Shown one piece after another: positions 1 to 64,000 of a stretch of 64,000 bases of DNA (position 1 is its first letter; every line of letters starts with the position of its first letter). The notes below the pieces were generated by a model. It was not told where the DNA came from, did no database searches, and saw nothing but the letters and a program-made list of their open reading frames with translations. The stretch is from Allorhizobium ampelinum S4 (GTDB lineage Bacteria > Pseudomonadota > Alphaproteobacteria > Rhizobiales > Rhizobiaceae): positions 1,987,001-2,051,000 of the forward strand of contig NC_011989.1 in NCBI RefSeq assembly GCF_000016285.1, given 5' to 3'. A program made the translations under genes and the position numbers.

Positions 1-992
1 TGCTGCATATTCTGGCCGCCGCCTATGAAGGCGAGATTGATTTCAATCTTGATGATATTGACCAGTTGTCGCGTCGCGTGCCGTGCCTGTCCAAGGTGGC
101 ACCGGCCAAGCAGGACGTGCATATGGAAGACGTTCACCGTGCAGGCGGCATCATGCGCATTCTCGGCGAGCTGGATCGTGGTGGCTTGATCAACCGCGAC
201 TGCCCAACCGTTCATGCGCCAACACTGGGCGATGCTATCGACCGTTGGGATATCACGCGCACCAACTCTGAAACCGTGCGCGAGTTCTTCCGCGCTGCCC
301 CCGGCGGCGTGCCAACGCAAGTGGCGTTTTCGCAGTCTTCTCGCTGGGATGAGCTGGACATGGACCGCGAAAATGGCGTTATCCGCTCGGTTGAAAAGCC
401 ATTCTCCAAGGATGGTGGTCTGGCGGTGTTGAAGGGCAATATCGCCTTGGATGGCTGCATCGTCAAAACCGCTGGTGTCGATGAAAGCATCCTGAAATTT
501 ACCGGTCCGGCCAAGGTCTATGAAAGCCAGGATTCGGCAGTCAAGGCCATTCTCAGCAATGAGGTCGTGGCAGGCGACGTTGTGGTCATCCGCTACGAAG
601 GACCGAAGGGCGGCCCGGGCATGCAGGAAATGCTGTACCCAACCAGCTACCTGAAATCCAAGGGCCTCGGCAAGGTCTGCGCCCTGATCACCGACGGCCG
701 CTTCTCCGGCGGCACATCGGGCCTGTCCATTGGCCACGTCTCGCCAGAAGCGGCGAACGGTGGCACCATCGGCCTGGTGCGCAACGGCGACACCATCGCC
801 ATCGACATCCCGAACCGTACCATCGAACTGATGCTGTCCGAAGGCGAGCTCGCCGCCCGCCGCGTCTCACAGGATGCCGCTGGCTGGAAGCCTGCTGAGC
901 ACCGCAAGCGCAAGGTGACAACGGCGCTGAAAGCCTATGCTGCGTTTGCGACGTCGGCAGATTTGGGCGCTGTGCGGAAATTACCGGAGTAA
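1..992 (+). CDS. ilvD: Dihydroxy-acid dehydratase, C-terminal part
   Basis: Partial gene: the frame is open from base 3 of the window and ends at TAA 990-992, giving the last 329 residues of a protein that is usually about 612 residues. IlvD dehydrates 2,3-dihydroxy-isovalerate and 2,3-dihydroxy-3-methylvalerate to the 2-keto acids in valine and isoleucine synthesis, using an Fe-S cluster, in the cytoplasm. The visible part contains the family signature [12 protein letters not shown] near its end and the [11 protein letters not shown] segment. The cluster-binding cysteines lie upstream, outside the window. A clear hairpin follows the stop, so this gene probably ends a transcript. Identification is confident. 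Confidence 0.96.
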
Positions 993-1020
993 ACGTCGGA
1001 TATTTGAAATGTTCCTGAAC

Positions 1021-1060
1021 GCCGTCGCAAAATTGCCTTTGCGACGGCGCTGTCGTTTTA
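1021..1060 (+). terminator. Terminator hairpin after ilvD
   Basis: A perfect 11-bp stem (GCCGTCGCAAA at 1021-1031 pairing with 1038-1048) with a 6-nt loop lies 29 bp after the ilvD stop. The sequence after the stem is only moderately T-rich (GTCGTTTTATT). It may also serve the convergent VOC gene that ends at 1062. Confidence 0.7.
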
Positions 1061-1061
1061 T

Positions 1062-1547
1062 TCACAACTCAGCACGGTTGTTCATCTGCTCCCACTCCGT
1101 AAATGTCACAGTGCCACTGATCTCCGGCCGAGGTGTTTCGTGTAAAACCGTTATGAATTCGAGGGAATGGCCATCAGGATCATCAAAATAGACGCTTGCG
1201 GCTGGCACCCAAGGAAATACAACAGGCTCGTTGATCTCTGTACTGCCGCCGCCACGACGTGGAACAACACCTCTTGATTTAAGATACTCAGGTGCACGAA
1301 GTATTTCGTCTAGGGTGGTCTGAAACGCGATATGCAGTCTCATTCGCAACGGTGAACTGTGAATAGACCAAAGGCCAAGCATGGATCGGTCCCGTCCTCC
1401 GACCCAGAAAAACGCTACATTGCGGCTCGGTATTCTATGAGCAAATTCCAAACCCACGACGTCTCGATAAAAGTCGATTGACCGGTCAAGATTGGAAACA
1501 GTGAGGTGGGTCTCATACAGCCCTTTTATTGCAATCATGTGCATCAA
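1062..1547 (-). CDS. VOC-family (glyoxalase/bleomycin-resistance fold) protein
   Basis: A 161-residue protein with the paired beta-alpha-beta-beta-beta layout of the vicinal oxygen chelate superfamily. Likely metal ligands are the His in ETHLTV near the N terminus, the His in LHIAF in the middle and the Glu in HSLEF near the C terminus. Family members are metal-dependent lyases, dioxygenases or drug-binding proteins; the substrate cannot be read from the sequence. Translation could start at the first or at the closely following Met codons. The gene stands alone and converges on ilvD. A perfect SoxR-type operator within a promoter with a 19-bp spacer lies 60-90 bp upstream, which suggests induction by redox-cycling compounds. 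Confidence 0.85.
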   Translation of the reverse strand: MMHMIAIKGLYETHLTVSNLDRSIDFYRDVVGLEFAHRIPSRNVAFFWVGGRDRSMLGLWSIHSSPLRMRLHIAFQTTLDEILRAPEYLKSRGVVPRRGGGSTEINEPVVFPWVPAASVYFDDPDGHSLEFITVLHETPRPEISGTVTFTEWEQMNNRAEL

Positions 1548-1606
1548 CTCCTTATTCTGCCCTCCGCGTAAAATTGCGCTGGCAGGCTTGGTTTGGGTTG
1601 ATAGTG

Positions 1607-1637
1607 TTTGTAGAACCTCAACTTAAGTTGAGGTCAA
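1607..1637 (-). promoter_or_regulatory. SoxR-type operator and promoter for the VOC gene
   Basis: Read on the minus strand, -35 TTGACC (1637-1632) and -10 TACAAA (1612-1607) are separated by 19 bp, the long spacer typical of MerR-family activators. The spacer is centred on the perfect palindrome CCTCAACTTAAGTTGAGG (1616-1633). E. coli SoxR binds CCTCAAGTTAACTTGAGG in the same position. The promoter points at the VOC gene that starts at 1547. That SoxR acts here is inferred; no soxR gene lies in the window. Confidence 0.75.
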
Positions 1638-1709
1638 TAGTGTCTCTATAAAAATGTCGAGGGAGAAACCGAAGGATGAAGAGCCTCGCCTCCTTAAATT
1701 ACCAACATT

Positions 1710-2702
1710 TTACTGCCTGATCGCACTGGAATAATCCGCTGGTGAATTCCCCGCTGCTTGTCCTTTGGCGCTGATGGCAGCACGTTTGCGCAATTCCGGT
1801 TCCGGCAGCTTCCAGACTGATGCTCCATGCTCGGCAAGATAGCCTGGCAGGTAGCCCGACAGCAAAACGCGATAATCGGTTGGAATGCCGGGTTCAATCT
1901 GGCGGGCAAGATCAAACACCACTGTGGTGCAATTGGTGGTGATTGTGTCGTAGAATTTTGGCTGTTTGGCGAGCTGATCGGCCGAATTCACGTAATTCAA
2001 AAACAAGGCGCGCATCGCCTGTTTGGGAATATCCAGCGGGTAAAGATAGGTGTCTTCCTTGCGCATATTGGTGCGAAGATAGAGAATATCCCGCTCATCC
2101 GCGGCGAGAAAAGCCAGTTCATAGGTTTTGAAAAAGCCTGCAATCGATGAATAGGATTCGGTCTTCTCGCGCCGCGTTTCCACCGAGAACACCACGCGCT
2201 GACCATCCTCAAAACCGAAGCTAATGAGCGTATGGGCAATGGCATCCATGCCCCAATAGGACAGGACCATATCGGCCTCATTCAGCTTGTTGAGATCATA
2301 TTGCCGCGTCTCCCATTTTGCATCGGCAACAGTGTCGCTTGTCCAGTTGAAGTTTCGCACATTCTGGAGCGTGACAATGCTGTTCTCAACGCTCCCGGTG
2401 ACAGTCCTCGACACATCCGTCGCCCAATCGCGATCAAGACTCGGTTTGATCGAGTGCCACCAGATACCAACGACGACCAGGCTCAGCACAAAAAGGCCGA
2501 CCGATGCGAGCAGTGACTTTCGGCCCAACGAGATGATGGCGAGTACAAATACCAGCCAAAGCCCAGCTGCAGCTCCCCGAACATATTCTGGCCCGGGAAT
2601 GCGATACCAGAGCGCCAGAGCAATCCAGCCTGTGGCAACGAGTGCTGCCAGAACCAGAAGAGAAAGCAGGATCACACTGATAAAACGAAGAAGAAGTTTC
2701 AT
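1710..2702 (-). CDS. DUF4105 (Lnb N-terminal-like) membrane protein
   Basis: About 330 residues. Three hydrophobic segments occupy roughly the first 100 residues, followed by a soluble domain with the DUF4105 pattern: the RREKTESYSS region, a DILYLRTN stretch and the TTNCTT motif whose Cys resembles a papain-like nucleophile. The family includes the N-terminal domain of bacterial lacto-N-biosidase-like proteins; its activity is not established. The start at 2702 is preferred because GGAA sits six bases upstream and the protein then begins MKLLLRF; an ATG at 2714 is also possible. The gene is monocistronic as far as visible, and no substrate or partner can be assigned. Confidence 0.75.
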   Translation of the reverse strand: MKLLLRFISVILLSLLVLAALVATGWIALALWYRIPGPEYVRGAAAGLWLVFVLAIISLGRKSLLASVGLFVLSLVVVGIWWHSIKPSLDRDWATDVSRTVTGSVENSIVTLQNVRNFNWTSDTVADAKWETRQYDLNKLNEADMVLSYWGMDAIAHTLISFGFEDGQRVVFSVETRREKTESYSSIAGFFKTYELAFLAADERDILYLRTNMRKEDTYLYPLDIPKQAMRALFLNYVNSADQLAKQPKFYDTITTNCTTVVFDLARQIEPGIPTDYRVLLSGYLPGYLAEHGASVWKLPEPELRKRAAISAKGQAAGNSPADYSSAIRQ

Positions 2703-2883
2703 GCCGCATTCCATTTTTCCACGGCGCTTATCCGCGTACCTGACTGATAATGGTCAAGAATATAGCGAGTAAGTGCGGTTTAACAATGATCAGCGGGAGG
2801 ATGAATGGGCGGGATCCAAGTCGTAAAGAACGGTGTTTCTGGAGTCCGTCTGGTTCAGAATGCATCAACGGACCTTGCCAATT

Positions 2884-3516
2884 TCAGTTTCTCGTGCCCA
2901 GAGCTAAGCGGCAGGCCAAACCAGTAAAGACCGTCGCAAGAAGATATTGAGGCAGTTTTGGAAAGCGACGCACTGATGAAAGATGGTTGCGTATCCGGCT
3001 GCCGAGGAGGATGACCACGCCATTCACGAACATTCCGATGACATTCAAGACCGTGGCAAGCAGCAGCATTTGCACGAGCAGAGAGCCTTGTTCCGGGTTT
3101 ACGAATTGCGGAAACAGGGCAAGAACGAAAAGCGCCATTTTGGGATTGAGAAGATTGGTCGCAAGACCTTCTGTAAAAATGCGTTTGCCAGAGAGGCGCT
3201 TGAGTGACGATTGAGGAGAGAAGCCTGCACCTTGTGACCGTATCGTCTTATAGGCAAGGTACAGCAAATAGATGCAGCCGGCCCAACGCACGATCTCATA
3301 GGCGACGGGAACAGTGAGGAAAAGTTGCGATAGTCCAAGGGCAGCAGCCGTTGCGTGACAATAGCAACCAAAGGCAATGCCCGCATATGTCAGAAATCCA
3401 GCCGACCGGCCTTGGCTAACACTGCGCGATGCAATGAGCAGCATATCCGGGCCGGGAGTGGCTGTGAGAACCAATGAGGCCGCGGCAAAAAGCATGAATG
3501 TAGAAAAATCCGGCAT
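2884..3516 (-). CDS. LysE/RhtB-family amino-acid exporter
   Basis: A 210-residue inner-membrane protein with about six hydrophobic segments and the N-terminal family motif TATPGPDMLLI, plus the conserved LLNPKMALF segment in the middle. Members export amino acids such as threonine, homoserine lactone or lysine; the substrate here is unknown. The start at 3516 is chosen because GAGGGATGTT directly precedes it; the frame is open further upstream to 3576 without a comparable site. A second, only distantly similar member lies at 14662-15285. Confidence 0.9.
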   Translation of the reverse strand: MPDFSTFMLFAAASLVLTATPGPDMLLIASRSVSQGRSAGFLTYAGIAFGCYCHATAAALGLSQLFLTVPVAYEIVRWAGCIYLLYLAYKTIRSQGAGFSPQSSLKRLSGKRIFTEGLATNLLNPKMALFVLALFPQFVNPEQGSLLVQMLLLATVLNVIGMFVNGVVILLGSRIRNHLSSVRRFPKLPQYLLATVFTGLACRLALGTRN

Positions 3517-3665
3517 AACATCCCTCGATATAATGGAGCCGGAATTCTTGATTATCATCCGGGACGTTGAATGCAATCTGTTTTTGAGGTTAAGGCCTCA
3601 ATCACCTTATAGGTCATGCTCCGCCGTGCGCCGAGCCGCTGATAACGTCGAAATGCTATCGAAGG

Positions 3666-3696
3666 TGTCACCCTCAAGATAAGCCCGAGGGTGACA
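3666..3696. terminator. Stem-loop downstream of purB
   Basis: A 10-bp perfect stem (TGTCACCCTC / GAGGGTGACA) with an 11-nt loop in the gap between purB and the LysE gene, 46 bp beyond the purB stop on the minus strand. There is no T-tract on either side, so it may be an mRNA 3' stabilising hairpin or a dispersed repeat rather than an intrinsic terminator. Confidence 0.45.
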
Positions 3697-3742
3697 TGAT
3701 CCAAAACAATCCCATTAAAATTCAGCGCTTTTCAGGTGTTTT

Positions 3743-5044
3743 TCACCCAAAAACCCGCTTGAAAATCGTATCGACATGCTTGGTATGATACCCAAGGTCA
3801 AACTTCTCACGAATTTGCTCTTCGCTTAGAGCTGCGCGCACCTCAGCATCTCCCAGCAGTTCTTCCAAAAAGTCCTTGCCCTGTTCCCAGACCTTCATGG
3901 CGTTGCGCTGCACGAGGCGGTAGCTGTCTTCGCGGGAGACGCCGGCTTGGGTGAGCGCCAGCAGCACGCGCTGGCTCATGACGAGGCCGCGGAATTTGTT
4001 CATGTTTTTCAACATGTTTTCCGGGTAAATCACCAGTTTTTCAACAACGCCAGCCAAACGGTTCAGGGCGAAATCGAGCGTGATGGTGGTGTCGGGGCCG
4101 ATGGCGCGTTCAACGCTGGAGTGGCTGATGTCGCGCTCGTGCCAAAGCGCCACATTTTCCATGGCAGGCACGACCGACATACGCACGAGGCGGGCGAGGC
4201 CGGTGAGGTTTTCGGTCAGCACAGGGTTGCGCTTGTGCGGCATGGCCGATGAGCCCTTCTGGCCCGGAGAGAAGAACTCTTCGGCTTCCAACACCTCGGT
4301 GCGCTGCATATGGCGGATCTCAATCGCGACGTTTTCAATCGACGAGGCAATAACGCCCAAAGTGGCGAAGAACATCGCATGGCGGTCGCGTGGGATGACC
4401 TGCGTGGAGACCGGCTCTGGAACGAGGCCGAGCTTTTCGCAGACATGTTCCTCGACGCTGGGGTCGATATTGGCAAAGGTGCCAACCGCACCGGAAATAG
4501 CACCCGTGGCAATTTCAGCGCGGGCGTTGACGAGACGGGCGCGGTTGCGCTCCATTTCGGCGTAGAACCGGGCAAAGGTCAGCCCCATGGTGGTGGGTTC
4601 GGCGTGAATGCCATGGCTGCGGCCAATGCGAACCGAATCCTTGTGCTCAAAGGCGCGGGTTTTCAGCGCGGCCAGCACGCGGTCCATATCAGCCAAGAGC
4701 AGATCGGCAGCGCGGACCAGCTGAATGTTAAAGGTCGTGTCCAGCACGTCCGAGGAGGTCATGCCCTGATGCACGAACCGGCTGTCGGGGCCGATAAACT
4801 CTGCCAGATGGGTGAGGAAGGCGATGACATCATGCTTGGTGACGGCTTCGATTTCGTCGATGCGGGCCACGTTAAACTCGGCAGCACCACCCTTTTCCCA
4901 GATGGTTTTGGCGGCGTCCTTCGGGATCACACCCAGCTCAGCCAGCGCGTCGCAGGCATGGGCCTCGATCTCGAACCAGATGCGGAATTTGGTTTCGGGC
5001 GACCAGATGGCGACCATTTCTGGCCGGGAATAACGCGGGATCAT
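3743..5044 (-). CDS. purB: Adenylosuccinate lyase
   Basis: The 433-residue length is normal for the short PurB class. The enzyme acts twice in purine synthesis: it releases fumarate from SAICAR and from adenylosuccinate. The fumarase/aspartase superfamily signature GSSAMPHKRNP is intact, with the flexible catalytic loop around it, and the N terminus MIPRYSRPEMVAIW is typical of PurB. The active-site histidine segment TSSDVLDT is also present. It appears to be transcribed alone, downstream of DUF2259 on the same strand with about 90 bp between. Confidence 0.97.
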   Translation of the reverse strand: MIPRYSRPEMVAIWSPETKFRIWFEIEAHACDALAELGVIPKDAAKTIWEKGGAAEFNVARIDEIEAVTKHDVIAFLTHLAEFIGPDSRFVHQGMTSSDVLDTTFNIQLVRAADLLLADMDRVLAALKTRAFEHKDSVRIGRSHGIHAEPTTMGLTFARFYAEMERNRARLVNARAEIATGAISGAVGTFANIDPSVEEHVCEKLGLVPEPVSTQVIPRDRHAMFFATLGVIASSIENVAIEIRHMQRTEVLEAEEFFSPGQKGSSAMPHKRNPVLTENLTGLARLVRMSVVPAMENVALWHERDISHSSVERAIGPDTTITLDFALNRLAGVVEKLVIYPENMLKNMNKFRGLVMSQRVLLALTQAGVSREDSYRLVQRNAMKVWEQGKDFLEELLGDAEVRAALSEEQIREKFDLGYHTKHVDTIFKRVFG

Positions 5045-5132
5045 CGGCTTGATCTTTCTTGCATGAATAACCTATGCCGCCCCATAGCAAACATAGCAGC
5101 CGATCTCAACGGCAACGGCGCGAAAGGTGGTG

Positions 5133-5864
5133 TCAGGGCTTGATCGGCACGGCGAGCCAGCGCCCGTCGGAGCCTTCGGAAGAGGGGTTCATGACAAGAA
5201 CCAGCGCGATCTGCACCACATTGCCGCCAGGAACCTGATAGGTGACGACGCCGCCGAGCCTGTAGCCTGTGGGACAGCGGCGGCTGGCGGGCACATGGCC
5301 GTCTTCATAGACCACTTTGTCTTGCTTGGCGCCGTTGATCTGCGTCATCTTCAGACGAAAGCCCTTGATGGTCTGTACCTGGTCCTTGCAGGCGGCAGGG
5401 GCGCCTTCGTCCAGCTCTTCCAGCGTCAGTGTATTGGGCTCACCCACTGTCGGCTGGGAAGCGTGAACACGGTAGCTGAGCACATGCGGATCGGTGCCGA
5501 TCTCGCTTAGGGGATTGAAGGCAACCACTTCACCGGGATGATCCAGCAGGCCACGGTCCTGAACGGTTTTGGCCACCTGATCCATGCTCTGCTTGCGGAT
5601 CGCGGCCATGCTGGCCTTGTCATCATCACCGCGCAGGCGCACCGGCGTATCCGGCAGGAACGTATTGTTGTTGAGATCGATGGCAAAAATATTCGAATAG
5701 GGCGTGTTGACGCCGCTCTGAACCCCATATTCCTCGAAGGCAAAGACGGACCCGTCGGCGGAAAAGCCGATGGGGCGAACGGCGGCGATATCGCCTGCCG
5801 CAGCGGGCAGGGCGGCAAGGCTGCCCACGGCAACCATTGCTGCGGAAAGCCAGTGAAGTTTCAA
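5133..5864 (-). CDS. DUF2259 predicted secreted protein
   Basis: 243 residues with a cleavable signal peptide (hydrophobic core to about residue 20, then ALPAAAGD). The mature part matches the DUF2259 pattern: a beta-rich N terminus with SADGSVFAFEEYG and two late cysteines. The function of the family is unknown. Its start overlaps the rpe stop by 4 bp, so it is translationally coupled to rpe. This pairing says it is co-expressed but does not explain its role, since the product should be periplasmic and Rpe is cytoplasmic. Confidence 0.8.
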   Translation of the reverse strand: MKLHWLSAAMVAVGSLAALPAAAGDIAAVRPIGFSADGSVFAFEEYGVQSGVNTPYSNIFAIDLNNNTFLPDTPVRLRGDDDKASMAAIRKQSMDQVAKTVQDRGLLDHPGEVVAFNPLSEIGTDPHVLSYRVHASQPTVGEPNTLTLEELDEGAPAACKDQVQTIKGFRLKMTQINGAKQDKVVYEDGHVPASRRCPTGYRLGGVVTYQVPGGNVVQIALVLVMNPSSEGSDGRWLAVPIKP

Positions 5865-6538
5865 GACCGGCCTCCTTCAGCGGCATGGCGCAATGCCGTC
5901 ACCGTCTCACGATAGGCATCGATACCCTGGCCCTTGTATATGGCAGATCCTGCCACCAACACGTTGGCACCGGCCTTTGTGGCAATCGGCGCTGTCTCCA
6001 CGGTGATGCCGCCATCGACTTCCAGTGCAATTGGCCTATCGCCAATCAGCGCCCTTGCCTGGGCGATCTTGTCCGCCGCAGCCGGGATAAAGCTCTGCCC
6101 GCCAAAGCCGGGATTGACACTCATGATCAGGATCAGATCCACATCATCAATGACATTTTCCAGCATGGAGACCGGCGTGGCCGGATTGATCGATACGCCA
6201 GCTTTCTTGCCCAAGGCGCGAATGGTTTGCAGCGAACGATGCAGATGCGGCCCGGCTTCGGCATGAACGGTGATGTAATCACATCCCGCATCGGCAAAGG
6301 CAGCCAGGAACGGATCGGCAGGGGCAATCATCAGATGGCAGTCGAACACCGCTTTGGTATGGGGCCGTAACGCCTTGATAACCGCCGGGCCGAAAGAGAT
6401 ATTCGGCACGAAATGGCCATCCATCACATCGAGATGAATCCAGTCGGCGCCCGCCTCCACAACATCGGCAACTTCAGCCCCCAGCCGGGAAAAATTGGCG
6501 GCGAGGATCGAAGGGGCGATCAGCAGCGGAGGTGTCAT
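5861..6538 (-). CDS. rpe: Ribulose-phosphate 3-epimerase
   Basis: A 225-residue TIM-barrel enzyme that interconverts ribulose 5-phosphate and xylulose 5-phosphate in the pentose-phosphate pathway and the Calvin cycle. Visible hallmarks are APSILAANF near the N terminus, the metal-binding HLDVMDGHFVPN and FDCHLM segments, the SVNPGFGGQ phosphate loop and the catalytic-Asp segment EVDGGI. Length is standard. It is the first gene of a two-gene unit with the DUF2259 gene (4-bp overlap). Confidence 0.97.
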   Translation of the reverse strand: MTPPLLIAPSILAANFSRLGAEVADVVEAGADWIHLDVMDGHFVPNISFGPAVIKALRPHTKAVFDCHLMIAPADPFLAAFADAGCDYITVHAEAGPHLHRSLQTIRALGKKAGVSINPATPVSMLENVIDDVDLILIMSVNPGFGGQSFIPAAADKIAQARALIGDRPIALEVDGGITVETAPIATKAGANVLVAGSAIYKGQGIDAYRETVTALRHAAEGGRS

Positions 6539-6731
6539 TTATCTCATTCTTTCGAAATAGCGGATGTCGTGCCGCTCATAGCATTCCCGCATTAGCGCGA
6601 CAACCTTTCCTGTGGCCCGGATTGCGAAAGTCGGTTGATTTTACAGCCGCTTTGCGGGCGATCATGATCCGGCCTTGGACAGGTGCGACAGCCGGGTTAT
6701 GAATGCTTGGAGATGACCTATGGGAGGAAAT

Positions 6732-7493
6732 ATGGGCAGGTTTGTGATCATCACCGGCGGCAGCACGGGCATAGGGCGCCAGCTGGTCCAGGCTTTTGCC
6801 GGTCTGGGCGACACGGTGGCCTTCAGCTATCTCGGCGACGATGCACCGGCCAAAAGCCTGGTGTCCCTGATGGAGCAACAGGGCCGCAACGTGCTGGCCC
6901 TTTCCGCCGATGTCGGCGACGGAGACACCGTCGAGCAATTCTTCAACCAGGCCTGTGCCTGGGCCAAGGCAAGCCCGGCTGTCCTCATCAACAATGCCGG
7001 TGTGCAGACCTGGTCCAGCCTGCTCGATCTCTCCGAAAAAGACTGGAACCGGGTGATCCGCACCAATCTGACCGGGACATTTCTCAATACCAAGGCGGCT
7101 GCAAGCCGGATGGTGGCAGCTGGTAACGGTGGCGCCATCGTCAATATCGGCTCGGGCTGCAACAAGCTCGCCTTCCCGAATCTGGTTGATTACACCGCCT
7201 CCAAGGGCGGGGTCGAGCAATTCACCAAAGTGGCCGCCGTCGAACTGGGGCCGCATGGCATCCGGGTCAATTGCGTTGCCCCCGGTGCCATTGCCACGGA
7301 ACGAACCTATGAGGAAGCGCCTGACTATGGCGAAGTCTGGGGCAAGGTCACGCCACTGCGCCGGGTGGGGACGCCGCAGGATATTGCCGGCCCCGTGCTC
7401 TATCTCGCCAGTGACGCGGCTGGCTTCGTGACCGGTCAGACGCTCTGGGTCGATGGCGGCCTGTTTACACGGCCAGTTTGGCCTTACGAATAG
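6732..7493 (+). CDS. Short-chain dehydrogenase/reductase (SDR)
   Basis: 253 residues of the classical SDR type. The cofactor motif TGGSTGIG lies at the N terminus, NNAG follows beta-4, the catalytic pattern is S...YTASKGG, and the VAPGAI and C-terminal TGQTLWVDGG segments are all present. It should be an NAD(P)(H)-dependent oxidoreductase of the FabG/glucose-dehydrogenase kind; the substrate is not readable. GGAGG at 6722-6726 fixes the start at the ATG at 6732 rather than the ATG at 6720. It converges on the binding-protein gene with only 10 bp between stops. Confidence 0.9.
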   Translation: MGRFVIITGGSTGIGRQLVQAFAGLGDTVAFSYLGDDAPAKSLVSLMEQQGRNVLALSADVGDGDTVEQFFNQACAWAKASPAVLINNAGVQTWSSLLDLSEKDWNRVIRTNLTGTFLNTKAAASRMVAAGNGGAIVNIGSGCNKLAFPNLVDYTASKGGVEQFTKVAAVELGPHGIRVNCVAPGAIATERTYEEAPDYGEVWGKVTPLRRVGTPQDIAGPVLYLASDAAGFVTGQTLWVDGGLFTRPVWPYE

Positions 7494-7503
7494 CCGCTTG
7501 GCG

Positions 7504-8592
7504 TTATTCGCTGAGTGGACGCGACGGCTGAAAACTACCGTCACGCCATTCCTGCAATTGAAACGGATTGTCGCTGAGTTCGTGGCCGTCGGTAAAGGAC
7601 AGCGAGCCGATGACGGTCTCAGCCTTGGTCTTGCTGATCGCTTCAGCCAATGACGGTTCGTTCAATGCCGCCGCCGCATGCAGAAACTGGACGCTGGCAA
7701 AAGCGGGCAGGGCATAGCCATCCGCTGCGCTGCCCTGTATTCGTAGCGCATCAACCGCCTTCTGTGCGCTCGGCATTCTGGCATAATCCGGCGTTATCAC
7801 GGCCAATACCCCGTCTTGCAGTGGAACGGGCCGATCTACCGCCCTCATTGCCTCGCCACCCATCAGCGTCAGGGGAATATTTTCGGCCTTGGCATCGCGG
7901 GCGATGATCGAGACATCGCTACGGTCACCGCCGATGAAGACATTGGTCGCGCCCGTCTTCTTCAAGCGCCGCACCAAGGCAATTTGTTGCTCCTGAGCCG
8001 GGCGGTAAGTATCAGTGAAAACCGGTTTCATGCCGCGCTGTTCCAGCGACGCTCGGATGGCTTCCACCAGTTCACGGCTGCGGATCGTGCCGTCATCGAG
8101 AAGCGCGAAAGCCGTTCCCGCCCATTGGCTGACGATCACATCCACCAGCTTTTCGCTTTCCGCTTTGGTGCTGGGTGCCAGCCGAAAAAGCGGCCATTGG
8201 TTCTTCAAGGCATCTTCCATAACGGTGGGCCAGCGCACTGAAAGCGTCACAGCCGGAATACCAGCCGGGCCAAGCTTGGCCAGCAAACCATCAAGGCTTT
8301 CGCTGCACAGAAATCCGATCGCCGCATCGACCTTCGCTGTCACAAGCTTGTCGGCAATCGCCGCGCCAGTGGCTGTAGCGCATGGCTCGTCAATCACAAC
8401 CAGCGTATCACCGCTTTGTTTTGCCGCAGCGTCTGCCCCCGCCCGCATCTGCTGACCAAGAACGGCATAAGGCCCGCCCTGCGGCGCAACCAACCCGATG
8501 GTAAGGGCAAATGCACCCGGCGCTGCTAACGCATAGCCTATGCCGAACAGCAGTGAAAAAACGCGTAATATCATTTCAATCCGGATCATCAT
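7504..8592 (-). CDS. Periplasmic substrate-binding protein (branched-chain amino-acid type)
   Basis: 362 residues. An N-terminal signal peptide ends near APGAFA, and the mature part begins LTIGLVAPQGGPYAVLGQQM, the usual opening of the LivJ-like (Peripla_BP_6) fold. It should deliver a small solute to a HAAT-type ABC transporter. No permease or ATPase gene lies nearby, so it is an orphan in this window, and it may be a sensor or a partner of a distant transporter. The start is uncertain among Met codons 1, 2 and 7. Confidence 0.8.
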   Translation of the reverse strand: MMIRIEMILRVFSLLFGIGYALAAPGAFALTIGLVAPQGGPYAVLGQQMRAGADAAAKQSGDTLVVIDEPCATATGAAIADKLVTAKVDAAIGFLCSESLDGLLAKLGPAGIPAVTLSVRWPTVMEDALKNQWPLFRLAPSTKAESEKLVDVIVSQWAGTAFALLDDGTIRSRELVEAIRASLEQRGMKPVFTDTYRPAQEQQIALVRRLKKTGATNVFIGGDRSDVSIIARDAKAENIPLTLMGGEAMRAVDRPVPLQDGVLAVITPDYARMPSAQKAVDALRIQGSAADGYALPAFASVQFLHAAAALNEPSLAEAISKTKAETVIGSLSFTDGHELSDNPFQLQEWRDGSFQPSRPLSE

Positions 8593-8669
8593 GAATTTTC
8601 AGTTACCTTAGCGGCACAGCAACAGCAAGGGAATGAAAATGTCCAGGTCGTAGCCGTAAGATGCTGCTG

Positions 8670-8718
8670 GAGCATAATGGTTTCGTAAAACCGCTTCACA
8701 CTTTTACGCATCATGCTC
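8670..8718. repeat. Nested inverted repeat of the rhizobial dispersed type
   Basis: The outer arms GAGCAT (8670-8675) and ATGCTC (8713-8718) enclose an inner pair CGTAAAA (8684-8690) and TTTTACG (8702-8708). The sequence resembles short 'gcatgatgcgnaaaagtgtgaagcggtttt' elements that I remember from many rhizobial intergenic regions. A fragment of similar sequence (GCATGATTTTCTCCGAAAAC) lies near 16286-16305. Function is unknown. Confidence 0.55.
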
Positions 8719-8759
8719 TATAGCCATTCTTGACAAGCAAATTGGCAAGGAGTGCAGGC

Positions 8760-9245
8760 GTGGCTATCGATCCTTTGGACTATCGTGAAGCGATGAGCCG
8801 CTACGCAGGCCACGTGCAGATCGTCACCACCGAATTTCAAGGCGTTGCCAGAGGCACGACCATCACTGCCGCATGCTCGGTTTCCGATCAGCCGCCGATG
8901 GTGCTGGCTTGCATTAACAATCAGAACGAAGGCAACAAGCCCTTCTTCGAAAGCGATTGTTTTGCCCTCAACACGCTTGCCGCTCATCATCAGGATCTGG
9001 CCGGAGCATTTGCTGGCTTTGGTAAGCTGTCGAGCGAAGAACGATTTGCGCTTGGCACCTGGGAACAGATGATTACCGGCGCGCCACTGCTGACCGGCGC
9101 CATCGCCGCCTATGATTGCCGGGTCGTAGACCGGAAAATCACCGCCACGCACACGGTGCTGTTCGGCGAAGTGGTGGGGCTGAAGCTTGGTGAAAAGGCT
9201 GCAACGCTTCTTTACCTGCAAAGAGGTTTCCATACCGTAGAATAG
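8760..9245 (+). CDS. Flavin reductase family protein
   Basis: About 161 residues of the FMN-binding split-barrel flavin reductase family, which supplies reduced FMN/FAD to a partner monooxygenase using NAD(P)H. Family features are MSRYAGHVQIVTTE at the N terminus, TTITAACSVSDQPPMVLACIN (cofactor-binding loop) and FALNTLAAHHQDLA. The GTG at 8760, placed seven bases after AAGGAG, is the best start; the TTG at 8730 lacks a ribosome site. No monooxygenase lies nearby, so the partner is unknown. It is followed after 21 bp by the TfoX-like gene. Confidence 0.85.
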   Translation: MAIDPLDYREAMSRYAGHVQIVTTEFQGVARGTTITAACSVSDQPPMVLACINNQNEGNKPFFESDCFALNTLAAHHQDLAGAFAGFGKLSSEERFALGTWEQMITGAPLLTGAIAAYDCRVVDRKITATHTVLFGEVVGLKLGEKAATLLYLQRGFHTVE

Positions 9246-9266
9246 GCCAGATCATGGACCCAAATC

Positions 9267-9611
9267 ATGGACAATGCCGATATTGAAGAGATGTTTCAAT
9301 CGCTGGGTCCGGTTAGTATCCGACGCATGTTCGGTGGCAAGGGTATCTATCACCACGGCATAATCTTCGCGCTTTATCTTTTCGACGAGATGATGCTGAA
9401 AGCTGACGCGCAGACGGCACCAGAGTTTGCCGCCGCTGGCGCCCGGCAATGGGTCTATCAGCGTCCGGGCAAGAACCCTGTCGCCATGCCCTATTGGTCT
9501 GTGCCGGAAGACGCGTTCGACGATCCCGACGAAATGGCGCGCTGGGCGAGCCTGGCCTATGAGGCGGGTATCAGGGCACAAAAGCCTTCAGCCTCAACGC
9601 GCCGCAGGTGA
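9267..9611 (+). CDS. TfoX/Sxy N-terminal domain protein
   Basis: 114 residues consisting only of the TfoX N-terminal domain, recognised by the SIRRMFGGKGIYHHG opening and the FALYLFDEMMLKAD strand pair. In gammaproteobacteria full-length Sxy/TfoX co-activates competence genes with CRP. Short alphaproteobacterial homologues like this one lack the C-terminal domain, and no competence role has been shown for them. The gene is probably cotranscribed with the flavin reductase upstream. Confidence 0.85.
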   Translation: MDNADIEEMFQSLGPVSIRRMFGGKGIYHHGIIFALYLFDEMMLKADAQTAPEFAAAGARQWVYQRPGKNPVAMPYWSVPEDAFDDPDEMARWASLAYEAGIRAQKPSASTRRR

Positions 9612-10176
9612 ACCTCGGCGCGGCAACAGTCGCTTAAGACGGCCTGGACACCGTAGCCAGGAGATTGGCGCTCGCGCCATCGCGTTGCCACAAAAAAGCA
9701 CCCAAAAAAGGGCTCTTCGCGAAAGCTAGGCGACTTGACGGACATCTAAATCAATAGTAGCAATTTTATTATATTCAACCAAAAGAAGCATTTAACTGTG
9801 TGAGGGTTTACTCGATCGCTCTTTGAAATCCAGTGGGTTTTGAAGGCAAGAATCATTCATATAATTTCACTCACCAATGTTTTTGTCAGGGAAAATCGAG
9901 CTCGAGTTTCCCCAAATTCAACAGACAACCTGAAGACTAAAGCATCATGGTGATGCTGATTTCCGACAATGTGCCAAAGGGTCCGCATTCAATGGCCAGG
10001 CCATTCTCTGCGAATTCATAAGGGTAAGCCATTCGGCTGAAGCCCTTTTCCTCACCAACCGTAAGACGTCACTTCCCTCTCCAATGGAGAGATATCGGGA
10101 GGGGCGAAGCTGTGGCCTATGGGAGGAAAATCCATAATTTCTGATCGTTTTTTCTTTAAATATCCCGGGGGATAAC
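9612..10176. other. AT-richer intergenic region before the tyrosinase gene
   Basis: 565 bp without a convincing gene. The middle (about 9740-9900) is clearly richer in A+T than the surroundings. It holds a 24-bp near-perfect palindrome, GGGAAAATCGAG / CTCGAGTTTCCC at 9889-9912 (11 of 12 positions symmetric), and a small hairpin AGCATCA-TGG-TGATGCT near 9940-9957. The last part carries a GGAGG sequence about 50 bp ahead of the tyrosinase start with no ORF attached. The palindrome could be an operator for the tyrosinase unit, but this is inference. Confidence 0.4.
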
Positions 10177-11697
10177 ATGGTTTACATTCGTAAAAGTGTA
10201 TGGGCGAATGGCGGCGATTTCAGCGATCCAATTCTCTATTGGTATGCCAAGGGTGTCGGCAAGCTGCGCCAAAAGGCATTGGCCGATAACACCAGCTGGA
10301 ATTTCATGGCTGCGATCCACGGGATTGATATCGATGATTCCGATAGTCTCTGGACGAAATATGGATATTACACGGCTGGTGAGACCCTGCCGTCCCAAGC
10401 AGATCAGGATCTCTATTGGAACCAATGCCAGCACGGCAGCTGGTATTTTCTGCCCTGGCATCGCGGCTATATCTGGTCGATTGAAGCGCTTGTGCGGGCG
10501 CAGATCGTCGCGCTAGGAGGTCCGGCGGACTGGGCCATGCCCTATTGGAACTACAGCGATACGACCAATCCCAAGGCACGGATGATGCCACCTGCCTTCG
10601 CGCAGGAAGAGTTTGAAGGTGGTCCTAATCCGCTCTACATCAAGCAGCGCTACGGATCAGGAACGCCACCGATTATCGTGCCTGTCGAGGATGTGAGCCT
10701 GGAGGCACTGGAGTGGCCTATTTTCACGGGTGTGTCCTCAGGCGGTAGCCCAGGATTTGGTGGCGTAAAGACGGGCTTTTCCCACGATAGCGACACATTC
10801 GGCCTGTTGGAACACATGCCACACAATGTGGTCCATATTGCTATCGGCGGCGAATATAATGGCGATGAAGCCCTGCCAGGCCTAATGGCCATACCGGACA
10901 CGGCGGGACTAGATCCGATCTTCTGGCTGCATCATGCCAATATCGACCGGCTTTGGGCGCAATGGAATGCCGCGTCCCCACAGCATAAGAACCCTGTCGA
11001 TCCGGCCTGGTTGGACGGCCCTCAGGACCGTAAATTCGCCGTGCCGAACCCGGATGGAACGCCATATTATTACAAGCCCTCTGATATGCTGGAGACCACA
11101 AGCCCGAAACTGGATTATACCTATGACCAGTTCGTTGTCGCTCAAGCCCCTGTTCTGGCGGCGGCTGTCGCAACAGGAGGAAAAGCAGTGACGGAACCCA
11201 AAGCTGCCGAACTGGTCGGGGCGAATGCGGATGTTCTTGCTCTAGCCGGTGAAAAAACGGCATCGGCGGTTCGTCTCGACGATGCCTCGTCGGCGCTTTT
11301 CGCTGCACCGAAGACGTTGGCTTTGGGGTTGCGCAGTGGCGATGTCCCGCGTGACAGGTATTTCCTCAATCTGGAAAACATTCGTGCACAACAGGATGGC
11401 TTCGTGATTGATGTCTATCTCAATCTGCCCGATGATGCCGATCATCAGCACCGTCTGGACCTTCGTGCTGGCTCTGTCGGCCTATTCGGTGTTCGCAATG
11501 CGTCGAAAACCGACAGCTCCCATGGCGGACGGGGTGTGACGCAGGTTCTTGACATCACAAGACTCCTGTCCGGCTTAATCCATAGTGGCGACATTGCCAA
11601 GAGCGGCTTGAGCGTCCATCTCGTTCCCCGGAAGGCTCTGGGAGACGATGCAAAGGTCACTGTTGAACGCATCAGCCTTTACCGTCAGCCGGGCTAA
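10177..11697 (+). CDS. Tyrosinase / polyphenol oxidase with PPO-like C-terminal domain
   Basis: A 506-residue type-3 copper protein that should oxidise phenols or catechols to o-quinones, the first step of melanin formation. CuA ligands are probably H48 (AAIHGID), H86 and H95 (QCQHGSWYFLPWHR). CuB ligands are H216 and H220 (MPHNVVH) and one of H252/H253 (DPIFWLHHANIDRLW). C84 stands two residues before H86, the C-x-H arrangement that forms the Cys-His thioether in fungal tyrosinases. Residues about 385-506 (RYFLNLENIRAQ..., VYLNLPDDADH) resemble the C-terminal domain of plant-type polyphenol oxidases. There is no signal peptide. A GGGGGAT ribosome site precedes the ATG. A DUF2182 gene follows after 5 bp. 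Confidence 0.92.
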   Translation: MVYIRKSVWANGGDFSDPILYWYAKGVGKLRQKALADNTSWNFMAAIHGIDIDDSDSLWTKYGYYTAGETLPSQADQDLYWNQCQHGSWYFLPWHRGYIWSIEALVRAQIVALGGPADWAMPYWNYSDTTNPKARMMPPAFAQEEFEGGPNPLYIKQRYGSGTPPIIVPVEDVSLEALEWPIFTGVSSGGSPGFGGVKTGFSHDSDTFGLLEHMPHNVVHIAIGGEYNGDEALPGLMAIPDTAGLDPIFWLHHANIDRLWAQWNAASPQHKNPVDPAWLDGPQDRKFAVPNPDGTPYYYKPSDMLETTSPKLDYTYDQFVVAQAPVLAAAVATGGKAVTEPKAAELVGANADVLALAGEKTASAVRLDDASSALFAAPKTLALGLRSGDVPRDRYFLNLENIRAQQDGFVIDVYLNLPDDADHQHRLDLRAGSVGLFGVRNASKTDSSHGGRGVTQVLDITRLLSGLIHSGDIAKSGLSVHLVPRKALGDDAKVTVERISLYRQPG

Positions 11698-11702
11698 ACA
11701 GC

Positions 11703-12548
11703 ATGGCTCCCACTCTGTCTCGGCTCAGGGCCGTGGTCTCCTTGCTGAAGGAGCCACCATGGCCCACCTTGCTTACCTTCAGCCTCCTCGGCTGGCTCGC
11801 CATGGCTTTCACAAGCCATGGCAGCGACGCGCTGGATCTTTGCATTTCGGCCTCTGGCGCTCTTCTGGACCGCGGCTGGCGCGCCTTCCAGGTGCAAATA
11901 TGGATGATGTCCATATCCGGCGTTGCTTTGTCTTTGATAATTATGCTGACCGCAATGATGTCATTGATTTTGCGCGACCCGATCAAACATATCTGGAACC
12001 GTAGCCTCAAGAGGCGGCGAGTACGCTCGTTGGGCATGTTCTTTGTCAGTTATTGCGGTCTCTGGGCTGTTTGGGCACCACTGCTTGTGGTCCTCGGCAT
12101 GCTGCTGCGGGTGACTGCCAGCCTTGTTGATCTACCAGTCCTGCTGCTGGCATTGGGCCTCGTTGGCTTCTGGCAAATCACACCCTGGAAACAACGTATC
12201 TTGAACCAGTGTCACTGGACGCCGCGATTGAGCGCTTTTGGCTGGTCCGCAGACCGCGATTGCCTGCGCTACGGCCTGCGCGAGGGCGGACTTTGTGTTG
12301 GTACCTGCTGGGCGCTGATGGTGTTACCATTCGCCGAGTATGACTACCATCTTCTGTTTATGGCTGCCACATCGGTAATCATGGTCTCGGAGAGGCTGCG
12401 TCCCGGACGTCCAGCTCGCTGGACTATAGCAGGACCAGCAGGCCTTGTGTATCAAGGAGCGCTTAAGCGGTTACGCCGCACAACCAACACTGTTCCAGGA
12501 TGCTTTGATGGTTGCGATCCGTCACGGCACGCGGAAAAATCAGCGTAA
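11703..12548 (+). CDS. DUF2182 predicted metal-binding membrane protein
   Basis: 281 residues with about six hydrophobic segments. It carries the DUF2182 signature: a CHWTPR segment in the middle followed by the GLREGGLCVGTCW segment that begins the next helix. The family is described as integral-membrane and metal-binding because of these cysteines and the histidine; its function is unproven. The gene starts 5 bp after the tyrosinase stop and has no promoter room of its own, so the two are one operon. A role in copper delivery to, or membrane association of, the tyrosinase is a reasonable inference only. The 3' end overlaps the convergent Nudix gene by 9 bp. Confidence 0.8.
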   Translation: MAPTLSRLRAVVSLLKEPPWPTLLTFSLLGWLAMAFTSHGSDALDLCISASGALLDRGWRAFQVQIWMMSISGVALSLIIMLTAMMSLILRDPIKHIWNRSLKRRRVRSLGMFFVSYCGLWAVWAPLLVVLGMLLRVTASLVDLPVLLLALGLVGFWQITPWKQRILNQCHWTPRLSAFGWSADRDCLRYGLREGGLCVGTCWALMVLPFAEYDYHLLFMAATSVIMVSERLRPGRPARWTIAGPAGLVYQGALKRLRRTTNTVPGCFDGCDPSRHAEKSA

Positions 12549-12944
12549 AAACGGCAGTACGGCCTTCGTAAAAGCCGATAAAGGTTGCGGCAGATCATCT
12601 AACGCAAACCAACCGAAGTCCGAAAGCTTGTCAGGCTCTGTCAGCGTCGCTTCGCCGGAGATGTCGCTGGTCTTATAGAGAAGAGAGACCCAGTGCTGGC
12701 GGTCGGCTGCGATGATCTGTTCGCTGACGCTGACAAATTCCACGGAGCCGATGGTCAGGCCGGTTTCTTCTTCGGCCTCACGCCGGGCTGCTTGTTCCGC
12801 AGGTTCAAGCACATCGACCTTGCCGCCGACAATACTCCAAAAACCGGCTTCGGGTGGGCGCATTCGCTTATAGAGCAAGAGCTTGCCATCCCTGACAATG
12901 GCAAGGCCAACGCCGACACCCGGAAAATCTAATCCGGGAACCAT
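12540..12944 (-). CDS. Nudix hydrolase
   Basis: About 134 residues (141 if a TTG at 12965 is used). The Nudix box GxxxxxExxxxxxxREUxEExGU is complete in the segment from GGKVDVLEPAE to EEETGLTIG. Such enzymes hydrolyse nucleoside diphosphates linked to another moiety, often for housecleaning; the substrate is not defined. The ATG at 12944 lies one base after the helicase stop, so translation is probably coupled to the helicase gene. The C terminus overlaps the convergent DUF2182 gene by 9 bp. Confidence 0.88.
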   Translation of the reverse strand: MVPGLDFPGVGVGLAIVRDGKLLLYKRMRPPEAGFWSIVGGKVDVLEPAEQAARREAEEETGLTIGSVEFVSVSEQIIAADRQHWVSLLYKTSDISGEATLTEPDKLSDFGWFALDDLPQPLSAFTKAVLPFLR

Positions 12945-12945
12945 A

Positions 12946-14556
12946 TCAGGCTTTGGCGCTGGCAACGATCAGCATGAAAGCCGGAATATCATCGCCGAAA
13001 CCAACCGGTGTCGGGCCGTCATCATGGTCGCGGTAATGCTGGCGGCGGCGTTCGCGCTGGTCGTCATTGGCCGGGTTGGGCGCCTGATTATTGCGATAAT
13101 CGCGGTTGCCCTGGCTTGGCCGTCTGTCTGTCTTGCGCTCTTGCTTCACGCTATCCACCTTGGTTGCGACGACTTCTACAGCCGCTTCGGTGCTAATCTG
13201 CTCTTCTGTCGTGTCAGGCTTGTGACTGCTGCGATGTTCACGGTCACCGTCACGCGCACCGTCTCTGGAGCGCTCCCGGCCACGGCCCCGGTCACTACCG
13301 TTTCTGTCACTACCGCTCTTGTCACGAGCATTCTTGCCGCCCCGGCCACGGCGCTCATCACGATCACCTTCAGCCATAGGCGGCAGAGAGGCGACGTCGC
13401 CGTCCAGCCATTCTGGCTTTTCACCGATCAGTTTTTCAATCGCGTCGAGATATTTTGCGTCGGACTTGGTCACCAGCGTGAACGCACGGCCGGAGCGACC
13501 GGCACGGCCGGTACGGCCGATGCGGTGGACATAGTCTTCCGCATGAATCGGCACGTCGAAATTGAACACATGGCTGACATCAGGAATATCAAGGCCACGA
13601 GCCGCAACGTCGGAAGCGACCAGAAGGGTGATCTGATTGTCCTTGAAACCGGCCAGCATGTTGGTGCGCGAACGCTGGTCCATGTCGCCATGCAGGGCGC
13701 CGACCGAAAAACCATGACGTTCCAGCGAGCGGAACAGATCGGCCACATCCTTCTTCCTGTTACAGAAGATGATGGCGTTCTTCAGATCGTCCTGGGCGCG
13801 GATAATGTCACGCAGGGTGGAGCGCTTTTCATAGTCCTTGTTCTGGCAGGCCACCAGCCGCTGCGTCACGGTCTTAGCGGTCGAAGATGGCGGAGCCACC
13901 TCGATCCGTTCCGGATTTTGCAGGAACTTGTCGGCCAGCTTCTGGATTTCCGGCGGCATGGTGGCCGAGAAAAACAGCGTCTGACGGGTAAAGGGAATGA
14001 GCTTGGCGATGCGCTCGATATCGGGAATGAAGCCCATGTCCAGCATGCGGTCGGCTTCGTCGATAACGAGGATTTCGACGCCGGTCATCAGCAGCTTGCC
14101 GCGCTCGCAATGGTCCAACAGGCGGCCAGGCGTGCAGATCAGCACATCGGCGCCACGCTCCAGTTTGCGGTCCTGTTCATCGAACGAAACGCCGCCGATC
14201 AGCAGGGCAATGTTGAGCTTGTGATTCTTGCCGTATTTTTCGAAATTCTCGGCCACCTGGGCTGCAAGTTCGCGCGTCGGCTCCATAATCAGCGTGCGCG
14301 GCATGCGTGCGCGTGCGCGGCCTTTTTCGAGCAATGTCAGCATCGGCAGTACGAAGGACGCCGTCTTGCCTGTACCCGTCTGGGCAATGCCGCAAATGTC
14401 GCGGCGCATCAGGGCCGGCGGAATGGCGCCAGCCTGGATTGGTGTCGGCACGGTGTAGCCGGCATCAGTTACAGCGGAAAGAACTTTTTGGCTCAGGCCA
14501 AGGTCAGCGAATGTGGTCAAAGGGAAATGTTTTCCGTTCCGTTCTTGCGAACTCAA
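12946..14556 (-). CDS. rhlE: DEAD-box ATP-dependent RNA helicase, RhlE-like
   Basis: 536 residues. Both RecA-like domains are present: AQTGTGKT (motif I), PTRELA (Ia), TPGRLLD (Ib), VIDEADRMLDMGF (II), SATMP (III), ALHGDMDQ/ARGLDIPDV and HRIGRTGRAGRSG (VI). The ADRMLDMGF form of motif II points to the RhlE group. The tail after about residue 390 is hydrophilic and rich in Arg, Asp and Gly, typical of RNA-binding extensions. The likely role is remodelling of RNA in ribosome assembly or decay. It is the first gene of a coupled pair with the Nudix hydrolase. The long antisense ORF over it is a codon-bias shadow. Confidence 0.93.
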   Translation of the reverse strand: MSSQERNGKHFPLTTFADLGLSQKVLSAVTDAGYTVPTPIQAGAIPPALMRRDICGIAQTGTGKTASFVLPMLTLLEKGRARARMPRTLIMEPTRELAAQVAENFEKYGKNHKLNIALLIGGVSFDEQDRKLERGADVLICTPGRLLDHCERGKLLMTGVEILVIDEADRMLDMGFIPDIERIAKLIPFTRQTLFFSATMPPEIQKLADKFLQNPERIEVAPPSSTAKTVTQRLVACQNKDYEKRSTLRDIIRAQDDLKNAIIFCNRKKDVADLFRSLERHGFSVGALHGDMDQRSRTNMLAGFKDNQITLLVASDVAARGLDIPDVSHVFNFDVPIHAEDYVHRIGRTGRAGRSGRAFTLVTKSDAKYLDAIEKLIGEKPEWLDGDVASLPPMAEGDRDERRGRGGKNARDKSGSDRNGSDRGRGRERSRDGARDGDREHRSSHKPDTTEEQISTEAAVEVVATKVDSVKQERKTDRRPSQGNRDYRNNQAPNPANDDQRERRRQHYRDHDDGPTPVGFGDDIPAFMLIVASAKA

Positions 14557-14661
14557 GATGAATCGCCCGCGAACAGGCGTTAACGCCAGCGCGGGATAGG
14601 CCGAAAACGCCTCAAAGTCAAGGAATACGCCCTTCGCTGCGCCATAAAGCTTAACGAAACT

Positions 14662-15285
14662 TCAATTTCCGCGGCCAGATGCGAGAATAGCCAGCCCGGC
14701 AGCACCCAAAAAACCTCCGGTCGTGCGGTTTATCAGCGCCACGCTACGGGGTGTTTTCAGGACGCGTCTGGCCCGTTCCGACAGAAAGATATGGCCACCG
14801 ATCACCGCGGTCTCGACCGCAAGAATGATCCCGATAATATCGATCAGCGCCGACACATTGAAGGATGCGGGTACGAAATTCGGCAGCAGCGCCAGATAGA
14901 AAAGCGGCATTTTCGGATTGCCGAGATTGAGCGCGAAACCTGTCAGGTACACGGGGAACAGTGATCCACGGCGCTCCATAGGCACCATCTGCGGCAGGAC
15001 CGGCTTTGCCATCCACAGGCGGACACCCATCCAGATGAGATAAACCGCACCGCCGTAGCGCAAAAGCTCCATCAGCCAGCCCATATCCTGCGCCAGCACG
15101 GACAGGCCGAAAAATGCAAGCGTCAAATAAATCAGGATGCCGGTTACCGTACCCAGGCCATAAGCAAGACCCGACGCTGGCCCATGGGAAAGGGTGCGGG
15201 CCATGATCGTCACATTATCAGGACCGGGACTGGCAGCAAACACCAGAAAGGCCAGCGCAAAGGTGAGCATTGAATGCAGGTCCAT
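14662..15285 (-). CDS. LysE/RhtB-family exporter
   Basis: A 207-residue multi-pass membrane protein with the N-terminal ASPGPDNVTIMARTLSHG motif and GNPKMPLFYLALLPNF in the middle, both typical of the LysE/RhtB/CadD export superfamily. The start at 15285 follows GGGGAT with good spacing; the longer frame to 15363 would run into the terminator hairpin upstream. The substrate is unknown. It is separated from the upstream alpha/beta-hydrolase gene by that terminator, so it should have its own promoter in the short gap. Confidence 0.88.
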   Translation of the reverse strand: MDLHSMLTFALAFLVFAASPGPDNVTIMARTLSHGPASGLAYGLGTVTGILIYLTLAFFGLSVLAQDMGWLMELLRYGGAVYLIWMGVRLWMAKPVLPQMVPMERRGSLFPVYLTGFALNLGNPKMPLFYLALLPNFVPASFNVSALIDIIGIILAVETAVIGGHIFLSERARRVLKTPRSVALINRTTGGFLGAAGLAILASGRGN

Positions 15286-15362
15286 GACAATCCCCTTTTC
15301 CTTCCCAGAGCTTCTGGCCCAGAGCTTCTGGAAGCAAATTTTGACGCATAGACTATGCCACA

Positions 15363-15393
15363 AAAAACGCCGGTTGAAACAACCGGCGTTTTT
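15363..15393 (-). terminator. Rho-independent terminator after the alpha/beta-hydrolase gene
   Basis: A perfect 13-bp stem (AAAAACGCCGGTT / AACCGGCGTTTTT) with a 5-nt loop GAAAC. The A-tract on one side becomes the U-tract for minus-strand transcription that ends the hydrolase gene 25 bp upstream. The symmetry makes it potentially bidirectional. Confidence 0.9.
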
Positions 15394-15417
15394 ATTTGGA
15401 AAGGAAAGATGTGCTGA

Positions 15418-16095
15418 TCAGCGCAGCCGCTTGGCAGCCGGTTCCGGCACCAATTCGCCTTCAAGGCGGCGGTCGAGATAATCCTCGCATTCGCCCATCA
15501 GCGTTTCGACCTGACCATTGAAGAAATGGTTGGCGCCGGGCAAGGTCTTCTGGGTGATCAGAATACCCTTCTGAGTCTTCAGCTTGTCTACCAGTCCTTG
15601 AACGTCCTTTTCCGGCGCAACCTTGTCGGCGTCGCCATGGATAATCAGACCCGACGAAGGGCAGGGGGCGAGGAAGGAGAAATCATAGGTATTCGGCTGC
15701 GGCGCAACCGAAATGAATCCTTCGATTTCCGGGCGGCGCATCAACAGCTGCATGCCGATCCACGAGCCGAAGGAATAGCCGGCAACCCAACAGCTCTTCG
15801 AATCGGGATGCAGGCTCTGCACCCAATCCAGCGCCGAGGCCGCATCGGACAATTCGCCGGCGCCGTGGTCGAATTCACCCTGGCTACGGCCAATGCTGCG
15901 GAAGTTGAAGCGCAGGGTGGTAAAACCACGCTTCTGGAACATGTAGAACAACTGATAAACGATCTGATTGTTCATCGTGCCGCCAAATTGCGGATGCGGA
16001 TGCAGGATGATCGCAATCGGGGCGCTCTTTTCCTTGGAGGGCTGGTAGCGGCCCTCTAGACGTCCTGCGGGTCCGTTGAAAATGACTTCGGGCAT
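15418..16095 (-). CDS. Alpha/beta hydrolase (COG2945-like)
   Basis: 225 residues with the alpha/beta-hydrolase nucleophile elbow GYSFGSW, an oxyanion-loop LHPHPQFGG near the N terminus, an acid-loop IHGDADKVAP and a C-terminal GANHFF histidine. This HPHPxxGG form belongs to the small serine-hydrolase group of COG2945, whose substrates are mostly unknown. The start at 16095 is supported by CGGAG six to ten bases upstream; the upstream extension to 16236 is hydrophilic and has no site. Confidence 0.88.
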   Translation of the reverse strand: MPEVIFNGPAGRLEGRYQPSKEKSAPIAIILHPHPQFGGTMNNQIVYQLFYMFQKRGFTTLRFNFRSIGRSQGEFDHGAGELSDAASALDWVQSLHPDSKSCWVAGYSFGSWIGMQLLMRRPEIEGFISVAPQPNTYDFSFLAPCPSSGLIIHGDADKVAPEKDVQGLVDKLKTQKGILITQKTLPGANHFFNGQVETLMGECEDYLDRRLEGELVPEPAAKRLR

Positions 16096-16391
16096 GGATA
16101 CTCCGGTCTTGGCGTGTTTTTTTGCCTTCGCACCCTTGGCAGGTCGGAAGATGACTTGACGGGGGCACTCAGCTTTTCTAAAACCCAGTTTAGAACCATT
16201 CGAAATTATGGGTCGCTGTGTTATTGAATGTGTCATAGGACAGTCGGGGTGAAAATTTCAAGAAAAATGCATCTTCTAAGGCTGATGCATGATTTTCTCC
16301 GAAAACAGGGCATGATTTAAGACAATACGCAGGTTTTGCGCCCTCCGGGTCAAGATCGCGGCACAACAAAGTGGACCATATCAGAGAAAAC

Positions 16392-17555
16392 ATGGCTGAA
16401 CGCATTTACATGGACTGGAATGCCACCGCGCCGCTTCTGAATGAAGCGCGTGATGCCATGCTGGCTGCTTTGGCCATGCCGGGCAATCCGTCCTCTGTTC
16501 ATGCTGAAGGCCGGACTGCCCGCGCCCTGGTAGAAAAGGCGCGCCGCCAGGTGGCGGAACTTGTCGGAGCCGCGCCTGCCAATGTCATCTTCACCTCGAC
16601 AGCAACGGAAGCGGCAAATTTTGTTCTATCGCCACGCTATAGAATGGGCCGTTCGCTGCTGGCTGTCGGACGAGCCTATGTCTCGGCCATCGAACATCCC
16701 GCCGTGCGGCAAGGCGGACGGTTTTCGCCTGACTGTGTGACCGAAATCCCGGTGACTCGGCAGGGCGTGGTCGATCTCGATGCCCTGGAACGGGCGCTGG
16801 CCGACCACCCTGCCGATCAGGGCATGCCGCTGGTCGCCGTGATGCTGGCCAACAATGAAACCGGCGTTATCCAGCCGGTCGAAGCTGTTGGGAAACTGGT
16901 TCACGCCAAGGGCGGATTGCTGCTGGTGGATGCGGTCCAGGCGGTTGGGCGTATCCTGGTGGATATTGCGGCCCTGGATGCGGATTTCCTGATTGTCTCG
17001 GCTCACAAACTTGGCGGCCCCAAAGGGGCTGGTGCCGTGGTTGCTCGCGGCGAGGCGCTGATGCCGGAGCCGCTGGTACGCGGCGGCGGCCAGGAAAAGG
17101 GCCATCGTGGCGGCACGGAGAACCTTTCTGCAATTGCGGGCTTCGGCGCTGCTGCGGACCATGCTACAAAAGACTTGATAAATCGCAATTTACAGATTGC
17201 GGCCTTGCGAGATGCTTTGGAAACAGGCATGCGCAGCATCGCGCCCGATCTGGTGATCCACGGCGCAGGTCAGACACGTATCGGCAATACGAGTTTTTTC
17301 ACGCTGCCAGGACTTAAGGCGGAAACCGGGCAGATCGCCTTTGACCTGGAAGGCGTGGCACTGTCTGCCGGAGCGGCCTGTTCTTCCGGCAAGGTTGGAC
17401 AGAGCCATGTTTTGACGGCGATGGGATTGGATGCCGGCAGTGGCGGCTTGCGACTGTCGCTCGGTCCCGCCACAACGGCAGAGGATATCGAGCGGGTCAT
17501 CTCGGTTTTCGCCAGGATTGCCGGGCGGCGCCAGCTTGCCGGTCACGCGGCGTGA
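16392..17555 (+). CDS. sufS2: Cysteine desulfurase, NifS/IscS type (SufS2)
   Basis: A 387-residue PLP enzyme that takes sulfur from L-cysteine as a persulfide for Fe-S assembly. The PLP lysine is in SAHKLGGPKGAG, the active cysteine in GAACSSGKV, and the group-I type GGGQEKGHRGGTEN loop is present. The start at 16392 (MAERIYMDWNATAP) fits the family; an ATG at 16371 adds seven residues. It lies 144 bp upstream of sufB on the same strand. The order cysteine desulfurase-sufBCD-sufS-sufT-sufA resembles the sufS2BCDS1XA arrangement of Agrobacterium. Confidence 0.92.
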   Translation: MAERIYMDWNATAPLLNEARDAMLAALAMPGNPSSVHAEGRTARALVEKARRQVAELVGAAPANVIFTSTATEAANFVLSPRYRMGRSLLAVGRAYVSAIEHPAVRQGGRFSPDCVTEIPVTRQGVVDLDALERALADHPADQGMPLVAVMLANNETGVIQPVEAVGKLVHAKGGLLLVDAVQAVGRILVDIAALDADFLIVSAHKLGGPKGAGAVVARGEALMPEPLVRGGGQEKGHRGGTENLSAIAGFGAAADHATKDLINRNLQIAALRDALETGMRSIAPDLVIHGAGQTRIGNTSFFTLPGLKAETGQIAFDLEGVALSAGAACSSGKVGQSHVLTAMGLDAGSGGLRLSLGPATTAEDIERVISVFARIAGRRQLAGHAA

Positions 17556-17699
17556 GACGCGAAAAGAGTGCCTGAAGAGGCGGAATAAACGCAGGTTTGG
17601 GGGTGAAAACTCATCTCCATTCCCTATATGAGAGCGGATCCCCCGCTGAAACGTTGACAAGCTGCCGGACCTTGGACCCGGCGAGATTGGAGAACGCTA

Positions 17700-19169
17700 A
17701 TGGCTGCCGTACAAGAAACGATCGATCAGGTCCGCCAGATCGACGTCGATCAGTACAAGTATGGTTTTGAAACCATGATCGAAGTCGACAAGGCCCCGAA
17801 GGGCTTGTCGGAAGACATCGTCCGTTTCATTTCCGCAAAGAAAAACGAACCGGACTGGATGCTGCAATGGCGTCTTGACGCTTACCAGCGTTGGCTGACG
17901 ATGGAAGAGCCCGATTGGGCTCGCGTCCACTATCCGAAGATCGACTTCAACGATATCTATTACTATGCCGCGCCGAAAAGCACGGCTGGCCCGACCTCAA
18001 TCGACGATGTCGATCCTGAGCTTTTGAAGGTCTATGAAAAGCTGGGCATTCCGCTGCGCGAGCAGGAAATCCTGGCAGGCGTCCAGACCTCGAAAATTGC
18101 CGTCGATGCGGTCTTCGATTCGGTCTCTGTTGTCACCACGTTCAAGGCTGAATTGATGAAAGCCGGCGTGATCTTCATGTCGATTTCGGAAGCCGTGCGC
18201 GAATATCCTGATCTGGTGAAGAAATATCTAGGCACCGTCGTGCCTGTCACCGACAATTATTACGCAACGTTGAATTCGGCAGTGTTTACCGATGGTTCAT
18301 TTGTGTTCATTCCAAAGGGCGTTCGTTGCCCGATGGAATTGTCCACCTATTTCCGCATCAACGAGAAAAACACCGGCCAATTCGAACGCACGCTGATCAT
18401 TGCCGAAGAAGGCGCTTACGTCTCCTATCTCGAAGGCTGCACGGCCCCGCAGCGCGATGAAAACCAGTTGCATGCCGCCGTGGTCGAGCTGGTGGCGCTG
18501 GACGATGCCGAGATTAAATATTCCACCGTCCAGAACTGGTATCCGGGTGACAAGAACGGCAAGGGCGGCATCTATAATTTCGTCACCAAGCGCGGCGATT
18601 GCCGTGGCGCGCGGTCGAAGATTTCGTGGACGCAGGTCGAGACCGGATCGGCGATCACCTGGAAATACCCGTCCTGCATTCTGCGCGGCGATGACAGCCG
18701 CGGTGAGTTCTACTCGATTGCCGTTTCCAACGGTTATCAGCAGGTCGATAGCGGCACCAAGATGATCCATCTCGGCAAGAATACGTCGAGCCGCATCATC
18801 TCCAAGGGCATTTCGGCGGGCTTTTCCAGCAATACCTATCGCGGCCAGGTTTCTGCGCATCGCAAGGCTGAAAATGCCCGTAACTTCACCCAGTGCGACA
18901 GCCTGTTGATCGGCGACAAATGCGGGGCGCATACCGTACCCTATATCGAGGCGAAGAACTCTTCGGCTCAGTTCGAGCATGAGGCGACAACCTCGAAAAT
19001 CTCGGAAGACCAGCTGTTCTACTGCCTGCAACGCGGCATTCCCCAGGAAGCCGCCATCGCCCTGATCGTCAATGGTTTCGTGCGCGAAGTCATCCAGGAA
19101 TTGCCGATGGAATTTGCGGTTGAAGCGCAGAAGCTGATCGGGATTTCACTTGAGGGTAGCGTGGGGTGA
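17700..19169 (+). CDS. sufB: Fe-S cluster scaffold subunit SufB
   Basis: A 489-residue component of the SufBCD complex, on which nascent Fe-S clusters are built. The N terminus has the SufB-specific [22 protein letters not shown] segment, followed by a beta-helix core and the C-terminal signature [20 protein letters not shown], with the [13 protein letters not shown] segment that carries conserved residues. Length is standard. The stop overlaps the start of a small ORF, after which sufC begins. Confidence 0.97.
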
Positions 19170-19381
19170 TGATGGAAAAGAGGCAGCGACAAGTAAAGCA
19201 GTCGATGCCTCTCCAAGTCGATGAGTTTGAAACGCCACGTCGTAAACATCGGTACCTAGCTGATAGAATGGGGCGTTTCTCGGGTGTCTTAGACATCTTA
19301 CTTTACCCGCAGGGATGGCTTTGGCTGATTGCTTTTTGTCTTCGTTCGATTGGTCGATTTCTGAAGGCTTTCACCCACTAA
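19169..19381 (+). CDS. Small hypothetical protein coupled to sufB
   Basis: About 70 residues. Its ATG shares bases with the sufB stop (TGATG), and a second ATG follows directly. The N-terminal half is very basic and polar (KRQRQVKQ, PRRKHRY); the C-terminal half carries one hydrophobic stretch (GWLWLIAFCL) and then a basic tail, so it could be a small membrane-associated protein. It uses AGG, CTA, TTA and AGA codons and more A/T at third positions than sufB and sufC. Most suf operons have sufC directly after sufB. It may be a real accessory gene, a recent insertion, or noncoding spacer; no homologue is recognised. Confidence 0.4.
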   Translation: MMEKRQRQVKQSMPLQVDEFETPRRKHRYLADRMGRFSGVLDILLYPQGWLWLIAFCLRSIGRFLKAFTH

Positions 19382-19448
19382 CCTCAGTCGAATTTCGAAT
19401 GCAGCGCTGTAAAGCCGCGCAATTCAACTTTGAAGATGGATTATAAAA

Positions 19449-20204
19449 ATGCTTGAAATCAGAAACCTTCACGCCCGGATCGCGGAAGACGGCACGGAGA
19501 TCATTCGTGGCCTCAACCTGACGGTCAAGGCTGGCGAAGTGGCGGCGATCATGGGGCCGAATGGCTCGGGTAAATCGACGCTGTCCTACATCCTTTCGGG
19601 CCGCTCGGACTATGAAGTCACCGAGGGCGAGATCCTCTATAATGGCGAGAGCATTCTGGAGCTTGACCCGGCGGAACGCGCTGCCAAGGGCATTTTCCTG
19701 GCCTTCCAATACCCGGTCGAAATTCCGGGCGTTGCCACCATGCAGTTTTTGAAAGTGGCGATGAACGAGCAGCGCAAAGCGCGCGGTGAGGCTGAACTGA
19801 CGACGCCCGATTTCATCCGACGGGTGAAGGAAGCGGCTGGCGAGTTGAAGATTAACCCCGACATGCTGAAGCGTCCGCTGAATGTCGGCTTCTCCGGTGG
19901 TGAGAAAAAGCGCGCGGAAATCCTGCAAATGGCGCTGCTGGCGCCGCAACTGTGCATTCTGGATGAAACCGATAGCGGCCTCGACATCGACGCGCTGAAG
20001 ATCGTCGCTGATGGCGTAAATGCATTGAAGTCGCCGGATCGTGCCACCATCGTCATCACCCATTATCAGCGCCTGCTGGACTACATCGTGCCAGATACGG
20101 TCCATGTTCTCTACAAGGGCCAGATCATCAAGACCGGCGATAAGAGCCTGGCGCTCGATCTGGAAGCCAATGGCTATGCTGACATCATCGGCGAAGCGGC
20201 CTGA
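19449..20204 (+). CDS. sufC: Fe-S assembly ATPase SufC
   Basis: A 251-residue ABC-type ATPase that drives the conformational changes of SufB-SufD during cluster assembly. The Walker A loop is GPNGSGKST, the signature motif FSGGEKKRAEILQ, and Walker B LCILDETDSGLDID. The FAFQYPVEIPG-like Q-loop region (FLAFQYPVEIPGV) is typical for SufC. It follows the small ORF by 67 bp and precedes sufD by 23 bp. Confidence 0.97.
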   Translation: MLEIRNLHARIAEDGTEIIRGLNLTVKAGEVAAIMGPNGSGKSTLSYILSGRSDYEVTEGEILYNGESILELDPAERAAKGIFLAFQYPVEIPGVATMQFLKVAMNEQRKARGEAELTTPDFIRRVKEAAGELKINPDMLKRPLNVGFSGGEKKRAEILQMALLAPQLCILDETDSGLDIDALKIVADGVNALKSPDRATIVITHYQRLLDYIVPDTVHVLYKGQIIKTGDKSLALDLEANGYADIIGEAA

Positions 20205-20227
20205 CCGGTCGAAAAAGGAGTGTTGCA

Positions 20228-21502
20228 ATGAACATTCAAGCTGCCAATCGGTCCACAGCGGCCGAGGCTGCGCTGGTCGAAGCCTATACGGCCCAACTCG
20301 GTGATTTGCCGGGCGATGGGGCCGTGCTGGGCGCGCGGGATATCCTGTTTGATGACCTGAAGCGGGCTGGCCTGCCAACGCGTCGCGTTGAAGCCTGGCA
20401 TTATACGGATCTTAAAACCCTGCTACGGGCCATCCCCGACGCTGCAACGCTAACGCCTTCGAAGGCTGTGGCACCGCTGGTGGAGGCGGCTCGTATCTTT
20501 GAACTGCGCCAGGGCCTGAGCCGCGACGTTTCTGCGCCAGATGGCGTGAAGGTCCATGCCTATAGCGAAAGCCTGCTGGATGGAACGGCGGCGGCGGATC
20601 TGGTTGCCTTCTCCAAGGACGATACTATCGGCCGGATCAATGGCAGTTTCGTGCGTGACGGCTATCGGCTGAGCGTCGAGGACAATGTCGAGGTCGACAG
20701 GCTGATCGAGTTGCAGGCCTATCAGGGTGGCGGTCAGAGCCATTCTCGGTTCGTGGCAAGCTTCGGCTCTGGCTCAAAGGCAACGGTGATCGAGCGCCAT
20801 CGCAATTCCGGCGAAACCGCTGGCCTGATCTCCAGCGTCAGCGACCTGGACTTGGGCGAGGGTGCCGAAGTGACGTGGATCATCGTGCAGACCCAAGGTC
20901 TTGCCGATACCCATCTGGGCCAGATCAAGGTCGTGCTGGGGACCAATGCCAAGCTGAAGCTATTTGTGATCAACGCTGGCGGCAAGCTGGTGCGCCAGGA
21001 AATCCATGTCAGAACGGCAGGCGAGGGCTCCGATTTCACGCTCCGCGCTGTCAACCTTCTGGGTGGCGAAAGCCATACCGATGTCACCATGACGCTTGGT
21101 CATGACGTGCCGAACACCACCTCGACGGAAGTGATCCGCAATGTGGTGTTCGACCGGGCGCGTGGCGTCTTCCAGGGCCAGATCCGGGTTGCTCCCGACG
21201 CCCAGAAGACCGATGCACGCATGGCCTGCAACACGCTGTTGATGTCTGACGATGCCGAATATTCGGTCAAGCCGGAACTGGAAATCTTTGCCGATGACGT
21301 GCAATGCGCCCATGGTGCAACGGTTGCCGATATCGACCACAACCACCTCTATTACCTGATGGCGCGCGGCATCCCGCAAAAAGTCGCCCGTGGGCTGCTG
21401 ATCAAGGCTTTCGTCACCGAATTGGTGGAAGAACTGGAAGATGAGGAACTGGTCGAGGCCCTGGAAGGGGTGATCTCCGACTGGCTGGAGACCCATGGCT
21501 GA
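20228..21502 (+). CDS. sufD: Fe-S cluster assembly protein SufD
   Basis: 424 residues, the beta-helix partner of SufB. Family features are the RRVEAWHYTDLK N-terminal segment, the TSTEVIRNVVFDRARGVFQG stretch and the C-terminal ADIDHNHLYYLMARGIP with the His implicated in cluster formation. AAAGGAG precedes the ATG. The 3' end overlaps the following VOC gene by 8 bp. Confidence 0.96.
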   Translation: MNIQAANRSTAAEAALVEAYTAQLGDLPGDGAVLGARDILFDDLKRAGLPTRRVEAWHYTDLKTLLRAIPDAATLTPSKAVAPLVEAARIFELRQGLSRDVSAPDGVKVHAYSESLLDGTAAADLVAFSKDDTIGRINGSFVRDGYRLSVEDNVEVDRLIELQAYQGGGQSHSRFVASFGSGSKATVIERHRNSGETAGLISSVSDLDLGEGAEVTWIIVQTQGLADTHLGQIKVVLGTNAKLKLFVINAGGKLVRQEIHVRTAGEGSDFTLRAVNLLGGESHTDVTMTLGHDVPNTTSTEVIRNVVFDRARGVFQGQIRVAPDAQKTDARMACNTLLMSDDAEYSVKPELEIFADDVQCAHGATVADIDHNHLYYLMARGIPQKVARGLLIKAFVTELVEELEDEELVEALEGVISDWLETHG

Positions 21503-21887
21503 TCTCCCCGTCAATCTCGATCACGCCGTGATCCATGTTTCCGATTGGGAACGGGCGCGCGATTTCTACACGAAAGTGATCGGGGCTGAAGCGGTCGCCA
21601 CGGCAGCCGGAGGATATGTTTTTCGGCTTGGTGCACAGCAGTTGAATGTTCATGGCCCCGGCGCAATCGGCACGCCGGTGGCCCGCATTCCTGTCGCTCC
21701 GGGAAACAGCGATCTTTGCTTCCGCTGGCGTGGAAAGATCAGCGATGCCAAGGCCCATCTCGAGGCCCAGGGGATTGCAATCGAACTGGGACCCGTTCGT
21801 CGTTTCGGCGCTATGGGCGAGGGAACAAGCCTCTATTTTCGCGATCCGGATGGTTCGCTCATGGAGTTTATCAGCTATGACGCTTAA
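21495..21887 (+). CDS. VOC-family protein inside the suf operon
   Basis: A 130-residue glyoxalase/dioxygenase-fold protein. Likely metal ligands are the His in LNLDHAVIHVS-type N terminus (NLDHAVIHV), the His in LNVHGPG and the C-terminal Glu in DPDGSLMEFISYD. It overlaps sufD by 8 bp and sufS by 11 bp, so it is translated as part of the suf unit. A VOC gene is not a standard suf component. Its substrate is unknown; a role in handling a reactive small molecule, or in metal supply, would be speculation. Confidence 0.88.
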   Translation: MADLPVNLDHAVIHVSDWERARDFYTKVIGAEAVATAAGGYVFRLGAQQLNVHGPGAIGTPVARIPVAPGNSDLCFRWRGKISDAKAHLEAQGIAIELGPVRRFGAMGEGTSLYFRDPDGSLMEFISYDA

Positions 21888-23127
21888 TCTGGCGAAACTT
21901 CCATCGACCTATGATGTTGAGGCCGTCCGAAAGGATTTCCCGATCCTGTCACGGCTGGTGCATGGCGATAAACCGCTGGTCTACCTGGATAACGGTGCGT
22001 CTGCGCAAAAACCCCAGGTGGTGATCGATGCCATCAGCCATGCCTATTCCAACGAATATGCCAATGTGCATCGCGGCCTGCATTTTCTGTCCAATACCGC
22101 GACCGATGCTTATGAGGCAGCCCGCGAAAAGGTGCGGCGTTTTCTGAATGCCGGATCGGTGGACGAGGTGATTTTCACCAAGTCTTCAACCGAAGCTATC
22201 AATACGGTGGCCTACGGCCATGGCATGAAAGAGATCGGCGAGGGCGATGAAATCCTCCTGACCATCATGGAGCATCACTCCAATATCGTGCCCTGGCATT
22301 TCCTGCGGGAACGCAAGGGGGCAAAGCTGGTCTGGGTGCCGGTGGATGATGATGGTGCGTTCCACATCGAGGAATTCGAAAAGCGGCTGACCGACCGTAC
22401 CAAGCTTATTGCCGTCACCCATATGTCCAATGCGCTCGGAACCGTGGTTCCGGTCAAGGAGATTTGCCGGATCGCCAGGGAGCGCGGCATTCCGGTGCTG
22501 GTCGATGGCAGCCAGGCGGCGGTGCATATGCCGGTCGATGTGCAAGACATCGACTGCGACTGGTATGTGATGACCGGCCACAAGCTTTACGGCCCATCCG
22601 GCATCGGCGTGCTCTATGGCAAGATGGACCGGTTGCGCGCCATGCAGCCCTTCATGGGCGGCGGCGAAATGATTGTCGATGTGACCGAGGATATGGTAAC
22701 GTACAATGATCCGCCGCATCGGTTTGAGGCAGGAACGCCGCCGATTGTTCAGGCCATTGGGCTTGGCCATGCGCTGGATTATATCGAGGGTCTTGGCCGC
22801 GAAGCAATTGCCGCTCACGAGGCCGATTTGACTGCCTATGCCCATGAGCGGCTGACGGCGATCAATTCGCTGCGGATTTTCGGCAATGCACCGGGCAAGG
22901 GCGCGATCTTCTCCTTCGAGATCAAGGGCATCCACGCCCATGATGTCTCGATGCTGATCGACCGGCGCGGCGTGGCGGTTCGGGCTGGCACGCATTGCGC
23001 TCAGCCATTGCTGTCGCGTTTCGGTGTTACCTCTACCTGCCGGGCCTCTTTTGGCCTATATAATACCCGTGAAGAAATCGATGCGCTGGTGGAAGCGCTT
23101 GACTATGCCAAGACCTTCTTCGGCTGA
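21877..23127 (+). CDS. sufS: Cysteine desulfurase SufS
   Basis: 416 residues of the group-II cysteine desulfurase/selenocysteine lyase type. The N terminus YDVEAVRKDFPIL, the EHHSNIVPW segment, the PLP lysine in MTGHKLYGPSGIG and the active cysteine in RAGTHCAQPL are all diagnostic of SufS. The start is the ATG at 21877, which overlaps the VOC stop by 11 bp; the frame upstream of it is only open by chance. No sufE gene is seen in the window. Confidence 0.96.
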   Translation: MTLNLAKLPSTYDVEAVRKDFPILSRLVHGDKPLVYLDNGASAQKPQVVIDAISHAYSNEYANVHRGLHFLSNTATDAYEAAREKVRRFLNAGSVDEVIFTKSSTEAINTVAYGHGMKEIGEGDEILLTIMEHHSNIVPWHFLRERKGAKLVWVPVDDDGAFHIEEFEKRLTDRTKLIAVTHMSNALGTVVPVKEICRIARERGIPVLVDGSQAAVHMPVDVQDIDCDWYVMTGHKLYGPSGIGVLYGKMDRLRAMQPFMGGGEMIVDVTEDMVTYNDPPHRFEAGTPPIVQAIGLGHALDYIEGLGREAIAAHEADLTAYAHERLTAINSLRIFGNAPGKGAIFSFEIKGIHAHDVSMLIDRRGVAVRAGTHCAQPLLSRFGVTSTCRASFGLYNTREEIDALVEALDYAKTFFG

Positions 23128-23138
23128 GGATTGAAACC

Positions 23139-23534
23139 ATGAGCGTCAGCGATATGAATACCAGTAAAAATGACGAGAAGCCGGACGCGCGCGAAGGCAT
23201 CGTTCATTCCAGCATCCCACCGGAGGAAGTCGCCCGCTTGTCGGACGATATCATTTCGGCCCTTAAAACCGTCTATGACCCGGAAATTCCGGCGGATATT
23301 TTTGAGCTTGGCCTGATCTACAAGGTCGATATTGAAGACGACCGCATGGTGAAAATCATGATGACACTGACGGCACCCGGCTGCCCGGTGGCTGGCGAAA
23401 TGCCAGGCTGGGTGGAAAATGCGGTTGGCTCGGTGGAGGGTGTTTCCGGCGTGCAGGTGGAAATGACCTTCGATCCACCATGGACACCGGACCGGATGTC
23501 TGAAGAGGCGCAGGTCTCCATCGGCTGGTATTAA
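23139..23534 (+). CDS. sufT: SufT / DUF59 (MIP18-type) Fe-S assembly factor
   Basis: 131 residues. The DUF59 core contains YDPEIPADIFELGLIY, TLTAPGCPVAGEMPGW with the conserved Cys, and the FDPPWTPDRMSEEA C-terminal motif. SufT proteins help maturation of Fe-S proteins. The first 35 residues are polar and probably disordered, as in other rhizobial members. It lies 11 bp after sufS. In the Agrobacterium naming this gene is the 'sufX' of the operon. Confidence 0.92.
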   Translation: MSVSDMNTSKNDEKPDAREGIVHSSIPPEEVARLSDDIISALKTVYDPEIPADIFELGLIYKVDIEDDRMVKIMMTLTAPGCPVAGEMPGWVENAVGSVEGVSGVQVEMTFDPPWTPDRMSEEAQVSIGWY

Positions 23535-23674
23535 GTAAGGGCGGCTTGCTGAAAGGCGAGCTGCCTATTACATTGTCAACATGCCGGTTTTGTCTGGCGC
23601 TGTTCCGGTTAAGAAACCGAACCCACTTTAAAAAACACCGGGCCTTGAACCCGGCTGTGAAAAGGAGAAAGCCT

Positions 23675-24061
23675 ATGGGCTTTGCGGTGATGACCATGAC
23701 CGATGCGGCAGCAGCCCGCGTCAAGGAAATTGTCGAGAATTCTGGTCCCGATGCCAAGGGCATTCGTGTCGGCATCAAGAAGGGTGGCTGTGCGGGGATG
23801 GAATATACCATCGACCTGGTGACGGAGCCTAACCCGAGGGATGACTTGATTGCCCGCGACGGCGCCTCCGTCTGGCTGGAGCCAGCTGCTGTGCTCTATC
23901 TGCTGGGTACAGAAATTGATTTTGAGACCACGACGCTTCGCTCCGGCTTCACCTTCCGCAATCCGAACCAGACCTCTGCCTGCGGCTGCGGCGAGTCTGT
24001 GGAGTTGAAGGCCGCAGATTTGGCTGAACTTGCCAAGCAGCGGCAGGCAGTCCACGTCTGA
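23675..24061 (+). CDS. sufA: A-type Fe-S carrier SufA
   Basis: A 128-residue A-type carrier that passes clusters to apo-proteins. The three ligand cysteines are present: C39 (GGCAGMEY), C103 and C105 (SACGCGES). The start at 23675 is set by AAAGGAGAAAG just upstream; the frame is open further back without a site. The 140-bp gap after sufT is the longest downstream of sufB and might contain an internal promoter. A strong hairpin follows the stop. Confidence 0.95.
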   Translation: MGFAVMTMTDAAAARVKEIVENSGPDAKGIRVGIKKGGCAGMEYTIDLVTEPNPRDDLIARDGASVWLEPAAVLYLLGTEIDFETTTLRSGFTFRNPNQTSACGCGESVELKAADLAELAKQRQAVHV

Positions 24062-24099
24062 TCAGAGCCTATTTCTGCCATAAAATAATGTCACAAAAA

Positions 24100-24136
24100 G
24101 AAACGCCTCGCTTTCAGATGAAAGGCGAGGCGTTTC
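24100..24136 (+). terminator. Hairpin at the end of the suf operon
   Basis: A 12-bp perfect stem (GAAACGCCTCGC at 24100-24111, GCGAGGCGTTTC at 24125-24136) 38 bp after sufA. The loop is 13 nt, inside which TTTC and GAAA can also pair. The A-tract on the left (CACAAAAAG) would also make it a good terminator for the minus-strand small ORF ending at 24160. Confidence 0.8.
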
Positions 24137-24159
24137 TCATAGATCCGGGTAGAATTCAA

Positions 24160-24279
24160 TTATTTCAACAGGGATCGCAAATCATCTTGCTCACGACGTA
24201 GCGCAGAGATCGTCGAAACGACAGAGTAGACAAACATCGCGCTGATAGCAGCCGAGAGCACGCCGAGAAGCAAGAACAT
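24160..24279 (-). CDS. Small membrane protein, 39 aa (ORF A)
   Basis: The 39-residue ORF starts MFLLLGVLSAAISAMF, a single hydrophobic segment, and ends with a charged amphipathic tail (ALRREQDDLRSLLK). AAGGAAAACAAG precedes the ATG with good spacing. It was found by reading the gap between sufA and coaD. The architecture of one N-terminal membrane segment plus a short polar tail matches the two other small ORFs upstream on the same strand. No family is recognised. Confidence 0.55.
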   Translation of the reverse strand: MFLLLGVLSAAISAMFVYSVVSTISALRREQDDLRSLLK

Positions 24280-24346
24280 CTTGTTTTCCTTTGTGTCTGA
24301 TCATCACTTATCCAGCCTCAACGAAAATCCTGCACCAAGGTTCCAA

Positions 24347-24499
24347 TCAGCGGCTGGCGCTGTGGTAAGGCTGCGAAATCGACGTACGGAAATTGGAAGG
24401 GGCGCGGTCTTCGTTCATGTGAAAACCAATGCTCGTTGCCAGCATAGCGCCGATCATGGCAGTCCAAACCAGATTAATCATCGTCACTTTATCAAGCAT
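24347..24499 (-). CDS. Small membrane protein, 50 aa (ORF B)
   Basis: About 50 residues from the ATG at 24499 (AGGA nine bases upstream): MLDKVTMINLVWTAMIGAML forms a hydrophobic segment, followed by a polar tail with NEDRAP and several serines. The frame is open further upstream to 24550, but that extension is basic and has no site. The direct repeat at 24618-24638 lies about 120 bp ahead of the start. No family is recognised; coding is inferred from the ribosome site, the membrane segment and the similarity of layout to its neighbours. Confidence 0.45.
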   Translation of the reverse strand: MLDKVTMINLVWTAMIGAMLATSIGFHMNEDRAPSNFRTSISQPYHSASR

Positions 24500-24617
24500 G
24501 GGTTTCGTCCTTCGTTTTGACGGGGTCAGTTGCAGCAACAATGGCTGCAACCGCGTCTTGTTCCTGTGAGCAGTGCACTCTTTTTACAAAAGCCGTGCTG
24601 AAGCTGCCCTTAACACT

Positions 24618-24638
24618 CCGTTCATCTGGCGTTCATCT
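24618..24638 (-). promoter_or_regulatory. Direct repeat upstream of small ORF B
   Basis: On the minus strand the sequence reads ATGAACGCCAGATGAACGG: two ATGAACG units 11 bp apart, one helical turn, the spacing used by OmpR/PhoB-family response regulators. It lies about 120 bp upstream of ORF B and inside the 3' end of ORF C. A near-identical copy stands upstream of ORF C. The cognate regulator is unknown. Confidence 0.45.
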
Positions 24639-24747
24639 GAGCGGCCAGAAATGCGAAGCAGTCGTCTTCATGTTCATCAAACCAAGCAACCAATGCTTCA
24701 AGAACAAATGCGCTGGCAATTGCGATACTCAAAACAACTACAAGCAT
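24622..24747 (-). CDS. Small membrane protein, 41 aa (ORF C)
   Basis: A 41-residue ORF: MLVVVLSIAIASAFVLEALV is a hydrophobic N-terminal segment, followed by an acidic tail (WFDEHEDDC) and a short end. A weak AAGAGAG lies upstream of the ATG. It is the most upstream of three short minus-strand ORFs between coaD and sufA. The direct repeat at 24822-24840 is 75 bp ahead of its start, a normal activator position. No family is recognised. Confidence 0.5.
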   Translation of the reverse strand: MLVVVLSIAIASAFVLEALVAWFDEHEDDCFAFLAAQMNAR

Positions 24748-24821
24748 TGTTTGCTCTCTTGGCCTTGTCGTTGAACATGATCCCTGTATAAACACCCGGC
24801 CTTGAAGCGGGCCTGAATGTG

Positions 24822-24840
24822 CCGTTCATCAGGCATTCAT
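24822..24840 (-). promoter_or_regulatory. Direct repeat upstream of small ORF C
   Basis: On the minus strand it reads ATGAATGCCTGATGAACGG, differing from the copy at 24618-24638 at only two positions. The two half-sites are again 11 bp apart. It lies between the divergent starts of coaD (24967) and ORF C (24747), 75 bp ahead of ORF C, which fits an activator site for ORF C. The binding protein is unknown. Confidence 0.5.
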
Positions 24841-24966
24841 GGGGCAGGCAGGGAATGGTCTGGCCACAAATATGAACGAAACAGACATGAAAACCGGGGC
24901 GGTAGGCGCTTGCGGTTCCAGTCTGTCCGTGACAAAAGGCGGGCATAAAAAGATGAGGGCGGACCG

Positions 24967-25461
24967 ATGACAATTGCCTTTTATCCGGGCTCTTTCGACC
25001 CGATGACCAATGGCCACCTGGATGTCCTGGTTCAGGCGCTCAATGTCGTTCCCAAGGTTGTCGTCGGGATCGGCATTCATCCCGGCAAAGTGCCGATGTT
25101 CAGCTTCGAGGAGCGCGCAGAACTGATTGCGACCAGCCTTGGAGAGGCTGTACCTTTGCGGGCAGGGGATGTCTCGGTCATCGCTTTCGATGGTCTGGCC
25201 GTCGATGCCGCCCGCCAGCATGGGGCGACGCTTCTGGTTCGCGGCCTGCGTGATGGGTCGGATCTCGACTATGAAATGCAGCTTGCGGGCATGAACCGGC
25301 AGATGGCGCCAGATCTGCAAACAGTCTTCTTGCCAGCCGGCACGGCTTCGCGGCCCATAACGGCCACATTGGTCCGGCAAATCGCCACCATGGGCGGTGA
25401 TGTCAGCGCCTTTGTCCCCCCGCAGGTGTCGCGGGCATTGAAATCCCGGCTCAAAACCTGA
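24967..25461 (+). CDS. coaD: Phosphopantetheine adenylyltransferase
   Basis: A 164-residue nucleotidyltransferase that catalyses the fourth step of coenzyme A synthesis, forming dephospho-CoA. The N-terminal [15 protein letters not shown] carries the (H/T)xGH motif, and the C-terminal [22 protein letters not shown] segment corresponds to the ISSTxVR motif. Length is normal. It is followed after 27 bp by a secreted cyclophilin and then a cytoplasmic one, apparently one transcription unit. Confidence 0.96.
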
Positions 25462-25488
25462 GCCGATCCGAGAAATTACGGAGCCTTC

Positions 25489-26067
25489 ATGAAACTCATG
25501 TCTCTTGCTTTCGCGGGCCTGCTCGCGCTTTCCTCCCTTGCCACCAACGCAATGGCCCAGGCCGCCTCTGGTGATAACACCATGACCATCCAGCTGAAGG
25601 ACGGCCCCGTCGTCGTACAGCTGATGCCGGAGGTCGCACCAAAGCATGTCGCGCAGATCAAGACGCTGGTGAGCCAGGGTCAATATGACAACGTCGCCTT
25701 TCACCGCGTCATCGAGGGCTTCATGGCCCAGACCGGCGACGTGCAATATGGCAATATGAAATCCGGCTTCGACAAGAGCCGCGCAGGCACCGGCGCTTCC
25801 AAGCTGCCCAATATTCCCGCTGAGTTTTCCAAGACACCTTTTGTTCGTGGCACAGTCGGCATGGCCCGTTCCCAGGATCCGAATTCTGCCAATTCGCAAT
25901 TTTTCATCATGTTCGGTGACGGCAGCTTCCTGAACGGCCAATATACCGCAGTCGGCAAGGTTGTCTCCGGCATGGAATTTGTCGATAAGATCAAGCGCGG
26001 CCAGGGCGGCAATGGTGAGGTCAGTGACCCCGACCGGATGATCAAGGTCACCCTCGGAAAGAAGTAA
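25489..26067 (+). CDS. Periplasmic cyclophilin-type peptidyl-prolyl isomerase
   Basis: 192 residues with a signal peptide (cleavage likely after AMAQA, about residue 23) and a bacterial cyclophilin domain. Recognisable segments are VAFHRVIEGFMAQTGD with the catalytic Arg, [20 protein letters not shown] and the GQYTAVGKVVSGM stretch. It should help folding of exported proteins. GGAGCC precedes the start. Directly upstream of its cytoplasmic paralogue, with about 100 bp between. Confidence 0.92.
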   Translation: MKLMSLAFAGLLALSSLATNAMAQAASGDNTMTIQLKDGPVVVQLMPEVAPKHVAQIKTLVSQGQYDNVAFHRVIEGFMAQTGDVQYGNMKSGFDKSRAGTGASKLPNIPAEFSKTPFVRGTVGMARSQDPNSANSQFFIMFGDGSFLNGQYTAVGKVVSGMEFVDKIKRGQGGNGEVSDPDRMIKVTLGKK

Positions 26068-26167
26068 TTTACCACCGCGCATCGCCCCTCTTGCCAGCCT
26101 GTCCGGGCAGGCGAGGAGGGAATGACCATTAAAAGTCCGAGAAAATCGGAATACCAAGGAGAAAAAC

Positions 26168-26677
26168 ATGGCCGAGATCAAAGATCCGGAAAATACCGTC
26201 ATCCTGGAAACCACCAAGGGCAAGGTCGTTATCAGCCTTTTCCCTGATCTGGCCCCCGGCCATGTCGCACGCATCAAGGAATTGGCCCGCGAAGGCGCCT
26301 ATGATGGCGTGGTTTTCCACCGCGTCATTCCCGATTTCATGGCCCAGACTGGCGACGTGAAATTCGGCAAGAAGGGTGGCGAAAGCTTCAATCCGGGCCG
26401 CGCTGGCATGGGCGGCTCCGACAAGCCGGACCTGAAGGCTGAATTTTCGGCCACGCCACATGTGCGCGGCACCTGCTCCATGGCCCGTTCGCAAAGCCCG
26501 AACTCTGCCAATTCGCAGTTCTTCATCTGCTTTACCGATGCGCCTTGGCTGAACAAGCAATATTCCGTCTGGGGCCAGGTCATCGAAGGCATGGATGTCA
26601 TCGACGCCGTCAAGAAGGGCGAACCGGTCACCGATCCGGATTCGATCATCTCGATGAAAGTCGCCGCCGACGCCTGA
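26168..26677 (+). CDS. ppiB: Cytoplasmic cyclophilin-type peptidyl-prolyl isomerase
   Basis: 169 residues without a signal peptide. The cyclophilin core has [16 protein letters not shown] (catalytic Arg), [20 protein letters not shown] and [13 protein letters not shown]. It is clearly a paralogue of the preceding gene; the two probably arose by duplication and were split between periplasm and cytoplasm. CAAGGAGAAAAAC gives a strong ribosome site. A hairpin follows the gene. Confidence 0.93.
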
Positions 26678-26695
26678 TTTCGGCTTTTCTGTCAG

Positions 26696-26729
26696 CCCGC
26701 TCCGGTGCTTCGGCGCCGGGGCGGGTTTT
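26696..26729 (+). terminator. Terminator after ppiB
   Basis: A GC-rich stem (CCCGCTCCGGTGC pairing with GCGCCGGGGCGGG, with G-U pairs) closed by a TTCG tetraloop and followed by TTTT. It begins 19 bp after the ppiB stop and ends 28 bp before the queA start. Confidence 0.8.
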
Positions 26730-26756
26730 CGCGTTTCCAAACCCTGTTGCGGTATC

Positions 26757-27815
26757 ATGCGTGTAGACCTGTTCGATTTCGACCTTCCTGACGAAAATAT
26801 CGCGCTGCGCCCGGCCAATCCGCGCGATCAAGCGCGGTTTCTGATCGTTCGCCCGGATGGATCGCTGATGCTGGAAGATCGCCGGGTGTTCGAGCTGCCG
26901 TCCTTCCTGAGGGCAGGAGATGCGCTTGTCTTCAACGACACCAAGGTCATTCCGGCCCAGCTGGAAGGTGTTCGCATCCGGGAAGGGGCCGAGCGCACGC
27001 CGGTGTCCTGCACGCTGCATATGCGCGTTGCCGCCAATCGCTGGAAAGCCTTTGCAAGGCCGGGCAAACGGATCAAGCAAGGCGACGTGATCGACTTCGA
27101 CGGCCTCTCGGCAAACGTCGCGGAAAAAGGTGAGGCGGGCGAAATCGATCTGGAATTTGCTGCCTCCGGCCCCGATCTTGACCGGGCGATTGCGGGTGTC
27201 GGCCATATCCCGTTGCCGCCCTATATTGCCGCAAAACGCCCGGAAGACAGCCAGGACCGCACCGATTATCAGACCATTTATGCGCGGGAAGAGGGGGCGG
27301 TTGCCGCACCAACCGCCGGTCTGCACTTCACGCCTGCCCTGTTCGAGGCGCTCGATAAAGCCGGGATCGAGCGCCATTTCGTAACGCTGCATGTCGGCGC
27401 GGGCACCTTCCTGCCGGTCAAGGCCGACGATACCGACGACCACAAAATGCATCAGGAAATCGGCCATGTCTCGGCTGAGACGGCGGAGGCCCTGAACGCG
27501 GTCAAGGCGCGGGGCGGGCGGATCGTCAGTGTCGGCACCACGTCATTGCGGCTGCTGGAAAGCGCTGCCAGCGAGGATGGCCGTCTCCTGCCCTGGTCGG
27601 ATGCGACGGGCATTTTCATCACGCCCGGCTACCGCTTCAAGGCGGTTGATGTGCTGATGACCAATTTTCACCTGCCGAAATCCACGCTGTTTATGCTGGT
27701 TTCGGCGTTTGCCGGGCTTGAAACCATGCGGGCCGCCTATGCCCATGCGATCGAGACCGGCTACCGTTTTTATTCCTACGGCGATTCCAGCCTGCTCTTC
27801 CGGAAAGACAAATAA
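26757..27815 (+). CDS. queA: S-adenosylmethionine:tRNA ribosyltransferase-isomerase
   Basis: 352 residues, normal for QueA. It transfers and rearranges the ribosyl group of SAM onto preQ1 in tRNA, giving epoxyqueuosine at position 34. Family segments include [19 protein letters not shown] at the start, [35 protein letters not shown] and [17 protein letters not shown] near the end. The tgt gene begins two bases after its stop, so the two queuosine genes form one unit. Confidence 0.97.
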
Positions 27816-27817
27816 CA

Positions 27818-28948
27818 ATGAGCGAGCAGTTCACGTTTACCCTGAAAGCCACCAGCGGCAAGGCCCGGCTTGGCGAAATCACCATGCCGCGCGGCGCGAT
27901 CCGCACGCCGGCCTTCATGCCGGTCGGCACGGTCGGCACGGTCAAGGCCATGTATCTCGATCAGGTGCGGGAAGGGGGCGCCGATATCATTCTGGGCAAT
28001 ACCTACCACCTGATGCTGCGTCCAGGCGCTGAGCGCGTCGCTAGACTGGGCGGTTTGCACGAGTTGATCCGCTGGCCGCAGCCGATCCTGACCGACAGCG
28101 GCGGGTTTCAGGTCATGTCGCTCTCTGGCCTGCGCAAGCTGGATGAGCAGGGCGTCACCTTCAAGAGCCATATCGACGGTTCGCTGCATCACATGTCGCC
28201 GGAAAGATCCATCGAAATCCAGGGCCTGCTGGACAGTGATATCCAGATGCAATTGGACGAATGCGTCGCCTTGCCCGCTGAACCGCGTGAGATTGAGCGG
28301 GCCATGGAAATGTCATTGCGCTGGGCGGAGCGTTGCCGCGTTGCCTTTGGCGAACAACCCGGCAAGGCAATGTTCGGCATCGTGCAGGGCGGCGATCAGC
28401 CGGGCTTACGCATACGTTCTGCCGAAGGGCTGAAGCAATTGGACCTGAAAGGCTATGCCGTCGGCGGGTTGGCGGTCGGTGAGCCGCAGGAGGTGATGCT
28501 CAGCATGCTTGACATCACCCTGCCGGTGCTGCCGACAGAAAAGCCGCGCTACCTGATGGGCGTCGGCACGCCGGACGATATGTTGAAATCGGTCGCGCGT
28601 GGCATCGATATGTTCGATTGCGTCATGCCGACCCGCTCCGGCCGTCATGGCCTCGCCTTCACCCGCCGCGGCAAGGTCAATATCCGCAATGCTCGCCACG
28701 CGGAGGATAAACGCCCCCTGGACGAACAATCGTCCTGCCCGGCGGCACGAGATTACTCGCGTGCCTATCTGCACCATCTGGTGCGTTCCAACGAAGCGCT
28801 GGGCGGCATGCTGTTATCCTGGAACAACCTATCCTATTATCAGGAACTGATGCAGGGCATCCGCCAGTCAATCGCCGAAGGCAGGTTTGAAGATTTCATG
28901 GCCGAGACCATGGAATGCTGGGCGCGGGGTGATATCGAGGCGGCGTAA
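27818..28948 (+). CDS. tgt: Queuine tRNA-ribosyltransferase
   Basis: A 376-residue TIM-barrel enzyme that exchanges guanine 34 for preQ1 in tRNAs with GUN anticodons. The nucleophile/general-base segment [12 protein letters not shown] and [10 protein letters not shown] are present, and so is the [12 protein letters not shown] segment. Three of the zinc ligands expected near the C terminus are visible around [19 protein letters not shown], with the earlier CxC region replaced by [13 protein letters not shown] as in many alphaproteobacteria. Two bases separate it from queA. Confidence 0.97.
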
Positions 28949-28961
28949 AGGTTTGATCTGA

Positions 28962-29249
28962 TCAGTGCTCTGCCATGTTAGACTGTGGGCCAGACACAGC
29001 AACAGCAGACAGATGGACGGATGAGATCGCGGTCTGCGATGCCCGAAAGGCCAGGGCCTCGATCAGGGACTGCTGGATGGCATCGCGCAATTGATGCGAT
29101 GTTTTCACCGTCTGCTTCTTGTCGAGCCACTGCGCCGCGTTGACAAGGTTTGCGCCTTCCTGAACCATGATCCTGTGCGCGCGCTCCAGCGCCCAGGATT
29201 CCCAATCATTGTTGAGCCAATCATTGCTGAGAAAGTGTTCAATAGACAT
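28962..29249 (-). CDS. Hypothetical protein, about 95 aa
   Basis: A short, mostly helical, soluble protein starting MSIEHFLSNDWLNNDWESW if the ATG at 29249 is used; the frame is open to 29282. GGGGGC lies eight bases upstream. There is no signal peptide, membrane segment or recognised motif. The segment SHQLRDAIQQSLIEALAFRA suggests an amphipathic helix. It converges on tgt with 13 bp between stops. Coding is likely from the length and ribosome site, but no function can be given. Confidence 0.5.
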   Translation of the reverse strand: MSIEHFLSNDWLNNDWESWALERAHRIMVQEGANLVNAAQWLDKKQTVKTSHQLRDAIQQSLIEALAFRASQTAISSVHLSAVAVSGPQSNMAEH

Positions 29250-29587
29250 ATCATTTGCCCCCGGAAACATGTCCGTCATCAATGCGATTCATTCGCCAAA
29301 ACAGAATAACAAACCTTATGATTCGCTAAAAAATAAAAGCGCGTTAAGTCCGATTTTTTCGTGAGATACCTGAAATTTACAGGGAGTATTTTTGAGTTAT
29401 CAAGTCTAAGTTGGGCATTTGACACAGTTGTCTTATTTAAAGTTGCTGGCAGACGGACAAGAGCAATAGCTGGCGTGGTTTAATTGTGAATTTCGAGAGC
29501 CCTTTTGGTTTCGTCCTCACGCATGGTGGGTGAAGCAAATGGGCAAAAATGACATGAGAACGAACAGCAGATCGAGCTGGAGAGTAT
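29250..29587. other. A/T-rich intergenic region
   Basis: About 340 bp with no supported gene. The centre is A/T-rich, with TTGACA at about 29418 followed by TTATTT, a weak promoter candidate for the metallophosphoesterase gene. The first part contains GATTCATTCGCC and GATTCGCT, a loose repeat. Nothing else is recognised. Confidence 0.35.
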
Positions 29588-30343
29588 ATGCGGATTTTTG
29601 TCGGATCGGATTTTCACGCAGACCATCAGGAGAACATGGACTGGCTCCGGCAGATCTCGACGCACGACTACCGGCAGGACGTGCTGATCGTTGCCGGAGA
29701 CGTTGCAAACGGCATGGCGCTGTTTCAGACAGTCATGGAACTCCTGGCCCAGCGATTTTTCAAGGTTCTATATGTGCCGGGCAATCACGATCTATGGGTT
29801 GATGCCGAAGGGCAGGGCTCATCCTTCGACAAGTTCCAGCGGCTGAAAGCCGCCTGCGCCGATCTGGATATCGGCATGGAACCATTGGCACTCGGCAACA
29901 CGCTGATCGTCCCGCTGCTGGGCTGGTACGATTACTCTTTCGGTCCGCCCGGCTCCATCCTCAAACAGGCCTGGATGGATTACCGCCGCTGTGATTGGGA
30001 AGGCGGTTCCGATGATGAGGTCAGCCGGTATTTTGACAGTGGCAATGCGGAACCAGATACATCAGGGTTTTCATCGATCCTGTCTTTTTCGCATTTCCTG
30101 CCACGCATCGATCTGATGCCGGAGCGTATGCCGGAAAAATACCGATTCCTTTATCCAGTGCTTGGCTCCAGCCGGTTGGAAGACAGGATCGCGGCTCTCG
30201 GCTCCCACCTGCATATCTACGGTCACAGCCATCTCAACCGCCGTATCATCAAGGACGGACGTACCTATATCAACAACGCCTTCGGCTATCCTTCGGAGCG
30301 CCACATTGCTGCAAGGATGCTGATGCAAGTGGGTGATGTCTAG
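29588..30343 (+). CDS. Calcineurin-like metallophosphoesterase
   Basis: 251 residues with all the dinuclear-metal motifs of the family: SDFHAD near the N terminus, AGDVAN, PGNHDLWVD, a central SHFLPRID and GHSHLNRR near the C terminus. It should cleave phosphomonoesters, phosphodiesters or cyclic nucleotides; the substrate is not readable. The insert between GNHD and SHF (about 100 residues with GWYDYSFGPPGS) resembles a group annotated only as metallophosphoesterases. No signal peptide. A DUF1349 gene follows after 100 bp. Confidence 0.88.
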   Translation: MRIFVGSDFHADHQENMDWLRQISTHDYRQDVLIVAGDVANGMALFQTVMELLAQRFFKVLYVPGNHDLWVDAEGQGSSFDKFQRLKAACADLDIGMEPLALGNTLIVPLLGWYDYSFGPPGSILKQAWMDYRRCDWEGGSDDEVSRYFDSGNAEPDTSGFSSILSFSHFLPRIDLMPERMPEKYRFLYPVLGSSRLEDRIAALGSHLHIYGHSHLNRRIIKDGRTYINNAFGYPSERHIAARMLMQVGDV

Positions 30344-30443
30344 AGGACGTTTGTGCTGTTCGCACAGAGCGCGGATCTCCCGATCGCTCACGTCCAGCAC
30401 AATGGCTTCCGGAGGGCGAAGGTCAATTTAAGGAGGAAAACTC

Positions 30444-31031
30444 GTGGACGTTAATCTCAAAGAGGCCAACTGGCTCAATCAACCGGCAGTGTGGCAGGCC
30501 ACAAAAACTGGCCTTACTCTAACGACGGATGCGAACACTGATTTCTGGCGTAAGACCCATTACGGATTTACGCGCGATAGCGGGCATTTCCTCGGTACTT
30601 CCGTTGACGATGGTTTCACGGCGTTTGTCCGCGTCCAGGGGGAGTTTCGGTCACTCTATGACCAAGCTGGCCTTATGGTGCGCATTGACGAAAGTCGTTG
30701 GGTCAAGACAGGTGTGGAATTCACCGATGGAGAACGCTTCCTGAGTACGGTCATCACTGATGGGAAATCTGACTGGTCAGTATCCCAGCCTTTCAAAGAG
30801 CTCGAAGATTTCTATATTCGGGTGACACTGAAGGAAGGCGCGATGCGCATTCAGGCATCGTCAGATGGCAGTGTGTGGCCGCTACTGCGTCTTGCTCCGT
30901 TTCCAGAGGCTTCTCGTTATCTCGTCGGCTTGACTGCGTGTACGCCTGAACGAGGTGGACTGGATGTTCGGTTCTCAGAGTTCACAATAGGCGCGGCGAT
31001 AACGACCGATCTTCATGACCTTACAGCGTAG
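30444..31031 (+). CDS. DUF1349 (concanavalin-like) protein
   Basis: 195 residues from the GTG at 30444, fixed by AAGGAGGAAAACTC. The beta-rich sequence with DFWRKTHYGFTRDSGHF, YDQAGLMVRIDESRWVKTGVEF and VTLKEGAMRIQASSDG matches the DUF1349/COG3506 family, which adopts a concanavalin-like jelly roll and is presumed to bind carbohydrate. There is no signal peptide. Its function is unknown, and the gene stands alone. Confidence 0.85.
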   Translation: MDVNLKEANWLNQPAVWQATKTGLTLTTDANTDFWRKTHYGFTRDSGHFLGTSVDDGFTAFVRVQGEFRSLYDQAGLMVRIDESRWVKTGVEFTDGERFLSTVITDGKSDWSVSQPFKELEDFYIRVTLKEGAMRIQASSDGSVWPLLRLAPFPEASRYLVGLTACTPERGGLDVRFSEFTIGAAITTDLHDLTA

Positions 31032-31178
31032 CAGTGCCAACAAGCATTCCACATTTGAAAATGAACTCTGCCTTTGTTATCTATTGCAAGTCGCACTTCA
31101 TCCTTGAACCCACCCCAGCTACATACAAAAGTTAGATAAGATAGATTATGGAACTAATTGATATCCAAAGAGTGAGAT

Positions 31179-32111
31179 TTACCCGAACCGGGCAACTCGT
31201 GTGGCGGCAAGATCAGCCAGCACCGACAATGCCAAGGACTGGGCATCTCGAGCTCTATTGAAGATGCCGATGGGTGATTTGATGCGGGCTAAGTCGGCTT
31301 CACTGTATCCGATGTCGCGCAGCCGTTCCATCCGCCTCGCATGGGTTCTGGCGCTGCCGAGAGCGCCGAGATAGAAAGGCTCAGCACCAAGCGCTGCCTG
31401 AAGAACCGGTATTTCCAAATCGATATCATGGTGCAGAAGTGCCACTGCCGTATCTGCGTCAATCCGGCTGGCATCCGGCTCAAGGTTGGCGTTATCGTGA
31501 CGATAGACTTCATAGCCCGCAGCCTCGGCGATCCTGGCGGTCGTATCGACTTCGATAGATCGACCAGACAGAAAAACCCGCGCCCTTGGGCGGTAGACCG
31601 TGACGAAATTTTCGCATTGCCAACCGGCGCGTTTCGGCGCCTCGATTGCTGTTAAGGCCTGTTTCGACGGTTCGTAGCGCAGACCGGCTGGAGACCTGTT
31701 TTCAAGGCCATCAAGCACGGTGCGGATCGGCGCGCTGTGGCGAAGAACGTGGATGGCGATGGTGATGCCGCCGCCACAGGGCAGCACGATATCGAAAAAC
31801 GGCGATCCTTCGCCAAACAATACGTGGCGATCCGCACCTTCGCCAATAGCATCTACCGCTTCACTGGCCACCGCTGCCTCGACGCAGCCACCTGAGACGA
31901 AACCGCAATAACGGCCATCGTCGCGGATCGCCATATGCGCGCCGAGCGCACGCGCGGATCCACCCCGGATCTCTATAAGAGTGGCGAGTGCGACGCCTGC
32001 CCCGCCGTCGAGACAGTCCATCGCGAACCGTAATATATCCGCGGCACTATCGGTCGAAAATGCCCTTTCAGGTACCAAGGTCCTGAAGGCTGTTTGGGAT
32101 ATATTGTTCAT
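31179..32111 (-). CDS. XdhC-family molybdenum-cofactor insertion protein
   Basis: 310 residues of the XdhC/CoxI family. The N-terminal part has the conserved FVSGGCVEAAV motif (SGGC at 73-76), and the C-terminal part is a Rossmann fold ending with GALGSARTHARR and PIGIFNRARDAQSLALSVLADL. XdhC proteins bind Mo-cofactor, promote its sulfuration and insert it into hydroxylases. It lies directly downstream of the Mo-hydroxylase genes, in the place of paoD in E. coli. The usual IGAxxPxEIAxSI end motif is altered, with FNRARDAQSLALSV in its place. Confidence 0.88.
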   Translation of the reverse strand: MNNISQTAFRTLVPERAFSTDSAADILRFAMDCLDGGAGVALATLIEIRGGSARALGAHMAIRDDGRYCGFVSGGCVEAAVASEAVDAIGEGADRHVLFGEGSPFFDIVLPCGGGITIAIHVLRHSAPIRTVLDGLENRSPAGLRYEPSKQALTAIEAPKRAGWQCENFVTVYRPRARVFLSGRSIEVDTTARIAEAAGYEVYRHDNANLEPDASRIDADTAVALLHHDIDLEIPVLQAALGAEPFYLGALGSARTHARRMERLRDIGYSEADLARIKSPIGIFNRARDAQSLALSVLADLAATRVARFG

Positions 32112-32185
32112 TCAGGCACCACTTTCTTTCCCTTCGCCATACCGTCGGCGCAGGTAGCGCCGACGGTATTTACGGGAAGTCTTCC

Positions 32186-34477
32186 TCAGATGAGCTTTTC
32201 CAGAGTGATCGGCAGATCGCGGACACGCTTGCCGGTGGCATGGAAGACAGCATTGGCGATAGCGGGCGCGACACCGACAATCCCGACTTCGCCGACCCCT
32301 TTGCCGCCAAGCGCAGAGGCTTCATAGTCAGGTATGCCCACTGAAATCACCTGGATATCGGGAATGTCAGCATTGGTCGGCACGAGATAATCCGCCATAT
32401 TATTGTTAACGACGCGCCCGTTGCGGCTGTCCACCAGCCCCTCCTCCAGCAAAGCCTGGCCGATGCCCATGATGATGCCGCCTCGCCACTGGCTTTCCAC
32501 CATTTTCGGATTGTAAAGCCGTCCGCAATCGAAGGCGGAAACCATGCGCGAGACCCGGACCGTGCCGAAATCCTCATCGACCCGAACTTCGACGAAGTGA
32601 GCGCACCAGCTGTGCATGGACGTGTCGCCCATGGTCGGGCCTTGCACTCTTGCCATGCTGGTCCAGGCGCCCTTGTGGTCGGCGGCGCTTTGGGCATCAT
32701 CGGGCAACGTATTGCGCCGCACTTCAATCTCATCGCGGTTCAGGGCTGTCATCAGCTCGGGTAGGGTGATCGAAGGCCCCTCGCCGCGTGACATGGCAAT
32801 CCGGCCATCGCTCAATGTCAAAATATTGGCGCCGGTCTCGCGGAATGGCGAATTGGCGTCGTTAAGGGCTAGCGCCAGTATTTCGTCACGGGCGGCCAAT
32901 GCTGCCTTGTGGACAGCGCCAGTGATCGACCCGGCCAACATCGACCCACCGGCAATAGCCGATCCCGGCAGCCTGGAATCGCCAAGCACAACGTCAATCT
33001 GCTCGACAGGCACGCCCAGCGCTTCGGAAGCGGTCTGGGCAAGGATTGTATAGGTACCCTGTCCCATGTCTATGGCGCCACTGACAACCTCAACCCGCCC
33101 GTTCGCCAGAATGCGGATCATCGCTTCGCTTGGCGCGCGGATGACTGGAAACGTGCCGCAGCCGATACCCCAGCCGATCAGTTGGCGTCCGTCGCGCATG
33201 GTCCGGGGTTGAGCACTGCGCCGTGACCAGCCGAAAGCCTCGGCACCCTGGGTGAGGGCCTCGCGCAATTGGCGCGTGGACCACGGCTTGCCCGATTGAT
33301 AATCGCGGTCGGCATAGTTTTTCAGGCGTATTTCCAGGGGGTCCATACCGATGGCAGCGGCCAGTTCGTCCATGGCGCATTCAATGCCGAAGGCGCTGGG
33401 ATTTTTGCCCGGCCCCCGCAAAGCGCCTGGTGTCACGGTATTAACCGGCACGACGCGATGCTCGGAACTGAAATTCTCCACCTTGTAAAGAATCGGTGTC
33501 GCAGCGCCGGTCTGCTCAGGATAGTCCATGTAGGTGGATGTCTCACTGGCACCGCGATGAAGGATTGCCTGTAAAATCCCGTCCTGGGTTGCGCCCAAGG
33601 CGATGGTTTGGCGCGTCGCGGCACGTCCGCCGTAACTGGTGAAATTCTGGGGCCGGGTGACGGCCAGTTTGACGGGACGGCGCAGCTTTTTCGCCGCTGC
33701 TGCTGCCACCGCGCCATAGGCCAGCGCTCCGCCCTTGGAACCGAAACCGCCACCAATAAACGGTGAGACGATACGGACATTCTCCAGCGGCAGGCCGAAC
33801 CATTCAGCGTAGCTGCGTGCCATGCCGTGGGTCCATTGGCTCGGCTCCCAAAGCGTCAACCGGTCCTCGTCCCATTGGGCGGTCAGGCCATGGGGTTCCA
33901 TAGCGACATGGTATTCGCGCGGGGTCCGATATTCAGCCTCGATGCGCACTGCGGACGCTGCCAGCGCCGCCTCGGCATCACCCCACGAAACATTCAGATT
34001 ATCCATCAGCTTGCCTGAACCAGCATTTGGATCGTCTAGTCCATTGATTGCAGTGGATTCTTCATAGACTACACGAACCAGCTTGGCTGCTTCGGCTGCT
34101 TGTTCCCGGCTTTCGGCGATGACCGCTGCAATCAATTGACCATTGAAGGTTACTATATTCGACAAGGGATAATAGGGCTGGTTATCGGGCCGATTTCCGT
34201 ACCAATCAGACGCAGTGATCAGACCGAGATCGTCCTGCGGCGTCAGCACCATCAATACGCCCGGTGCAGCGTTCGCTGCGGATGTATCAACAGACACCAC
34301 CCGACCGGACGCGATCGTGCTCTGCACCAGCACCGCATGGGCAGGGTTTTCCACCGGATATTCCAGCGCATAGGTGGCAGCCCCAGTGATTTTTCTCTGT
34401 CCTTCGAACCGTGAAAGACGGCCACCGACCGCACCATCGGCGGCATCGCCGTGCTTGCGTGCTGTCACTATTGTCAT
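32186..34477 (-). CDS. Molybdopterin-binding subunit of a xanthine-oxidase family enzyme (PaoC-like)
   Basis: A 763-residue large subunit of a three-subunit molybdenum hydroxylase. Visible segments are SPFIGGGFGSKGG, AVTRPQNFTSYGGRAATRQ, PGALRGPGKNPSAFGIE, the MGQGTYTILAQ Q-loop and the C-terminal GGKGVGEVGIVG with the catalytic Glu. Together with the FAD subunit bearing an extra 4Fe-4S motif, it best fits the aldehyde oxidoreductase PaoABC group, acting on aromatic or aliphatic aldehydes. The start overlaps the FAD-subunit stop by 4 bp. Substrate assignment is inferred from the group only. Confidence 0.9.
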   Translation of the reverse strand: MTIVTARKHGDAADGAVGGRLSRFEGQRKITGAATYALEYPVENPAHAVLVQSTIASGRVVSVDTSAANAAPGVLMVLTPQDDLGLITASDWYGNRPDNQPYYPLSNIVTFNGQLIAAVIAESREQAAEAAKLVRVVYEESTAINGLDDPNAGSGKLMDNLNVSWGDAEAALAASAVRIEAEYRTPREYHVAMEPHGLTAQWDEDRLTLWEPSQWTHGMARSYAEWFGLPLENVRIVSPFIGGGFGSKGGALAYGAVAAAAAKKLRRPVKLAVTRPQNFTSYGGRAATRQTIALGATQDGILQAILHRGASETSTYMDYPEQTGAATPILYKVENFSSEHRVVPVNTVTPGALRGPGKNPSAFGIECAMDELAAAIGMDPLEIRLKNYADRDYQSGKPWSTRQLREALTQGAEAFGWSRRSAQPRTMRDGRQLIGWGIGCGTFPVIRAPSEAMIRILANGRVEVVSGAIDMGQGTYTILAQTASEALGVPVEQIDVVLGDSRLPGSAIAGGSMLAGSITGAVHKAALAARDEILALALNDANSPFRETGANILTLSDGRIAMSRGEGPSITLPELMTALNRDEIEVRRNTLPDDAQSAADHKGAWTSMARVQGPTMGDTSMHSWCAHFVEVRVDEDFGTVRVSRMVSAFDCGRLYNPKMVESQWRGGIIMGIGQALLEEGLVDSRNGRVVNNNMADYLVPTNADIPDIQVISVGIPDYEASALGGKGVGEVGIVGVAPAIANAVFHATGKRVRDLPITLEKLI

Positions 34478-35460
34478 GCGAGACCTCCCAGAGTGAGGAT
34501 GGCGCGGGCGATAACGCGCGGCGCCAATTGGATCTTGTAGTGATTATCGCCCTGCGACACCGCGCCTTCCATCGAAAGCCGGCTGGCCTGCTCGACGGTT
34601 TGCGGCTCCAGCAGCTTGCCGATCAGCGCCTGTTCAACGGCGCGGACCCGCCAAGGCTTGCTGGCCACGCCACCAAGCGCAATGCGAATATCCCGGATCG
34701 TGCGGCCATCCTCTTCCAGCTCAAGGCCAACGGCAGCGCTGGCTGCGGCAAATTCATAGGACTGGCGGTCGCGGATCTTCAGATAGGTGGAATTTTCAGC
34801 CGCAGCAGATGCCGGAATGGTCATGGAGAGGATCATTTCCCCTGGCTTCAACAGGGTTTCGAGATGCGGGGTATCGCCATAGGGCAAAAAGAAATCGTCG
34901 ATAGCGATCTGCCGCTCACCCAAATCCACTGAGGCATCAAAGGCGGTCAGCGCCACGGCAAGATCGCCGGGGTAGCTGGCAATGCAGAGATCGCTGGTAC
35001 CCAATACCGCATGGTTGCGGGTCACGCCGCCGATGGCTGAACAGCCGGAACCCGGTGCGCGCTTGTTGCAGGCTGCAAATGTGCCTGGATCACGAAAGTA
35101 GGAACAGCGGGTGCGTTGCATGAGATTGCCACCAACCGTCGCCATGTTGCGCAGTTGGGGCGACGCCGCCAGAGACAGCGATTGCGCAACAGCTGGATAG
35201 CGCGTCTTTATGGCAGGGTGATCGGCCACGGTGGACATTCTGGCCAAGGTGCCAATGGTGGCTCCAGTTTCGTTCACGGTAATGGTGCCAAGTCCGGCCA
35301 GATGGCTTATATCGAGGACATTATCCGGCTCCGCAACACCGGATTTGGCAAGGTCAAGCAAGCTCGTACCACCGGCCAGCAGCGCTGTTTCTGCTTGGTG
35401 CGTTGCTTCACGCGCCGCTTGTATGGACGATGCTCGACTATAGGAAAAGCTCTTCATCAT
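34474..35460 (-). CDS. FAD-binding subunit with 4Fe-4S motif (PaoB-like)
   Basis: A 328-residue CoxM/PaoB-type subunit. The FAD-binding LAGGTSLLDLAKSG and TVGGNLMQRTRC segments are present. Four cysteines, C119, C131, C140 and C159, in the pattern TRCSYFRD...CNKRAPGSGCSA...DLCIA form the extra 4Fe-4S cluster loop known from E. coli PaoB and 4-hydroxybenzoyl-CoA reductase relatives. It passes electrons between the 2Fe-2S subunit and FAD. It overlaps both neighbours by 4 bp (ATGA), so the three subunits are translated together. Confidence 0.9.
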   Translation of the reverse strand: MMKSFSYSRASSIQAAREATHQAETALLAGGTSLLDLAKSGVAEPDNVLDISHLAGLGTITVNETGATIGTLARMSTVADHPAIKTRYPAVAQSLSLAASPQLRNMATVGGNLMQRTRCSYFRDPGTFAACNKRAPGSGCSAIGGVTRNHAVLGTSDLCIASYPGDLAVALTAFDASVDLGERQIAIDDFFLPYGDTPHLETLLKPGEMILSMTIPASAAAENSTYLKIRDRQSYEFAAASAAVGLELEEDGRTIRDIRIALGGVASKPWRVRAVEQALIGKLLEPQTVEQASRLSMEGAVSQGDNHYKIQLAPRVIARAILTLGGLA

Positions 35461-35930
35461 GCAGCCTCCGCCGCGTCACGCACCGCCGCCATGATGCTGT
35501 TATAGGCCCCGCATCGACAGAGGTTTCCAGACATATATTCGCGGATTTCCGCATCCGATCCAGCATGCCCCTCATGGATGCACGCCACAGCCGACATGAT
35601 CTGGCCGGGTGTACAATAACCGCATTGAAAGGCATCCTGTTCCAGAAAAGCTGTTTGAACCGGATGCAATTCGCCATTTGGCGATGCAATGCCTTCTATC
35701 GTGGTGATCGCATGGCCTTCCGCTTGTGCTGCCAGCATCATGCAGGACAGGACCCGCTTGCCATCGACATGGCAGGTGCAGGCGCCGCACTGACCCTGGT
35801 CGCAGCCCTTCTTGGTGCCGGTCAAAGACAAATGCTCGCGAAGCGCGTCAAGCAAGGTCACGCGCGGTTCAACGTCACATTCGTGAACCGCGCCGTTGAT
35901 GGTCAGACTGATATGAAGTGTTCCTGACAT
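35457..35930 (-). CDS. 2Fe-2S subunit of the molybdenum hydroxylase (PaoA-like)
   Basis: A 157-residue small subunit. The plant-ferredoxin-type cluster ligands are C43, C48, C51 and C63 (GCDQGQCGACTC...LSC), and the second cluster is bound by C103, C106, C138 and C140 (QCGYCTPGQ, LCRCGAY). E. coli PaoA carries a Tat signal for export; this protein starts MSGTLHISLTINGA and has none, so the whole complex should be cytoplasmic. It is the first gene of the minus-strand operon, divergent from the TetR gene. Confidence 0.92.
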   Translation of the reverse strand: MSGTLHISLTINGAVHECDVEPRVTLLDALREHLSLTGTKKGCDQGQCGACTCHVDGKRVLSCMMLAAQAEGHAITTIEGIASPNGELHPVQTAFLEQDAFQCGYCTPGQIMSAVACIHEGHAGSDAEIREYMSGNLCRCGAYNSIMAAVRDAAEAA

Positions 35931-36140
35931 GATAAGCTCCGTGCTGTCGCTTAAAAGAGTGAATAGGCACCATGCGTTTGCTTAAACGCATTGCGCTTGC
36001 CGTCTCGGACGAAAAATTTCAAAGGCGATTGTGGACAGCCTTGGCTGTCAGAAATGATGCCGACTTGAAGGACGGGAGATGCGCACTATTTTTAACATGA
36101 CATCCTCCCCTCTTCTGGACTATGACTTGGAAGGCCCCAC

Positions 36141-36162
36141 TAACCGGAGGAGCCTCCGTTTA
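36141..36162. promoter_or_regulatory. Palindrome between the hydroxylase operon and tetR, candidate TetR operator
   Basis: The arms TAACCGGAGG and CCTCCGTTTA, with a 2-bp centre, are symmetric at nine of ten positions. It is the clearest dyad in the divergent control region between the 2Fe-2S gene (starts 35930) and the TetR gene (about 36260). The position suggests the TetR protein represses its own gene and the hydroxylase operon through it. This is inference from position and symmetry. Confidence 0.5.
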
Positions 36163-36259
36163 AACTAGAGGTTTGTCGTCTCTCGTCAAGCCCCAATTGT
36201 CCCGGAGCAGAATTTTGGCATCGGCTGCCTCGAACACATCTTCGCCGAAGGCACCCAAA

Positions 36260-36868
36260 ATGCGTGCGGATGCCCAGCGAAACCGGGAGAAATTGGTCGA
36301 GGTGGCAGCCCTCGCCTTTGCCGAAAAAGGCGTTGAAACCTCGCTTGAGGATATCGCCCGGCAGGCAGGTGTCGGCATCGGCACGCTGTACCGCCATTTT
36401 CAGACGCGCGAACATCTCGTTGAGGCGGTTTACCGGCGCGAATTGTCAAGCCTGGCAGAAGCAGCGACGGAGCTTGCAACCACGCTGCCCGCCGATATGG
36501 CGCTGGAGGAATGGATGCGGCGTTTTGTGGGCTATATCGCCACCAAACGTGGCATGGCCAATAGTTTGAAAATTCTTATGAATTCCAATTCCAGCCTGTT
36601 TGCGGAGGGGTCTGGCCTAATCCGCGATGCGGTAGCCCGGCTGATGACAAAGGCGCAGGAACAGCAGCTTATCCGCGACGATATTGGCGAGGCTGACCTG
36701 CTGCACGCTTTGTCCAGTATCTATTCCATGCCCGACACCCCGGAATGGCGCGACCGTTCACATCGGCTGATCGGATTGCTGATGGATGGATTGCGCCATA
36801 AAGGCCATCCAAAAGCTGACGGCGTGGACCGAAACCTGGAAACTGAAAACAGCTTCCAGGATCGATAG
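36260..36868 (+). CDS. TetR-family transcriptional regulator
   Basis: About 202 residues. The N-terminal helix-turn-helix is ARQAGVGIGTLYRHFQTREHLVEAVY, the standard TetR form, and the C-terminal ligand domain is not assignable to a ligand class. It is divergent from the Pao-type operon and likely controls it in response to an aldehyde or aromatic ligand. The start at 36260 follows GAAGG; an alternative TTG at 36173 would add 29 mostly polar residues and put the start next to the palindrome at 36141-36162. It converges on the lipoprotein gene with 6 bp between. Confidence 0.88.
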   Translation: MRADAQRNREKLVEVAALAFAEKGVETSLEDIARQAGVGIGTLYRHFQTREHLVEAVYRRELSSLAEAATELATTLPADMALEEWMRRFVGYIATKRGMANSLKILMNSNSSLFAEGSGLIRDAVARLMTKAQEQQLIRDDIGEADLLHALSSIYSMPDTPEWRDRSHRLIGLLMDGLRHKGHPKADGVDRNLETENSFQDR

Positions 36869-36874
36869 TATGCG

Positions 36875-37747
36875 TTACTGCCTGCCGGCTTTGTCCGACC
36901 AGGATGGCGGCGCGCCGACCATGGTTCCAACCATTCCGCCAATGCCCGGTGCGCGGCCGAAGGCTTCGCAGGCGGCATTCTTGGGTGCTCCGCCCAGTCC
37001 CGATTTCAACTTTTGCCCTGATGGCAAGGATAGGTTGATGCCGGAAGGTTTCTGGCCTTTTTGCAGCATCTGCGAAAACTGGCCGGCAAAGGCTGAGGCC
37101 AGACCATAGGCATCGCCGACTTCGGAAACGCGGGGACCGTTGGTTATCGAGTTTGCACCCCTGGACCAGACGATTGCCGCGACTTGTGTTCCCTGCGGGG
37201 TAAGCGCTTCGGCTTCCACGGCAAGGCCGCCAAGACCGATCGGAAGACGGGGAATACCGACCGGCAGGACGGCGGATGTTCCAAGCGTTGTCACCTTGGA
37301 AACACCAGCGGCAACCTTGCCGGTCGGAACAATGTCGGTAATCTCCGCTTGCACGGTCAAATCGGCTGGTTCTCCGGGGCGAACCACAAGAAACCTGTCG
37401 CTGAGATCAATGCACAATGCCCGATCCAGCGCGTTGGAAACCAGCCGGTCGCTGCCTGGTTCATGGAGCTTCGCGCGCGCCTGCGGCGATAACTTCGTCG
37501 GTGAAATGGCGATTGAGCGGGCCGTCAAAAGGCTCCGTTCATCCAGAAACACCCGCGATTTGCTGAGCTTGCCCTCGACCGGGCCCAGCTTGTCATAGGA
37601 CTTGAGCGAGCCCGATTGCGTCAATGGAACTGATCCGCAGCCGGAAAGACCGAGAGCCACTGCCAAAGGAAAAACCACTGAAAAGCCCAGGCGACTTGCA
37701 GGTTTAGCCTCGCGACGGGCAAGGGCGCAGGCAAGCATATATGTCAT
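36875..37747 (-). CDS. DUF3313-like lipoprotein
   Basis: 290 residues with a long basic N-terminal region, a hydrophobic core and a lipobox LSGCG, so it should be a lipid-anchored envelope protein. The mature part begins with SGSLKSYDKLGPVEGKLSKSRVF, which fits the DUF3313 family of unknown function. The C-terminal 60 residues are rich in Gly, Pro and Lys. Assignment to DUF3313 is from memory of the family pattern. It has its own upstream A/T-rich region and converges with the TetR gene. Confidence 0.7.
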   Translation of the reverse strand: MTYMLACALARREAKPASRLGFSVVFPLAVALGLSGCGSVPLTQSGSLKSYDKLGPVEGKLSKSRVFLDERSLLTARSIAISPTKLSPQARAKLHEPGSDRLVSNALDRALCIDLSDRFLVVRPGEPADLTVQAEITDIVPTGKVAAGVSKVTTLGTSAVLPVGIPRLPIGLGGLAVEAEALTPQGTQVAAIVWSRGANSITNGPRVSEVGDAYGLASAFAGQFSQMLQKGQKPSGINLSLPSGQKLKSGLGGAPKNAACEAFGRAPGIGGMVGTMVGAPPSWSDKAGRQ

Positions 37748-37974
37748 AAAATAACGACCTTTTCTTCAAGCCTTGGCACCATATGTCGTGATCGATTCGC
37801 AAATCCAAAAAAGATGTCGAAGCCAAGGTCAATGGCCCCTTCTATAGAAATCGATTCAAGGCAATTTCGCGGTGTTCTATGTGGCAAGCACGAATATAAT
37901 TATCATGAATAAATGTTTTCAATTAAAGCAACAGAGTCACACCAAATATGCCGTTCAACTCTCGATCCGCGCAC

Positions 37975-38002
37975 AATCACGCGCCCCATCGAGCGCGTGA
38001 TT
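37975..38002 (-). terminator. Hairpin downstream of cckA
   Basis: A perfect 10-bp stem (AATCACGCGC / GCGCGTGATT) with an 8-nt loop, about 30 bp after the cckA stop on the minus strand. There is no clear T-tract. The rest of the gap to the lipoprotein gene (37748-37974) is A/T-rich with no recognised feature. Confidence 0.5.
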
Positions 38003-38031
38003 GATCTTCCTATTTTCAATCTACAGTCAGT

Positions 38032-40650
38032 TCAGGCATCCAGCATTTCGCGAACGGCGATGGCCAATTGCTTGAGGGAGAAGGGCTTCGGCAGGAATCC
38101 GAACTTGGCATCCGCAGGCAGGTTTCGCGCAAATGCATCCTCGGCATAGCCAGAAACGAAGATGAATTTCATATCCGGATAGGTCTTGCGCAATTCCTTC
38201 AACAGCGACGGGCCATCCATTTCCGGCATCACCACGTCGGAAACGACAATATCGACCTTGCCTTCCAGTTCCTCCATGATTTCCAGCGCCTCGACGCCGG
38301 AACAGGCCTCGTGGACCGTATAGCCCCTGGTTTCCAGCATGCGCTTGCCGCCGCGCCGCACGGCGTCCTCGTCCTCTACCAGCAGAACCACGGCGGATTT
38401 GCCTGTCAGGTCGTCTGGCTCCTTGGAGTTTTCGGATTCGGACGCAGCCAGAACCCGGCCATTGCCCTGCTGGGCTTGCGCGCCAGGTGCAAGGGTCGCA
38501 TCGATCACCACTGGCTCGACAATATGGCGCGGCAGGAAAATCCGGAATGTCGTGCCTTCGCCAACCTCCGATTCCAGATAGATATAGCCGCCGGACTGTT
38601 TGACGATGCCATAAACCATGGCAAGTCCCAGCCCGGTCCCTTTGCCGACATCCTTGGTGGTAAAGAAGGGCTCGAAGATCTTGTCGAGGATCTCAGGCGC
38701 GATGCCGGTGCCCCTGTCGGCCACTTCGATCAGCACGAAATCCTCATGCGGCAGGCCGCGGTGATTATAGGCGGCCGCTTCGACACCGGTGACATTGCGG
38801 GTGCTGATGGTGATATTGCCGCCTTGCGGCATGGCATCGCGGGCATTGACGCAGAGATTGATCAGCACCTGTTCGAATTGAGAAAGATCCGCCTTGACCG
38901 GCCAAAGATCACGTCCGTAATCCACATGCAGCTTGACATTGGTGCCTGAGATCAGCCGGTCGACCAACATGCGCAGGTCACCGATCACATCGGTCAGGTT
39001 CAGCACCGTCGGGCGCATGGTCTGTTTGCGCGAAAAGGCCAGCAACTGCCGGACCAGAACGGCGGCGCGATTGGCATTGCGCTTGATTTCCATCAGATCG
39101 GCAAAACTCGAATCCGAAGGTCGCGCCTGAAGCAGCAGATGGTCGGAAGACAAAAGAATGGCGGTCAGAACATTGTTGAAGTCATGGGCGATGCCCCCGG
39201 CCAGCGTGCCGACAGCATTCATCTTCTGCGTCTGGGCCATCTGGGTTTCCAGCGCCTTCTGGTCCGTGACGTCAACCGCGTAAACGATGGCCGCCTCTTC
39301 CGGCGCCTCGTCACTCTGGTCGATGACCGCGTTCACGTAGAACCGGAAATGACGCATGTCATCCAGCGGATGGCGCGAATCAATTGGTGCAATGTCCACC
39401 TGCCGGTCGCGCGCCTGCGACAGCGCCTCGGCGAATACCGGACGCTCATTATCATGCAGGACGGCATCCAGCCGGATCTTGCGGTCGATATCATCACGGG
39501 AAACGACATCGGAAAAGAATTTCAGGAACGGCGCATTGGTGCGTAGGATGCGCCCCTGCCCGTCCACCGAGGCAATTGCCATCGGCGTATTGTTGAAAAA
39601 CCGGGTAAAGCGCATGGAGGCCGAGGAATCCGAACGGTCACCAGCAATGACTTCCTGACGGGCCAGCACGATCGTCCGGCTCTCCCCCGGCGCGCCATCG
39701 CGGGCCGAGCGAACCCTATGGACAAGGCGAGCCGGAAAACTGCGGCCATCAGCCCGGCGCAGGTCGAGATCGAGAGTCGCGGTCTTCGACAGGCCTGGTT
39801 CGGCCTGTACCGACTGGATCAGCGCCATGCCCTCGCCCGCAACCAGGTCCTTAAGGTAGATGGCGCCTGGCGAAAATTGCGTGAGATCAATGCCGAGCCA
39901 TTCCGACAGGGTGGCATTGAGATAGAAGATCTCGCCCTTGCGGCCAGCCGAAAAGAAGCCAGCTGGCGCATGATCGAGGTAATCGATCGCGTTCTGTAAT
40001 TCCTTGAAAAACCGCTCTTGGTCGTCACGGTCGGCCGTAATGTCGGCAATCTGCCAGATCTGAAGGCCTTTATGCGGCCCCTTTTCCACCAGACGGCGAG
40101 CCCGCAACCGGTACCAATGCGCGCCGGAACCATTGTCTGAAAACGGTCCGAGCGGCTTCAGCAGCCGAAACTCCTCCTGCCCGTCCCGGTCCTCGCGCAA
40201 GCCGTTGATCAGCCGGTAAAGTGCTTCACCAGCCTCGCGATGGCGCGACAACAGCGCTTCCAGCGTCTGTACGTCTGTTGCCCTGCGTACGCCGGTCATC
40301 CGGCCATAGGCGGCATTGGCATAGATAATGTGCCCACGCGGATCGGTGACCAGCGTTCCCTCACTCTGGCTGTCGAGGAAGGCGCGGCCAAGACCGTCGG
40401 ACGGAGTCTGCGGCATGACTTCGATAAACCCGATAATCGCCGAGACCAGAAAGAAAATGCCAACAATGGCCAGGACGCCGAGCACCCCCAGCACGATCTG
40501 GTTATCCAGCGAGTTTTTGAAGACCACGAAGGCGGCGGCGGCAGCCAGCAGAACAAAGGCCAGGATGACGATGCGAAACGCGGCCCCGCTACTCGGCCTG
40601 CGATCCACCAGCGGGCCTACGCTTTCGTCTGTCTGCTGCTGGTTTGTCAT
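38032..40650 (-). CDS. cckA: Cell-cycle hybrid histidine kinase CckA
   Basis: 872 residues from the ATG at 40650, which follows GAGGACCGA; the frame is open to 40785 without a site. Two membrane segments lie in the first 100 residues, followed by PAS-like regions. The HisKA domain carries H489 in [11 protein letters not shown], the ATPase has N, G1 (DRGTGIAPE) and G2 ([14 protein letters not shown]) boxes, and the C-terminal receiver has D805 in [10 protein letters not shown]. The [22 protein letters not shown] stretch is characteristic of CckA. In alphaproteobacteria it feeds phosphate through ChpT to CtrA and CpdR. It is divergent from the FliO-like gene. Confidence 0.95.
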
Positions 40651-41092
40651 TCGGTCCTCATCTCGGCGTTCATTTGCCTTGTTATCCGGCGCCTTGTCAC
40701 CCGGCACCTTATCCATCCGGTGCTTTGTCAGCCGGCAGCATTGCCACCACGATAGCTGGTCTCGCACGGCCTGTCCCGTCGCCATTGCCGGGAATCACGG
40801 TTAGCAACATCTTTACCAACTTGAATGGGCAGCAAAAAGCACAGCAAGGCCACCATTGCCGACCATTCACAGCCAATCCCACACTCTGATGCGCAATCAG
40901 GTGCAGATCTTCGGCACCTTACCCCTTCACTTCGTGGGCAATCGCAATAAATAGGCAGGGAATAAATGCCGGAGCTTGCTTGGCCATGGTGCGATGCGCC
41001 ATATAGAGCCCATATAGCTTTGCCTCGTTTTTCAAAGGCAAAGTCGAAAATTGCGTAGAATGACCACCGATACTCGGACGGAGACAGCCACC
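40651..41092. other. Divergent control region between cckA and the FliO-like gene
   Basis: About 440 bp. The part next to cckA (40651-40785) is open in the cckA frame, but the residues it would add are polar and lack a ribosome site. No convincing CtrA box (TTAA-N7-TTAA) or terminator was found by eye. It presumably holds both promoters. Confidence 0.4.
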
Positions 41093-42565
41093 ATGATGGA
41101 CGATATTCTCAACGCCTATGGCAGCCGCTTCCTGATTGCCGCTGGCGGGGTGTTTCTCGCCCTCGCCGTGCTGGTCGTGATATTGTGGATCCTGAAAAAC
41201 CGCGCTCCATCGCCCTTCGTGCGTGGTGGGCGCAATCGCCAACCACGCTTGCAGGTGCTGGATGCCGCCGCCGTGGATGCGCGTCGCCGGCTGGTGCTGA
41301 TTCGCCGCGACAATATCGAGCATCTCATCCTGATCGGCGGCCCAACCGATATCGTGGTCGAAAGCGGCATTGGTGAACCCAAGGCCTATCTGGCTGGGGA
41401 ACTTGCCGCCAACGAGGCACTTGTCAGGAATCAGGAGCTCCTCAAGGCTCAGGAATTGGCAGAACTGGCCTCACGCCAAGTCAAGGACACCGAACAGAAG
41501 ACGCAAGCCGCGTTGCAGACACCCCCATCACGGCTGGAAGCCCAACCGACCCGACAAGATCCGCGTCCGCAGCCAGTCTCTGCACCGCCTCAGAAACCAG
41601 TTGCGAGACCGATTACCACGGCTCAGTCTCAGGAGACCGTATCCACTGCCGCCCAAGCAATGCCCGCACCGCCTGCCCCACAGCCCCTTGGGCAAAAACC
41701 GATGCAGGCCCCCGCTGCGCTAAAGCCCAAACCTGAAGACACTATTCAGCACCCACAGAGCGTCGAACGCCCGCCGCAACCGGCGGCACCCCAGATTCCA
41801 CCACAGCAGGCTCAACCAATAAAGGCTCCAGTCACTCAAACCCAGGCGGTAGCGCAGGCCGAGAACCGACAAGCGGCCCCCGAACCTTTGACTGCGGCGA
41901 TTGCCCCGGAAATTCCGATGGCGTCCAATGTCAGAGCCGAGCCGCGCGCAACAGAGACCATCACCGCACAGCCGGTCACCGCTGTTTCGTCGCCACCACC
42001 GTCAGCGGCGCCGGTTGTCAACCCGCCATTGAGCGCTGGTCGCAACGAGGCACCGGCTGAAACTGCACCGGACGTTGAGCCCCCCATGATGGCGAGTAAG
42101 CCCGCCGACGTGTCGATGCCGGTTTCCGAGCCTCGGGTTGCGCCCGCGACGACATCCCCACAGGAGGCCAGCCTGTTGCTGGATGCTGCGCGCGAACGGG
42201 TATTGAAAGCACGGGTCGAACCTTTTTCCGCAGATCGCTACAAGAGCCCGACCCCGCCCGACGAGATCGACCTGTCACCTGGACCTGCTGCTGAGAAAAC
42301 CCCGCAGGAAGATTCCGGGCCCGACCTCGACACTCTGAAAAGTGAATTTGAAAAGATCCTCGACGGCGAAATTCTGACCCAGCCAGCGGCGCGTCCAAAA
42401 CCAACCGTTGAACCACCGGTTGCCCGCGCAGTTGCGCCTATCAGAACGCCGCCCGGCGCCAATCCGCAAGCCACCGTGACATCCGACCCCGCACCGAAGG
42501 AAGGCAATTTGCAGGACGAAATCGCCCGGATTTTCGGTGAAATGGGCGCTCCGCGCAAGAATTAG
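41093..42565 (+). CDS. FliO-like N-terminal domain, long proline-rich membrane protein
   Basis: About 490 residues. One membrane segment (residues about 12-35) is followed by a short domain, RLQVLDAAAVDARRRLVLIRRDNIEHLILIGGPTDIVVE, that resembles the FliO/FliZ flagellar-biosynthesis fold. Then come some 300 residues of Pro-, Ala- and Gln-rich low-complexity sequence and a conserved-looking end (DLDTLKSEFEKILDGEIL, LQDEIARIFGEMGAPRKN). No other flagellar genes lie nearby, so a flagellar role is uncertain; it may have a different membrane-scaffold role. The start is one of two adjacent ATGs at 41093/41096. Confidence 0.7.
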   Translation: MMDDILNAYGSRFLIAAGGVFLALAVLVVILWILKNRAPSPFVRGGRNRQPRLQVLDAAAVDARRRLVLIRRDNIEHLILIGGPTDIVVESGIGEPKAYLAGELAANEALVRNQELLKAQELAELASRQVKDTEQKTQAALQTPPSRLEAQPTRQDPRPQPVSAPPQKPVARPITTAQSQETVSTAAQAMPAPPAPQPLGQKPMQAPAALKPKPEDTIQHPQSVERPPQPAAPQIPPQQAQPIKAPVTQTQAVAQAENRQAAPEPLTAAIAPEIPMASNVRAEPRATETITAQPVTAVSSPPPSAAPVVNPPLSAGRNEAPAETAPDVEPPMMASKPADVSMPVSEPRVAPATTSPQEASLLLDAARERVLKARVEPFSADRYKSPTPPDEIDLSPGPAAEKTPQEDSGPDLDTLKSEFEKILDGEILTQPAARPKPTVEPPVARAVAPIRTPPGANPQATVTSDPAPKEGNLQDEIARIFGEMGAPRKN

Positions 42566-42987
42566 AGTTCGCCTTACGAAAGGTGAAACCAGATTTTTCA
42601 GAAAGATAACCGCATCAAGGATAGTTGGCCACTTACACCCTCTAAAGAGGGGGCTAACGTCTACATGAATTAATACGCATAATATCCTAGGGGCATTTCA
42701 TACATAATAGACTCCGCTGCCATGTGCCTCAACAGGCCACGGTGGCGGACAGGCTCATGCAAAAGGATTTTGCATCGACTGACGATGATCTGGAAAATCT
42801 CCAACAGGCTACCAAAACGGAAGACGCTGTTCTAACAAAAAGCCGCATAGGCGGGCATTCCATGTCTCAGAGCCACGTCTACCGGCTACGGTACGCTTGC
42901 GCTTAGTCATGATTTTCTGCACAGAAGCCGCACGCAAAATCACTGCGTGCCTTTGCCTCTCTGAACGCTGGGGTGACTATTTGACGT
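42566..42987. other. Intergenic region between the FliO-like gene and dksA
   Basis: 422 bp with no supported gene. A small hairpin CCCTCT-AAA-AGAGGG... (about 42638-42651) lies 70 bp after the FliO-like gene without a T-tract. An open frame from a GTG at 42724 (60 codons) has no ribosome site and no recognisable protein character. Confidence 0.4.
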
Positions 42988-43407
42988 CTATTCGTCGCGA
43001 TAGACTTTTTCGCGTCGCTCGTGGCGTTCCTGCGCCTCGATTGACAGGGTCGCGATCGGGCGGGCGTCGAGGCGCTTCAAGCCGATTGGCTCGCCGGTTT
43101 CCTCGCAATAGCCGTAGGTGCCATCGTCGATCCGTTGCAATGCAGCATCGATCTTGGAGATCAGCTTGCGCTGCCGGTCACGCGCCCGAAGCTCGATTGC
43201 GCGGTCGGTTTCCGAAGATGCCCGGTCTGCCAGGTCAGGGTGATTGGCACTCTCTTCCGCGAGATGGCCGAGGGTTTCCCTTGCCTCACGCAGGATGTCG
43301 TTTTTCCAAGCGATCAACTTGGCGCGAAAATAAGCTCGCTGGTTCGCGTTCATGAACTCGTCGTCATCCGAGAGCACATAGTCGCTAAGATTGATCTTCT
43401 CACTCAA
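42988..43407 (-). CDS. dksA: RNA-polymerase-binding transcription factor DksA
   Basis: A 139-residue coiled-coil protein that enters the RNA polymerase secondary channel and potentiates ppGpp. The start is a TTG at 43407, placed seven bases after AGGAG, giving MSEKINLSDYVLSDDDEFM. The helical hairpin has the usual acidic tip (HPDLADRASSETDRA). The C-terminal finger keeps only one of the four zinc cysteines: GYCEETGEPIGLKRLDARP. This form is known from alphaproteobacteria and cannot bind zinc in the C4 manner. A possible -10 (TATACG) lies upstream near 43442-43447. Confidence 0.94.
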   Translation of the reverse strand: MSEKINLSDYVLSDDDEFMNANQRAYFRAKLIAWKNDILREARETLGHLAEESANHPDLADRASSETDRAIELRARDRQRKLISKIDAALQRIDDGTYGYCEETGEPIGLKRLDARPIATLSIEAQERHERREKVYRDE

Positions 43408-43703
43408 CGCGATTCTCCTGAAGAACATCTCAATGGCGGACGTATATACTTTGAAAAGGTCGCATTCAAGCCTTACTCAAGGCTTTCCTTGATTTTTAAA
43501 TCTGTTACAAAAATCAGCTAAAGGACTATTTTTTCATCGTTTTTCCTTCGTGTGGCTTATTTGTCGCAGAACCCCTTGACAAAGGTTTACACCCAGCGTC
43601 TCCAGCCGGGTCACTTACCTCTTCCAGACCCTACAACCCATCCTGTTGACGCCGCATGAACTGGCGGGATAGGTAAGGCTTCGATCCAACGGACACCATC
43701 TGC

Positions 43704-44204
43704 ATGACCGTCACCGTCTCCAAACCTTTCCGGGTCTATCTCATGCGGCATGCCGCCGCCGATTGGCCTGGGGCCGGGCAAAAGGATTTCGACAGACCCT
43801 TGAGCAATACGGGTTACGCCCATGCCGAGATGATAACTAGCATGGCTGCCGACAAAGGTTACCGCCCCGATCTGGTGATCTGTTCGACGGCTGTCAGATG
43901 CCGTCAGACGGCGGATGCCGTGCGCCGCAGCATGTGCGCAGAGGATGTGGAAATCCGCTATGTCGATGCGCTTTATAATGGCGGTGCCGAGACCTATCTG
44001 GAAATCCTACGTTCCTCTTCCCAACAGGGGTCGATCATGCTGATCGGCCACAATCCGGCAATCGAGGAATGTCTACATGTGCTGATCGGCGAACAGGCTT
44101 TGGCCAGCACCATTCCGCAGGGCTACCCGGCGGGCGGACTGGCGATTATCGACGCAGCAGACACCCCAAGCCGTTGGCAATTGGCGGACTTTCTTCAGGC
44201 CTGA
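43704..44204 (+). CDS. SixA-type histidine phosphatase
   Basis: 166 residues of the histidine-phosphatase superfamily. The catalytic RHG-like motif is MRHAAADWP, the phosphate pocket is completed by CSTAVRCRQTA, and the second His lies in IGHNPAIEECL. The size and sequence match SixA-like proteins, which remove phosphate from phosphohistidine domains; the target is unknown. It is divergent from dksA and lies 140 bp ahead of ycjX. Confidence 0.88.
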   Translation: MTVTVSKPFRVYLMRHAAADWPGAGQKDFDRPLSNTGYAHAEMITSMAADKGYRPDLVICSTAVRCRQTADAVRRSMCAEDVEIRYVDALYNGGAETYLEILRSSSQQGSIMLIGHNPAIEECLHVLIGEQALASTIPQGYPAGGLAIIDAADTPSRWQLADFLQA

Positions 44205-44343
44205 GGGTCGGCTACAAAAAGCGGATGGGGCAAAGGCGCACATAGCAGGGGCGCAAGCGATCATGACGCAGCGGTATTAGGCCCAAGCCTTCAATCTGCT
44301 GGCCGGCACCCTATATGCAGGCAAACAACAGGACCATTGCCCA

Positions 44344-45813
44344 GTGCCGCCATCCATGACCAGTTTTACCGACGAGACCCGCATCGCGCTCGACAATCTT
44401 GCCGACCGGGCCTCGAACCTGCTGTATCCAACGATCCGCCTCGGGGTCACGGGCCTGTCGCGGGCCGGCAAAACCGTCTTCATCTCCTCACTGGTCCATA
44501 ATCTGCTGAATGGTGGCCGCCTGCCCTTGTTCGAGCCGCTGCAATCAGGCCGGATTTCCCGCGTCACATTGGAGCCGCAGCCGGATGACGCCGTACCGCG
44601 CTTTCAATATGAAGACCATATTCGCGCCCTGGTCCGCGATCGGGTCTGGCCGGGCTCTACCCGGGCCATTTCAGAACTGCGGCTGGTGGTGGAATACCAG
44701 AGCGCCAGCAGCTGGGGCCGGATATTTTCCTCCGGTAAACTGGCCATCGACATCGTCGATTATCCCGGCGAGTGGCTGCTGGATCTGCCGCTTCTCGCTC
44801 AGGATTATGAGACCTTCAGCCGCAACACCGTGGAGCTGGCCCAGACCGGCATCCGCAAGGAATTGTCGGCGCGTTGGCTGGGATTGGCAAGCCGGGTCGA
44901 TCCAGATGCACCCGCCGACGAAACCACAGCCCGCCAATTGGCGGAAGCCTTTGCCGACTATCTGAAAGCCTGCAAGGCCGACGAGCGGTCGCTTTCGACG
45001 CTGCCGCCTGGCCGATTCCTGATGCCGGGCGATCTCGATGGATCGCCAGCGCTGACCTTTGCGCCCCTGGCGTTGAAGCCAGACACCAAAATCATCCGAG
45101 GTTCGCTGCGTGCCATGATGGAGCGCCGCTACGAATCCTATAAAAGCGTGGTGGTTAAACCGTTCTTCCGTGAACATTTTGCCCGTCTCGACCGCCAGAT
45201 CGTTCTGGTTGACGCGCTTCAGGCCATCAATCGCGGGCCGGAAGCGGTGCAGGACCTGGAGCGGGCGCTGGCCGATGTGCTGACCTGCTTTCGCCCCGGC
45301 AGTTCCAGTTGGCTGCGGGGCCTGCTTGGACGACGGATCGACAAGGTTCTGGTGGCCGCCACCAAGGCCGACCATCTGCACCATGAAAGCCATGAGCAAT
45401 TGCAGGCCGTCACCAGGCGGCTGGTTGATGGGGCCATCACCTCTATCGGCATGGCGGGCGCGGGCATCGAGGTGGTTGCCATGGCCTCGGTGCGGGCAAC
45501 GCGGGAAGCAACCGTCAAGCAGGATGGCCATTTGCTGCCCGTCGTGGTCGGCACGCCCATGCAGGGCGAAACCATCGGCGATGAGCGATTCGATGGCAAC
45601 CGCAAGACAGCGGTCTTTCCTGGCGACCTGCCGGATAATATCGAAAGCCTGTTTCAAACGCCAAAATCCGGAAAAGACACCGGGCCGGATCTCAACATAA
45701 TCCGGTTTCGCCCGCCGGAGCTGGACGAAACAGGCGGCGGCATCAAGCTGTCTATTCCGCATATAAGGCTCGACCGCGCCCTGCAATTTCTCCTGGGAGA
45801 CCGTTTGGCATGA
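44344..45813 (+). CDS. ycjX: YcjX-family P-loop NTPase (DUF463)
   Basis: A 489-residue GTPase-like protein with Walker A GLSRAGKT near residue 40, a DYPGEWLLDLPLL switch-like segment and ATKADHL as the NKxD-type motif. YcjX is linked to the phage-shock/heat-shock genes in gammaproteobacteria; the reaction in the cell is unknown. The GTG at 44344 has AGGA upstream and matches how I remember rhizobial homologues starting (MPP...); an ATG at 44356 is the alternative. The stop overlaps the ycjF start by 4 bp. Confidence 0.9.
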   Translation: MPPSMTSFTDETRIALDNLADRASNLLYPTIRLGVTGLSRAGKTVFISSLVHNLLNGGRLPLFEPLQSGRISRVTLEPQPDDAVPRFQYEDHIRALVRDRVWPGSTRAISELRLVVEYQSASSWGRIFSSGKLAIDIVDYPGEWLLDLPLLAQDYETFSRNTVELAQTGIRKELSARWLGLASRVDPDAPADETTARQLAEAFADYLKACKADERSLSTLPPGRFLMPGDLDGSPALTFAPLALKPDTKIIRGSLRAMMERRYESYKSVVVKPFFREHFARLDRQIVLVDALQAINRGPEAVQDLERALADVLTCFRPGSSSWLRGLLGRRIDKVLVAATKADHLHHESHEQLQAVTRRLVDGAITSIGMAGAGIEVVAMASVRATREATVKQDGHLLPVVVGTPMQGETIGDERFDGNRKTAVFPGDLPDNIESLFQTPKSGKDTGPDLNIIRFRPPELDETGGGIKLSIPHIRLDRALQFLLGDRLA

Positions 45814-46907
45814 GCAAGGCACCAGAAGATCAACGCCCGATGCCACGCCGGCCTGCGGCCTTTTCGCTAGAGGAACCGTCTTCCTCCCCTGCCCGTCCGC
45901 CTTTTGCCGAGGCACAGGAGCCGCAAAGACGCGCGCCGAAAAGCTTCGACGCCAATGTGACGATCACGCCCGATGCTGAAGACCCGTTCCTGGCAGGCTT
46001 GAGCGAAGACGAGGCCATCTTGCCAATTGCAAGACCCGCCAAGCGCCGCTTCTCCTTCGGCAAGCTCGCCGGTGCAGCATTCGGCGCGCTTGCCTCCTTC
46101 GCCATTGGTCTCTGGATTGATGACCTGATCCGCGATCTTTTCACCCGCGCCGATTGGCTTGGTTATACCGCGTTGACCTTGCTCGGCATCGGCCTTCTGG
46201 CTCTGACCGTGGTGGTGATCCGGGAACTGGCGGGTATTTACCGGCTGAATGCCGTGCAGGCCATCAAACAGCGCGCCAGTGCACTTTCCTTGCAGGGTAC
46301 GGCCAGCGAAGCGCGCAAACTGGTCAAGGACGTCGAGGATCTGACCCAGCACCGGGCGGAAACCGCCCGGGGTAGGAGTGTGCTGAAAGCCGCCGAAAAC
46401 GACATTATCGATGCACCGCATCTGATTGCCTTGGCCGAGCGGGAATTGCTGGCGCCTCTGGATGCCAAGGCCCGCAGCCTGATTATCAACGCCTCAAAGC
46501 GGGTGTCTGTGGTCACAGCTGTCAGCCCGCGCGCCCTTGTGGACCTTGCCTATGTGCTGTTTGAAGTGGTGCGCCTGGTGCGCGCCATGGCGGAACTTTA
46601 CGGTGGCCGCCCCGGCTCCATCGGCATGTTGCGGCTCTTGCGCGATGTCTTCGCCCATCTGGCCGTGACCGGCTCGATTGCCATTGGCGATGGCCTTGCT
46701 CAGCAAGTTCTGGGCCATGGCCTTGCCTCCCGGCTGTCAGCAAGGCTTGGTGAAGGGGTGATCAACGGGTTGATGACGGCGAGAATCGGTATTGCCGCCA
46801 TGGACCTCTGCCGACCCCTGGAGTTCAAAGCGTTAAGACGTCCAGGCATTGGAGACTTTATGCCAGCGCTGAAACCGGCCATCAATCCCGACAGCAAGGC
46901 CTTGTAA
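45810..46907 (+). CDS. ycjF: YcjF-family membrane protein (TIGR01620/DUF697)
   Basis: 365 residues. A disordered, Pro/Glu-rich N terminus of about 80 residues is followed by two membrane segments (GAAFGALASFAIGLW; ALTLLGIGLLALTVVVI) and a DUF697 domain with VSPRALVDLAYVLFEVVRL and GGRPGSIGMLRLLRDV. It is the usual partner of YcjX, and the 4-bp overlap shows cotranslation. Its function is not established; the pair may form a membrane stress-response complex. Confidence 0.9.
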   Translation: MSKAPEDQRPMPRRPAAFSLEEPSSSPARPPFAEAQEPQRRAPKSFDANVTITPDAEDPFLAGLSEDEAILPIARPAKRRFSFGKLAGAAFGALASFAIGLWIDDLIRDLFTRADWLGYTALTLLGIGLLALTVVVIRELAGIYRLNAVQAIKQRASALSLQGTASEARKLVKDVEDLTQHRAETARGRSVLKAAENDIIDAPHLIALAERELLAPLDAKARSLIINASKRVSVVTAVSPRALVDLAYVLFEVVRLVRAMAELYGGRPGSIGMLRLLRDVFAHLAVTGSIAIGDGLAQQVLGHGLASRLSARLGEGVINGLMTARIGIAAMDLCRPLEFKALRRPGIGDFMPALKPAINPDSKAL

Positions 46908-47059
46908 AAATTACAAATTCCGCGAAATACCCTTCAAGAGATCTCGTGTGGGCTAAAGAGTGGAAACCGCATTGAGACGATGGCGACTAAGGAAATATTA
47001 ACCATCCTTGCACTATAAATCAGCCAACAAGTGTTCGTCGATTACGCCAAGGAAAGCCG

Positions 47060-47608
47060 ATGCCGCACCGTTTCTCTTTGCTACTCGGCAGTTTTGCCGT
47101 TGCCTGCGCCATTGCCCTTCCGGCAGGCGTTGCTGATGCAGCCCAGAAGGATCGCCAGTTCTTCGAATCCGTTTCCGGCGTCTGGAGCGGACCGGGCGAA
47201 ATCGTCGCTGGAAAGTACAAGGGTACAAAATTCAACTGCAATCTGACGGGTGAGCCTGTCGAAGGTGCAGAGGCTGGCATCAAGCTGGGCGGGACGTGCC
47301 GGGTCGGCGTGTTTTCCCAACCGATGAATGCCGTGATTTCAATGAAGGGCGGCGCCTATAGCGGCCAATTCCTCGACGGTGCCGAAGGCAAAGGCCTCGA
47401 CATTATCTCCGGCCAGGTGAATGGCGATAAGGTGGTCATGGGCATTAACCGCGCCAAACTGAACGGTGCCATGGTCGCCAGCATCGAAGACGAAAAGGCC
47501 ATGAACGTCACCATTTCAGTCAAGGTCGAAGACCGGATGATCCCGGTCATTGGTTTGCGGCTCAATCGCCAGGTTGACCAGTTGGCCGTCGGCTCGATCA
47601 AGAAATAA
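47060..47608 (+). CDS. Hypothetical secreted protein, 182 aa
   Basis: A signal peptide (SLLLGSFAVACAIALPAGVADA) precedes a beta-rich mature domain that includes FFESVSGVWSGPGEIVAGKYKGT, two cysteines that could form a disulfide, and GAYSGQFLDGAEGKGLDIISGQ. The pattern looks like a small beta-barrel or lipocalin-like fold, but no family is recognised. AAGGAAAGCCG precedes the ATG. It is transcribed alone and followed by a terminator. Confidence 0.75.
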   Translation: MPHRFSLLLGSFAVACAIALPAGVADAAQKDRQFFESVSGVWSGPGEIVAGKYKGTKFNCNLTGEPVEGAEAGIKLGGTCRVGVFSQPMNAVISMKGGAYSGQFLDGAEGKGLDIISGQVNGDKVVMGINRAKLNGAMVASIEDEKAMNVTISVKVEDRMIPVIGLRLNRQVDQLAVGSIKK

Positions 47609-47639
47609 ACCGGCCTTCCATGGCGGCAACAGTTTCCAG

Positions 47640-47670
47640 ACCCGGCATTGAAAGATTGCCGGGTTTTTAT
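47640..47670 (+). terminator. Rho-independent terminator
   Basis: The stem ACCCGGCA / TGCCGGGT with a 9-nt loop is followed by TTTTTATTTAT, 31 bp after the stop of the secreted-protein gene. Confidence 0.85.
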
Positions 47671-47781
47671 TTATGGAATAAATAGACCTCCACCTTCGGG
47701 GGAGTTTTAGTTCCTTCATAAAAAGGCGTGGGAGACCTAATCACCCTGCCCCGCCTTTACCTTTACCACGTCTTGAAATGC

Positions 47782-48837
47782 CTATTCCTTGCCAATGGAC
47801 GGACTGAAAACCATCAGGCTGAGGATTTCGAACAGCACCTGCGCCCCCGCCTGCGCCGTATTTGTGGTGCTGTCATATTGCGGCGCGACTTCCACAACAT
47901 CGCCACCGACAAGGTTGACACCTTTCAGACCGCGCAGCAGTTCCAGCACCTCGCGCGTGGTCAAGCCGCCGACCTCGGGCGTGCCAGTTCCTGGCGCAAA
48001 GGCCGGATCGAGACTGTCGATATCAAAAGACAGATAGGTCGGACCATCCCCGACCACCTGCAAAGCCTTGGCGATCACCGCTGGAATGCCAAGCGCTGAA
48101 ATCTCTTCGGCATGAATAACTGTCATGCCGCTTTCATAGCTGAATTCCCAAAGATATTCCGCCGGTCCACGAATACCGATCTGCACCGTGCGCGACGGGT
48201 CCAATACACCATCCAGCACCGCATTTCGAAATGGGCCGCCATGGTGAAACTTGGTCTGATCAAACAGGCCGCTGGTATCGCAATGGGCATCGATATGAAT
48301 AAGCCCGACCGGTCGGTCTTTCCCGACGGCCTTCAGGATCGGATGCGTAATTGAGTGATCGCCGCCGACGCTAAGCGGCACCACTCCTTGTGTCACCATC
48401 TGACCGATACGTTGTTCAATATCGACATGGCTCTGTTCCAATCTATAGCGGCTGGCAAACGGCACATCACCGACATCAGCCACCTTCAATTCATGGACAG
48501 GCGCGCAATCCAGCACATGGTTATACGGCCCGATCCGCTCGATGGTGCGCAAGGCACGCGGCCCGAAGCGGGAACCAGGGCGGTTGGTGACGCCCAGATC
48601 CATCGGCACGCCGATAATGCCCACGTCCAAACCGCCAAAATCCGGATTGTCCGCCTCGACCTGCCGATAGGGCGCCGAGAGAAACGTCGGAATGCCGGAA
48701 TAAGGAGCAAGCCTTGTTCCCTTACTGTCAAAAATCTTTTCAGCCACCCGCTTGAAGCGGGGATCAAACACTTCCCCGCCGGTTTCGCCGCCATATTTAC
48801 GTCGCAGCGCGTCGAGCTTTTCATTGTCGAAGGCCAT
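47782..48837 (-). CDS. speB: Agmatinase-family ureohydrolase
   Basis: About 351 residues with the complete dinuclear-manganese ligand set of ureohydrolases: GGDHSI, HIDAHCDT and SFDIDSLDPAFAPGTGTPEVGG. The N-terminal 60-residue extension is typical for agmatinase/guanidinobutyrase-like members. It should release urea from agmatine or a related guanidino compound; arginase or guanidinobutyrase activity cannot be excluded. The ATG at 48837 is preferred, with AAAGGTG upstream. An aminotransferase gene lies 25 bp upstream on the same strand, so the two may act in one guanidino or polyamine pathway. Confidence 0.85.
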   Translation of the reverse strand: MAFDNEKLDALRRKYGGETGGEVFDPRFKRVAEKIFDSKGTRLAPYSGIPTFLSAPYRQVEADNPDFGGLDVGIIGVPMDLGVTNRPGSRFGPRALRTIERIGPYNHVLDCAPVHELKVADVGDVPFASRYRLEQSHVDIEQRIGQMVTQGVVPLSVGGDHSITHPILKAVGKDRPVGLIHIDAHCDTSGLFDQTKFHHGGPFRNAVLDGVLDPSRTVQIGIRGPAEYLWEFSYESGMTVIHAEEISALGIPAVIAKALQVVGDGPTYLSFDIDSLDPAFAPGTGTPEVGGLTTREVLELLRGLKGVNLVGGDVVEVAPQYDSTTNTAQAGAQVLFEILSLMVFSPSIGKE

Positions 48838-48862
48838 AATCGTCACCTTTTCCAGACAGGGT

Positions 48863-50044
48863 TCAACCAGCCAACGTAAATGTCCTCAACCGGTCCGGCA
48901 ATGTCTCGATGGTCGGGCAATCGACATTGGCGAAGGCAAGCCGCAGATACCCCTCCTGCCGCGACCCGAAAAATCCGCCGGGAACCGCCAGAATGCCCGC
49001 TCGCCGCGCCAGTTGTTCGGCGACATCGATGGAGGCGGCCTGTCCGAACGGATGGCGAGCAAAGGCGAAATAAGCGCCGATCGATGCCAAATGCCATTGC
49101 GGCACAAGGTCGAAGGCCCGGCGCAGCGCCACGGTACGCCGGGCGATCTCGGCGGCGTTTTCCGCCCGCCAGCCATCCAGAACCGGCAAAGCCTTGGCAA
49201 GCGCGATCTGGGCAGCACGCGGCGCGCAGATCTGCAAATTATCCATAATCTTGGCGATTTGCTCCACCACAGGTCCGCCAGCGCAAATCGCCGCCAGACG
49301 ATGACCGGGGATGGCGAAGGATTTCGAAAAACTGTAAATCTGGATCAGACCCTCCGGCCAATCCGGCTGCGAAAACAGCTCATGCGGCCTGCCGAATTCA
49401 GGATTGAGAAAATCGCGGTAGGTTTCATCGACAATCAGCCAGACGCCATGGGCGCGGCAGAGCCGGTAGAGATCGGCGAGCAGTTCTTTCGGATAGACCG
49501 CACCGGTCGGATTGTTGGGCGTTACCAACGCCAGCGCCTTGATGCCGCTTTTCACCACCTGTTCCGCCCGGTCAAGATCCGGCAGGAAACCGTTGTCGCT
49601 GTCGCAGGGCAAGGCGACTGTTTCGATGCCCAGCATGGCGAGCGTCGTATCGTGGTTGAAATAGAAGGGATCGGTCAGCGCGATCCTTTCGCCCGCCCCC
49701 GCCAGTGCCATGGCAGCACAGATGAAGGCCTGATTTGCACCAGCGGTAATGTGAATCTGCTCCGGCGTGAAAGCTGCACCATAAAGCTCGGACAGATGCG
49801 TGCAATAAGCCCGCCTGAGAACCAGTTCACCTTCGATTGCCCCATAACCGCAGGCTTCGGCAGACCCCGCCGCTTGTGCGAGCCAGGCCAGCAGATCGGC
49901 ATGCGGCGGATGGCCCGGTGCGGCCTGCGACAGATCGATCAACGGTCCCGCTGCTGCGTCATAAGCCCGTCCCCAACCGAAAACCGAGGGAATGGGCGGC
50001 GTCGCGAGCCGGGCGACGCGCGGATTAAAGGAGGCAAGAGACAT
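48863..50044 (-). CDS. PLP-dependent aminotransferase, class I/II
   Basis: About 393 residues with the fold-type-I hallmarks: LVTPNNPTGAVYP, LIVDETYRDF with the cofactor Asp, SFSKSFAIPGHRL with the PLP lysine, and a C-terminal Arg in GYLRLAFAN. The GGATCTGCTC preceding the ATG at 50044 supports this start; further Met codons at 50056 and 50107 have no site. The substrate is unknown. It is cotranscribed with the downstream ureohydrolase, which hints at a substrate derived from arginine or agmatine. Confidence 0.85.
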   Translation of the reverse strand: MSLASFNPRVARLATPPIPSVFGWGRAYDAAAGPLIDLSQAAPGHPPHADLLAWLAQAAGSAEACGYGAIEGELVLRRAYCTHLSELYGAAFTPEQIHITAGANQAFICAAMALAGAGERIALTDPFYFNHDTTLAMLGIETVALPCDSDNGFLPDLDRAEQVVKSGIKALALVTPNNPTGAVYPKELLADLYRLCRAHGVWLIVDETYRDFLNPEFGRPHELFSQPDWPEGLIQIYSFSKSFAIPGHRLAAICAGGPVVEQIAKIMDNLQICAPRAAQIALAKALPVLDGWRAENAAEIARRTVALRRAFDLVPQWHLASIGAYFAFARHPFGQAASIDVAEQLARRAGILAVPGGFFGSRQEGYLRLAFANVDCPTIETLPDRLRTFTLAG

Positions 50045-50473
50045 GAGCAGATCCATATTGGCGGGAGGAACACCAAATATATAGGCTGTCCCGACCGGGT
50101 GGCGCAATCACTGAGCCACTACAATGCCGTGTTGCCCTATATGGCGCACAAAGGTTCGCTGTAGCTCTCTATGTTTGCTGGATATTCTTCCACAGCAGCC
50201 CGCGAAAATCGCCATCTGCTCGACATATCAAGCTGATAGCACCATTTCCGGATTCGTTTTATGAACAGCCGTTCCTTTCGCGGATGTCCCTCGTGCCGTA
50301 TGAGCCCCTCAAAGACCCACTTTTTTCAGGGGATTTTTTGTGTGCAGTGCAATGCGGGATAACCAAACAGTTAGAATGCTCTGCTACATTGTCGTCATTG
50401 GCATACGCAATTGCGTTGCGAGACAAGCCAGGCAACGGTCAAGGCAGGCCGGTAGCAAACAGGAAGAACGGAT
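50045..50473. other. Intergenic region before sthA
   Basis: About 430 bp. A weak hairpin CCCCT...AGGGG (50305-50332) followed by ATTTTTTG could be a plus-strand terminator, although no gene ends just before it. An open frame at 50284-50487 lacks protein character. Nothing else is recognised. Confidence 0.35.
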
Positions 50474-51898
50474 ATGTACCAGTATGATCTCGTGGTAATC
50501 GGCAGCGGTCCCGCAGGACGCCGGGCTGCCATTCAGGCCGCCAAGCTTTCCAAGAAGGTCCTGGTCATCGAGCGCGGCGGTCATGTCGGCGGGGTCTCTG
50601 TCCATACCGGCACCATCCCTTCCAAAACGCTGCGTGAAACCGCTCTCAACCTGACCGGCTGGCGCGAGCGCGGATTTTATGGCCGCTCCTACCGCGTCAA
50701 GCAGGAAATCAGCGCCGATGACCTTCGCCGCCGCCTACTGATCACCCTCGACCATGAAGTCGATGTGCTGGAACACCAGTTTTCCCGCAACCGGGTGCAG
50801 CAATTGCGCGGTCACGCGATCTTCCTTGATGCTCACACGCTTGAGGTCACCAAGGAAGACGGCGAAGTGCAGCGCGTCAGCGCCAATGCAATCCTGCTGG
50901 CAGTCGGCACCCGGCCGCACCGGCCTGCGCACATCGCCTTCGATGGCGTCAGCATTCTCGACAGCGACGACATCGTTCATATCAAGGACGTGCCCCGTTC
51001 CATGGTGGTGATCGGCGCGGGCGTTATCGGCATCGAATATGCGACGATCTTCAGCGCTCTGGATACCCAGGTGACGGTGGTCGAGCCGCGCGACAGCATG
51101 CTGGATTTCATTGACAAGGAAATCGTCGAGGACTTTTCCTACCAGCTCCGTGACCGCAACATGAAGCTGATCTTCGGACAATCGGCGGAAAAGGTCGAAA
51201 AAGAAGATGGCAAATGTCGGGTGACGCTGAAGAATGGCCGGGTGCTGACCTCCGAAATGGTGCTGTTTGCCGCAGGCCGAGTCGGCGCCACCGATACGCT
51301 GAACCTTGCAGCCTGCGGGCTGGAAGCTGATAACCGTGGCCGGTTGAAGGTCAATCCGGAGACGTTCCAGACCGATGTCCCCAATATCTATGCGGCCGGT
51401 GACGTGGTTGGTTTTCCGAGTCTGGCCTCCACATCGATGGAACAGGGCCGTATTGCCGCCCGCCATGCCGTTGGCGCCCCTTCCGGCGAACCGCCACAAT
51501 ATTTCCCCTATGGGATTTATGCCGTGCCCGAGATTTCCACCTGTGGACTGACCGAGGAAGAGGTCAAGCAACGCGCCATTCCCTATGAATGCGGCATTGC
51601 CCATTTCCGCGAGACCTCACGCGGCCATATCATGGGCCTCGATAGCGGCATGTTGAAAATGATCTTCTCGCTGAAAACCCGCCGCCTGCTCGGCGTTCAT
51701 ATCGTTGGCGAAGGCGCAACCGAACTGGTCCATATCGGCCAGGCCGTGCTGAACCTGAAGGGAACAGTGGAATATTTCGTCGAAAACACCTTCAATTACC
51801 CGACGCTGGCAGAGGCCTATAAAATCGCCGGACTGGACGCCTGGAACCGGATGGGAGAACTGAAGGTCGAAAAAACCGTGAAAAATGCGGCGCAATAG
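50474..51898 (+). CDS. sthA: Soluble (Si-specific) NAD(P)+ transhydrogenase
   Basis: A 474-residue flavoprotein of the pyridine nucleotide-disulfide reductase fold. The FAD motif is GSGPAGRRAA, the NAD(P) motif GAGVIGIEYA, and the second FAD segment NIYAAGDVVGFPS. At the place of the redox disulfide the sequence is GGVSVHTGTIPSKTLRE; the CxxxxC pair is absent, which is the hallmark of SthA. It converts NADPH and NAD+ to NADP+ and NADH in the cytoplasm. ACAGGAAGAACGGAT precedes the ATG. Confidence 0.95.
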   Translation: MYQYDLVVIGSGPAGRRAAIQAAKLSKKVLVIERGGHVGGVSVHTGTIPSKTLRETALNLTGWRERGFYGRSYRVKQEISADDLRRRLLITLDHEVDVLEHQFSRNRVQQLRGHAIFLDAHTLEVTKEDGEVQRVSANAILLAVGTRPHRPAHIAFDGVSILDSDDIVHIKDVPRSMVVIGAGVIGIEYATIFSALDTQVTVVEPRDSMLDFIDKEIVEDFSYQLRDRNMKLIFGQSAEKVEKEDGKCRVTLKNGRVLTSEMVLFAAGRVGATDTLNLAACGLEADNRGRLKVNPETFQTDVPNIYAAGDVVGFPSLASTSMEQGRIAARHAVGAPSGEPPQYFPYGIYAVPEISTCGLTEEEVKQRAIPYECGIAHFRETSRGHIMGLDSGMLKMIFSLKTRRLLGVHIVGEGATELVHIGQAVLNLKGTVEYFVENTFNYPTLAEAYKIAGLDAWNRMGELKVEKTVKNAAQ

Positions 51899-51955
51899 GC
51901 TCGAAAACCTGGCATTCGCCCGAGCTAAACCGCTGCGCACTTTTGCGGGAATAAT

Positions 51956-52708
51956 CTAGAAAACCAGGCTGGCGCCATCAGCGGGAATGTAGAGCCTTGC
52001 TCTCACCTCTGGCACTTGCCTCTGTGCGGCGGCGGCAAGATCGGAGCGACTGACGGTGGCGTGGTCGACGGCGTCGAGATGAGTAGCTATGACCATGGCT
52101 TGGGGCGCAAGGTGCAAGACCTCCATCACCATGGCGGCATCCATTACCAGCGGCCCACAACCGTTCCATTCCGCACCGCAGGCGTGAACGACGATCACAT
52201 CCGGGCGGTGATCAACAAGCACCTGCCGCACCGCATCGCACAGAATGGTGTCGCCAGCCCAGTAAAGCACCGGTTCAGCGGCGGCACGCAGCAGGAAGCC
52301 ACTGACGTCTCCCATATCCGCCAGCACCTCAGGCGGCCCATGTTGGCCATATGTCGTTTCCAGACGCACGTCGCCAAGCTGTGTGGCACTTTCAATCCCG
52401 ATCACCCGCGAGAAGCCCATGGCACGGATCGCCGCCACATCGCGTGGGTGGCAGAATAATGAGATGTCAGGTGGCAATAGCTGTTTGGCAACATCGTCGA
52501 AATGATCGGAGTGAAGATGCGAAACCAGCACCGCGTCAATGCCGTGAATCACCTGCTCGACCGGGATTGGCAGATCGACCAGTGGCGAGGCCAAGGCCCC
52601 GCGATAGCTTCGGCCCTGCCCCTTTGCCGCCAGCCAAGGGTCAATCAGCAGCGTTAGCCCGGCCATCTTTAACCGCAGCGTGGCACTGCGGATCAATTCT
52701 ATCTCCAT
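51956..52708 (-). CDS. Metallo-beta-lactamase-fold hydrolase, UlaG-like
   Basis: About 250 residues with the zinc-binding SHLHSDHFDD motif, a later TTYGQHGPP histidine, YWAGDTILCD aspartate and a C-terminal ATHLDAVDH histidine. The overall size and the IELIRSATLRLKMAGLTLLIDP opening fit the UlaG/beta-lactamase-like superfamily group. The reaction is unknown. The start is the ATG at 52708 after GAGAGCGGC. It lies alone between sthA and tig, on the opposite strand to sthA. Confidence 0.85.
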   Translation of the reverse strand: MEIELIRSATLRLKMAGLTLLIDPWLAAKGQGRSYRGALASPLVDLPIPVEQVIHGIDAVLVSHLHSDHFDDVAKQLLPPDISLFCHPRDVAAIRAMGFSRVIGIESATQLGDVRLETTYGQHGPPEVLADMGDVSGFLLRAAAEPVLYWAGDTILCDAVRQVLVDHRPDVIVVHACGAEWNGCGPLVMDAAMVMEVLHLAPQAMVIATHLDAVDHATVSRSDLAAAAQRQVPEVRARLYIPADGASLVF

Positions 52709-52830
52709 GCCGCTCTCCAACACCCACGGATTTTTCTACAGCCTTCTATCAAAGACAATTGATTCTCTGGAAGCACCACCCCTGTCCCATCAAGCCCCAC
52801 CCTACCTTTCAGAACAGCGCTCATCAGCAT

Positions 52831-52858
52831 AAAAAAAACCGCCCCGAAAGGCGGTTTT
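52831..52858 (-). terminator. Rho-independent terminator of tig
   Basis: A 9-bp stem (AAAACCGCC / GGCGGTTTT) with a 6-nt loop; read on the minus strand it is followed by eight T residues. It lies 28 bp after the tig stop. Confidence 0.93.
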
Positions 52859-52886
52859 ATCATTACCGAAGTCGTAGAAGGGTCGC

Positions 52887-54368
52887 TTATTCAGCGTCGC
52901 CTTCGTCAGCAGCCTTCTTCTTCGCGGCTGCCTTCTTCTTTGGAGCGGCTTCTTCGCCTTCAGCGGAAGCGTCTTCAGCCTTGGCAGCCTTCTTCTTGGC
53001 CGACTTCTTGGCAGGCTTGGTGTCGTCGCCGTCTTCGTCTTCAGCCAGCAGTTCTTCCTTGGTCACGGTCTTGTCCGTAACATTGACCTCGGAGATCAGC
53101 TTGTCCATGACCTTTTCTTCAAAGATCGGAGCACGCAGCGAGGCGGAGGCGCCGGGCGTGTTACGGAAGAAGTCGATGATCTGCTTTTCCTGACCTGGGA
53201 ACTGCTGCAACTGAGCGTAAAGCGCACGCTGCATTTCTTCCTCGGTCACATCGATAGCGGCCTTTTCACCGATTTCGGACAGAACCAAGCCGAGACGAAC
53301 GCGACGTTCGGCAAGCGCACGATATTCTTCGCGGGCTGCGTCTTCGGTGGTCTCTTCATCTTCGAAGGTCTTGCCGGACTGTTGCAGATCGGTGTTGATC
53401 TGGCGCCAGATATTGTCGAATTCGGCATCAACCAGACGCGAAGGCGCTTCGAACTTGTACATCTCGTCCAACTGATCAAGGATCTGACGCTTGATCTTCT
53501 GGCGGGTCACATTGCCGTACTGGCTTTCGATCTGGCCGCGAACGATTTCCTTCAGCTTATCGACCGATTCCAGGCCGAGTTTGGTGGCCAGCTCGTCATT
53601 GATCTCGGTTTCAGCAGGAGCCGCAACTTCCTTGACAGTGATGTCAAAGGTGGCGTCCTTGCCAGCCAGATTTGCAGCCGGATATTCGGTCGGGAAGGTC
53701 ACGTTGATGACCTTTTCGTCGCCAGCCTTCAGGCCAACCAGCTGCTCTTCAAAGCCGGGGATGAAGCGGTTGGAGCCGATGACCAGCTCTGCATCTTCGT
53801 CCTTGCCACCGTCGAAGGGAACGCCATCGACCTTGCCAAGGTAATCCATGGTGACGCGGTCGCCATCAGCAGCAACACCGTCCTTGGTGGCGAAGGTCCG
53901 CGCGCTTTCGGCGATCTTCATGATCTGTTCGTTGACTTCGTCTTCCGACACTTCAACGACTTCGCGGACGATCTTGATGCCGTCGACCGGCTTCAATTCG
54001 ATAGCGGGAATGACTTCATAGGCAAGCGTGAATTCGAAATCGGCCTGCGCATTGAGGATCTTGTCGGCTTCCGCCTCGTCCTCGGTCATCGCCACTTCCG
54101 GCTGGGTCGCGGACTTTTCACCACGTTCAGACAGGATTGCGGACGGGCGGTCGCGAACGATTTCATTGACCAGTTCGGCCATAACCGACTTGCCATACAT
54201 CTTCTTCAGGTGACCTGCCGGTACCTTGCCCGGACGGAAACCGTTGATGCGAACCTTGTCCTTAACGTCGGCAAGGCGCTCATTCATCTGCGCTTCCATG
54301 TCAGCGGCCGGAATGATGACCTTGAGTTCGCGCTTCAGCCCTTCAGCGAGCGTTTCGATAACCTGCAT
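52887..54368 (-). CDS. tig: Trigger factor
   Basis: A 493-residue ribosome-associated chaperone with peptidyl-prolyl isomerase activity. The ribosome-binding signature GFRPGKVP is in the N-terminal domain, the FKBP-like domain contains [14 protein letters not shown]...[11 protein letters not shown], and the C-terminal helical arms follow. The last 50 residues are an unusually long Lys/Ala/Glu-rich tail ([10 protein letters not shown]..., [12 protein letters not shown]), which is common in rhizobial trigger factors. No clpP/clpX follows in this window, unlike the order in many bacteria. Confidence 0.96.
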
Positions 54369-54483
54369 GTTCTAACCTTCGTGTCGTGGCAGCCATGCTC
54401 GGACAGCCATGTGTTTCGTTGGCGCCCGTGCCCGGACAGCCGGTTCTTATCGTCTCGGCTGCGAGGCAGCCGGTGGTTTTCCA

Positions 54484-54581
54484 CAGTGCCGTGCGTTTGA
54501 TAAAACGCACAAGGGACGCTGTAACACTTTAAATTCGCTGCATAATTCCTTGAGCCAATCCGGTTCAAGGAATTATGCAGC
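54484..54581. repeat. Double-hairpin intergenic element
   Basis: Two stem-loops in tandem. The first is GTGCGTTT-GATA-AAACGCAC (54491-54510). The second is a perfect 17-bp stem (54537-54553 with 54565-54581) around an 11-nt loop. The layout and parts of the sequence (ACGCTGTAACACTTT, CTGCATAATTCCTT) resemble a dispersed element that I recall from several Rhizobium and Agrobacterium intergenic regions. It sits upstream of tig and downstream of the tRNA, on the minus strand of both. Confidence 0.6.
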
Positions 54582-54751
54582 CAGCACGCCCTCCGCTGAT
54601 CCAGAGGCGGCTGTGTGGCAAACATTTAGCATCTTGCCAGGCAAAGCAGCTCCACAGGCCACGCGTGCAGGCCTCATCACACAGACCCTAACATACAAAC
54701 AATGGGCCGGAATGCACGCATTCCCGCCCTCTGCCTTGCTGCCTTACGTTC

Positions 54752-54836
<85 letters not shown>

Positions 54837-54969
54837 GATCCATCAGAACGTCATGCACTTTGCATGACCCCGCCGGAGCGCGGTCTCTATAACACCCGTT
54901 TTTCAACACGCAAAGGAAAAATGACAGTGACATGTCCTCACCGTGAAATCACATCCCGACAGGCATCGG

Positions 54970-55551
54970 TCAAAAATCCGGTTCCCGATAAACCGGCTGG
55001 CCCGCAACGAACAATTGCCGGATCTGCGCCCGTCCCGCATGAGACACCCGTATGGCGATTGAAACCGCACCTTGATTACGCTGTGCCTCGATATCGCGGC
55101 CCTCGCCTTCAGGGACATAGAATCGCTCGATCCCGTAATGGACGGTCAAACTGTCTCCGGGCGCCAGAGGCGATGGAAAGGACAGCGGTTCGCTTAACAG
55201 CACGACGCTTCCCGGCTTTGCCGGCAGATCGGCGACCGACGCCTCTTCGACCGTGGCAAAGCCATCGGCCTGCGGCACGACACGGACATGCAGACGCACA
55301 TCCTGTCGGCTTGATGGACGAGGACCGATGATCTTCTCTTCAGGAATGCGGGAAATCGGATAATTCAGCACGACAAAATCGCCGCGCAGCAGATCGCGCG
55401 GATCGACCGCCTCGGTCCGCAGCAGGACCTCCTGGCCGTTGCGCAAAATATTGGCCCGCTCGCCAATCTGGTAGCCGATCGCCGCCGTTTGCAGGGCAGC
55501 CAGAAGAATCGCCGCGGAAACCAGACGAAAAATATGATTGCGCTGCATCAT
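54970..55551 (-). CDS. GDYXXLXY-motif membrane-anchored protein
   Basis: 193 residues. An N-terminal hydrophobic segment (LVSAAILLAALQTAAIGY) anchors or exports the protein. The family motif GDYxxLxY is present as RGDFVVLNYPIS, preceded by the typical VLLRTEAVDPRDL. The function of this family is unknown. It overlaps the DUF2157 gene by 4 bp; the two families are often found together and probably act as one membrane unit. Confidence 0.88.
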   Translation of the reverse strand: MMQRNHIFRLVSAAILLAALQTAAIGYQIGERANILRNGQEVLLRTEAVDPRDLLRGDFVVLNYPISRIPEEKIIGPRPSSRQDVRLHVRVVPQADGFATVEEASVADLPAKPGSVVLLSEPLSFPSPLAPGDSLTVHYGIERFYVPEGEGRDIEAQRNQGAVSIAIRVSHAGRAQIRQLFVAGQPVYREPDF

Positions 55552-56660
55552 GACCGCTCCCGTCCTTCAACCGCCATCGGACGCTTGCGCGTACCCAGCA
55601 GCTTTTCCATCTGGCTGACGCCGAGGGCCAGCAAAGCGACAATCACACCGGCGATCAGGAAAAAGCCCGATGTCCCCAACAGAGAATCAATTGTTGTGAA
55701 GGACAGATAGAGGATCTCGCCTGCGAAAATCAGATAAGCCAGCGCCCTCACGACACCGTCGTGACGCCCACGAAGCACAAGGGCCGCAATGGAGATACCA
55801 ACCGCAGTGACGGCCACCAGCGCCAGTGGCAAACCGTGATCAAACTCAATATTGAGGATGAAAAGACCCATTGCCGCCAGCAGCAAGGCATGAAAACCGG
55901 CAATCTGCACGGACATATACCGGGCGAGCAGCGGCAAGGCTGACGCTGCGAATGCGGCCACCCCTAAAGCCACATAGGCCATGGCAAGGCCTGGCTGCAT
56001 GATCTGCGCATAGATCCAGGCAAGCCAGCCAAGAATCAGCAGGCCGGATATATGCTGAACCCGGATGTTTCCGGTGAAAAGTGCCAAGCCTGTAACGAGC
56101 ACAGCCAAAAGGGGCGGTGTCCAAACTGCCTCCAGCGTCCAGGAGAAATCAAACTGGTCAAGGGTTGCAGCCGCCAAGCCCAGCGCCAGAACACCAACGA
56201 AAGCCGCCATCGCACCGGAGCGAAACAATAGGCAGGACAGGCTTGCCATACCGATCCACAGATAAAGCAGATCGAGAAGGTCACCCGACAGGTGATACAG
56301 CTGCCCAACCAGCGACAGTGCTGCGCCGAAACTGGCTGCTCCCAGCACCAGAAGGGCATGACCCGACGCCTGCCGCCCTTGAGCGAGGCAGAAGGCAGCG
56401 CCGCCATGAAAGCCCCAGATCAGCAGAATCAGGCTAGACACCTTCACCAGGCGCGGAATGGCCTGCCAATTGGCCGCCACAAGCAGCAGGATGGCGGCAG
56501 AGACCAGCACTGCCGACAGCATGAGCAAAACGCCGCCGATATTGAAATTGCCCGCCCGGCCATCATGATCCTCGATCATCGCCTCGGCGGCCTGTTTGCT
56601 GATCAGGCCCATGCCGGTCCAGCGATCAAGATCTTTCTTCAGTTTCGCCCGATACATCAT
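55548..56660 (-). CDS. DUF2157 multi-pass membrane protein
   Basis: 370 residues. A short soluble N-terminal helix region (DRWTGMGLISKQAAEAMIEDHDG) precedes about eleven hydrophobic segments, which is the DUF2157 layout. The NWQAIPRLVKVSSLILLIWGFHGGA segment is characteristic of the family. Function is unknown. It is the first gene of a pair with the GDYXXLXY protein. Confidence 0.88.
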   Translation of the reverse strand: MMYRAKLKKDLDRWTGMGLISKQAAEAMIEDHDGRAGNFNIGGVLLMLSAVLVSAAILLLVAANWQAIPRLVKVSSLILLIWGFHGGAAFCLAQGRQASGHALLVLGAASFGAALSLVGQLYHLSGDLLDLLYLWIGMASLSCLLFRSGAMAAFVGVLALGLAAATLDQFDFSWTLEAVWTPPLLAVLVTGLALFTGNIRVQHISGLLILGWLAWIYAQIMQPGLAMAYVALGVAAFAASALPLLARYMSVQIAGFHALLLAAMGLFILNIEFDHGLPLALVAVTAVGISIAALVLRGRHDGVVRALAYLIFAGEILYLSFTTIDSLLGTSGFFLIAGVIVALLALGVSQMEKLLGTRKRPMAVEGRERS

Positions 56661-56879
56661 AGCTCCGTCCGTCGCGGCAGTCCTCTATATAGGCGCCTTT
56701 TCAACAATGTCGAAAACCCGATTTCAGCGTCGCAGCAGCGAGAACTATCAGGTTGGCATGGGTATTCAGCCAGCGATAATTACCACATGCGCGAAATGCA
56801 TAGCTCACATGACAATATCGCACTGCACAAAACCCATAAAAACGATTAGATAAATACCAACAGCAGACGAGAACATCAG

Positions 56880-57042
56880 TGTTTACGGATGCGAGCAGCG
56901 AAAGCTGCAATTCAGTTTCGGCGCCGCATACTCCTCCTCCCAATGCGCGCCGAACGGGCTGACAACCCTCCTCCTCCCAGTTGTCGCCCATTTCAAATGA
57001 CGCCCGCCGGATCTCCTCCCCCGGTGGGCGTTATTGTTTTCA
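56880..57042 (+). ncRNA. Candidate CCUCCUCCC-motif ('cuckoo') small RNA
   Basis: No ORF explains this segment. It folds into a small stem GCAGC-GAAA-GCTGC (56895-56908), then three stem-loops each with a CTCCTCC tract in the loop. Hairpin 1 (56917-56954) has a 12-bp stem with one bulge, hairpin 2 (56956-56989) a 10-bp stem with one bulge. Hairpin 3 (57000-57031) is an 11-bp stem with one G-U pair followed by TTATTGTTTT, a good intrinsic terminator. CTCCTCC is complementary to Shine-Dalgarno sequences. In Rhodobacter, RNAs of this design (CcsR1-4) lie beside a DUF1127 gene; a DUF1127 gene starts 250 bp downstream here. A possible -10 TAGATA lies near 56847. The 5' end is not defined. Confidence 0.72.
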
Positions 57043-57291
57043 GCCTCTTCTCCTCCACCGTTCATGAACGACTGAAACCGCTCAAACGCAGATTTTCAGC
57101 AGCGGGACCATTGTGAGCCGAATTTGCTCGAGAAATAGACAGTTCTTAACAAATCATTGAGGCGCCATGCAATCACAGCATAGGTGCTCCGCTGGAATGG
57201 CACTTCATAAGTTATGCCGCAGCGCATATATTCTCCTCAACACATGAAGGGCTGGCCGATTTGCCAGCGAACGCTGAAAAGAGGCAAGACC

Positions 57292-57441
57292 ATGAACATC
57301 ACTCGCTCGCTGAACAACTGGCGCAAATATCGTCAGACCATTACTGAACTTGGCCGCATGTCGGACCGCGAATTGCACGACCTCGGCATTGGCCGCGACG
57401 ACATCCGTCGCGTTGCCCGCCACGCCGTCAAGGCTGGCTGA
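57292..57441 (+). CDS. DUF1127 small arginine-rich protein
   Basis: 49 residues; the frame is open further upstream, but GAGGCAAGACC fixes the ATG at 57292. The core WRKYRQTITELGRMSDRELHDLGI is the DUF1127 signature, and the tail RDDIRRVARHAVKAG is basic. Members in Agrobacterium and Rhodobacter affect growth and stress responses, and the Rhodobacter protein paired with CcsR RNAs binds RNA. It lies on the same strand and just downstream of the candidate CCUCCUCCC-motif RNA, which supports a functional link. A terminator follows. Confidence 0.92.
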   Translation: MNITRSLNNWRKYRQTITELGRMSDRELHDLGIGRDDIRRVARHAVKAG

Positions 57442-57475
57442 TCTACCGGTCAAGTGATCGCTTGAATTTACATTT

Positions 57476-57520
57476 AAAGCGTCGAACATTCCCTTCAGGG
57501 TGTTCGGCGCTTTATTGTTT
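57476..57520 (+). terminator. Terminator after the DUF1127 gene
   Basis: A 13-bp stem (AAAGCGTCGAACA / TGTTCGGCGCTTT, one G-U pair) with a 12-nt loop, followed by ATTGTTTTAT, 35 bp after the DUF1127 stop. Confidence 0.88.
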
Positions 57521-57644
57521 TATAATGCTGAGAGACATGATCTTCCGTCGCGAGGAAAACCTGGATCGATAAGCACAAGAACGACCGTGCCGCAAAAAGC
57601 GGCTTTCTTCCCCATAAGAGCCGTAACGCGGGTTGGTGGCGAAT

Positions 57645-58184
57645 TTAGACCGGCAACAGAGGCCGATGCGGAGCGCCGGGTTGCTCGACACGGATACTAT
57701 CACCCGGACGCACCACGCCACCTTCAATGACAATTGCCATGACGCCTGCCTTGCGGATCAGGCTACCGTCCGAGGCTCGGTCCAGCACCGCCTGCATCAA
57801 GCCCGGCTGAAAATTATTGATCTGTTTGCAGGGATTGCGAAGACCCGTCACCTCGACCACCGCACCTGAGCTAAAATGCAGGCGGGTTCCTTGCGGCAGC
57901 GCAAGAAGATCGACTCCAACTGTGGTGATGTTCTCGCCAAGATCTCCCGGCTGCACCGAAAAACCCTTATCTCCAAGCTCTCCTAGCAATTCAGCGTGAA
58001 TAAGATGAACCTGGCGCAGGTTCGGCTGGCTCGGATCGGCGGCAACGCGAGAGCGATGCTGGACCGTGACGCCGAGATGAGCGTCGCCTTCCACACCCAA
58101 TCCCGCCAGAAGCACGATCTCATCTCGCCCCTGCTTACTGAACAGGTGATCTTTGGAAAGGCTGACTGCCTCAACCCTCATCAT
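57645..58184 (-). CDS. MOSC-domain protein
   Basis: A 179-residue stand-alone MOSC domain. The conserved cysteine thought to carry sulfur or molybdenum cofactor is in LRNPCKQI, and the GDLGENITTVGVDLLALP segment is typical. MOSC domains occur in Mo-cofactor sulfurases and in amidoxime-reducing enzymes; the substrate here is unknown. The start is one base after the rarA stop (the ATGATG), so it is the third gene of the degP-rarA-MOSC operon. Confidence 0.9.
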   Translation of the reverse strand: MMRVEAVSLSKDHLFSKQGRDEIVLLAGLGVEGDAHLGVTVQHRSRVAADPSQPNLRQVHLIHAELLGELGDKGFSVQPGDLGENITTVGVDLLALPQGTRLHFSSGAVVEVTGLRNPCKQINNFQPGLMQAVLDRASDGSLIRKAGVMAIVIEGGVVRPGDSIRVEQPGAPHRPLLPV

Positions 58185-58185
58185 C

Positions 58186-59493
58186 TCAACTGCGCTCCCG
58201 CCTCAGCTTTGCCCACCAGTCCAGCCGCTTGCGGATATCCCGCTCGAAACCGCGTTCCGGCGGATCGTAAAAGGTCTGGCGGCCCATTTTTTCTGGAAAG
58301 TAGTCCTGCCCGGAAAAAGCATCCGGCTCGTCGTGGTCATAGCGATAGCCGTCCCCATAGCCCTCGCCCTTCATCAGCTTGGTTGGGGCGTTGAGAATGT
58401 GCTTTGGCGGCAGCAGCGAGCCATTTTCCTTGGCGGCGCGCATAGCGGACTTATAGGCGGTATAAACGGCGTTGGATTTCGGCGCGGTGGCGAGATAGAC
58501 GCAGGCCTGCGCCAGCGCCAACTCCCCCTCTGGCGAGCCGAGATAATCATAGGCATCCTTGGCGGCGTTACAGATCACCAGCGCCTGCGGATCGGCAAGG
58601 CCAATATCCTCCACGGCCATACGCACCAGCCTGCGGCCGAGATAAAGCGGATCTTCCCCGGCATCGAACATCCGGCAGAGATAATAAAGCGCCGCATCCG
58701 GGTCCGAGCCGCGCACGGATTTATGCAGCGCCGAGATCAGATTGTAATGGCCGTCCTGCCCCTTGTCATAGACCGGGGCGCGCCGCTGCACGATCCGAGT
58801 CAGCCCCTCGGTATCGAAGACCTCTCCCTGGCGCGCTGCCCGCCAGACTTCTTCGGCCAGCGTCAGGGCCGCCCGGCCATCGCCATCCGCCATGCGGATC
58901 AGGCTGGTACGGGCAGGCTCATCCAGCGGCAAAGGTTTTTCCTCGGTCGCTTCGGCCCGTTTTAGCAGCGTCTCGATACTCTCTTCGTCATGCGGCTTGA
59001 AGGTCAGCACGCGGGCGCGGGACAAAAGCGCGGCATTCAGCTCGAAAGACGGATTTTCCGTGGTGGCGCCGACCAGAATGACCGTGCCATCCTCCATGAC
59101 CGGCAGGAAACTATCCTGCTGCGCGCGGTTAAAGCGATGGATCTCATCGACAAACAGCAATGTCTGGCGACCAGACATGCGCCGGGCGCGGGCGCCCTCA
59201 AACACCCGCTTCAGATCCGCCACGCCGGAGAAAATTGCCGAAATCTGCTCGAAGGCCAGATCCGCCTCCCCCGACAGCAGCCGAGCAACAGTGGTCTTGC
59301 CAGTGCCGGGCGGCCCCCAAAATATCATCGATCCCAGAGAGCCGGATGCAATCATCCGGGCCAGAACACCGTCCTGCCCGGTCAGATGATCTTGCCCCGT
59401 CACATCAGAGAGCGCTTTCGGCCTGAGCCGATCCGCAAGCGGCCTTCGGGCCGCCATGTCCTCATCCAGCTTCGGGGCAAACAGATCGCTCAT
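58186..59493 (-). CDS. rarA: Replication-associated recombination protein RarA
   Basis: A 435-residue AAA+ ATPase of the RarA/MgsA/WRNIP1 family, which acts on stalled replication forks. The N-terminal PLADRLRPKALSDVTGQDHL is diagnostic, Walker A is GPPGTGKTT, Walker B FVDEIHRFN, sensor-1 GATTENPSFELN. The C-terminal segment DPDAALYYLCRMFDAGEDP belongs to the tetramerisation domain. Its start overlaps the degP stop by 4 bp. Confidence 0.96.
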   Translation of the reverse strand: MSDLFAPKLDEDMAARRPLADRLRPKALSDVTGQDHLTGQDGVLARMIASGSLGSMIFWGPPGTGKTTVARLLSGEADLAFEQISAIFSGVADLKRVFEGARARRMSGRQTLLFVDEIHRFNRAQQDSFLPVMEDGTVILVGATTENPSFELNAALLSRARVLTFKPHDEESIETLLKRAEATEEKPLPLDEPARTSLIRMADGDGRAALTLAEEVWRAARQGEVFDTEGLTRIVQRRAPVYDKGQDGHYNLISALHKSVRGSDPDAALYYLCRMFDAGEDPLYLGRRLVRMAVEDIGLADPQALVICNAAKDAYDYLGSPEGELALAQACVYLATAPKSNAVYTAYKSAMRAAKENGSLLPPKHILNAPTKLMKGEGYGDGYRYDHDEPDAFSGQDYFPEKMGRQTFYDPPERGFERDIRKRLDWWAKLRRERS

Positions 59494-60893
59494 CGAAACA
59501 TCTGCCGCAGCCGCTGGCCATTGCGATCGATCTCAATCCGCCAATAGGCGGGCGAGCCTGCCGCGATCTTCACCATATCCCGCGACGAAGTAACCTCGGT
59601 GCCATTGATGGAGACGATGATATCGCCGGGCTGGAAGCCAAGCCGCTGCGCAACCGAACCATCAGCGACAGCGGTAATCGCCACGCCACTTGTCTGCGTG
59701 TTCAGTTTCAGCTCATAGGCAAGACGTGGCGACAGATTGCCGACCGTTGCACCTTCAAACGGACTGTTGTCCTTGATCACCTGTTCGTCGCGCGGACGGG
59801 TCTCCGGTGCACCGGCCAGCGTCAAGGTAATGTCCTTGGGCTTGCCATTGTCAATCACGTTCAAAGTCACCGACTTACCAAGGCCTGTCGTCGTCAGGCG
59901 GTAGTTTAGGGCATCGGGATGCTCAACAATCACCCCATCCACCGCCGTAATCACCTGCCCGGCCTTGATACCAGCCTTGTCTGCCGGGCCGCCTTCCACC
60001 GTCTTCGTCACCAGCGCACCCAAAACCTGTTTCAGACCAAGTGCGTCAGCGACATCTGACGTGACCGGCTCGAATGTGGCGCCAACGTAAGGCCGCTCGA
60101 ACGATGATGCACCCTTGTCAGCCGCCTCCAGGAACACTTTGACCAGATTGGCGGGAATGGCGAAACCAACGCCGTTCGAGCCGCCGCCCTTGGAAAAGAT
60201 CGCGGTATTCAAGCCGATCAACTCGCCATTCATATTCATCAGCGCGCCACCGGAATTGCCGGGATTGATCGACGCATCGGTCTGGATGAAGAAGCCGAAA
60301 TCGCCTTCCGATACCTGGTTGCGCGCCAGGCCGGAGACAATGCCACTGGTCACCGTCTGACCAACACCAAAGGGATTGCCGATTGCCAGCACGAGATCGC
60401 CGACCTCGATCTTATCCGAATCGGCGATTTTCAGCGTCGGCAAACTTTCCTTAGCGTCGATTTTCAAGACAGCCAGATCCAGCCGCTCATCCTTCAAAAC
60501 AACTTTCACCGGATATTCCCGGCCATCGGACAGCGCCACCTTGATATCGTCTGCCCCTGCGATGACGTGAAAATTGGTCATCACCGTGCCGTTCGCCTCA
60601 ACAATCACCCCGGAGCCCAGCGAGGTCTGGCGTTCCGTGCGGTTGGGAAACCGCTGGCCAAAAAATTGCTGGAAGAATGGATCGCCGGCAAAAGGATTGA
60701 CGCGGCTCTGGACGATCCGCTCGGCATAGACATTGACGACAGCCCCATGGGTCTGCTTGACCAGAGGGGCAAAGGACATCTGCATATCCGCCCGGCTTTG
60801 GGGCAGGCTTTTCGCGTCCTGCGCCAGTACCGGCGAACCGGCCAGACATGCAAGGACGATGACAGCGGGAGACATCGATTTCAGGCCACGCAT
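59490..60893 (-). CDS. degP: DegP/DegQ-type periplasmic serine endoprotease
   Basis: 467 residues from the ATG at 60893, which follows GAGGAAACCCGT. A signal peptide ends near SPVLAQ. The trypsin-like domain has the catalytic triad H (MTNFHVIAG), D (DERLDLAVLK) and S (NPGNSGGAL). Two PDZ domains follow (VGATFEPVTS... and YELKLNTQTSGVAI...). It degrades or refolds damaged envelope proteins. It is the first gene of an overlapping unit with rarA and the MOSC gene. Confidence 0.95.
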   Translation of the reverse strand: MRGLKSMSPAVIVLACLAGSPVLAQDAKSLPQSRADMQMSFAPLVKQTHGAVVNVYAERIVQSRVNPFAGDPFFQQFFGQRFPNRTERQTSLGSGVIVEANGTVMTNFHVIAGADDIKVALSDGREYPVKVVLKDERLDLAVLKIDAKESLPTLKIADSDKIEVGDLVLAIGNPFGVGQTVTSGIVSGLARNQVSEGDFGFFIQTDASINPGNSGGALMNMNGELIGLNTAIFSKGGGSNGVGFAIPANLVKVFLEAADKGASSFERPYVGATFEPVTSDVADALGLKQVLGALVTKTVEGGPADKAGIKAGQVITAVDGVIVEHPDALNYRLTTTGLGKSVTLNVIDNGKPKDITLTLAGAPETRPRDEQVIKDNSPFEGATVGNLSPRLAYELKLNTQTSGVAITAVADGSVAQRLGFQPGDIIVSINGTEVTSSRDMVKIAAGSPAYWRIEIDRNGQRLRQMFR

Positions 60894-61143
60894 ACGGGTT
60901 TCCTCTTCATTCTCCCAAAACTTGACGGCCAAGTCTTATGGGAGGTTTTCGCAAAGCAAAATAGGCTCTTGGGTGAAAATTGTGGCAAAGCATCGTCATT
61001 TCAAGCGGCGACGGTTCGGCGCAACGACAATAATGAAAACCGAGACGCCACGGCCCATCAAACCGGGGAACATTTGCTGGTGAGGTGCATTCTTGATAGC
61101 CTTACCTTGCGAAAAGCCTGCCGCTTCGAATGACCGGAAAGCC

Positions 61144-61512
61144 ATGACCATGAAAACCGCATCTGCCACCACCTCGATTTTGTTTCTCAGCACCCTGGTG
61201 ATTGCAGGCATGATGCCCCGCCACGGCGATGCCGCCAGTTTCGATTGTACCAAGACCGATCTGAAGGCAGACGAAAAAGCGATTTGCGACAATCGCGATC
61301 TGAACGATCTCGACGTGAAGATGGTCACGACTTTCGAGCTGATTTCCGGCCTGCTGCCCATGGGCAATCGCGGCGAATTGCAGGACCAGCAGACAGTCTG
61401 GCTGAAAACCCGCCAGTCCTGCAATGCCGACAACGACTGCATTACCAAGGCCTATGATGCTCGGTTGAAGGCATTGAAGAGCGTTTACGACAAGATTGAA
61501 CGTCCGCTTTAA
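61144..61512 (+). CDS. LprI/DUF1311-type secreted protein
   Basis: About 122 residues. A signal peptide (SILFLSTLVIAGMM) precedes a mature domain that begins SFDCTKTDLKADEKAICDNRDLNDLD, the DUF1311 / lysozyme-inhibitor-LprI signature. Four cysteines probably form two disulfides. Some members inhibit lysozyme, but the activity here is not known. The ATG at 61144 follows CCGGAAAGCC; the frame is open upstream to 61093. It is divergent from degP. Confidence 0.85.
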   Translation: MTMKTASATTSILFLSTLVIAGMMPRHGDAASFDCTKTDLKADEKAICDNRDLNDLDVKMVTTFELISGLLPMGNRGELQDQQTVWLKTRQSCNADNDCITKAYDARLKALKSVYDKIERPL

Positions 61513-61601
61513 GTTTCTTTGCGCGTTGGCAAGAACCGGGTGGCTTCGCTCCACCGTCCAGGCAAGAGTTTGGCGCATTCACGTCAAACAGGAGCCGGAC
61601 A

Positions 61602-62111
61602 ATGCAGACCATCCGCTTTACCCCCATGCCCTCCACCCTTGCCGAAGCCTACCGGAGCGGTGCGCCGGATGCCTATGGATGCGTGCCGGAACGCCGCACC
61701 TCGCCTGGTGGCAGCTATCAATGCCGCCATTGCCTGGCGCCGATTGCCGAAGGTGCGCCTTATCTAACCCTGGCCTATCGGCCTTTCCCGGATCTACAGC
61801 CCTATGCCGAAACCGGACCGATCTTTCTTCACGCCGAGGAATGCGCGGCTTACGATGAAGGCGATACTTTGCCGCCAATCTTCGAAAGCCCCGATTATAT
61901 CGTGCGTGGCTATGGCCGCGATGACAGGATCGTCTATGGCACCGGTGCCGTTACCGAGACATCTCGGATTGCGGCGCGCGCGCAAGAGCTTCTCCAGGAC
62001 GAAAAAATCGCCTATGTGCATGTCCGGTCGGCTCGCAACAACTGCTTTCAATGCAGGATCGAGCGGACCCCGGTGGGCGAAGATCTGCCGGGGGGATTGG
62101 AAACCGCCTAG
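61602..62111 (+). CDS. DUF1203 protein
   Basis: 169 residues. The CRHCLAPIAEGAPYLTLAYRPF stretch, the GPIFLHAEECAAY segment and the VRGYGRDDRIVYGTGAV block are the recognisable parts of DUF1203. The CxxC and the His/Cys in HAEEC could bind a metal. No function is known for the family. CAGGAGCCGGACA precedes the start. It lies 51 bp upstream of the asparaginase gene and 89 bp downstream of the LprI gene. Confidence 0.88.
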   Translation: MQTIRFTPMPSTLAEAYRSGAPDAYGCVPERRTSPGGSYQCRHCLAPIAEGAPYLTLAYRPFPDLQPYAETGPIFLHAEECAAYDEGDTLPPIFESPDYIVRGYGRDDRIVYGTGAVTETSRIAARAQELLQDEKIAYVHVRSARNNCFQCRIERTPVGEDLPGGLETA

Positions 62112-62162
62112 AGTTAGTCAGGGAAAACCTGACAGGCTCTAAGCACTGCAAGGAGACATGTC

Positions 62163-63764
62163 TTGAAAATTGGCGTCATCAATACCGGCGGCACGATCAG
62201 CTGCGTCGGCAATCCACTGGCTCCGATGACCAGCACGCAATTCAAGGCAGCCTGCCAGTCCCATCTCGACCCGATTCTCAAGCAGAAATTTGCCGATCTG
62301 GTGCTGGACTATGTGACCGACCTCGCCTTTCCCGAAAGCGAGAGCGGCATGTTGGACAGCACCAATCTGCAACCCTCCGACTGGTGCTTGATTGCTCGCC
62401 ATATCCTGGAGCGCTACGACACGGTGGACGGCTGGATCGTATTGCATGGCACAGATACCATGGATTACAGCGGCACAGCCCTGGCCATGCTGCTCTCGCG
62501 CGTCAGTGCCGATGGCACTGTGCTAGCACAACTCAGCAAGCCGGTGATCCTCACCGGCTCACAAGTGCCGCTGTTTCATTCCCCCACGCCGGGGGTGATT
62601 TCCGGCATGACGTTCAATAGTGACGCCTTTCAAAATGTCTGTGGTGCGGTCGCAGCCGCCCAGACTGGCCTTGCCGGTGTCAGTGTATTTTTCGATAGCC
62701 AGTTGATGCGCGGCTCACGGGTGGTGAAAGCCGATGCCAGCCAGTTTCGTGGCTTTTCCAGCCCGAATTTCCCGGTTGTCGGCCAATATGGCATCACCCT
62801 CGGCCTCAATGCCGACCTTACCTCGCCGCCGCCTGTGTCCTCCGCCGTCAGTCTGGATGATGAAGCTGCACGGGCAGAAACCCTGACCCAGTTGCATGCC
62901 ATCACGTCCAACATAAACAAGGCCCCGGTCATCACTCTCGGGGCCTTTCCCGCCTGGTACGATGCCGCCCAAGGAAAGGCGCTGCTGGCCGATATGATCC
63001 GCGCCTGCGTGGCCCAGGGCATTGGCGGATTGGTGCTGCAAGCCTATGGCGCAGGCAATTTTCCAAGCGGAAATGCCCGGCAGCCGGACCAGGGCGCTAT
63101 CTACAAGGCCTTGGAGGAGGCCAACCGGGCTGGCGTGGTAATTGTTGATAATACCCAGGTTCTGCAAGGTGCTGTGGACTATAATACCTATGCCGCAGGG
63201 GCCTGGCTGCCCGCGATAGGCGCATTGAACCCCGTAGATATGACCGTCATGGCCTCCCTCGCCAAGCTGACCGTGCTTCTGGCGGCCCGCGATGCAAATG
63301 GCTGGTCACTGGACGATGTCAAATATCTGATGCAGATCCCGCTGGTTGGCGAGATGGCCGATATTGCCCGGCTGGACAGCCGCAGCAATGCCGTGCTTCT
63401 TCCCGGCCAATCACTCACCACATTCAATGGTAGCGCCAGCCTGGTGAACGACCCGATGCTCGGCCCGCAACTGCGAGACAGCTCCGGCAAGACGCTTTGG
63501 TCAATGCTGGGTGAAAATGAAAAAGCCGCCCTGCCCGGCCGGTTGCAGATCCGCGACGATGGAAATCTGGTTTTTTATAACCGCAACAATCAGCCCTTGT
63601 GGCAGAGCGAGACCGGTGAGGAAGGCGCCTCTTCACAATTGCGTCTTGGACAGCCAGACGAAAACACCGTGTGCTTGAGCGTTTATGATTACAACCACCG
63701 CCAATCGCTCTGGAGCAAGACTTTTTTGCTTCCATCCGACAGGTATCAAGACTCGAAGATGTGA
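62163..63764 (+). CDS. L-asparaginase with C-terminal bulb-type lectin domain
   Basis: 533 residues starting at a TTG (62163) six to seven bases after AAGGAGA. Residues 1-about 400 are a type-I/II asparaginase: INTGGTIS with catalytic T11, HGTDTMDYSGTA with T97-D98, and LTGSQVPL. Residues about 440-533 contain LQIRDDGNLVFYNRNNQPLWQSET and a second partial repeat, LRLGQPDENTVCLSVYDYNHRQSLW, which fit the bulb-type mannose-binding (B-lectin) fold. There is no signal peptide. The fusion is unusual. A small GCGGCT/AGCCGC hairpin at 63808-63822 follows the gene. Confidence 0.88.
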   Translation: MKIGVINTGGTISCVGNPLAPMTSTQFKAACQSHLDPILKQKFADLVLDYVTDLAFPESESGMLDSTNLQPSDWCLIARHILERYDTVDGWIVLHGTDTMDYSGTALAMLLSRVSADGTVLAQLSKPVILTGSQVPLFHSPTPGVISGMTFNSDAFQNVCGAVAAAQTGLAGVSVFFDSQLMRGSRVVKADASQFRGFSSPNFPVVGQYGITLGLNADLTSPPPVSSAVSLDDEAARAETLTQLHAITSNINKAPVITLGAFPAWYDAAQGKALLADMIRACVAQGIGGLVLQAYGAGNFPSGNARQPDQGAIYKALEEANRAGVVIVDNTQVLQGAVDYNTYAAGAWLPAIGALNPVDMTVMASLAKLTVLLAARDANGWSLDDVKYLMQIPLVGEMADIARLDSRSNAVLLPGQSLTTFNGSASLVNDPMLGPQLRDSSGKTLWSMLGENEKAALPGRLQIRDDGNLVFYNRNNQPLWQSETGEEGASSQLRLGQPDENTVCLSVYDYNHRQSLWSKTFLLPSDRYQDSKM

Positions 63765-63913
63765 ACCACAGCGTCGCAGAAAAACAGCCGTTCGTCTGAC
63801 GTGGCGGGCGGCTTTGAGCCGCTTGATGTAAGCGGGAATTTTAACGAGATTTTTTACAGTATTTACAATGATCGCCGTTAAAATCGAAAGGAACCTAGAA
63901 AAAAGACTTTCAC

Positions 63914-64000
63914 ATGCAAAACAACCTTAAAATGGACATTCGCACAGCCCCCCGAAGCCGCTGCCGCATGGATAGTGCCGTGCGCTATATGCGCCAGGTT
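63914..64000 (+). CDS. Possible gene start, truncated by the window end
   Basis: The frame from the ATG at 63914 stays open for 29 codons to the end of the window and begins MQNNLKMDIRTAPRSRCRMD. The only purine-rich site, GGAACC, lies about 20 bases upstream, which is far. No family can be recognised from so little sequence; a non-coding reading is equally possible. Confidence 0.25.
   Translation, partial: MQNNLKMDIRTAPRSRCRMDSAVRYMRQV

Follow-up and report, generated by a model that had tools for sequence, protein, structure and literature searches.

Anti-Shine-Dalgarno (aSD) small RNAs with motif-bearing hairpin loops have been described from several alphaproteobacteria, and those closest to the locus analysed here form the ar14 family (RF02344), to which NfeR1/Smr14C2 of S. 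meliloti belongs and which shares with it three aSD hairpins, the third terminator-like, and several copies per genome. In sections of PMC7143759 and PMC10746234, ar14 is described as having three hairpins whose loops all carry the aSD motif, and the models in a part of PMC3927594 have two, three or four hairpins; the four-hairpin type SmelA099 of that paper uses the same hairpin module, while the copy described below has three aSD hairpins. A further likeness is found in the CcsR1-4/ccaF1 operon of Rhodobacter, where aSD hairpins are also linked to a DUF1127 gene. This DUF1127-CcsR-like association is reported to be common in alphaproteobacteria and has been named CIN1 (extract of PMC10253847), so the association itself is known. 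AbcR1/AbcR2 (ar15, RF02345) resemble ar14 in an aSD-type motif and in LsrB/VtlR control in relatives, but they are a different family, with five copies elsewhere in the genome of Allorhizobium ampelinum S4.

We compared the window, that is, the whole 64,000-nucleotide stretch of S4 DNA that was analysed, with 4227 Rfam families. Two matches exceeded the cut-off, one tRNA and ar14 (RF02344), the latter over the full length of the model (Table 1). An earlier note on this DNA had proposed that the plus strand encodes an aSD small RNA of the cuckoo type, which the RF02344 match bears out, and had suggested a covariance-model search for the cuckoo/CcsR family. With the Rfam models, ar14 scored over its cut-off but CcsR1 (RF02791) below its own (33.8 bits against 65.3), and membership in CcsR1 was rejected. 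Membership in ar7 was likewise rejected (30.8 bits against 60), and ar15 gave no match over the cut-off within the window. The same note had regarded three aSD loops instead of two as a novelty. The ar14 feature of three hairpins, each with an aSD loop, is present in the window copy, and the printed alignment of RF02344 has ACCUCCUCCC in the family consensus of the third, terminator-type loop as well. Together with the published descriptions in the parts of PMC3927594, PMC7143759 and PMC10746234 cited above, this makes three loops the rule of the family, and the claimed novelty falls away. The hairpin module and motif of the window copy agree with the description in the part of PMC3927594 concerned. 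These results indicate that the window segment is a well-conserved member of the known small RNA family ar14.

Table 1 Features of the ar14 locus (window coordinates)
Feature	Position	Strand	Basis
LysR-type box TGCG-N6-GCAT	56788..56801	+	About -70 to -57 from the putative start; binding putative
Conserved promoter element CTCACATG..ATATCGCACTGCACAA	56804..56830	+	Alignment and pattern scan of named genomes
Putative -35/-10: CTGCAC, 17 nt, TTAGAT	56823..56851	+	By eye, class B alignment
Putative 5' leader, two hairpins without aSD motif	56858..56912	+	Fold, ortholog leader z-scores, covariation in close subset
ar14 small RNA core (RF02344)	56913..57036	+	cmscan 103.2 bits, gathering cut-off 58.8, model 1-123
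aSD hairpin 1	56917..56954	+	Letters, family alignment, fold; both-side changes in 7/7 counted pairs
aSD hairpin 2	56956..56989	+	Letters, family alignment, fold; both-side changes in 7/9 counted pairs
aSD hairpin 3, terminator-type, then interrupted U-tract	57000..57031	+	Letters, family alignment, fold
DUF1127 promoter region: TGCA-N6-GCAT box, TTCATA-17-TATATT	57168..57232	+	Sigma-70 scan; ortholog alignment
DUF1127 small protein gene, 49 aa, outside the RNA	57292..57441	+	Pfam PF06568, 57.7 bits

The three adjacent stem-loops had been placed correctly by the earlier note, and all of them are contained in the minimum-energy fold of 56861-57038 (-77.8 kcal/mol, z -6.63, equalled by none of 200 shuffles). 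CTCCTCC occurs in overlapping pairs at 56931/56934 and 56968/56971 and again at 57013 and 57050; position and fold confirm that it is exposed in each of the three loops. Counted over the whole window, the motif is nothing unusual (10 occurrences against 7.5 expected), but four separate occurrences lie here within 120 nt, and 300 dinucleotide shuffles of the window gave two at most. The T-rich tail noticed behind the third hairpin is present, although its U-tract is interrupted (UUAUUGUUUU), and a terminator scanner with loops limited to 3-8 passed over this hairpin. The fourth CTCCTCC, at the position noted before, sits past the terminator hairpin and recurs in 2/35 of the loci called class B below, the window copy included, as well as in the A. 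vitis locus L187. Owing to its position and rarity we left it out of the RNA.

The S4 genome contains six ar14 copies over the cut-off. In a set of 60 genomes, ar14 exceeded the cut-off in 37: every one of the 36 genus members, S4 among them, and a single genome of another family. Across the wider family, 137 of 151 genomes have such a match. The 115 matches of the 60-genome set were classed by terminator sequence into A (n = 36), B (n = 35) and C (n = 41), after L107, L112 and L113 had been set aside by hand, and the window copy belongs to class B. Class B is a single copy in each of 35 of the 36 genus genomes, and the genome that lacks it is an assembly of 84% completeness. In all 35 loci the RNA is flanked on one side by a divergently oriented DUF2157 gene, and a DUF1127 gene of the same direction follows 219-516 nt downstream. 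A search with the DUF1127 of the window gave no match for class A in the stretches examined (0/36) and, for class C, one about 0.2-0.3 kb upstream in 19/41. The 60 nt before the model start hold an extra aSD motif in 36/41 class C copies, in 0/35 of class B and in none of the 35 class A copies tested. In two identical class C variants from one genome (L110 and L111, genome G015) one hairpin module seems to have been fused or to be missing, as recombination between modules might produce, and two Sinorhizobium loci (L145, L158) carry two tandem ar14 copies within about 0.4 kb.

The class B alignment comprised 35 sequences, 32 of them distinct. No variation occurs in loop 1 (CCTCCTCCC), in loop 2 (CTCCTCCCA) or over most of loop 3 (TCCTCCCCC); in the third loop TCCTCCC is kept in 35/35 and CTCCTCC in 34/35. 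Changes on both sides were found in 17 of 31 stem pairs, against 9.0 in shuffles and with none of 500 shuffles reaching 17, although kinship of the sequences can by itself beat such shuffles. Hairpin 3 has such changes in 3 of its 15 counted pairs, and eight of these pairs are invariable. Across the alignment 96.8% of pairing cells pair, compared with 31.4-49.0% when the partners are slid. Compensatory stem changes and invariant loops in relatives, which the earlier note had named as a check, are thus both found, the loops being nearly invariant. Outside the 35-sequence set, L187 (A. vitis CG78) has the third-loop motif broken to CTTCTCC with the stem kept.

The segment had also been described as free of ORFs. 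This is literally wrong, since three mechanical ORFs overlap it, of 75 aa (plus strand, 56889-57116), 60 aa (minus strand, 56883-57065) and 96 aa (minus strand, 56701-56991), and their existence would be the ground for reading the segment as protein-coding on either strand. In six relatives, one of which could not be anchored, the plus-strand ORF kept its ATG in 2/5, and the rest had a broken frame, stops or an altered end; the base changes in the stems, moreover, are compensatory. The coding reading of the 75-aa ORF was rejected on these grounds, and we regard protein coding by the segment as having a negligible chance.

With six copies in the genome, the window copy might instead be a silent paralog that keeps its structure and has little or no expression in S4's species; northern blots reliably showed one of the six S. 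meliloti copies (section of PMC7143759). Against this stand the covariation and the near-invariant loops of class B, as well as an upstream element and a position kept in 35 of 36 genus genomes, and silence of the copy appears highly improbable to us. What computation shows of this ar14 copy is its membership in the family, its folded structure and covarying stems, the conserved element upstream and its synteny.

That upstream region holds a TGCR-N6-GCAT box in 31/35 class B copies and GCACTGCA in all 35 loci. A TGC-N6/7-GCAT box lies upstream of ar14/NfeR1 too: the site bound by LsrB ahead of S. meliloti NfeR1 is TGCA-N6-GCAT, at -72 to -60 (portion of PMC10746234), and the window box resembles this site in sequence and, counted from the putative start, in position. 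The CTGCAC/TTAGAT pair was not called in a sigma-70 consensus scan, which called 56753-56780 instead, a stretch unconserved in class B, and the -10-like hexamer of the putative promoter is weak. The conserved promoter-like element suggests a transcription start near 56858.

Such a start would place a leader of about 55 nt ahead of the Rfam model, and its computed fold has two hairpins. The second is the GAAA-tetraloop stem (56895-56908), which the earlier note had rightly seen ahead of the three stem-loops; the class B copy thus appears to carry a 5' leader of two non-aSD hairpins that is absent from the 123-position ar14 model. RNAalifold on 20 aligned leaders returned zero consensus pairs. 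We took this null as the result of a gappy alignment of diverged stems, and for that reason used single-sequence z-scores with flank controls together with a close subset. The 31 distinct class B leaders (four duplicates dropped, the leader of L079 shortened) had a mean z of -2.80, with p ≤ 0.05 in 25/31, compared with mean z values of 0.31 (0/31) and -0.03 (3/31) for their equal-length flanks. The leaders are not uniform: their stems and loops vary from species to species, and in some relatives there is one hairpin. Among six close leaders, one of which (L047) is misaligned at the second stem, 5/17 pairs changed on both sides against 1.9 in shuffles, and 7 of 500 shuffles reached 5. Outside the genus the signal was weaker, with a mean z of -1.91 and p ≤ 0.05 in 22 of 42 leaders whose bounds are approximate; their upstream flanks had a mean z of 0.10, with 2/42 below -1.5. 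These 42 leaders remained of 80 named loci after 29 duplicates, eight loci whose stretch shows no aSD motif and one short leader had been dropped, and 8/42 hold a DUF1127 ORF. Near-identical leaders occur, among the named relatives, in A. vitis strains (L172, L187).

The same ar14 RNA could also start near 56913 and have no leader, in which case the upstream hairpins would be promoter-proximal DNA or chance. The RNAalifold null would agree with this, as would the length of NfeR1, about 122 nt by the coordinates in a section of PMC7143759 and equal to the Rfam model, and the -10-like TATATT that class A copies have just upstream of the model start. In class B, however, the conserved element lies at least 80 nt before the model start, and the leaders of 31 relatives, unlike their flanks, beat shuffles in fold, so that we consider a start near 56913 unlikely and keep to the longer RNA. 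Its leader may serve stability, processing or protein binding, which we put forward as suggestions. The GAAA stem was also scored as terminator-like by the terminator scanner, and acting as a terminator it could possibly yield a short leader RNA.

The DUF1127 gene of the window lies 254 nt downstream of the ar14 copy on the same strand; NCBIfam gave no above-cut-off name for its protein. Its promoter region carries ATGC-N7-GCAT-NGG(T/A)G in 35/35 class B loci, in an upstream alignment that is partial for L003, L036, L076 and L080 because of a mis-placed start codon. This box and the one of the small RNA are both of the TGC-N7-GCAT type. This downstream gene with its own promoter region differs from the Rhodobacter arrangement, in which DUF1127 is upstream and co-transcribed (extract of PMC10253847).

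The promoter element was matched by 103 stretches in a scan of named genomes, and 80 of these were analysed as loci. The order element, aSD array, DUF1127 within 1.3 kb was found in 59/80. Eight loci, seven titled Hoeflea and one an alphaproteobacterial MAG, have element, DUF1127 and then the aSD array; three have element and aSD array with no DUF1127 match in stretches that end 457-633 nt past the element; and three, from Phyllobacterium, have element and DUF1127 with no aSD array within 420 nt. Five of the remaining loci were cut off and two had neither aSD array nor DUF1127. The ORF between element and hairpins in Hoeflea is DUF1127, and in the three such loci scanned the hairpins that follow match ar14 at 93-102 bits; this gene order matches that of the ccaF1-CcsR operon of Rhodobacter (PMC10253847, same extract). 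Six Hoeflea-type loci (L162, L171, L184, L201, L212, L217) have more DUF1127 matches about 0.65 and 1.1 kb past the promoter element, a small cluster. In the literature searched, the cuckoo RNA and 2017 NfeR1 papers aside, we found neither 5' hairpins without the aSD motif nor the gene order of Hoeflea described. A tRNA scan of 21 of the 80 loci found an 85-nt tRNA-Leu upstream on the opposite strand in 15, an 83-nt tRNA-Leu on the same strand in three and none in the stretch examined in three; the window has its own 85-nt tRNA-Leu at 54752-54836, upstream on the other strand. This common neighbour suggests that the ar14/DUF1127 locus occupies one chromosomal site across many genera, Hoeflea included.

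Given the DUF1127 gene so close on the same strand, the eight Hoeflea-type loci with DUF1127 between element and array, and the maturation of CcsR RNAs by CcaF1 (part of PMC10253847), the aSD hairpins of the window might be processed from a transcript shared with DUF1127, as in the Rhodobacter operon. The window's DUF1127, though, stands behind a hairpin of terminator type and is preceded by a conserved promoter region of its own, which makes such a shared transcript very unlikely here. For the locus at large we tentatively propose, at less than even odds, one LsrB-type transcription unit with two forms in Rhizobiaceae. Hoeflea would have the form in which DUF1127 follows the promoter element and precedes three aSD hairpins. 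In relatives from Allorhizobium, Ciceribacter, Rhizobium and Sinorhizobium, structured non-coding 5' hairpins would have taken the place of the coding part, and DUF1127 would stand downstream with a separate box of the same kind. On this view the leader is a functional module of the small RNA, for processing, stability or DUF1127 binding, beyond the Rfam ar14 model.

Our main reading, to which we give a probability of about 0.8, is that the window copy is a trans-acting ar14 (cuckoo-type) small RNA, some 180 nt long and with five hairpins, that is probably under LsrB/VtlR-type control and blocks ribosome binding sites. Its transcription, regulator, targets and mechanism may be pictured by analogy with studied relatives. 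A LysR regulator of the LsrB/VtlR type would probably activate the copy from the promoter at about 56788-56851, and transcription would probably run from about 56858 to the third hairpin, giving an RNA of two non-aSD leader hairpins followed by three with CUCCUCC loops. Each aSD loop could pair with a GGAGG-type Shine-Dalgarno site of target mRNAs and so prevent ribosome loading, and silencing would probably be redundant across the three loops and act on many mRNAs. In S. meliloti, NfeR1 has three redundant aSD motifs and silences ntrB (section of PMC10746234), and the targets in the studied relative belong to transport and nitrogen metabolism. The ntrB gene of S4 has GAGGAGG directly ahead of its ATG, an unspecific match, as any full Shine-Dalgarno site would fit.

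The regulator locus of S4 (L258) comprises the end of an oxidoreductase gene, a LysR-type gene, two tandem AbcR RNAs and, by eye, an ArsR-like frame, the same gene order as around vtlR of A. tumefaciens (portion of PMC7486931). NCBIfam gave no above-cut-off name for this LysR gene among the 25 of 55 families listed. By eye, the AbcR1 upstream region of S4 also has GCATGCCT..TATG and CACTGCACAA stretches like those of class B. A. tumefaciens VtlR controls abcR1 and atu1667, which encodes a small hypothetical protein (PMC7486931), and VtlR of Brucella melitensis controls three DUF1127 genes (extract of PMC12595884). By analogy, the window's genes may be under LsrB/VtlR control.

The analysis places this ar14 copy precisely and corrects the view of three aSD loops as a novelty. 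It also adds what the earlier note had overlooked: the promoter-like element, the putative leader to which the GAAA stem belongs, five sister copies elsewhere in S4 and the DUF1127 gene next to the RNA. Its new points are modest, namely the probable leader and the link of this leader to the DUF1127 operon form. Should the leader prove real, it would, together with the Hoeflea gene order, link stand-alone ar14 small RNAs to the DUF1127-CcsR operons in evolution, and it would open a direct test of the action of DUF1127 proteins on aSD RNAs.
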